Virus record (IMG/VR): IMGVR_UViG_3300047496_000308
Span: 1-26,057 of that record
DNA from: a virus
Direction: 5' to 3' (one strand)
DNA length: 26,057 bases
Below are positions 1-26,057 of this stretch, one piece after another. The notes under the pieces were generated by a model, which saw only the letters and a list, made by a program, of their open reading frames with translations, ran no database searches and was not told where the DNA came from. The position numbers were made by a program, and so were the translations under genes. The stretch's first letter is position 1. Each line of letters starts with the position of its first letter.

Positions 1-267
1 GGAATTGGTGAAGCCCTTCGCGGCAGCTTCTTTACCAACACCGTGGACACTACACTGCTTCACTAGATACTTCTTACCAGTCTCGTTGTCGAGCCAGATA
101 AGGACACCTTTGTTATATGTGTCTTCTACCATGGTGTTCGAAGCTTTATCAAACTTCACTGGCGACGGGTTGTCAATGAGGATCTTCAAGAAAGTCCCGT
201 TTTGGCCTTGTTGTTGCAAGACCTTACCAATGAAGCGGCGAAGCGGATTCTGTTTCTTCTCGTTCAT
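1..267 (-). CDS. Unknown phage protein, 3' end outside the window
   Basis: An open frame runs from an ATG at 267 leftwards past the window edge, so only about 89 N-terminal residues are visible. It begins MNEKKQNPLRRFIGKVL. An AAGGGG-like ribosome site lies just upstream, and the preceding gene stops at 277, ten bases before this start, so the two are probably co-transcribed. The visible part is mixed charged and hydrophobic, with no signal peptide and no motif I recognise. The real length is unknown. Function unassigned; the call rests on the good ribosome site, tight spacing and open frame. Confidence 0.7.
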   Translation of the reverse strand, partial: MNEKKQNPLRRFIGKVLQQQGQNGTFLKILIDNPSPVKFDKASNTMVEDTYNKGVLIWLDNETGKKYLVKQCSVHGVGKEAAAKGFTNS

Positions 268-276
268 GGATTCCCC

Positions 277-777
277 TTAGATGCCGAACTTAGCCAAGAC
301 GTTGCTGACTTGGGCTGCTACTTGAGGAGCCGCCGCAGGTGCTGCTTGCGTCGGAGCTGGAGCTACGGCGCGAGGAGCGGACTGCAGAGGACGCGGAGCG
401 TTTTGAGCGGGAGCTGCTGGAGCTGGCGTCGGAGTGGGTGCGCCGAGTCCACCAGTTGTCTGGACCGTACCTTCGTTTTCCGACGTTTCGTCAGCTTGGT
501 ACAGCGGTTCCCAACCTTTAGCAAAGAGTTCGCCTTTGCGTTCTTTGTACTGACCGAACTTGTATTCCATGCCAGCTTGCTGAGAGACAATCGAGAAGTA
601 CTCGTACTGCTTCTGAGCGATGCGGTAAGACAGAGTCAAGTCTGTTTCACCGTTGGGACCAACTTCTGGGAGAGTGCTGTAGAAAGCCAACTTCTTAAAA
701 AAGTCAGTTTGATCCAGAACTTCGTCGATGAGGGTGTAAGTCTTGAGACCAATTTTCAGGTCGAATTTTACTTGCAT
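277..777 (-). CDS. Unknown protein with Ala/Pro-rich tail
   Basis: This 166-residue protein has two parts. Residues 1 to about 95 look globular, starting MQVKFDLKIGLKTYTLIDE, with many aromatic and charged residues. From about residue 105 to 155 it is almost wholly Ala, Pro, Gln and Thr, a typical flexible linker, and it ends in a short hydrophobic patch (VSNVLAKFGI). A globular domain plus disordered tail ending in a short peptide is common in phage DNA-binding and assembly proteins, but no family is recognised. It is the first gene of its pair: a TGGTATGAT box lies about 40 bases upstream and the partial gene follows after ten bases. Confidence 0.75.
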   Translation of the reverse strand: MQVKFDLKIGLKTYTLIDEVLDQTDFFKKLAFYSTLPEVGPNGETDLTLSYRIAQKQYEYFSIVSQQAGMEYKFGQYKERKGELFAKGWEPLYQADETSENEGTVQTTGGLGAPTPTPAPAAPAQNAPRPLQSAPRAVAPAPTQAAPAAAPQVAAQVSNVLAKFGI

Positions 778-817
778 TGTCGTGTTTCTCCTAAAACCGA
801 TGATTAATTACTCAATC

Positions 818-826
818 ATCATACCA
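818..826 (-). promoter_or_regulatory. Extended -10 promoter candidate TGGTATGAT
   Basis: Read on the minus strand this is TG-G-TATGAT, an extended -10 element. The implied start is about 34 bases before the ATG at 777, a normal leader length. No good -35 box is seen at 17 bases. It is one of several GGTAYNAT boxes found before gene blocks in this window. Confidence 0.4.
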
Positions 827-848
827 TCAAGAAGAATCGACGTATAGA

Positions 849-2654
849 CTAGTTTTCTAAAATGTCAGCCAAACACCACTCGCCGTTCATGACGGTAATG
901 AGTTGACGAGCTCCGTCGCGGTGCTGGATGTTTAGAGTCTGAGTCCAAGCCGAAGCTCCATCGTTGTACGACAGTTGCAAATGCGTGGCAGTTCCCACAC
1001 GTACGACTTCACGTAGAATTGCAGCGGAGTGGTTATGGCCAACGTTAACTGGTCCGTAAGCTTCAAGTCCGACCATACCAGGGTTACGTTTTCCGCCCGC
1101 ACCCAAGTGACCGTGAACCCCGTTCTCGATGTCGTTGACTTTAAAGGAATCGTTGACGCCTAAGAACTTGACACGGTCTTGAGCTTTAAACGGATACCGG
1201 ACTCGCATTGCGTGCTCAAACGGCATCTCACCCTCGAGTAACGCTTTGGCCAAGCAAACCCCTTCGTAGTGATTTACTGGGTCATCTTTGTACTCAGCGG
1301 TCGACAACCAGCGGAGAAGGAAATCTTCGTGATTACCGTATTTGAAGACGAGCTTCTTTGCATCCCAAGAAGCTAAGTCATCAATTTCTTTGGAACAAGC
1401 TCGTAGTTCCTCGGACAGTCTGAACTCCCCGCGCAAGACCTTCATAGCTCTGACTGCGATGTTGTTCTTCTCGTGCGGGTTGATCGTAATACCGTCGAAG
1501 AAGTCTTCTAGAGTCATCCACTCGGGCTTGACCGCGGATACAACCTCTTTAGCTGCCTTTTTAAATTTGGGGTCAGTAGACAACACGTGCCAATCAGGTT
1601 GCTGGACTAGCTCAGCCGAGACGTAGTGCATCGACCCGTCGGCTAGGTACTTCTTATTGATGTCGCAGAAAGCCCCAGTTTTTGGGTCGATCTCAACTCG
1701 ACGGTAGAAGAAAATCTTCGCGTCCTTGATCTCCACGATGACGGCGCCGAGCTTGTGGTCGTCGTCGGCGATGTACGCCGTGCGTTCCGACATGTACATG
1801 TCAGTGCTATAGTCGGACTTAGTTATTGAACCGGTCGTCATGAGTGCACGAGGCAAGTTCTTCTTGTTCGACATGGCAACGTGCTCAAGCATTTGCTTGG
1901 GCGAAGCCAAGACACAAGTACCGTGCTTGGCCAACCGTTTCAACCCAGTCAGCGGGTTGATTTGCTTGGCGCTCAATTTGATGGTTGACAAAAAGATGTT
2001 CGAGTTCAGAGCTACGTCGCGAAATACGACTGCATCCATCGGCAGTTTATGATCGAGAGAGAACGCGTATTTGCGGTCCTTGGAAGTTGCTGGATCGGAA
2101 CACGGCAAAATCAAGAGCTTCGCGTTATTGCGTTTGCAGTAGTTTTGCAAAGCTGCCAGACCGTCTTCGTGCGGTTGACAACCTGTAACTGCCGTAGTGA
2201 TTACGAATCGGTTGTGCTTGGAGATGTCCTCACGGAGTTCTTTGAATACTTCTTCACTGAAGCGTGTCTCGTCGATGATGTAAGCGAAAACTTTAGAATC
2301 TAGTTCACGAGCTTTGGACTCCAAATTTTCAAACGAACCGTAGTACCGCTTTACTTGCTCCAGGGAGTAACCAGTAGAATTACTGAATTCGCCCTGAATT
2401 GGAACATACTTACGCTTGGAAACTAGATCCAAAAACGCTTCCAGGATGCGTTCTTCCATTACCTCAGCTTTAATTTCAACATGGGAGCGGAGACCGTCTA
2501 GGTCATAATCGTTACGGTGACGACGGAAGGTAGCTTCTAGAGCCGAGGGACTTTTCTTAACCCCGAATTTTTTCGCAAACTCGAGCGCGATTTCATTGTA
2601 AGTTTTACCGCGTTTTTTCAAGTTCATTAAAAACTTGATCTCTGTCTTGGTCAT
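849..2654 (-). CDS. T5 A1-like protein: N-terminal HTH plus metallophosphoesterase motifs
   Basis: A 601-residue protein. Residues 1-50 look like a helix-turn-helix (MTKTEIKFLMNLKKRGKTY, then a basic ATFRRHR segment). The C-terminal half carries the calcineurin-like metallophosphoesterase series in order: D354-x-H356, a DFFDG segment near 384, GNHE at 440-443, HGH at 514-516 and GHNH at 539-542. The same overall pattern is known from the A1 protein of phage T5, which acts early in host DNA breakdown. Inference: a metal-dependent nuclease or phosphodiesterase for host takeover, with a DNA-binding head. The canonical first motif is GDxH; here it is PDWH, so the Gly is lost. The 601 residues are somewhat longer than I recall for T5 A1. 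A GGTATAAT box sits 34 bases upstream, inside the end of the preceding gene. Confidence 0.75.
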   Translation of the reverse strand: MTKTEIKFLMNLKKRGKTYNEIALEFAKKFGVKKSPSALEATFRRHRNDYDLDGLRSHVEIKAEVMEERILEAFLDLVSKRKYVPIQGEFSNSTGYSLEQVKRYYGSFENLESKARELDSKVFAYIIDETRFSEEVFKELREDISKHNRFVITTAVTGCQPHEDGLAALQNYCKRNNAKLLILPCSDPATSKDRKYAFSLDHKLPMDAVVFRDVALNSNIFLSTIKLSAKQINPLTGLKRLAKHGTCVLASPKQMLEHVAMSNKKNLPRALMTTGSITKSDYSTDMYMSERTAYIADDDHKLGAVIVEIKDAKIFFYRRVEIDPKTGAFCDINKKYLADGSMHYVSAELVQQPDWHVLSTDPKFKKAAKEVVSAVKPEWMTLEDFFDGITINPHEKNNIAVRAMKVLRGEFRLSEELRACSKEIDDLASWDAKKLVFKYGNHEDFLLRWLSTAEYKDDPVNHYEGVCLAKALLEGEMPFEHAMRVRYPFKAQDRVKFLGVNDSFKVNDIENGVHGHLGAGGKRNPGMVGLEAYGPVNVGHNHSAAILREVVRVGTATHLQLSYNDGASAWTQTLNIQHRDGARQLITVMNGEWCLADILEN

Positions 2655-2687
2655 TCAGCTCTCCTGCTCAAGTTCAAAGTGTTTTCA

Positions 2688-2695
2688 ATTATACC
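2688..2695 (-). promoter_or_regulatory. -10 promoter candidate GGTATAAT
   Basis: Minus-strand GGTATAAT contains a perfect TATAAT, overlaps the stop codon of the preceding gene, and would start a leader of about 27 bases before the ATG at 2654. No matching -35 box is visible. Confidence 0.4.
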
Positions 2696-3252
2696 CTATT
2701 GTGCGCGACGGGTCTCTCCAACTCGGCCAGTACGAAACCAGCTATGTTGAAGATAGCGGACCGTTGTTTTTTACTGGTAATTTGTTGCTTACCAGAAAAA
2801 AGTCCACTGAAATTGCGGTACCACATCGCGTTGAACTCGTCCAAGATTCCGGCGTTTTCTTTAATCATGTCCATGGCACCGCGGATGTCGTTGTTGAGGA
2901 CGATGGAGGCGATGGTTCCGTTGATGGTCGAGAGGATGTTCTTTTGACGCGGGGTGAGTTTGCGTCGTATGATGAAGTACATGCACAAGGCTTCCAAGTC
3001 AGCCACTGTATTGTAGTCGAGGTAGTTGGCGTTGTTCTTAGCAAAGTCGAGGGCGCGTTCGATCGAGTCTTTGATGTTCGGGGAAACGGTGTCTAGTTTC
3101 GACTTGTCGCATCGAATTAGACATTCTGGGAAGAGCGGGTGGTTGAGAAGTACGGTTTCGCCAGTGTCTTCTAGAACCATGAAAGTGTTCGACGACACTT
3201 TATCTTGGAATGATACGGTGACGATCTCACCGCGTTGGTAAACCTTGGTCAT
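2689..3252 (-). CDS. Unknown protein, 187 aa
   Basis: The frame stays open further upstream, but that part overlaps the deaminase gene in another frame. The ATG at 3252 has an AGGGG ribosome site and begins one base after the deaminase stop, so I take MTKVYQRGEIVTVSFQDK as the true N-terminus. The first 50 residues look like a small beta-barrel (repeated V/I/T strands, then VLEDTGETVLLNH). The rest looks helical and moderately charged. I recognise no family. It sits between dCMP deaminase and the A1-like gene, suggesting early expression and possibly a role near nucleic acid metabolism; that is inference from position only. Confidence 0.7.
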   Translation of the reverse strand: MTKVYQRGEIVTVSFQDKVSSNTFMVLEDTGETVLLNHPLFPECLIRCDKSKLDTVSPNIKDSIERALDFAKNNANYLDYNTVADLEALCMYFIIRRKLTPRQKNILSTINGTIASIVLNNDIRGAMDMIKENAGILDEFNAMWYRNFSGLFSGKQQITSKKQRSAIFNIAGFVLAELERPVAHNRV

Positions 3253-3253
3253 G

Positions 3254-3712
3254 CTATTCCCCTGTTTCTTTAGGTCCGATGTCAATTCTAGTGTATTTTC
3301 CGAAGGGTGTATACCTGACTTCGAGGTCTCCGAGACGCTCGATTTCGTGGGTGCGATTGTAGTACTCCTTGAAGTAAACCGTTGAGATTCCACTTTGATA
3401 TAAAAGTCTGGCGCAATGCACGCACGGCGAATGAGTCTGGACAATAAAACAGTCGTCCGTCCGAACTCCGTTCCGAGCTGCGTTGCAAATCAAGTTCGAC
3501 TCGGCGTGTATGAAGAAATCATACTTCGCTGGTCGAGTTTTAGGGATGATGGCGTCGTTGGCTCCGCGCACGAAACCGTTATAACCTTCCGAGATCACGG
3601 AACCAGTGGAGTTGGAAATGAGAATCGACCCGACTTTAGTCTCGGCGTCGGGAGAGTTTTCTGCTACAACTTCCGCTCGGCGGAGGTAGCTGAGTATCTT
3701 CGATTCTTTCAT
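3254..3712 (-). CDS. dCMP deaminase
   Basis: A 152-residue zinc-dependent deaminase. The zinc-site motifs are clear: H69-A-E71 and P96-C97-V-H-C100, with a GYNG substrate-side segment at 43-46. The family converts dCMP to dUMP, feeding thymidylate synthesis; many large phages carry it to raise dTTP supply. Length is normal for the family. The final helix and strand after residue 110 are present, so the gene looks intact. It ends one base before the next gene's start, and groEL lies upstream past a hairpin. A cytidine deaminase is less likely because of the GYNG segment and HAES signature. Confidence 0.9.
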   Translation of the reverse strand: MKESKILSYLRRAEVVAENSPDAETKVGSILISNSTGSVISEGYNGFVRGANDAIIPKTRPAKYDFFIHAESNLICNAARNGVRTDDCFIVQTHSPCVHCARLLYQSGISTVYFKEYYNRTHEIERLGDLEVRYTPFGKYTRIDIGPKETGE

Positions 3713-3747
3713 TGTCTCAAAGTACCTTGTTTTTCAAGAGATTGAAA

Positions 3748-3795
3748 TCCCCCAGATTAAGAAACTCATGAGAGGAGTGAGTTAAATCTGGGGGA
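3748..3795 (-). terminator. Hairpin between groEL and the deaminase operon
   Basis: Arms 3748-3758 and 3785-3795 pair perfectly over 11 bases, with five consecutive G-C pairs. A second stem (AACTCA at 3763-3768 with TGAGTT at 3778-3783) lies inside it. It begins 12 bases after the groEL stop. The U-tract is weak: minus-strand ATTTCAATC follows, and CTTTTG follows on the plus strand. It may be an attenuating or RNA-stabilising hairpin rather than a full terminator. Confidence 0.55.
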
Positions 3796-3806
3796 CTTTT
3801 GAGAGG

Positions 3807-5432
3807 TCACTGTTGTTTGTCAGGTTGAAAGATGATTGCGCCGCCAGCTGTACTCATCAATCCGGCGATACTGACTGCGTTTTCAAGTGCAGTCCGAGTG
3901 ACTTTAACCGGGTCGATGATGCCAGCTTTTACAGCGTCTACGACTTTTTTATTGCGAGCGTCGTAGGTCGAACCGGGGTTCCGCAAGATCTCTTCCGAGA
4001 GCGGCACGGCTTTCTGGAAGTCAATCCCCACGTTCTCGAGGATTTGAAAGAAGGGCGAACACAGGGCCGCCTTCAAGATGCGGTCCCCGATGCGCTCGTC
4101 GCCCAAAGAAGCTGCAATTCGAAGTAGAGTCACGCCGCCACCGGGAACGATTCCTTCTTGAATTGCTGCTCGGGATGCGTTTAGAGCGTCCTCTATGCGG
4201 TCGTACTTCTCTTTGATCTCAAGTTCGGTTATGCCACCGACACCGATTTTAGCCACTCCGCTGGTCAATGCCGCGATGCGGTCGTTGAAGATGGAAGCAT
4301 CGTAAGGACTCTCGGCTTGGGCCTTCTGAGCCTTGAGTTGGTCCACACGTTCCAAGATGGCGTCTTCGTCGCCTTGGCCGTCGTAAAGTGTAGTTTTGTA
4401 CTTGTCGACTACGATTTTGCCCACGAATCCGATGTCTTCTTCTAGCGCTCCAGCCAGCGTTCTAGCCCCGTTTCCGAGGCGAGTTGCGCCGGTGTAAACG
4501 GCCAAGTCGTCGTAGTATCCAGTCCGGATGTTGGTCGTATGAGGTCCCTCGACCAAACAAAACTGCATGCCGCGCTCTACTTTTTGAATCAACAAGAACT
4601 GCATCACGTCGCGACTGAACTCGTTGGCGACGAACACGACCGGGGGCATTTTCTTCGTGGGTTGACCTTTTTCGTCCAGACCGACCAAATAATTGAGTAC
4701 TGGGATTACGTCGGTGAAGTTCAAGATTTTACCGTCGAATAAGACGATCGCGGCGTTCTCAGCTTCGAAGTGGGTGCGGTCTTTGTTGTTGAAGAAGTCC
4801 GACCGAGACTGTGCACCTTTGTCGAATCGATACCCGTCCACGACTTCGAGAGTCACTCCGGTGCCGGTTCCTTCATCGACCGTAACTACACCTTCAGCTC
4901 CGACGTGGTCGAAAGCTTGCTTGATGATCTCACCAATAGAAGTGTCTCCGTTGGCCGAAATCGTGGCAACTTCAGCAATCGCGCGCATGTCTACCACCGG
5001 AGTAGCTACCTTTTTCAGTGTCTCGATGACGTCTCTAGTGGCTCGTTCAATCTCTTCTTTGACGAGTTGTGGGTTTAGTGTGGGGTCTTCCAACAAAACT
5101 CGTTGGGCTTCTTGCAAGATCGCTTCGCCCAAGACGATGGCCGTAGTCGTACCGTCGCCCGCGTCCGTGTTAGTCTTCCGACAAATCGCTTTGACTGCTT
5201 GGATGACGACGTCTTCTATTGGGTCACTAGAGGCGCACTCTTCAGCGACCGAGACTCCGTCTTTGGTGATTTTGGGTCCCAACGGCGAACCGTCTAGTGC
5301 TTGTCCGACGCGTTGGATGATGATGGGAAGACCGCCGGGACCGAGAGTCCTCTTTACGATGGCGGCGAGTTTCTTCATCCCCGAAGCCTTCGAGGCTAGC
5401 AATTGTTCGGCAGTAATGATCTGTTTTGTCAT
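3807..5432 (-). CDS. groEL: Phage chaperonin GroEL (HSP60)
   Basis: A 541-residue group I chaperonin that folds proteins in an ATP-driven double ring. Seen: equatorial TLGPGG at 29-34, ITKDGVSVA at 55-63, nucleotide-binding DGTTT at 93-97, and the family signature with ASRAAIQEGIVPGGG at 419-433. D415 matches the ATPase Asp398 of E. coli GroEL. Start chosen at 5432 because AGAGGA precedes it; a longer frame would run through the promoter box. Odd points: an extra segment around residues 40-52 next to the nucleotide site, a diverged apical region (the GFGDRRK segment is replaced by HTTNIRT at 298-304), and no C-terminal GGM repeats. No GroES gene is seen. GroEL genes are known in a few large phages, including Pseudomonas phage EL. 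Helicase lies divergently. Confidence 0.95.
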   Translation of the reverse strand: MTKQIITAEQLLASKASGMKKLAAIVKRTLGPGGLPIIIQRVGQALDGSPLGPKITKDGVSVAEECASSDPIEDVVIQAVKAICRKTNTDAGDGTTTAIVLGEAILQEAQRVLLEDPTLNPQLVKEEIERATRDVIETLKKVATPVVDMRAIAEVATISANGDTSIGEIIKQAFDHVGAEGVVTVDEGTGTGVTLEVVDGYRFDKGAQSRSDFFNNKDRTHFEAENAAIVLFDGKILNFTDVIPVLNYLVGLDEKGQPTKKMPPVVFVANEFSRDVMQFLLIQKVERGMQFCLVEGPHTTNIRTGYYDDLAVYTGATRLGNGARTLAGALEEDIGFVGKIVVDKYKTTLYDGQGDEDAILERVDQLKAQKAQAESPYDASIFNDRIAALTSGVAKIGVGGITELEIKEKYDRIEDALNASRAAIQEGIVPGGGVTLLRIAASLGDERIGDRILKAALCSPFFQILENVGIDFQKAVPLSEEILRNPGSTYDARNKKVVDAVKAGIIDPVKVTRTALENAVSIAGLMSTAGGAIIFQPDKQQ

Positions 5433-5450
5433 GGGTCCTCTCTCGGGAAT

Positions 5451-5480
5451 AGTATACTGCAACAAAAGTTAAGTTGTAAA
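5451..5480 (-). promoter_or_regulatory. groEL promoter candidate TTTACA-18-TATACT
   Basis: On the minus strand, TTTACA (5475-5480) and TATACT (5451-5456) are separated by 18 bases; each matches the sigma-70 consensus at 5 of 6 positions. The implied transcript starts about 12 bases before the groEL ATG and includes its AGAGGA ribosome site. The 13-bp motif CAACTTAACTTTT lies inside the spacer. Confidence 0.55.
5464..5476 (-). repeat. 13-bp motif CAACTTAACTTTT, copy 1
   Basis: Read on the minus strand this is CAACTTAACTTTT, identical to 5727-5739 on the plus strand. The two copies face outward, one toward groEL and one toward the helicase. This copy falls between the -35 and -10 boxes of the groEL promoter candidate, a typical place for an operator. 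Confidence 0.5.
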
Positions 5481-5726
5481 CTCCCCGCGGCGGAACAACT
5501 CTGACTCGAGATTCCCACGAAAAGAGACAACGCGCAAGTCTGGCTAAACTTTTAAACTGGATTAGAGTTTAATTGATCTCTTCTTCGGATTTATTTAATA
5601 TGAAAATTTCAACTGGTAAAATGAGCTATCTGGATATGCTGCAGCGCCGCTGCATAGTCATCTTTGAGTCCGTGCGTAGCATCTTATTCGTTTTCTATTT
5701 TACCTTTTTCACTCCAAATTGTATAC

Positions 5727-5739
5727 CAACTTAACTTTT
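5727..5739 (+). repeat. 13-bp motif CAACTTAACTTTT, copy 2
   Basis: Exact copy of 5464-5476 in the opposite orientation, 54 bases before the helicase ATG. A related ACTTAACTTT lies near 17629-17638. Confidence 0.5.
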
Positions 5740-5751
5740 TATTTTGAAAAT

Positions 5752-5765
5752 AGTTTTCGAAAACT
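5752..5765. promoter_or_regulatory. 14-bp perfect palindrome, operator candidate
   Basis: AGTTTTCGAAAACT is a perfect two-fold palindrome. It lies just upstream of the GGTACAAT box before the helicase, where a -35 region would be, so a dimeric repressor bound here would block that promoter. Inference from position and symmetry only. Confidence 0.4.
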
Positions 5766-5776
5766 CCAGGTCCCGA

Positions 5777-5784
5777 GGTACAAT
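5777..5784 (+). promoter_or_regulatory. -10 promoter candidate GGTACAAT before helicase
   Basis: TACAAT at 5779-5784 matches the -10 consensus at 5 of 6. The expected start site would be only about two bases before the helicase ATG at 5793. If used, the helicase message would be nearly leaderless, which fits the lack of a Shine-Dalgarno sequence there. Confidence 0.35.
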
Positions 5785-5792
5785 GGCGTCTG

Positions 5793-7244
5793 ATGAACCT
5801 AGAGATCCACAATTCTTATTGCCGCTTAACCGGAGATGTTCCTCCGCAAACTCGCGACTTCGTGCGCCAAGTCTTGACGTACCGAAACGACTTCGGAGCT
5901 GAACTCGGTCAACTGTTCAACCAGCTCCGGCGGTTCCAGAAGAACTCACCTTTTTACTTCAAAACTTTGAAGCGCATAAAGTTTTTGCAAGAGAACGAAG
6001 AAGTTTGTTGGTTCAAGGGCGACTCATTCCCGACCGGTCACTTGAACATCGTGCGGGAAGCTCTGAGGGAGATAGGTTCAGTCTTCTCAGAAGTCGATTG
6101 CCGCAAAGTCCCAACCAATGACTTCATCCTCAAGTGGTACAACCGTCCTCCGACACTCCGGTACTACCAAGAAGAGATGGTCAACTTGGGTTTGTCCGAG
6201 GGACGCGGGGTCTTCGTGGCTGCAGTCGGTAGCGGGAAGAGTCTGATCTTGGGATACATCATGAAGCAACTCGCTGTCAATTCTTTGGTCATCGTCCCGT
6301 CGGTCGGTCTCGGGTTGCAACTCGAGAAGGAGCTGAAGTCGTGGTTCGGAGCTCACTTGGTGGAGACCATCAACACCGCGCGCGTGCGAGCCGGTAAATC
6401 CTTGAAACCCATCCGAATCGCTACTGTACAAACTTTAGCCAGTCTTCAGAAAACTAATGAAATTCAACAACTTGTGCACGACGTTTCGGCCTTGTTCGTC
6501 GACGAGATACACCACGCTGGGTCAGCGTCGTACACGAATCTCTTGAGCGAGATCGACCACATCTATTACCGGTACGGTTTCACGGGCACTTTCTTGCGCA
6601 ACGACGGAAAGTCGCTCGACATGTGGGGGTTCCTCTCCAATGTTCTCTATAGATACCCAGCGCACAAAGCGATCTCAGAAGGATACTTGACTCCCATGGA
6701 AGTGGTCATCCACGACATGGACGGCAAACCGTCGAGGGCTTATCCTAAGGAATACGACAACAATTATTGCAAGAACCCGGACTTGTACATGAAGGTGAAG
6801 TCCATCGTGGACTCTGCTGGACCCGACGAGCAAATCTTGATCTTGGTCAAGAACAAGGACAAAGCGGGTCTAGTGTTCCACGAGTACCTAAACGAGTGTG
6901 GTATCCGCAACGCGTACATCTCTGGAGACGACAAAAAAGAAGTCATCAACTCGACCATCCAAGCCTTCAACGACAAAAAGATTCGGGTCTTGATCGGCTC
7001 CTCGGTCATAGGCGAGGGTATCGACGTGCGCTCTACGGACCACTTAATCATGTGTCAAGGTGGCAAGTCGGAGATCGTAATCGTGCAAGCGGTCGGTCGC
7101 TTAGTCAGGTTATTCGAGGGTAAAACCGTAGGTCGAGTCCATGATTTTGAGTTCGTCGGGACGCGTTACATGGGAAAACATTTAGCCAAGCGGGTCGAGA
7201 TTTACGCACGAAACTTCGAGTGTCCGATAAAACGTGTGTCATAA
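5793..7244 (+). CDS. Superfamily 2 DNA/RNA helicase, UvsW/T5 D10-like
   Basis: A 483-residue helicase. Seen in order: RYYQ at 123-126 (Q-motif region), Walker A AAVGSGKS at 143-150, Walker B-type DEIH at 237-240, TGT motif III at 264-266, a conserved GEGIDV at 407-412 and motif VI with QAVGRLVR at 432-439. A domain of about 110 residues precedes the core, like the N-terminal domain of T4 UvsW. UvsW-type helicases unwind branched DNA and R-loops and aid recombination-driven replication; the T5 D10 protein is a close analogue. Length fits (T4 UvsW about 500). No ribosome site is visible before the ATG. It stands alone at the head of the rightward block and diverges from groEL. Confidence 0.9.
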   Translation: MNLEIHNSYCRLTGDVPPQTRDFVRQVLTYRNDFGAELGQLFNQLRRFQKNSPFYFKTLKRIKFLQENEEVCWFKGDSFPTGHLNIVREALREIGSVFSEVDCRKVPTNDFILKWYNRPPTLRYYQEEMVNLGLSEGRGVFVAAVGSGKSLILGYIMKQLAVNSLVIVPSVGLGLQLEKELKSWFGAHLVETINTARVRAGKSLKPIRIATVQTLASLQKTNEIQQLVHDVSALFVDEIHHAGSASYTNLLSEIDHIYYRYGFTGTFLRNDGKSLDMWGFLSNVLYRYPAHKAISEGYLTPMEVVIHDMDGKPSRAYPKEYDNNYCKNPDLYMKVKSIVDSAGPDEQILILVKNKDKAGLVFHEYLNECGIRNAYISGDDKKEVINSTIQAFNDKKIRVLIGSSVIGEGIDVRSTDHLIMCQGGKSEIVIVQAVGRLVRLFEGKTVGRVHDFEFVGTRYMGKHLAKRVEIYARNFECPIKRVS

Positions 7245-7257
7245 TTCCGTTGTGTTG

Positions 7258-7266
7258 TGGTACGAT
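7258..7266 (+). promoter_or_regulatory. Extended -10 promoter candidate TGGTACGAT
   Basis: TG-G-TACGAT lies 17 bases before the ATG at 7283, so the start site would fall just before the GGAGG ribosome site at 7274-7278. It may start the long small-gene operon that follows. Confidence 0.4.
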
Positions 7267-7282
7267 CGCAATTGGAGGTCCC

Positions 7283-7612
7283 ATGAAACGAGTAGTTCTG
7301 GAGTCCCCTTTCGCAGGTGACGTTGAGAAGAACATTGCGTACGCTCGCGCGTGTGTAGCCGATTGTCTACGCCGCGGTGAAGCTGCGATTGCTTCGCACT
7401 TGCTCTACACTCAACCTGGTATCTTGGACGATACCAAACCCGAAGAGCGGAAACTCGGCATCGAAGCCGGCTTCACTTGGAACATCTTGGCTGAGACTAT
7501 CGTAGTTTACCAAGACCGGGGAATGTCCCGCGGTATGAACGCCGGCATTGAACTGGCTCAAAAGAACGGAATTCCCGTCGAGTATCGAAATTTACCGGGA
7601 TACACCGCGTGA
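7283..7612 (+). CDS. Nucleoside deoxyribosyltransferase-like protein (DUF7768-like)
   Basis: A 109-residue protein starting MKRVVLESPFAG, with a GGAGG ribosome site five bases upstream; an earlier in-frame start lies inside the helicase gene and lacks one. The pattern is an N-terminal SPFAG loop (8-12), a CVADCLRRGEAAIASHLLY segment, a GIEAG segment, and a final strand with GIPVEYRNL. This matches a small phage family with the Rossmann-like fold of nucleoside 2-deoxyribosyltransferases and SLOG proteins. Likely role: binding or processing a nucleotide or nucleoside; the substrate is unknown. It overlaps the HD gene by four bases (GTGA), which supports a nucleotide-metabolism role. Confidence 0.75.
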   Translation: MKRVVLESPFAGDVEKNIAYARACVADCLRRGEAAIASHLLYTQPGILDDTKPEERKLGIEAGFTWNILAETIVVYQDRGMSRGMNAGIELAQKNGIPVEYRNLPGYTA

Positions 7613-8208
7613 AGAAATTCTTCATTCAAATGCGCGGCGGCGGAGAGTTCGATCCGAAGACTGGTGAAATCTCCAGGATTGAGATCGCTGACATCGCTCA
7701 CGCTCTGAGCCACATGTGTCGGTACGCCGGTCACTGTAGTTCGATGTACTCCGTCGCAGAACACTCAGTACTAGTTTCCCGCATCATCCGCCAAATGTGG
7801 CCGGACGACGTCATGGCTCGTTGGGCTGGACTGTTGCATGACGCCACCGAAGCTTACGTATGCGACTTACCGACTCCACTCAAGGTCTTGTTGCCCGAGT
7901 TCATGCGCATCGAGGACGAACTCGCAGTAAAGATCGCGCTCAAGTTTGGCATTCAGTGGACTGAAGAAGTCACTCGACGTGTCAAACAAGCCGATGCCAT
8001 CGCTTTGTCGACCGAAGCCAGATTGTTGTTTGAAGATGTCTCGCAGTGGGATAGTATAAAACCTTACGCCCCGATTCCCACGTTACTTCACTGGGCGTTT
8101 CCACAAGATTCTTTAATGGCACGGGAGTACTTTTTAAATGAGTTCGCTAAAGTTGAGCAAGAAGTCGGAAGCTTTTCAACCGTTAAAACTCCGCTCTCTG
8201 GAGGCTAA
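7609..8208 (+). CDS. HD-domain phosphohydrolase, YfbR-like 5'-nucleotidase
   Basis: A 199-residue protein from a GTG start overlapping the previous stop. It has the common phage HD pattern: IADIAHALSHMCRYAGHC at 26-43, YSVAEHSVLVS with H52, the HD pair at H77-D78 followed by ATEAY, and a later Asp at about 129. These residues bind the divalent metal. YfbR-like enzymes remove phosphate from deoxynucleoside monophosphates, and phage relatives are thought to adjust nucleotide pools. It follows a deoxyribosyltransferase-like gene. Its last 71 bases overlap the next gene in another frame, more than any other pair here, so the C-terminus may have been extended. Confidence 0.85.
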   Translation: MKKFFIQMRGGGEFDPKTGEISRIEIADIAHALSHMCRYAGHCSSMYSVAEHSVLVSRIIRQMWPDDVMARWAGLLHDATEAYVCDLPTPLKVLLPEFMRIEDELAVKIALKFGIQWTEEVTRRVKQADAIALSTEARLLFEDVSQWDSIKPYAPIPTLLHWAFPQDSLMAREYFLNEFAKVEQEVGSFSTVKTPLSGG

Positions 8209-8401
8209 AGCAGCTTACAGCGACCGTCGAGTTACCGTGACCGCTACCTTGAAGGGTGAAGTGGCCGACGAGTTCATGAAGATTGCGGAAGAAGCTGGAC
8301 TCAACAAGAGCCAACTCGCTCTACAAATGATTTATCACGCCCTCAACAAAACAGAGGACTTGAAGGATTTTTACCGCAGACTGGCGATTTTAGCTGAGTA
8401 A
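8138..8401 (+). CDS. Possible ribbon-helix-helix DNA-binding protein
   Basis: An 87-residue frame. Residues 30-70 read as a basic beta strand (DRRVTVTATLKGE) followed by two helices (VADEFMKIAEEAGLN, then KSQLALQMIYHALN), the order of a MetJ/CopG/Arc-type ribbon-helix-helix. Such proteins bind DNA as dimers and often repress their own operon. The ATG at 8138 has GGGAG about ten bases upstream and lies inside the HD gene. A shorter form from GTG at 8237 is possible and would remove most of the overlap. The RHH call is from pattern only. Confidence 0.6.
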   Translation: MSSLKLSKKSEAFQPLKLRSLEAKAAYSDRRVTVTATLKGEVADEFMKIAEEAGLNKSQLALQMIYHALNKTEDLKDFYRRLAILAE

Positions 8402-8410
8402 GAGGCGACT

Positions 8411-8908
8411 GTGACTGACATCAACTTCTTCGAATCCGTCCTAGACCAGATCCTCACTGAGACCGACCTCTTGATGGAACAAGAGCACGGCCACATTTAC
8501 GAGTTCTTCGAGGGAGACTTCCCGGTATTCAAGCTTATCTTCTCACCACCGGATGCGACTAAGGGCGAAGACGGACTGATCATGATCTCGTTCCAACTGG
8601 AGCTCGACATCCCGTCGGCGATTTTGTGGTTCTTGAAGCTCAGCTTGTTCGCACCCGAACTCCAACTCACGTCTTCTTACCTCAAGGACGACTCTGGCGC
8701 GACTTATCTGGGTCAAGATGCCCAAGTCTTATTCCGCCAACAAATCGAACGCGAAGTCTTGAACTCAATCAAACTGGAAGCAGCCAAGCGGAAAGCTAAG
8801 TTGAAGCCGGCGACCAAGGCTGTCAATCTAAACGCCAGTGACGACGCAGAAGCCGCGCTAGCCGCTTTCGACGAGTGGGATCCCAAGCGCAACGGTCGCA
8901 AGAACTAA
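8411..8908 (+). CDS. Unknown acidic protein, 165 aa
   Basis: GTG start with GAGG eight bases upstream, nine bases after the previous stop. The protein is acidic in its first half (MTDINFFESVLDQILTETD) and has a hydrophobic stretch near 75-90. A Lys/Ala-rich helix near 115-135 (LEAAKRKAKLKPATK) is followed by an acidic Ala-rich tail. No family recognised. A Lys-rich helix plus acidic tail could suit a DNA-mimic or binding protein, but that is speculation. Confidence 0.65.
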   Translation: MTDINFFESVLDQILTETDLLMEQEHGHIYEFFEGDFPVFKLIFSPPDATKGEDGLIMISFQLELDIPSAILWFLKLSLFAPELQLTSSYLKDDSGATYLGQDAQVLFRQQIEREVLNSIKLEAAKRKAKLKPATKAVNLNASDDAEAALAAFDEWDPKRNGRKN

Positions 8909-8946
8909 TCGTGTATTTTCTTGCCCGCTCGCGATAGTATGGATGG

Positions 8947-9162
8947 ATGAAAAGTCCAGCTGAACTGCAACGCGAACAAAAATATGCCCACCACGACTGG
9001 CACTTGGACGAACTCACAGTTTGGGACCACGGGGTCATACGAGCTACGGCGGTCAAAGAATTCGTCAATTCGAAGAAGAGCGACAATATAACTGTCGTAA
9101 TCGAAGCTTTCTTGATCTACCTGACCTCGAAGGGTTATCGCATCACGAAGGTGAAGAAGTGA
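8947..9162 (+). CDS. Unknown small protein, 71 aa
   Basis: Starts MKSPAELQREQKYAHHDWH, with GGATGG directly upstream. It has a His/Trp-rich N-terminal half and ends in basic residues (YRITKVKK). Its stop overlaps the next gene's GTG by four bases. The 38-base gap before it is one of the longer gaps in this block, but I see no clear promoter there. No family recognised. Confidence 0.6.
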   Translation: MKSPAELQREQKYAHHDWHLDELTVWDHGVIRATAVKEFVNSKKSDNITVVIEAFLIYLTSKGYRITKVKK

Positions 9163-9350
9163 CTCAAGTCAAAATAAGAACGCCTGAGCTCGACCAAGTG
9201 TTCAAGGCAGAGAATGGTTTTTCGTACGTCCCGTTCAAATGGCGGGAGACGGTCTGGCACCCCGAGCAAAAAGAGTTTTATGCCGTAGTGATCTCCACGT
9301 ACGACGGTAAAATTTACACGCTAAGTTTGAAAGACTTGCAAGTTATATAG
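9159..9350 (+). CDS. Unknown small protein, 63 aa
   Basis: The frame extends further upstream, but that part shadows the previous gene. The GTG at 9159 sits in a GTGA overlap like its neighbours, so I start there. The protein is mostly beta-like, with several aromatic residues (FSYVPFKWRETVW) and a YDGKIYTLSLKDL end resembling a small SH3-like barrel. No family recognised. Confidence 0.55.
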   Translation: MTQVKIRTPELDQVFKAENGFSYVPFKWRETVWHPEQKEFYAVVISTYDGKIYTLSLKDLQVI

Positions 9351-9360
9351 GAGACCCCCG

Positions 9361-9885
9361 ATGTTGACCGACTTGATGATCGATCTAGAGACGCTCTCGA
9401 CCACCCCGCAAACGGCAGTGGTCAGTCTGGGAGCATATTACTTCAACCCGTTCACGAAAGAACGCGGACCCACTTTTTACATGATCTTGGACTTGCAAGA
9501 CCAGATCGACAAGGGCCGTGAAATTTCAGCCAGTACGCTGAAGTGGTGGATGGGGCAAGAAGATGCAGCTAAGACCATCTTCCACGAGAAAGCCAAGCCG
9601 ACGATCGAAGTTTTGAACACCTTCGTTCAGTGGTTCACTGCCACGAACAAGACCGCATTTGTGTGGGGCAACGGTTCAACTTTCGACATCTCCATCATGG
9701 AGAACTTGTTCCGGGACTACGGAGTCAAGATTCCTTGGGGTTACAACAAGGTCATGGACTTGCGCACCTTCAAACGTTTCTGCGCTCCTGAAGGTTCCAA
9801 AGTTTTGATCAAGTCTGGTGTCAAGCACAACGCTCTCGACGATGCTCAGGGACAAGCCGAATTCGTCATGGAGAATTGCAAGTGA
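9361..9885 (+). CDS. 3'-5' exonuclease, DEDDh family (DexA/Rv2179c-like)
   Basis: A 174-residue nuclease of the RNase T/DnaQ fold. The four-acid set is visible: D8 and E10 (LMIDLETL), D109 (NGSTFDISIMEN), and H156 with D161 (KHNALDDAQGQA), so it is the DEDDh type. Phage members such as T4 DexA are 3'-5' DNA exonucleases; the Rv2179c-like relatives act on RNA. It is close to a single domain in size, so it probably works alone, not as a polymerase proofreading part. GGAGACCCCCG precedes the ATG. It overlaps the next gene by one base. Confidence 0.85.
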   Translation: MLTDLMIDLETLSTTPQTAVVSLGAYYFNPFTKERGPTFYMILDLQDQIDKGREISASTLKWWMGQEDAAKTIFHEKAKPTIEVLNTFVQWFTATNKTAFVWGNGSTFDISIMENLFRDYGVKIPWGYNKVMDLRTFKRFCAPEGSKVLIKSGVKHNALDDAQGQAEFVMENCK

Positions 9886-10157
9886 TGCTACCTTGCCCAG
9901 TTAATTGTGGAGTGACGGGTGGTTGCTGGCGTTGCAATCCCTTGGTACCGACGCCATCATTTAGTCCAGGAATACCACTGTATCCGCGTCAACTGCCCAC
10001 TATGACTGGTCAGACCGTGTCACAAGGTTGGGAGTGCCCAAAATGCGCGCGGGTATACTCACCGTCGACTATAGGATGCTTTGAGTGCAATCGAATGGTC
10101 GATTTGTCGCAAGGAAAGGAACCAATTCATGAGCGAGATACACAAGTTCAAGTGTGA
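9885..10157 (+). CDS. Zinc-ribbon protein, 90 aa
   Basis: The ATG at 9885 shares its A with the exonuclease stop (TGATG), so I prefer it to the TTG at 9876. The protein carries four Cys pairs: CPVNC and CWRC near the N-terminus, then CPKC and CFEC spaced as a zinc ribbon (WECPKCARVYSPSTIGC). A Pro-rich linker separates the two halves. Zinc ribbons of this type bind nucleic acid or proteins. Its last bases overlap the next gene by 29. Confidence 0.65.
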   Translation: MLPCPVNCGVTGGCWRCNPLVPTPSFSPGIPLYPRQLPTMTGQTVSQGWECPKCARVYSPSTIGCFECNRMVDLSQGKEPIHERDTQVQV

Positions 10158-10326
10158 CGGATGCAAAGTTACGGTGAAAGCCGAGTACAACGGCGCGCAC
10201 TATTTGTTCCCCAAAAACTGGGCTTGCGTGCGCAACGTTGACGTCAGACTAATTGGTCATCTGTGCGACGCGTGCCTAATTCGAGTTAAGTTGAATCCCT
10301 TTAAAATCACAATTACGGAGGAATAA
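10129..10326 (+). CDS. Small zinc-binding protein, 65 aa
   Basis: The ATG at 10129 has AAGGAAAGGA eight bases upstream, a better start than the earlier in-frame codon inside the previous gene. It holds CDGC near residue 9 and CDAC near residue 48, a likely single zinc site, with mostly beta-type sequence between. It overlaps the preceding zinc-ribbon gene by 29 bases. No specific family. Confidence 0.65.
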   Translation: MSEIHKFKCDGCKVTVKAEYNGAHYLFPKNWACVRNVDVRLIGHLCDACLIRVKLNPFKITITEE

Positions 10327-10329
10327 CAA

Positions 10330-10542
10330 ATGAGTAACACGATCTTCGACGCAAAACGTCTCGGTTCCAGTCTGGAAGTCTTGAAACTGGTGGAGGAGTA
10401 TCTGCGAGAAAATCCCGGGATGCGCCTCAACCAAGCGTTGATCAACCTCAACGTGGTCAAGGACGAAGCCGACGATTTTTACACCGAACCTTGGATTACG
10501 TTGGACCGAGTGCGCGCTCAACTCACGATCTTGAAGGGGTAA
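10330..10542 (+). CDS. Unknown helical protein, 70 aa
   Basis: Strong GGAGGAATAAC ribosome site before the ATG. The protein is largely helical and acidic (SLEVLKLVEEYLRENPGMR), with a final VRAQLTILKG. The segment with LRLNQALI-type spacing could be a short helix-turn-helix, but there is not enough to say. It lies two bases before the DUF2493 gene. Confidence 0.65.
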   Translation: MSNTIFDAKRLGSSLEVLKLVEEYLRENPGMRLNQALINLNVVKDEADDFYTEPWITLDRVRAQLTILKG

Positions 10543-10544
10543 AG

Positions 10545-10915
10545 ATGCGTCTCATAATAGCCGGTACCCGGGACTTGTTTCCGCCCATCGGTTTCATTGA
10601 TGGAGCGATTCGGTTGTTAGAGCCGTACACCGTAGGTCCGATTACTGAGATCGTCTCTGGAACTGCGCACGGCGTTGATTCGGAGGGTGAACACTGGGCT
10701 TCTCACATGAGCATCCCGGTCAAGCGCTTCCCGGCAGAATGGGAAAACACGGTCGGTCAGCCGGTCCCAAACGAAACAGAAAAATGGCAGAGTACTCAGA
10801 CGCGCTGTTGTTAATCTGGGACGGTGAGAGTCCTGGCTCCTCTTCGATGAAGAAAGCTATGATCGCGCTTGGTAAACCCGTGTTCGAGGTTATCCTCAGA
10901 AAGACCAACGTATGA
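10545..10915 (+). pseudogene. DUF2493 (SLOG-fold) gene, broken by a frameshift at about 10743-10748
   Basis: The first frame (10545-10814) gives MRLIIAGTRDLFPP, then IVSGTAHGVDSEGEHWA and KRFPAEW, which is the front half of a DUF2493 protein. After Trp (10740-10742) it turns into unrelated sequence and stops. The rest of the family pattern continues in the -1 frame: KHGRSAGPKRNRKMAEYSD, then LLLIWDGESPGSS and GKPVFEVILRKTNV, ending at 10915. One extra A in the run at 10744-10747 would restore W-E-K-H-G and give about 123 residues, the usual family length. SLOG proteins bind nucleotides or related ligands. Either the gene is truly broken, frameshifting is used, or the read lost one A. Confidence 0.8.
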
Positions 10916-11076
10916 ACGCGAAAATCGAGAAACTCAAAGCTTTGATCGACCACCCCAACACCCCGCGTCACGAGCGCGAAGCTGCTATCCGCATCTACAA
11001 CAAGCTCAATCTAGCCAAGCGTCAAGTCAAAGTTTATCAGTGGGTCCAGTTCACCTCGAAGGTGAATGGGCAATGA
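10912..11076 (+). CDS. Small DUF2786-like protein, 54 aa
   Basis: The ATG at 10912 overlaps the stop of the DUF2493 reading frame (GTATGA), which supports that frame as the real end of the preceding gene. The product starts MNAKIEKLKALIDHPNT and continues HEREAAIRIYNKL, the repeated Leu/Ala spacing seen in the DUF2786 motif found in many phage and bacterial proteins. It is shorter than most members. Stop and next start overlap by four bases (ATGA). Confidence 0.6.
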   Translation: MNAKIEKLKALIDHPNTPRHEREAAIRIYNKLNLAKRQVKVYQWVQFTSKVNGQ

Positions 11077-11531
11077 GATTCGTAGTTTACTCAATTCTTT
11101 GCCACTTGGTGTTCTTCGTCGTCTTAGTTGGACCCCGAGGTTGCGGGGGCGGTTCGGGTCAAGAACAATCCGCGGAGTCAAGTGTACAACTTTTTGACAT
11201 GTCTGAGTTTGATCCAGCCCCGAAGAAGGACGCCGAGACATCCATAGTTTTGCTCAAAGATAAGACCGGCGACCGGGACGCCGCCGGAAAGGACTGTAAG
11301 GGTAAGTTTTACGGGGGCTTAGGAGTCACCATCTCGATGGCCGAGGGTTCAACGTTCTTCGTCGTGGGAGACGTTGCGCACGGATACGTGGGCGAAAGCC
11401 TAGGTCTCAAGACCGGAGACATCGTGGAGTCATTTGAGGAAGTTAAGGGTGAGGTCGGAAAGCCAGTAACTATCACCATCAACCACGAAAAGACTGTCAC
11501 TTTTATTCGAGACAAGATATGTTATCACTGA
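11073..11531 (+). CDS. Membrane-anchored PDZ-domain protein
   Basis: 152 residues. Residues 1-24 are a hydrophobic segment (FVVYSILCHLVFFVVLVG) with little positive charge before it. A Cys/Gly-rich stretch follows (PRGCGGGSGQ), then an acidic, probably disordered linker. Residues about 85-150 read as a PDZ domain: a FYGGLGVTI carboxylate-binding-loop type segment, a hydrophobic strand, YVGESLGLKTGDIVESF and a terminal VTITINHEKTVTFI strand. PDZ domains bind protein C-termini, often beside proteases. The cysteine context is a poor lipobox, so a membrane anchor is likelier than a lipoprotein. The ATG overlaps the previous stop by four bases. Confidence 0.65.
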   Translation: MRFVVYSILCHLVFFVVLVGPRGCGGGSGQEQSAESSVQLFDMSEFDPAPKKDAETSIVLLKDKTGDRDAAGKDCKGKFYGGLGVTISMAEGSTFFVVGDVAHGYVGESLGLKTGDIVESFEEVKGEVGKPVTITINHEKTVTFIRDKICYH

Positions 11532-11779
11532 TGGCTCTAAAACTTTACTTTTGGTGGTTTCGGTTGACCCACGACCATCCTTGTAAAGAGGAAGTACTCG
11601 AGGCCTTGTCGCGGCGGGACCTTAAGGTAGTGAACATGACGCGCGGTCAATACATAGCATTGTTCTACGGCATATCACCGAAACGTTCTGAGTTGGCAAT
11701 CCAAGCTGCGGCTGAAAAGTACGAAGTCACCCGCGAGCGAGTTCGGCAAATCCTTTTAAAGACAGTGAGGACAAAATGA
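11531..11779 (+). CDS. Free-standing sigma-70 region 4 protein
   Basis: 82 residues from the ATG at 11531, which shares a base with the previous stop; an in-frame ATG at 11519 is the alternative. Residues 35-78 match sigma-70 region 4: a 4.1-like VNMTRGQYIALFYGI segment, then the 4.2 helix-turn-helix with YEVTRERVRQILLKT at 64-78, close to the VTRERIRQIEAKALR of housekeeping sigma factors. There is no room for regions 2 or 3. The N-terminus is Trp/Phe rich (KLYFWWFRLTH). In full sigma factors this domain binds the -35 box and the RNA polymerase beta flap. Here it may redirect host polymerase; that is inference. Confidence 0.75.
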   Translation: MALKLYFWWFRLTHDHPCKEEVLEALSRRDLKVVNMTRGQYIALFYGISPKRSELAIQAAAEKYEVTRERVRQILLKTVRTK

Positions 11780-11982
11780 TTTCTCAACTCATCACCGCGC
11801 TAATGTTGTTGAACGTGCACGGTAGTAAAGCCAAGTGCGACAAACTCGTTCTCTCTCTAGTTAGAGTAGCGGCCATAGATTCCACATACAGACCCGGCGA
11901 TGCTGACCGTCCCATTCATTTTGACGAAGACTTGGAGACGATTAAGCTCTTTAAACAATCTTGCGAAAAGGGCAGAAAATGA
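11776..11982 (+). CDS. Unknown small protein with possible signal peptide
   Basis: 68 residues, ATGA overlap with the gene before. The first 20 residues are hydrophobic (MISQLITALMLLNVHGSKAK) and could be a signal peptide or short anchor, though no basic residue comes first. The rest is mixed charge, with a DRPIHFDEDLETIKLF segment. No family recognised. Confidence 0.6.
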   Translation: MISQLITALMLLNVHGSKAKCDKLVLSLVRVAAIDSTYRPGDADRPIHFDEDLETIKLFKQSCEKGRK

Positions 11983-12329
11983 CGGGCGCAGATTTAGTCA
12001 AGTTCTTGCAGACTTGGGCTTGGGACTCTTTCACTGGAGTCTCGGCTCTGATGGGTGTTACTCCCGAACGAGTTCTAACGTGGGAGAATATGTCCATGGA
12101 AGAACTTCGTAAAGCGCCGAAGGGTGTAAGGTTGTTGAGACTCCACCGCACGGTGAAGTTCGCCTCGGACTACGGCATCCAAGCCAACCAAATGTTGGGA
12201 TTCTTGCACGAGCCGGTCGACGGCACGGACGAGGGTGCCTCGGTATTGTTCTTGGCGGTGTACCAATCCGGTGACTTGGCTGGACCCTTGATGAAAGTCA
12301 TCGAGCGGTTCAAGGAGTCGTCGAAGTGA
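11979..12329 (+). CDS. Unknown protein, 116 aa, possible HTH
   Basis: ATGA overlap with the preceding stop fixes the start at 11979. Residues 8-60 (LVKFLQTWAWDSFTGVSAL, then MGVTPERVLTWENM) have the look of a helix-turn-helix of XRE type, with a hydrophobic turn and a Trp after the recognition helix. The second half is helical and hydrophobic. The HTH reading is weak. It ends in a GTGA overlap with the next gene. Confidence 0.6.
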   Translation: MTGADLVKFLQTWAWDSFTGVSALMGVTPERVLTWENMSMEELRKAPKGVRLLRLHRTVKFASDYGIQANQMLGFLHEPVDGTDEGASVLFLAVYQSGDLAGPLMKVIERFKESSK

Positions 12330-12616
12330 GTATCACTCAAGACGACTTCCCGATGTTCCAAGACGAACTCACTCGACTCCGGGCCGCAGAACAAGCCCGT
12401 ACGGCATTGACCAAAATATTGAAGAAAGTCGCAGAGCTCGAGGAGACTGTTCGGTACGAGAACATGCGCAACAAAGCTTACAACGAGCAGTTCTTGAAGG
12501 ACAAGGACATCAAAGAACAGGCTAATAAGTTGTTAGACGAGGCTTTGATGGTGATTGACGATTACGCGCCCGGATTTAACGTACTGATCAAAGAGATAGA
12601 GGAGTTCTTGAAATGA
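12326..12616 (+). CDS. Unknown coiled-coil protein, 96 aa
   Basis: GTG start in a GTGA overlap. Almost entirely helical and charged. Residues about 12-70 show heptad-like spacing (LTRLRAAEQARTALTKIL, then KVAELEETVRYENM), so it should form a coiled coil, probably a dimer. The C-terminus is more hydrophobic (GFNVLIKEIEEFLK). No specific family. Confidence 0.65.
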   Translation: MSITQDDFPMFQDELTRLRAAEQARTALTKILKKVAELEETVRYENMRNKAYNEQFLKDKDIKEQANKLLDEALMVIDDYAPGFNVLIKEIEEFLK

Positions 12617-12873
12617 AGACTAAGTCAATCTGGAACGTAGTTTACGAACGCCACGAGTGGGACCAGCTCTACGCGACGAGCCGCTTTCAAACGAAGTCGC
12701 GGTTACTCGCTACACTCGTTTACCACTGGTACGACTGTTTCTACGTGATGTCGATCTTGCCGGTCAAGTCCTTGATGATGTACCGCTCGAACGGGAAGAT
12801 CATGGTCAAGCGCGGGATGAAGTGCAAAGCCCGCGGTCGGGATCAACTAGCTCGGTTGAAGCGGAGGGCATAA
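12613..12873 (+). CDS. Unknown basic protein, 86 aa
   Basis: ATGA overlap with the coiled-coil gene. Strongly basic, especially in the last third (GKIMVKRGMKCKARGRDQ), and rich in Tyr and Trp in the first half. Basic small phage proteins often bind nucleic acid; no motif confirms it here. Its stop and the next start share a base (TAATG). Confidence 0.6.
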   Translation: MKTKSIWNVVYERHEWDQLYATSRFQTKSRLLATLVYHWYDCFYVMSILPVKSLMMYRSNGKIMVKRGMKCKARGRDQLARLKRRA

Positions 12874-13175
12874 TGAGAAATCCAGGACAAAAAGTATTTA
12901 TCGAGTCCGTGGTCGGTCTCCATCCATGGGAATGTTCCGTTGTAGTCGAGACTAAGACCCGACTAATAGTTAACATCGGGCACGAAGTTTTGATGGAAGA
13001 GTGCCTGAACAAGAACGACCCATCTCGAATCTTTGCTGACTCGAAAGAAGAGTTTTACTCGCTCCTCAAAGCTCGCACCCTGACTGAGATGGACCAAGTC
13101 AGAGTCAACTTGAATTATTTGAACTCTAAATTTGAGACTCTTCGAACTATTTTAGAGAAGAAAGATCTAGAGTGA
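12873..13175 (+). CDS. Unknown protein, 100 aa
   Basis: The ATG at 12873 overlaps the previous stop by one base, so the longer in-frame extension upstream is a shadow. Begins MRNPGQKVFIESVVGLHP; the first half is strand-like and the second half helical (MDQVRVNLNYLNSKFETLR). No family recognised. Confidence 0.6.
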   Translation: MRNPGQKVFIESVVGLHPWECSVVVETKTRLIVNIGHEVLMEECLNKNDPSRIFADSKEEFYSLLKARTLTEMDQVRVNLNYLNSKFETLRTILEKKDLE

Positions 13176-13339
13176 GCGGCACTTATCTAAATTTAATCCT
13201 CAGACCGCTCTGGTTGCGAGAGATCTATTTCTACGAAGTTGGGACTCCGAGGATAGTCCTAATCTTTTGCCCGCCTTGGTTTTCTGACCGAGGGGCGATT
13301 TGGTCTGGTCGTAAGCTAGCCGAGTGGAGCGTTCAATGA
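13172..13339 (+). CDS. Small aromatic-rich protein, 55 aa
   Basis: Runs from GTG at 13172 (GTGA overlap) to TGA at 13337-13339, and the next gene starts at 13336 in another ATGA overlap. This neatly fills what would otherwise be a 160-base hole. The product has many Trp, Tyr, Phe and Pro residues (LRPLWLREIYFYEVG). Overlaps on both sides are the main evidence; no family. Confidence 0.55.
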   Translation: MSGTYLNLILRPLWLREIYFYEVGTPRIVLIFCPPWFSDRGAIWSGRKLAEWSVQ

Positions 13340-13545
13340 CTCAACTTTTCGTCATATTCGTGTTGTGTTCCAACGGTTCGTTTACTGGCACCGTCCGATG
13401 GAATTCGGAATCCATCAGAATGGCCTCGATTCGTCCGATCGCGACGTGCTTGTTGATCGACTCGTTCGAACACCCGATGAGCGGAGTGGACGACTTGAAC
13501 GCTGAACTCATCGTGTGGGACGATAACATGAGGAAGAGACCGTGA
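13336..13545 (+). CDS. Unknown small protein, 69 aa
   Basis: ATGA overlap at the start. The N-terminal dozen residues are hydrophobic (MTQLFVIFVLCSNG) but short for a signal peptide. The rest contains DDLNAELIVWDDNM near the end, perhaps an acidic strand. No family recognised. Its stop overlaps the next GTG. Confidence 0.55.
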   Translation: MTQLFVIFVLCSNGSFTGTVRWNSESIRMASIRPIATCLLIDSFEHPMSGVDDLNAELIVWDDNMRKRP

Positions 13546-13748
13546 AGAATCCACCCATGACTTTGGAAGAGTGGAGTCAGTCGACGGCGGCTCACCGGTT
13601 GTTAACGGAGAACTTGAAGGTCAATCTTGAGGTTATGCTGAACGACCCAGCTGAGTTGTTGATCACACAAAAAGACGAAGTGATTCAATCTCTCATGCGA
13701 CTCAACTTAATCATGGTCCGTCAGTTCGAAGAAATGGTGAAAAACTAA
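13542..13748 (+). CDS. Unknown helical protein, 68 aa
   Basis: GTG start in a GTGA overlap. All-helical, mildly acidic (MTLEEWSQSTAAHRLLTENL), ending QFEEMVKN. Its stop shares a base with the start of the membrane peptide that follows (TAATG). Confidence 0.55.
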   Translation: MKNPPMTLEEWSQSTAAHRLLTENLKVNLEVMLNDPAELLITQKDEVIQSLMRLNLIMVRQFEEMVKN

Positions 13749-13828
13749 TGGATCTCTTAGCCGCAATCATCTTGTTCGCCGGGTTTATGTTGTTGGTGGT
13801 CTTGTGCGACGGGAGACCTTCGAAATGA
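13748..13828 (+). CDS. 26-residue membrane micro-protein
   Basis: ATG at 13748 (TAATG overlap), TGA at 13826-13828, overlapped in turn by the next gene's ATG (ATGA). The peptide is a single hydrophobic helix (LLAAIILFAGFMLLVVLC) with a short polar tail DGRPSK. Both overlaps follow the rule of this operon, which is why I accept so small a gene. Such peptides can act as regulators of membrane enzymes or in lysis; no specific role is shown. Confidence 0.5.
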   Translation: MDLLAAIILFAGFMLLVVLCDGRPSK

Positions 13829-14031
13829 CTCTACCAAATGAGAGAACTCGGGCCGTACTCCAGACCAAGTCGTTCCTTTATCGGTTGATGGACGCGAAGG
13901 AGACTCCGCGGGTTCCCAAGTCCGTTCGAGAAGAAGCTCGGCGGTTGTTGAAGCACTTCCCGTCTAGCGTGGACTTAGAAGTAGTTTCCAGGTTGTCCAA
14001 CGTGTTCGCAAAGCCGTGGTTCAAGAAATGA
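13825..14031 (+). CDS. BPSL0761-family protein
   Basis: 68 residues from the ATGA-overlap start at 13825. The pattern MTLPNERTRAVLQTKSFLY, then PRVPKSVREEARRLLKHFP, is that of the small BPSL0761 family found in proteobacteria and phages: an N-terminal ERTRAV..T..FL, a middle P-x-VP..VR.EAR.LL.H.P. The function of the family is unknown. A longer form from TTG at 13804 is less likely because it would cross the membrane peptide. Confidence 0.8.
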   Translation: MTLPNERTRAVLQTKSFLYRLMDAKETPRVPKSVREEARRLLKHFPSSVDLEVVSRLSNVFAKPWFKK

Positions 14032-14318
14032 AGTACGTATATGTAGTCACTCGCGTATTAGACCGCGTTACTCCGGGCGTTATCAATGTTCCGAATCTTG
14101 GAGTTCACTCTAGCCTCAACGCCGCGACTAAACACTACCTCGCAGTTTGTCAAGACCGAACTTCTAAAAAATTTGTAGTTGCCCGCCGGCTTGACTCAAA
14201 GTCAAGTGTAGGCCGGAGTCAAGTCGTACTTCAAACTTACTTCCCGAATCATCAAGAGTTAGTAATGCTCGAACGCTGGACTTTACTTCAAAATAAAAAG
14301 GCCCAGTCCGAAGACTGA
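14028..14318 (+). CDS. Unknown protein, 96 aa, last gene of the block
   Basis: ATGA overlap with the BPSL0761 gene. Begins MKYVYVVTRVLDRVTPGVI; a small alpha/beta protein by eye, basic in the middle (DRTSKKFVVARRLDS). Its last codons and stop lie in the stem of a terminator hairpin. No family recognised. Confidence 0.65.
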   Translation: MKYVYVVTRVLDRVTPGVINVPNLGVHSSLNAATKHYLAVCQDRTSKKFVVARRLDSKSSVGRSQVVLQTYFPNHQELVMLERWTLLQNKKAQSED

Positions 14319-14328
14319 GCCTATCCGT
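14299..14328 (+). terminator. Rho-independent terminator of the rightward block
   Basis: AGGCCCAGTC (14299-14308) pairs with GACTGAGCCT (14313-14322) around a CGAA tetraloop, with one C-A mismatch, followed by ATCCGTTTTG. The stop codon of the last gene lies in the right arm. Confidence 0.65.
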
Positions 14329-14695
14329 TTTGTCTAATCCCGGGTACGGAAACCGGGCGCGTAGCTAGTCTATCGCACTAGAGTTTTGATGGAGATCTCT
14401 TGGACTCCCGCTCGAGGAGCGACTACCGATAAATCCCTTCCGGACGGTTCCCTTCTATTTCAGGGTCAACTCAGCGACGCGTTCGTTCCGCCGTCTTCGT
14501 GAGCCACCGTTGGGTCGTCACCACAATCGGGTCCAGTTAGTCTGGACGCCCGCCGGAGAAGTCATTTAAAATCAATAATTTATTGTCAATCAACTCAATA
14601 TTTCGTTCTCTTGAAATATCGTTTGATCCGAAGTAAATACCGGGATTTCTTCACCGATTCTCATCGGGAGAGGATTCGATCCCGGACTGTAATCC
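14329..14695. other. Hairpin-rich noncoding gap between convergent blocks
   Basis: About 365 bases without a convincing gene. It holds several strong stems: CCCGG/CCGGG (14339-14357), CTAGT with a seven-base loop and ACTAG (14365-14381), GACGCG/CGCCGTC with a seven-base loop and one bulge (14476-14495), GTCCAG-ttagt-CTGGAC (14531-14547), and the nested stem at 14640-14685. The middle (about 14565-14630) is AT-rich. I looked for tRNA arms on both strands and none fits. It could hold a phage noncoding RNA, degraded tRNA genes, or only terminators. Confidence 0.45.
14640..14685. repeat. Nested inverted repeat CCGGGAT/ATCCCGG
   Basis: Outer arms CCGGGAT (14640-14646) and ATCCCGG (14679-14685) pair over 7 bases, enclosing CCGAT-TCTC-ATCGG (14654-14667). 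It starts 11 bases beyond the stop of the leftward virion gene, so it may end that transcript; there is no clear U-tract. Confidence 0.45.
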
Positions 14696-15028
14696 TTAGT
14701 CTTCGATTTGACCGGTCGCCGAGGGATCGACGAGCAACACGTGGAGCTTGCCACCAGCCGTACCGGAGACGAAGATGTTCTTCAAGTCGAACTTGGCCGA
14801 TTGACTCATCCGGTTCGTAATGGTCCCGACGTTCAAGTCCGGACCAGCTTTCGGTAAAGGGTAGCTTTGACCGTTCACGTCGCCGATCTTGATGTCGTCG
14901 GCCGCGTTGCCCGAGTCGGAACGGAGAATCACGTCCTTGGCGAAGTCCCAAGACGAAGTGCCCTTGAGGTTGATCGCGGAACCGGTCATAGTTAAGTCGA
15001 AAGAAGCGAGCTTGATAAAGTTAGCCAT
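14696..15028 (-). CDS. Probable small virion protein, 110 aa
   Basis: Start at 15028 with a GAGGTA ribosome site; the longer frame upstream shadows the endolysin gene. The protein begins MANFIKLASFDLTMTGSAI. It is rich in Gly, Ser, Thr, Asp and Asn with alternating hydrophobics (DVILRSDSGNAADDIKIGD, then GGKLHVLLVDP), a beta-rich profile seen in phage capsid decoration or tail proteins. No family recognised. It is the last gene of the leftward structural block, just past the endolysin. A TGATATAAT box overlaps the endolysin stop but lies too close to this start to be a normal promoter. Confidence 0.65.
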   Translation of the reverse strand: MANFIKLASFDLTMTGSAINLKGTSSWDFAKDVILRSDSGNAADDIKIGDVNGQSYPLPKAGPDLNVGTITNRMSQSAKFDLKNIFVSGTAGGKLHVLLVDPSATGQIED

Positions 15029-15044
15029 AAGTACCTCAATTATA

Positions 15045-15464
15045 TCAGGGCATGAACCATCGTTTGCCGGACTTCGGTGGCGACCCTTGGAAGTGGCACC
15101 AGTTGGGAGTCGCGCTGAAATCTTCCATCCAAACACCGACTTGCGCCAAAAACGCCTCGTTCTCGAGACACCAAGTCTGGAGTTCCCGGTTGGGGTCCGA
15201 GATGTCCGCGGCGTCTCCGTGGATGTGCCGGGAAGCCATCGGAACCTTGCTTTGGTCGAAGGGGATTCCGGCTTTAGCGGCTTTCTCTTGGTACACCCGA
15301 ATTTGGTCGTCCGGGGTCCTGAGACCCGAGGTCACGGTCATGGGTTTCGCCCACTTGACTCGGATCTGATTGAGCTTGTCCAACAACGCCACGAGGTTGA
15401 CTCGGATCTCTTCGGGCTGGTCGCTGAGCTTCGCCCCCTTTAGAATTTCGTCTAAAGAAATCAT
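15045..15464 (-). CDS. Endolysin, M15-family peptidase
   Basis: A 139-residue single-domain zinc peptidase of the M15 (PF08291-like) group. Seen: TSGLRTPDDQ at 45-54, the SxHxxGxAxD-type motif SRHIHGDAADISD at 78-90 with zinc ligands H80 and D87, and the last ligand H124 in WCHFQ. These enzymes cut peptide bonds in the stem peptides of peptidoglycan; phage members release progeny. The size fits a globular Gram-negative-phage endolysin without a binding domain. The start lies four bases after the tail-fibre stop, with no strong ribosome site, so translation may be coupled. No holin or spanin gene adjoins it. A virion-associated role is possible because it lies within the fibre block. Confidence 0.85.
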   Translation of the reverse strand: MISLDEILKGAKLSDQPEEIRVNLVALLDKLNQIRVKWAKPMTVTSGLRTPDDQIRVYQEKAAKAGIPFDQSKVPMASRHIHGDAADISDPNRELQTWCLENEAFLAQVGVWMEDFSATPNWCHFQGSPPKSGKRWFMP

Positions 15465-15467
15465 GGG

Positions 15468-17549
15468 TTAGTTCATCTTCTCGATCATGATGCGGTTGTT
15501 CGAGTTGGTCTGAATCGCTGCATCGTTGGCGTTCGCGGTATGTGCGATGTAGACGTCGATGGTATCACCAGCTCGACAGTCGAAGAAGATCTCACCCGAC
15601 AAAGCCGCCGTCGTGCTGGACGCCGTTTGCTGGAAGATGAACTGGTCCAACAAAGCCGAGGAAGAAGAGCTACCCAGTTGTTCGGCCGATAAGTTAATGG
15701 CACCACCGACGGCGGTAGCCGAAGACGCACCACCCATAGTTTGCAAGGCTGAGACTTTGTACAATCCGGCTACTGGGCAAGTGAATCGTCCAGTCGCGGG
15801 GTTGTAAGCCCCGTGGGTGTCGATTTGCTTGACTTGAAATAAGATTCTCTGGTTGGCCGTCGTCACCGTCAGAGCCGACGGCGAGTTGTACGAACAGACG
15901 ACCTTCTCTGAGGCCGCGATGGACTCAGGTCCCGCGAGTCGATTGATCTGAAAGTAAGTGTTCAGCGCGTTGCCCGAGAGACTTAAGGTGCCGCCCGAGT
16001 TTTGGTACGTTATGAGACCGATCAAGTCCCCGACCTTGCAATAAACCGTAGCTTCAGACCTGACCACGATTCCGTTCGTATCCGTGGGGAACGGGGCAGT
16101 CGTAGAAACTGACCCGCCGTTCTGAGTGATGTCTAGTTGGCGGTACCCGCCGACTGCACCGGAGTACTGAATTTGGGCGAAGATGGAGTAATAACCCGGG
16201 ACTTGGACTACGTAGCCGTTCGAGCCGGCGTTGAACCCACCGTGGGTGTCGAAGGTAGCCGAGTCGATTAAGACCGTCTTAGGAGAGCCACCTTGCGTAA
16301 TGTTTTGGTTGGTGCCCAAGTAAAACCGACCGGTAACGACCCGAGTCGAAGCGTCTTGCGACATCTGGACGTTGGACTCCCAACCGAGGATGGGAACCAT
16401 CGCTTCGAAGGAGTACTTGAGACCAGTCGTCGTGAGCTGATAATTGGTGGATGTGACTTGACCCTTGGCGACGTTGTTGTTGCCGATCTCAATGGATAAG
16501 TGCGTAGCATCCCAAAGCTTTACGGCACCCCATAGGTTGTCCGTGGCAGTCCCGACTTGAGCGGCTCCGACGGTACCACCGTTTTGTCCGCCGTCCGGCA
16601 ACAAGGTCGAAGTGTCGCACACGTAACCCGCCGGAAGTGGGAACAAGTAAGTCCCAGATCCAGCCGCCGCTCCAGTCGCTGACGAAGCGGAGTATTCGTA
16701 GTGGACGTACATGTACTTGCCGAACCTAGCCCAAGTAGCGTTGTCGGTGTCCGGAGTAGTCGCCTTAGTCGGGTTGGACACCGAACCGATGATTTGCAAC
16801 GGATAAGCGACCGGCGAAGTGACCGGAGCTCCGAACTCCAAGACTTGGGGACCGACCACGACGTTGTCGAACTTCAAGGCCCAAGCTAAGGTATTCGTGG
16901 TGCCGACGAACATGATGAGACGATAAGACGTGGAGTTCGAGGCGGTCTGGAAGTTCCCCAAGAACCGGTAAGACCCCGAACCGTTCCCGGTCAAGACGTA
17001 AGGAGCGGGCTGAATGACCACCGCGTTGGTGACGTCGTAGATCCACATCGTGACGTCGGAAGCTTGGAGACTCGGTCCTTGACTTCCGCTTTGGAAGACG
17101 CCCGAGGAAATAGTGTAGTCGAAGGAGACGTCCAAGATCTTGGCTCGGTCCGCGGCGTCGATGGTGAAGTCGAAGGACACGCCTTCGCCTTGGGCTGACG
17201 TAGAACCGGAGTTAGACAAAACGAAGGAATTAGTACCGCGGAGGGGAGAAGTGCCAGAAGTCGCGATGCTCAAGTGGGTAGCTGAACCACCCGTCCCGTC
17301 GGCTGGAGAAGTCGCCGCAGCGTCCTTGAATAAATTCCATCCGGACGTGCCGCCGTCGGCGTCGGGATTGGTTATGTAGTTGATGCCGGCAGAACCGGAA
17401 CCGAGGCCTTTCCAGAGCGAGCCTTCGCGGAACTGCCACTTGGAGAGAGCGGAGGAGTAGTAGACGTCGCCGTCGTTGGGACTCGAGGGAGTGCCCGACT
17501 GAGGGGTGAAGAAGATGCCTTTAGCGACTTTCCAAAAATTCAGAGCCAT
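15468..17549 (-). CDS. Tail-fibre/receptor-binding protein with two C1q-like modules
   Basis: 693 residues, Gly/Ser/Thr/Asn-rich, typical of phage fibres. Residues 1-50 carry a YYSSALSKWQFREGSLWKG segment common near fibre N-termini. Residues about 58-235 look like a jelly-roll carbohydrate-binding module (NYITNPDADGGTSGW at the start, FDNVVVGP at the end). Two tandem C1q/TNF-like modules follow, near 405-535 (FDTHGGFN, VPGYYSIFAQ) and 545-693 (IDTHGAYNPATGRFTCP, AGLYKVSA). C1q-like heads form trimers and bind ligands. Likely role: a trimeric adhesin tip. It lies between a coiled-coil gene and the endolysin. A GGTACAAT box is 47 bases upstream, so it may have its own promoter. Confidence 0.8.
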   Translation of the reverse strand: MALNFWKVAKGIFFTPQSGTPSSPNDGDVYYSSALSKWQFREGSLWKGLGSGSAGINYITNPDADGGTSGWNLFKDAAATSPADGTGGSATHLSIATSGTSPLRGTNSFVLSNSGSTSAQGEGVSFDFTIDAADRAKILDVSFDYTISSGVFQSGSQGPSLQASDVTMWIYDVTNAVVIQPAPYVLTGNGSGSYRFLGNFQTASNSTSYRLIMFVGTTNTLAWALKFDNVVVGPQVLEFGAPVTSPVAYPLQIIGSVSNPTKATTPDTDNATWARFGKYMYVHYEYSASSATGAAAGSGTYLFPLPAGYVCDTSTLLPDGGQNGGTVGAAQVGTATDNLWGAVKLWDATHLSIEIGNNNVAKGQVTSTNYQLTTTGLKYSFEAMVPILGWESNVQMSQDASTRVVTGRFYLGTNQNITQGGSPKTVLIDSATFDTHGGFNAGSNGYVVQVPGYYSIFAQIQYSGAVGGYRQLDITQNGGSVSTTAPFPTDTNGIVVRSEATVYCKVGDLIGLITYQNSGGTLSLSGNALNTYFQINRLAGPESIAASEKVVCSYNSPSALTVTTANQRILFQVKQIDTHGAYNPATGRFTCPVAGLYKVSALQTMGGASSATAVGGAINLSAEQLGSSSSSALLDQFIFQQTASSTTAALSGEIFFDCRAGDTIDVYIAHTANANDAAIQTNSNNRIMIEKMN

Positions 17550-17595
17550 TTACATCCCGTCCATACAATCGAGGATTTAAGAGGTCAACCCTAAG

Positions 17596-17603
17596 ATTGT
17601 ACC
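17596..17603 (-). promoter_or_regulatory. -10 promoter candidate GGTACAAT
   Basis: Minus-strand GGTACAAT, with an implied leader of about 40 bases before the ATG at 17549. A second candidate, TTGACC with TATGGA 17 bases on, also lies in this gap. The AAGTCG/CGACTT inverted repeat (about 17615-17640) lies just upstream. Confidence 0.35.
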
Positions 17604-17637
17604 GGACGGGAAGTCGAGTTATTCTGCCGACTTAACT

Positions 17638-17910
17638 TTACAGATCTAAAACGGCTTTGTCCTGGGAATCGGTCTCGACTTCTTCTTTCTCGACCAACTC
17701 GAGGCGGCTGGGAGTTTCTTGTTTCGACTCGTCGATCTCGGCTTGACGGGCTGCGGCTTCTAGTTCCCGCATCCCCGCGACCGCGCCTTGCAAGCGCTGG
17801 AGATTAGTCTGCAACTCCACTTTGGCGATCTCGATGGCGTTGAGCTTTTGGTTGATTTGAACGATGTCGCGCTCGTACCCGGCGACTAAAGTGTCGATGT
17901 GCTTCTTCAT
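17638..17910 (-). CDS. Coiled-coil protein, 90 aa, between fibre genes
   Basis: The first 60 residues show regular heptads (VQINQKLNAIEIAKVELQ, then LQRLQGAVAGMRELEAA), a strong coiled coil. The last 25 residues are acidic and Gln/Glu rich. By position it may be a fibre-assembly chaperone or a structural spacer. Start at the ATG at 17910; a TGGTATCAT sequence just upstream would leave almost no leader, so I do not call it a promoter. Confidence 0.65.
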   Translation of the reverse strand: MKKHIDTLVAGYERDIVQINQKLNAIEIAKVELQTNLQRLQGAVAGMRELEAAARQAEIDESKQETPSRLELVEKEEVETDSQDKAVLDL

Positions 17911-17946
17911 GGTCCGATGATACCACGAAAATGGTTATCGGGGAAC

Positions 17947-18702
17947 TTACAATAAGTATCGGGCGTAAAAGTAGTTGAGGAGCTGCGTCGTGTCCGGGGA
18001 AGTGAGCTGGTAATTCGTCCAAAAGATGTTCTCAGCCACGTACATCCCGTCTTGACTTCCAGCGCGACTCTGGTTCCCGATCGAGTTGGCGTTGGAGTCC
18101 CCGCCGCCGGCCGTTCCTGAGCTCAAAGTTTGCGAGACCCCGTTCAACAAGAAAGTATAGTTAGCCGCGGAACTCAGACCGCCGCCGTTGTAAGTGAAGA
18201 CGTAAGTCGCGTACGCCGTGTACACACCGGCGATGGAAGCCGTGATGTGGGTGATCGTCCCGTTGCCGGACTGGAAGTAGATCATCACGTCCGAGCCGTC
18301 GTTGTACATGAACAAAGTCGAGGAGTTATTTGGGTCGACTCCGGCTACGGTGAAGGGAACAGTGTAGTCGCCCGTTCCCAGAGTGGTGTTCTTTATTACG
18401 CCAGCCCAAGAGAAGGGTTGACTGGGAGAGTAGAATACCGTGTTTGCGTCGTTGGCTTGGTTGGGAGCCACGATGTGGAATGCATCCCGACCGTTGACGT
18501 CTCCGGCCGCTACGGTGATGGACCCAGCTCCGCCCGAGTTATTGAAGGTAGTTCCCAGCGGACCCTTGTCCACGAAGGTCAAGACGTTCCCGGACAACGT
18601 AGTACGCTTGTCTCCCCGGATCCACCAAGCCATGCTGGACTGCTGCGGCGGTAGAGAACTGGTGTTGAGCGACTTTATGGGAGTAATGTGGAGTAAACTC
18701 AT
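17947..18702 (-). CDS. Tail protein with LamG/concanavalin-like lectin fold
   Basis: 251 residues from the ATG at 18702 (AAGGA ribosome site); the longer frame upstream overlaps the next fibre gene and is a shadow. It has the shape of a LamG-like domain: SMAWWIRGDKRTTLSGN at the start, a central FSWAGVIKNTTLGTGDYT strand pair, a NYTFLLNGVSQTLSSG strand, and an ending with MYVAENIFWTNYQLTSPD then LLNYFYARY. That last segment matches the usual end of phage lectin-like domains, an I-Y/W-N..L...E..Q...YL..RY type pattern. Likely role: glycan binding on the fibre. It starts 11 bases after the stop of the 524-residue fibre gene. Confidence 0.7.
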   Translation of the reverse strand: MSLLHITPIKSLNTSSLPPQQSSMAWWIRGDKRTTLSGNVLTFVDKGPLGTTFNNSGGAGSITVAAGDVNGRDAFHIVAPNQANDANTVFYSPSQPFSWAGVIKNTTLGTGDYTVPFTVAGVDPNNSSTLFMYNDGSDVMIYFQSGNGTITHITASIAGVYTAYATYVFTYNGGGLSSAANYTFLLNGVSQTLSSGTAGGGDSNANSIGNQSRAGSQDGMYVAENIFWTNYQLTSPDTTQLLNYFYARYLL

Positions 18703-18713
18703 TGGTTTAATCC

Positions 18714-20288
18714 TTACGCGTACGCTTGCGCGAAGCTTCCCAAGAATATAGAGTCTTGGGCGTCCCAGACTAAGTTGATTAAGTCGAGTCCGCCCGCGGT
18801 TCCAGTGATGGTGGGAGCATTTCCACCGGGCCACTTGACTGACGCAGGCCAAGTCACATTCTTGTTCGTGAAGGTGGCAGCTTGACCGATCTCGAAGGCG
18901 TAAGCCGCTCCGTCTTGTGGGTTCGTCAGAGTCAAGGTCACGTTGCTCTGCAGCGACAACAAGAAGTAATTGGCCGTAGACAAGTCCAGAGTCAGGGTGG
19001 AAGTAGTTACGGTCGTCGTCGAGACTACTGGTTCCAAGTGGTAGTTGCCGAACTTCCAAGATCCGGTGATTACTTTGTTTCCGGCGAAAGTCTGAGCTCC
19101 GGTCGACATCAACCCGGGGTGAGTTGCATCCGCCGTTTGAGCGTAAACCGTTGAACCGATAGAGACTAACCCGTCCGAGGATTTCGTTTGGGAGTCGATG
19201 GTCCCGATCACTACGGCCGAAGATACCGCCGTTTGACTCAAGATTTGCCAATCCGAACCGACCAACATCAAGAGAACGCCCGCTCCGTTGGTGGACATCA
19301 CGTAAGAGCTCGTACCGTTGATGGTGTTTCCACCGGCCGGAGTCAAAGTAATGTTGAAGCTCGCGGCCAAGGAGTTTTTGTCCTTGATGGAGAGAATCGT
19401 ACCGGCGACGAACGACGAGCTGAGTAAAGTTACGGTTATGGGGGAAGACGTCAGAGCCACGTCGACTAAGAAGGTATTGCCCGCGATGGTACCCGAAGAA
19501 GACAAAGTTTGGACCGTACCGGTGATTCGACCGTTTAACTGAATGTTTCCTGGCGTTCCCGAGGAAGTCGTTCCGGGCGTGAGTTGAACTACGCCGCCGT
19601 TGCCCGCAATCGCGTTACCGGCTTGGATCAAGACGTTCCCGCCGGTCAGAGACTTCGAAGCTCCGGCTTTGATTTGAACCGTACCACCGTTGGCCGAGGT
19701 TACGCCTTGCGTGTCTCCAGCCGTGATTCGGACCCAACCACCGGCTCCAGCGTTGGAGGCCGCCGAGGATTGACCCCCGTTTATGATGGCGTCTCCGGCC
19801 GAGCCGATCCCGACTCCGTCTCCGCCTTGTAACTTAGCCGAACCGCCGACGTTGTCGCCCGACAAACCCGAACCGGCGATTAAGGCGGTGTTGACCGCCG
19901 TCGCGTTGTTCGAGGCCGGGACTTGCAGAGTAGAGTCCGACGTGCCGAGAGTCAAGCGGACCACGTTGTTCGTGATCAGAGACAAAGTGTTGACGTCGGT
20001 AGAACCGATGGTTATCGCGGACCCAAAACCGTTCCCGCCGTTGGAAATAGTCCCAGCTGCGATTGCCCCGACGCCTTGCCAAGTCGAACCGTTGAAGAAC
20101 TCAAGTTGGTCGGTGTCGGTGTTGAAGACCAACAAGCCTTGGATCGGGGAAACGATGGCGTTCCGTTGGACTGTTCCCATTCTCGGGGGTAAAAACCCTT
20201 GGGTAGTCGAGATCAAGGCCAAGACCGCGGAAGCGACCGGAGTCCCGAGAGATACTGCACCGTCGCGAATTGTGAATGCTTTACTCAT
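18714..20288 (-). CDS. Tail-fibre protein, 524 aa
   Basis: Residues about 26-70 hold the well-known fibre/collar signature STTQGFLPPRMGTVQRNAI, then GLLVFNTDTDQLEFFNGST and W. The middle (about 75-250) is a Gly/Asn/Ser/Ala repeat-like region such as a beta-helix (GGSAKLQGGDGVGIGSAGD, GGWVRITAGDTQG, GGTVQIKAGASKSLTGGN, GGNVLIQAG). The C-terminal third has more mixed strands. The Gly-rich ladder likely forms an elongated trimeric shaft. It starts four bases before the upstream 999-residue fibre stop region and is followed by the LamG gene. The MSKAFTIRDG start is typical of phage fibre N-termini. Confidence 0.8.
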   Translation of the reverse strand: MSKAFTIRDGAVSLGTPVASAVLALISTTQGFLPPRMGTVQRNAIVSPIQGLLVFNTDTDQLEFFNGSTWQGVGAIAAGTISNGGNGFGSAITIGSTDVNTLSLITNNVVRLTLGTSDSTLQVPASNNATAVNTALIAGSGLSGDNVGGSAKLQGGDGVGIGSAGDAIINGGQSSAASNAGAGGWVRITAGDTQGVTSANGGTVQIKAGASKSLTGGNVLIQAGNAIAGNGGVVQLTPGTTSSGTPGNIQLNGRITGTVQTLSSSGTIAGNTFLVDVALTSSPITVTLLSSSFVAGTILSIKDKNSLAASFNITLTPAGGNTINGTSSYVMSTNGAGVLLMLVGSDWQILSQTAVSSAVVIGTIDSQTKSSDGLVSIGSTVYAQTADATHPGLMSTGAQTFAGNKVITGSWKFGNYHLEPVVSTTTVTTSTLTLDLSTANYFLLSLQSNVTLTLTNPQDGAAYAFEIGQAATFTNKNVTWPASVKWPGGNAPTITGTAGGLDLINLVWDAQDSIFLGSFAQAYA

Positions 20289-20292
20289 AAGT

Positions 20293-23292
20293 TTATATAG
20301 TTTGCGTCAAAGTGGTCGTCTTCCACGACACGTTGTTGTTGACCGCTCCCGTGACTTTAATCAAGACTGACGCCCCAGAGACCACGAAGTCCACGACCCA
20401 CGCTTGGTCGGCCGACTCGTTCGAGGTCACGTTGTAAAGAGTTACCGTACCGCCCACGTTCTTGGCTCGGGCTGTAACAATGGCAGTCATCGCGTCCATC
20501 GCGGCGCCTGACGAACCACCCGTTCTGCGACCCACGACTCTGGCTTCCAAGAGGACCGCGGAGTTGCTCGGAATTCCAACCGTTTGGAGCGTCGTGACCG
20601 TAGCGTCGGTCGTGTTGACCGAGGCTTGGTTCATTAAAAAGTTGGAGCCGCCGATCTGCAAGCTCGAGCCGAGTTGGACTGAGTCGACTACGATTACAGT
20701 GGAAGGAGAGTAACTCGGGATACCACCCGAACCGCCCGTAGCGTCGGCCCATCTTCGAGACGCGTACTTCATCGAGGCGTTGGACCCAGTGGAAGTGGAC
20801 GTGTAAGAGAGAACCAAGTTTCCGGTCACGATGGCGGCGGAGAAAGATATACCGACCAAGGACGAGAAAGCCCCGCCGTTCGCTATGAAAGCGTTGGTGC
20901 CGTCGTGGGTGATCCACATCGTCTGCGTCTCTTTGAGACCGTTGCGGAGGATGGAGTAGTCGATGATCCAGTTCTCGGAGCCGGTAGCCAAGACCGAGAA
21001 GACTTGGACCGGACTCGCTTGGTTGTCCAAGAGAGTCTGGGCTTGGAGGCCAGATTGCTCTAAGTAATTGAGTCCTTGGAAGTATCTCGTCTTCGAGTTG
21101 AAGGACCAAATCGTCCCGTCGAACTCACCGATGACGTTGGCGTAATTAGTGCCGTTCTGAGCTACGACTAAATCAGCCGAAGTCGGAGCCGAAGCGTTGT
21201 TGAACGCGTTCTGAATCGCCCAAGAAATTGAAGTACCTACGCCCGAGAGCTGGTACACCGCGTTGTTGTTCGAGGATAAGTTAGTGAAGAGAACCAAGTC
21301 CCCGTTGACTCCGACCGAACCGTCCGTAGTGACCGAAGCTCCAGTCGGGAGCGTAGTCGAAATGGCGTCTACGTTCTGCACCTTGAAGATGCCGCCCGAA
21401 CCGGAACCGGAGGCACCCAAGCGAACGGCTTGACCCGGGTTCAAGACTTGCTTGTGGAACGGGATGTGGAGGTAGTGTTGAGTCGAGACATCCACCCGGC
21501 GGAATAAAACAAATACGTCTTTGTTCGCCGACGTTTGAGCCGGAATCGGCACGATGGACGACCGCACCGGAGTCAAGGTCTCGGAAGTCGAAGTTCGGTT
21601 GATGAGGACGTAGACCGATTCCCCGTTGTTCACGGTGATGGGGGAAGAAGCGGTCGCCACGGTGTGTTGGGTGAGCGTACCAGACTTCGTGTTCAAGAAC
21701 TCGAGGATGATGTCCGACGTGAATACAACTTGGGTACCGGTCCACTGAACTACGTTGTCAGAACGGAGGTATCCCGACCGGTCTTCTTGCTCGTCGCCAA
21801 CGGCGTCGGTCAAGATCCCGGCTCTCGCCACGATGGACTGACCTTGCGTTCCGCGGATGTTCGAGGAGTAACTAGCCGGCGTCACTTCGTCGGCTAAACC
21901 GATGTTATCTAAGAGTGTCTGTGGAACAGTGTCGCCGATCCCACCCGACTCTCCGGCCAACATCTCGCCTTGACCGCGGATGTAGATGTTCGAGCCTTGA
22001 CGGAAGGCCATCCAATAATTGGTGTCGGAGTTGACGTAAGAAGTCCGCGTTACGGTCTGAAAGTTAGTCGCGCCCGAGCCGATGCCGGAATAAGTGCGGT
22101 TGCCGGAAGCGGGTAAAGCTACGAACAACACTCCGTCGTCGGCGATGGGGATAGTTACAGACCCACCCGTCCCGTCTTGTCGGGAGAGATTAAGTCCGCG
22201 GGAATCGCCCAAGATGCGGATGTTCGCGACCACGTCGGCTGAAGAAGGCGAGCCCGAGTTGTCCGTGATGGAGAGGTTCGTCCCGCTCCAAGCGAACTTG
22301 GCTCCGGGCGTGAACTGAACCATCATCGAGTTGTGTTGGTTCGTGAGACCGTTCAAAGAGTTGTTCGCGTTGGACCACCAAGCGACGGTGCCCTTCATGT
22401 TCATGATCTCGGTCATGATGGCGTCGTTGATGTTCTTTTGTCCAGACAAGGACTTATCGACGCCGGTGAAGGACTCGGCTATCGTGGCGATCGTTCCGGT
22501 GGCCGACGAAGTCGTACCCGAAACCGAACCGCCCGCGGAGAAATTGATGCCCGAGGGTCTCTGAAAAGTGATGGAAGACGTTCCGCCCGATACCACCGTG
22601 GCAGTCTCAGACCCGACGTTGATGGTCTCCCCGGCCACGAATGTGCCCGAAGTGGAAGTCATCGTCATCACGTAGACTGGTTCTTGCTTCGCGCCCCAAG
22701 AGTATTGATTGGCCAAGTTGTTCGGCTTGGCTAACCGACCGAACATCGAGCGGCGGTCTAAGATGATCTTGATGACGCCGGTGTTGTCGGTGTCGATGAT
22801 GGCGATGGGCAAATTATTGGGTGAACCGGAGAATCCAGTCGTACCGGTCACGATGTTGACGTTCAAGTCCGTGACGGTGTTGACGGTCTGGGAGAACTCA
22901 GACCCGGCTCCGGAATTGGCGTTCGGGTCCCAAAAGGCTTTGGTGAGTGGAACCGCGTCGATGGTCGAGAGGTTCACTTCGACGTAGTTGCGGACGCCGG
23001 CCGTAAGTTGAGTCGGAGTTACGGTCAAGTTCGCTTGCGAAGGTGCCGCCACGAAGTAAGAGAAGTCGAACTGATTCTGGGGAACGATGAGGGACGCGCC
23101 AGACATCGCGATGGTGGCGGACTGGAGTCCGACGCCCGAAACCGTGAACCCAGACAAAATCAAGTTGATTTGCGAGAGGGAACTCTGCATCCAAAGGAGC
23201 GAGTCCGTGCGCATAGCGGATTGTTCGGCTAAGAAGTCTTCGAGATCAAATCTCTGTTGCGGACTTATCTTTACTCTTGAGAGGATGGCCAA
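20293..23292 (-). CDS. Large tail-fibre or baseplate-anchored fibre protein, 999 aa
   Basis: The start is TTG at 23292 with an AGGGAG site about nine bases upstream; no ATG lies near and the frame closes further up. Residues 1-45 are polar and helical (MAILSRVKISPQQRFDLED), fit for docking to the tail. Residues 50-190 are a beta-rich domain (TVSGVGLQSATIAMSGASL). Residues about 205-275 hold GTFVAGETINVGSETATV and GGSVSGTTSSATGTI repeats typical of phage fibres. Later parts are repeats of Ser/Thr/Gly-rich strands, ending in a VLLEARVVGRRTGG region like a compact head. It heads the fibre block. Exact attachment and receptor are unknown. Confidence 0.75.
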   Translation of the reverse strand: MAILSRVKISPQQRFDLEDFLAEQSAMRTDSLLWMQSSLSQINLILSGFTVSGVGLQSATIAMSGASLIVPQNQFDFSYFVAAPSQANLTVTPTQLTAGVRNYVEVNLSTIDAVPLTKAFWDPNANSGAGSEFSQTVNTVTDLNVNIVTGTTGFSGSPNNLPIAIIDTDNTGVIKIILDRRSMFGRLAKPNNLANQYSWGAKQEPVYVMTMTSTSGTFVAGETINVGSETATVVSGGTSSITFQRPSGINFSAGGSVSGTTSSATGTIATIAESFTGVDKSLSGQKNINDAIMTEIMNMKGTVAWWSNANNSLNGLTNQHNSMMVQFTPGAKFAWSGTNLSITDNSGSPSSADVVANIRILGDSRGLNLSRQDGTGGSVTIPIADDGVLFVALPASGNRTYSGIGSGATNFQTVTRTSYVNSDTNYWMAFRQGSNIYIRGQGEMLAGESGGIGDTVPQTLLDNIGLADEVTPASYSSNIRGTQGQSIVARAGILTDAVGDEQEDRSGYLRSDNVVQWTGTQVVFTSDIILEFLNTKSGTLTQHTVATASSPITVNNGESVYVLINRTSTSETLTPVRSSIVPIPAQTSANKDVFVLFRRVDVSTQHYLHIPFHKQVLNPGQAVRLGASGSGSGGIFKVQNVDAISTTLPTGASVTTDGSVGVNGDLVLFTNLSSNNNAVYQLSGVGTSISWAIQNAFNNASAPTSADLVVAQNGTNYANVIGEFDGTIWSFNSKTRYFQGLNYLEQSGLQAQTLLDNQASPVQVFSVLATGSENWIIDYSILRNGLKETQTMWITHDGTNAFIANGGAFSSLVGISFSAAIVTGNLVLSYTSTSTGSNASMKYASRRWADATGGSGGIPSYSPSTVIVVDSVQLGSSLQIGGSNFLMNQASVNTTDATVTTLQTVGIPSNSAVLLEARVVGRRTGGSSGAAMDAMTAIVTARAKNVGGTVTLYNVTSNESADQAWVVDFVVSGASVLIKVTGAVNNNVSWKTTTLTQTI

Positions 23293-23329
23293 GTGGAAGA
23301 TCTCCCTATGAATCTACAAATCTAGCCCA

Positions 23330-23338
23330 ATTATACCA
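23330..23338 (-). promoter_or_regulatory. Extended -10 promoter candidate TGGTATAAT
   Basis: Minus-strand TG-G-TATAAT is a perfect extended -10. The implied leader is about 31 bases before the TTG start of the 999-residue fibre, and the AGGGAG ribosome site lies in it. This is the best promoter-like site in the structural block. Confidence 0.5.
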
Positions 23339-23433
23339 ACTAGCGCTCAACTTACCTCCCGGAGCCCAATTGTGGGGAAATCGTCGCAATTGAACCACTT
23401 AAGTATATGATATTACATATAAAAATAAGCTAT

Positions 23434-23461
23434 TTGCAAAAGTCAAGTCGAGTAGTACAAT
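23434..23461 (+). promoter_or_regulatory. Promoter candidate TTGCAA-16-TACAAT
   Basis: TTGCAA (23434-23439) and TACAAT (23456-23461) are 16 bases apart; 4 and 5 of 6 positions match the sigma-70 boxes. The implied start is about 15 bases before the ATG at 23483. Confidence 0.4.
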
Positions 23462-23482
23462 TAGATCATAGGTTGGTGATGC

Positions 23483-23709
23483 ATGAATAAGCCCACAAAG
23501 ATTCAGTTGGACCGGTTCGCGGCACTCGAAAACAAATCGCTGAGTTATCAAACTTGGCCAAACGCATCGAAAAAGATCCCCTCACTAAAGATGCTGCAGG
23601 TTCCATTTGGACATCTGTAGACAACTTGTTGGACGCGTTGCAAGACTACGCAGCTCAGATCGGGCACGAGTCGTTCTTCTCGGACGACGAAACTGAAAAT
23701 CAACTTTAA
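23483..23709 (+). pseudogene. Small helical protein gene, broken by a frameshift at about 23528-23533
   Basis: The ATG at 23483 gives MNKPTKIQLDRFAALE, then the frame fails at TAG (23618-23620). The -1 frame from about 23531 continues as a well-formed helical protein: KQIAELSNLAKRIEKDPL, then AGSIWTSVDNLLDALQD, ending at TAA 23707-23709. Adding one A to the run at 23529-23532 joins them as ALEKQIAELSNLAKRIEK, a good amphipathic helix, total about 75 residues. The joined form has no family I recognise. The next gene's ribosome site (AGGGAG) follows directly. Confidence 0.65.
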
Positions 23710-23724
23710 CGCCAGGGAGCAACT

Positions 23725-23856
23725 GTGAAGTTCGAGATTTACAAACAACCGTACGGAAACGGATTTTTCTGGAAGATCATTGGTTTTCACTACGTGTTTT
23801 CGACTCGTTCGGAAGCGCGGACACAAGTGAGACACCTCAAGAGGACTTTCAAATGA
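23725..23856 (+). CDS. Unknown small protein, 43 aa
   Basis: GTG start with AGGGAG nine bases upstream; TGA at 23854-23856 overlaps the next ATG (ATGA). The product reads MKFEIYKQPYGNGFFWKII, then FSTRSEARTQVRHLKRTFK: one strand pair and a basic helix, loosely like a DUF1508-type fold. Too short to assign. Confidence 0.55.
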   Translation: MKFEIYKQPYGNGFFWKIIGFHYVFSTRSEARTQVRHLKRTFK

Positions 23857-24083
23857 ATGCGAATAACCTTTTAGGTTCAGTGGTAGAGTTCACTCACGAA
23901 GACGGTACAGAACTTCGCGGCTTCATCGATCGTATCGTGACCGTCGAGGGGCCGTTTAAACCGCACACCGATGATGAGTCAAAATGGACCGCTCACGTCG
24001 TCGTGATGCTAGGTGGTCTAGCGAATGCTCGATACACCGGAACTTATCAAATCCCTTACCAATCTGTAAAGGTGGTCGCGTGA
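23853..24083 (+). CDS. Unknown beta-rich protein, 76 aa
   Basis: ATGA overlap at its start and GTGA overlap at its end. Begins MNANNLLGSVVEFTHEDGT; alternating hydrophobic strands (LRGFIDRIVTVEGPF, TAHVVVMLGG) suggest a small barrel. No family recognised. Confidence 0.65.
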   Translation: MNANNLLGSVVEFTHEDGTELRGFIDRIVTVEGPFKPHTDDESKWTAHVVVMLGGLANARYTGTYQIPYQSVKVVA

Positions 24084-24226
24084 AAACTTGAATATTACTC
24101 GTGATGTTGACCGTGGCTTGCTCCGGAATGCGCACCGTTCGCTCGCGCGACTGCACGTATTCGGGAACGGTTAAGTCCACTTGCAACTCTCGTTTTGAAG
24201 TCTCTCAACCCAGAAAGAATTGGTGA
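24080..24226 (+). pseudogene. Possible small lipoprotein with an in-frame TGA at codon 4
   Basis: The GTG at 24080 is in the usual GTGA overlap. Reading on gives M-K-T, then TGA (24089-24091), then ILLVMLTVACSG, which is a textbook lipoprotein signal with the Cys in a TVAC-like lipobox, then about 35 more residues to TGA at 24224-24226. Without the stop the start would read MKT-x-ILLVMLTVACSG. Internal starts at GTG 24101 or ATG 24104 would keep only part of the signal. The mature part has further Cys residues (RSRDCTYSG, STCNSRF). Phage outer-membrane spanins are small lipoproteins, but nothing here identifies one. Confidence 0.45.
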
Positions 24227-24230
24227 ATCA

Positions 24231-24320
24231 ATGAGATGCCCAAAATGTAGGTTGCCGGTGATCGCGGGGTTCTCTTATTGTCCGCACTGCGCTGCGAAGG
24301 TTAAGAGGACACAAAAATGA
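24231..24320 (+). CDS. Zinc-ribbon mini-protein, 29 aa
   Basis: ATG at 24231, TGA at 24318-24320 overlapped by the next ATG. It reads MRCPKCRLPVIAGFSYCPH and on to a basic tail KVKRTQK. CPKC and CPHC pairs make a minimal zinc ribbon. The ribosome site (GAAAGAA) is weak. Acceptance rests on the clear motif and the ATGA link. Confidence 0.5.
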   Translation: MRCPKCRLPVIAGFSYCPHCAAKVKRTQK

Positions 24321-24490
24321 TGAGAGAATGCATTTGTTGTCAGTGTTCAGAACACGCTGTCGGATACGAACCAGAATACTTCCAGTGCGAGTCGTGCGAT
24401 CTCTACGGCACCAAGGACGACTTCGAGGACTCTGAGACAGTTTGTTGTTCGTGCGTTGAATTTCATTCCACTCAAAAGGAGAAGGCATGA
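24317..24490 (+). CDS. Cys-rich zinc-binding protein, 57 aa
   Basis: ATG at 24317 (a second ATG follows at 24320); AAGAGGA lies eight bases upstream, and the stop overlaps the next gene's ATG. Cys pairs at CICCQC, CESC and CCSC give at least two possible metal sites in 57 residues. The remainder is acidic (GTKDDFEDSE). No named family. Confidence 0.6.
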   Translation: MMRECICCQCSEHAVGYEPEYFQCESCDLYGTKDDFEDSETVCCSCVEFHSTQKEKA

Positions 24491-24852
24491 GCTTAGATGT
24501 TTATCTTCATATTGAAAAGGGAACCGAAGATTGTCCGCACTGCGCGCAACCGTACGCTGCGGGCGAGACTGTCTTCGATGCCAACATCACCCACAATTTG
24601 AGTAAGATGGCCAGCGAAGCTGGGATATACGAAGCTTTGTGGCGTCCAGATGAAGTTGGTATCATGAAAGCCGCGCAACTCATAGCTCCACTCGCCGAAG
24701 GATTGGCTAAAATGAAAGCCGACCGCGAGCATTTCGAGAAGTTCAATTCGCCTAACGGTTGGGGGATGTACGAGAACTTCGTGCCTTGGGTAGAACGGTA
24801 CTTGAAGGCTTGCACGGAGTATCCAGAGGCCTACGTAACAGTATCGAGATAA
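24487..24852 (+). CDS. Conserved phage-type protein of unknown function, 121 aa
   Basis: Good AAGGAG site and ATGA overlap. The segment VFDANITHNLSKMASEAGI followed by EALWRPDE and later NGWGMYENFVPWVERYL is a pattern I know from small uncharacterised proteins of phages and their hosts. A CPHC pair lies near the N-terminus (EDCPHCAQPY), with no second Cys pair. No function is established. It ends 14 bases before the COQ7-like gene. Confidence 0.7.
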   Translation: MSLDVYLHIEKGTEDCPHCAQPYAAGETVFDANITHNLSKMASEAGIYEALWRPDEVGIMKAAQLIAPLAEGLAKMKADREHFEKFNSPNGWGMYENFVPWVERYLKACTEYPEAYVTVSR

Positions 24853-24865
24853 CTTGGAGTCTTAA

Positions 24866-25324
24866 ATGAGTGAAGAACGAGCCAAGCTCATCCACATGTT
24901 GCGGATAGCTCACGCTATCGAAGTGGGAGCTTATCACGCTTACGAGGGTCACTGGCGGACTATAAAACCGACCAGTAATCCCCGTCGTCTGGACATCCGA
25001 ATCATTCAGATGGAAGAACTAGGACACCGCGCTTCGTTGTTGGCTATGCTCAGACTGTTGAACGCGCGTCAATCGTTCTTCTTGGACTTCGCAATGTGGA
25101 TGGTCGGGTGTGGAGTGACTTACGCGTGTTACGTATCACCCAAGTTCGCTACGGACTGGGGCGCCAAGATCATGGAGACGTTTGCGGTCGCACAGTACGA
25201 TACTTTGGCGGCGTTGGCCAACCGCAACGGGTTGTTCGAGATGGCCAGAATCTTGAGTGCGATGGAAGTAGCTGAGAAGAGACACGAAGAGTTTTTTAGT
25301 CGGAACTCGGCGCGTCGTCGGTAG
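24866..25324 (+). CDS. COQ7-like ferritin-superfamily diiron protein
   Basis: 152 residues. The start LRIAHAIEVGAYHAYEGHW follows the COQ7 pattern (LR..HAGE.GA...Y.G). Candidate metal ligands are E19, E51-x-x-H54, E104 and E137-x-x-H140, the E..ExxH..E..ExxH set of four-helix diiron proteins. Between the two pairs lies a hydrophobic stretch (FFLDFAMWMVGCGVTYACY), like the membrane-surface helices of COQ7. COQ7 hydroxylates a quinone precursor in ubiquinone synthesis; phage homologues have no known role. Other ferritin-like oxidases or rubrerythrin-like scavengers remain possible. GGAG precedes the ATG. Its end overlaps the convergent gene by 29 bases. Confidence 0.7.
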   Translation: MSEERAKLIHMLRIAHAIEVGAYHAYEGHWRTIKPTSNPRRLDIRIIQMEELGHRASLLAMLRLLNARQSFFLDFAMWMVGCGVTYACYVSPKFATDWGAKIMETFAVAQYDTLAALANRNGLFEMARILSAMEVAEKRHEEFFSRNSARRR

Positions 25325-26057
25325 AGATGTAAGGGTTGTCGATGATGTACTTGTAGGTCGGCGCCAAGATGTCGAAGTCCACGACTATACCCGCCGCAGC
25401 TAGGGACGCCAGAATCTCTTGCACGATGCTGCGAGCGCCCGCTGGTGAAGTCAAGTAAATCGCGAGGTCGTGCCCGTCTTTGTTCGGAGTGAACGAGTTC
25501 TTCGAAGAAATTACGTTGATTACCTCGCCCGCAGCGTGGTCGTGTTCGAACACGTAACTGGGATCGATCAGAATCGTATTCGAGTTCGGTACTCCGCGGT
25601 ACTTGATGGGAACTTCTTGGGTGTTTCGACCAAAGTTCAGCATGAATGTGCCCGATTGAGCTTGGAGTAACGCCGTACTAGAGACTGTGAGACTCGTCAA
25701 GACCGAGCCTCTGGAAATCGTTTGATTCAACGTCGCGACTTGACTCGTTACAGTGAACTGCCCTTCCGATCCGTCTGGGTTGAAGAAGAAAGAACCAGCC
25801 CAAATGCCGTTGGCTGTAGGAACCGGAGGCGACAACGTCCCGTCCGTGTGAAAGTGGTGCGAGCCCAATAAAGTTCGGCGGACCACCGGAACGATAGCCG
25901 GAATCTCAATCAATAAATTATTGGGTGTAATGTTGTAGACCACGACGCGTTGAGACAAGTCCAATATGTCGACTTCACCCTCGGTCAAGTCCAACTTCAA
26001 GGACGAGACCAAGGTCGAGGAGCTCTGAATGTTGAGAGCTCCAGAAGAACCCGGAGT
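25296..26057 (-). CDS. Probable virion structural protein, 5' end outside the window
   Basis: The frame is open to the right edge; TTG at 26012 is one possible start, but codons up to 26057 continue without a stop, so about 253 residues of a longer protein are visible. The sequence is beta-rich and Ser/Thr/Asn-rich (VEVDILDLSQ-like acidic start, NITPNNLLIEIPAIVP, HFHTDGTLSPPVP). A DPSYVFEHDHAAGEVINVI segment and a GHDLAIYLTSPAG segment follow, and it ends DDAPSSD. It resembles baseplate or fibre C-terminal parts by composition only. It converges on, and overlaps, the COQ7-like gene. Confidence 0.65.
   Translation of the reverse strand, partial: TPGSSGALNIQSSSTLVSSLKLDLTEGEVDILDLSQRVVVYNITPNNLLIEIPAIVPVVRRTLLGSHHFHTDGTLSPPVPTANGIWAGSFFFNPDGSEGQFTVTSQVATLNQTISRGSVLTSLTVSSTALLQAQSGTFMLNFGRNTQEVPIKYRGVPNSNTILIDPSYVFEHDHAAGEVINVISSKNSFTPNKDGHDLAIYLTSPAGARSIVQEILASLAAAGIVVDFDILAPTYKYIIDNPYISTDDAPSSD

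Follow-up and report, generated by a model that had tools for sequence, protein, structure and literature searches.

A phage clade of COQ7-like diiron proteins separate from COQ7 proper, with a possible role in oxidant handling

Introduction

COQ7 is a diiron hydroxylase of ubiquinone synthesis, and its set of glutamate and histidine ligands is also that of bacterioferritins and other ferritin-like proteins, so that the ligands by themselves are not specific to COQ7. In the literature, no earlier description was found of COQ7 in phages, of COQ7 together with PerR, or of COQ7-like proteins in Acidobacteria. Here, a gene for a COQ7-like protein was analysed in a 26 kb IMG/VR virus record (IMGVR_UViG_3300047496_000308; the whole stretch of 26,057 nt is hereafter called the window). 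The original prediction had proposed a phage-borne COQ7-like diiron protein, possibly altering the quinones of the host. The protein was compared with its viral and bacterial relatives, with COQ7 itself and with other ferritin-like families.

Results

The gene lies at positions 24866–25324 of the + strand and encodes 152 aa, with a likely ribosome-binding site read from the sequence (GGAG, 24856–24859, +) 6 nt upstream of the ATG, and no open frame was found on the opposite strand over the same positions. The open reading frame, its HAIEVGA motif (residues 16–22) and the six ligands were recovered at exactly the coordinates and residues first given. Immediately upstream, a phage protein of 121 aa without assigned function (phrog_4019 by phrog match; 24487–24852, +) ends 13 nt before the diiron gene, and the two genes are probably co-transcribed. 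Relatives of this phrog_4019 protein were observed at 53 IMG/VR loci. The same + strand cassette includes a small Cys-rich open reading frame of 57 aa with a weak phrog_2855 match (24317–24490, +), and a convergent open reading frame without family match (25296–26057, −), cut by the end of the window, shares 29 nt with the 3′ end of the diiron gene. Among the other genes of the window were those of a T5 A1-like protein, GroEL, dCMP deaminase, a DNA helicase, a dNMP phosphatase, an exonuclease and a tail fibre, in agreement with the phage setting originally assumed. The GroEL gene occupies positions 3807–5465 (−), and another GroEL is encoded near the diiron gene of a different viral locus (L068:10387–11760). 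Moreover, a protein having C1q-like and BclA_C-like domains, predicted to belong to the virion or the tail, was observed at 15468–17549 (−).

Searches with the window protein as a single sequence in the IMG/VR, phage, plasmid and GTDB collections returned no relative. Relatives were reached only by means of a two-row bait alignment, made of the window protein and a reconstructed sequence modelled on a bacterial COQ7-like protein; the latter was used for finding only, its own Pfam result was set aside, it was absent from the later alignments, which consisted of real loci alone, and no conclusion depends on it. A total of 13 viral loci were obtained by scanning IMG/VR with the bait alignment, and 59 loci by scanning bacterial genomes with the alignment rebuilt from real loci. 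The bacterial relatives belonged mainly to the Acidobacteriota, with others in the Planctomycetota, Chloroflexi, Actinomycetota, Rokubacteria and further groups. The final family alignment comprised 49 sequences. The pattern used in the bacterial search included AYxGH, so that the invariance of His29 is partly built in; it did not include the ligand columns, Cys88 or Tyr111. Annotations of COQ7 in phage records were rejected as host genes, appearing in Wolbachia DNA beside prophage WO and in Acinetobacter contigs labelled as phage, and a weak COQ7 match in another contig (G017) was dropped, as it concerned an open reading frame of 132 aa with a likely transmembrane helix at its end. The records MN180249.1 (L132) and CAKLQH020000004.1 (L133) carried COQ7 annotations amid host genes and appear to contain bacterial chromosomal DNA.

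The Pfam family COQ7 (PF03232) was the only one above its curated cut-off for the window protein (28.6 vs. 23.5 bits, E = 1.3e−6), with a match spanning only residues 8–76, and it was also matched by 47 of the 49 family members at E ≤ 0.1. In the family alignment, E19, E51, H54, E104, E137 and H140 were invariant in all 49 sequences. Since Pfam COQ7 lies above its gathering threshold and all six ligands are kept in every relative, the assignment of the open reading frame is more than chance. According to the alignment with 7ssp, these residues correspond to E60, E90, H93, E142, E178 and H181 of human COQ7, with ligand spacings of 30–34/3/50/30–33/3 (12 of the 49 family sequences) compared to 30/3/49/36/3 in the human protein. 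On the DNA (all on the + strand), the codon of E19 on helix 1 is at 24920–24922, those of E51-x-x-H54 on helix 2 at 25016–25027, that of E104 on helix 4 at 25175–25177, and those of E137-x-x-H140 on helix 5 at 25274–25285. Helix 3, a hydrophobic crossover helix by both model and hydropathy (residues 71–90; 25076–25135, +), contains Cys88, which is found in all 49 members and is replaced by T or A in COQ7. The hydrophobic mid-section originally described was thus recovered, with a mean hydropathy of 1.23 for residues 70–91, the equivalent segment of human COQ7 showing 0.78.

Using the family alignment, AlphaFold modelled a ferritin-like bundle (pLDDT 94.6, pTM 0.89) with helices at residues 3–32, 39–64, 71–90, 92–120 and 124–151, while the pLDDT was 48 without the alignment. 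Alignment, model and Foldseek together gave a bundle with E, ExxH, E and ExxH on successive bundle helices. The top folds found by Foldseek were YciE/YciF-type stress proteins, bacterioferritins, Dps-like proteins and COQ7, with YciE in first place (TM 0.80), other ferritin-like proteins next and COQ7 in 18th place. In the profile search of solved structures, however, human COQ7 (7ssp) was the best match (E = 2.3e−6), and hhalign paired the family with five COQ7s at 94.7% over 136 columns. Hence, the objection that the best match might be to another ferritin-like family was upheld for the fold and failed for the sequence profile, and the description of a COQ7-like diiron protein stood. On the model and the alignments, membership of the ferritin-like diiron carboxylate fold class is well supported, with a two-iron site predicted from the alignment with COQ7. 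The role is much less certain than the assignment of fold and family.

The Pfam match, the profile match to human COQ7 and the hhalign pairing would also fit a true COQ7-type quinone hydroxylase by which the phage alters the ubiquinone pool of its host, and so would the COQ7-like spacing of the ligands and the hydrophobic crossover helix. Nevertheless, the COQ7 equivalog NF033656 (DMQ_monoox_COQ7) did not match the window protein at E ≤ 10, and it was matched weakly by 26 relatives, the best at 6.8e−6. Two residues present in five out of five COQ7s, the Gln after YxG and the His at E+6 (human H148), appeared in none of the 49 family members, the window protein having H29 and Q110 at these positions; Cys88 and Tyr111, in turn, were invariant across the family. 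In the maximum-likelihood tree, the family, including the window protein, was split from the five COQ7s at 100/100, a separation involving long branches and a small COQ7 sample. Furthermore, COQ9 was detected in none of the 32 bacterial genomes with relatives (the Caulobacter control being positive). MenD gave no guidance, being above its cut-off in only four of these 32 genomes, some of them having the futalosine-pathway gene mqnE instead. Menaquinones are the major quinone in the Blastocatellia genera listed in PMC12816986, and the bacterial relatives are mostly in menaquinone lineages. A hydroxylase acting on ubiquinone is therefore very unlikely, and the part of the original prediction that concerned ubiquinone synthesis was not sustained. 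The family, here named AYxGHW, is related to COQ7, separate from COQ7 proper and apparently uncharacterised, with a bacterial branch of about 160–200 aa and a phage branch of about 145–156 aa with a shorter C-terminus.

Regarding the bacterial gene neighbourhoods, a Fur/PerR-type regulator was found divergent from the diiron gene, 87–129 bp apart, in loci L075, L114 and L116/L128 of one Acidobacteriota clade, and the catalase-peroxidase KatG was directly divergent from it in three other loci of the same clade (L076, L079 and L123). In addition, locus L078 had KatG tail-to-tail with the diiron gene, followed by a Fur/PerR-type regulator. The NCBIfam matches to KatG were above the cut-off; PerR was the best match of the regulator, yet below the cut-off. 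A near-perfect palindrome, TTAGAATAATTCTAA, which we take to be similar to a PerR box, appeared in the shared intergenic regions of the PerR/KatG-linked loci and, in L078, upstream of the regulator. A total of nine matches to it were found in the loci, seven of them just upstream of the diiron gene, whereas shuffled loci gave 0.8 on average. Moreover, the diiron gene was located directly behind msrP-msrQ, the genes for the repair of oxidised methionine, in locus L097. As bacterial relatives stand beside peroxide-defence genes, oxidant handling appears likelier than ubiquinone making. However, only one Acidobacteriota clade shows the linkage to PerR and KatG, which may reflect hitch-hiking synteny, and the palindrome may serve the regulator and the catalase alone.

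In another subclade, the diiron gene was placed behind mqnE, the menaquinone gene for aminofutalosine synthase, and ahead of an LpxL-like acyltransferase gene, a competing hint to quinone or lipid chemistry. This setting favours a diiron oxygenase acting on some other substrate, be it a lipid, a modified nucleoside (as with MiaE) or a menaquinone-like quinone, and so do the hydroxylase activity of the COQ7 relatives, a weak MiaE_2 match in three members and the position of two phage copies (L069 and L072) near nucleotide-metabolism genes. On the other hand, the MiaE matches are marginal and no consistent substrate-pathway neighbour emerged in the whole family or among the phage copies, so that an oxygenase of this kind seems possible, though rather unlikely.

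The window protein and six other phage copies, all with a short C-terminus, formed a single clade in the maximum-likelihood tree (100/98). These copies were located on contigs of up to 170 kb, in several phage lineages and at differing genome positions. Contig G058 (L070) shared with the window an A1-like protein (41%) and a large tail protein (47%), L060 had only the tail region in common (42%), and L062-type contigs had no A1 match to the window. The diiron gene adjoins large − strand genes in L062 and the window, and lies near NrdA/NrdB in L072. Such variety of position and lineage fits a mobile cargo gene, whose role would be useful but dispensable. Apart from this clade, a short viral contig carried a bacterial-type copy with a long C-terminal tail (L071:3307–3843), which was nested among bacterial sequences in the tree and which we interpret as a separate acquisition. 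About 0.8 kb from that copy, a TIR-domain-like protein with a weak Thoeris-family match was observed (L071:1782–2516). A further observation concerned a downstream protein common to L069 (6428–6901) and L072 (3341–3796), containing the sequence FLAGSIEMGKA and resembling nucleoside deoxyribosyltransferase by eye; the L069 protein had no NCBIfam match.

In L072, NrdB and NrdA were found about 4 kb downstream of the diiron gene, which would suit a ferroxidase or iron-handling protein similar to bacterioferritin or Dps, storing iron or delivering it, for instance, to the ribonucleotide reductase of phage or host. The ligand set is that of bacterioferritin, and the bacterioferritin and Dps folds rank high. 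Nevertheless, the crossover segment carrying Cys88 is conserved and resembles that of COQ7, in contrast to ferritins, and the window shows no ribonucleotide reductase, making such iron handling unlikely. In the stretches read beside the phage copies, no recognised oxidative-stress gene was found. Neither was rubredoxin found in the phage records, so that nothing points to an electron donor of the rubrerythrin type.

Discussion

The most likely reading is that the window gene encodes a phage-carried diiron oxidoreductase that reacts with H2O2 or O2 and protects the infected cell, a proposal that we regard as about evenly balanced between right and wrong. In such a protein, E19, E51/H54, E104 and E137/H140, provided by four helices, would form a two-iron site, and one more helix, hydrophobic in nature, would cross the bundle. 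The diiron site could then act on H2O2 or O2 as a peroxidase or oxidant scavenger, with a reductant from the host, and the removal of oxidants might shield the DNA of the infected cell, the replication of the phage and enzymes that depend on iron, for instance ribonucleotide reductase. Iron occupancy, peroxide as the substrate and the retention of the bacterial role by the phage copy are inferred. In favour of oxidant handling count the invariant ligands, the ferritin-like model, the PerR/KatG setting with its palindrome, the msrP-msrQ neighbourhood and the phage clade; against it, COQ7, which is a hydroxylase, is the closest by sequence, and one subclade is linked to mqnE.

A bolder proposal, which we consider improbable, is that both the phage clade and the related bacterial proteins act as membrane-associated, quinol-using diiron peroxidases or oxidases. 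The COQ7 scaffold would in that case have been re-used to spend quinol electrons on peroxide detoxification, and the invariant Cys88 of the hydrophobic crossover helix would be involved. Hints in this direction come from the hydrophobic segment shared with COQ7, from the setting beside PerR and KatG, and from mqnE and msrP-msrQ as neighbours.

Overall, a clade of phage proteins of the COQ7-like diiron type has been defined and set apart from ubiquinone synthesis, and an annotation ending at the Pfam COQ7 name would lead to false 'phage ubiquinone genes'. If oxidant handling is the true role, several different large phages would bring along a diiron enzyme for handling oxidants, and the bacterial peroxide-stress proteins of the Acidobacteriota and other phyla would gain a further family.

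Compared to described systems, COQ7 (PF03232, NF033656; PDB 7ssp) is alike in the order and spacing of the ligands, in the hydrophobic crossover segment and in being the best sequence-profile match. It differs in that the family of the window protein forms its own clade, with His29 in place of Gln, Cys88 in place of Thr/Ala and His148 missing, with a short C-terminus in the phage copies, and with no COQ9 detected in the genomes of the bacterial relatives. YciE/YciF (DUF892, PF05974; PDB 3ogh and 2gs4) are stress-associated ferritin-like bundles and provide the best fold match (TM about 0.8), while the window protein stays below the PF05974 cut-off (18.9 vs. 23.7 bits) and matches in its C-terminal part only. 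Rubrerythrin and sulerythrin (PF02915) share the helices of the diiron bundle and the proposed peroxide chemistry, with matches in 39 of the 49 members, whereas the window protein is below the PF02915 cut-off (14.8 vs. 22.8 bits) and is devoid of the rubredoxin domain of rubrerythrin. Finally, bacterioferritin and Dps resemble the window protein in fold, and bacterioferritin also in the type of ligands, but the family of the window protein differs from both in keeping the COQ7-like crossover helix.
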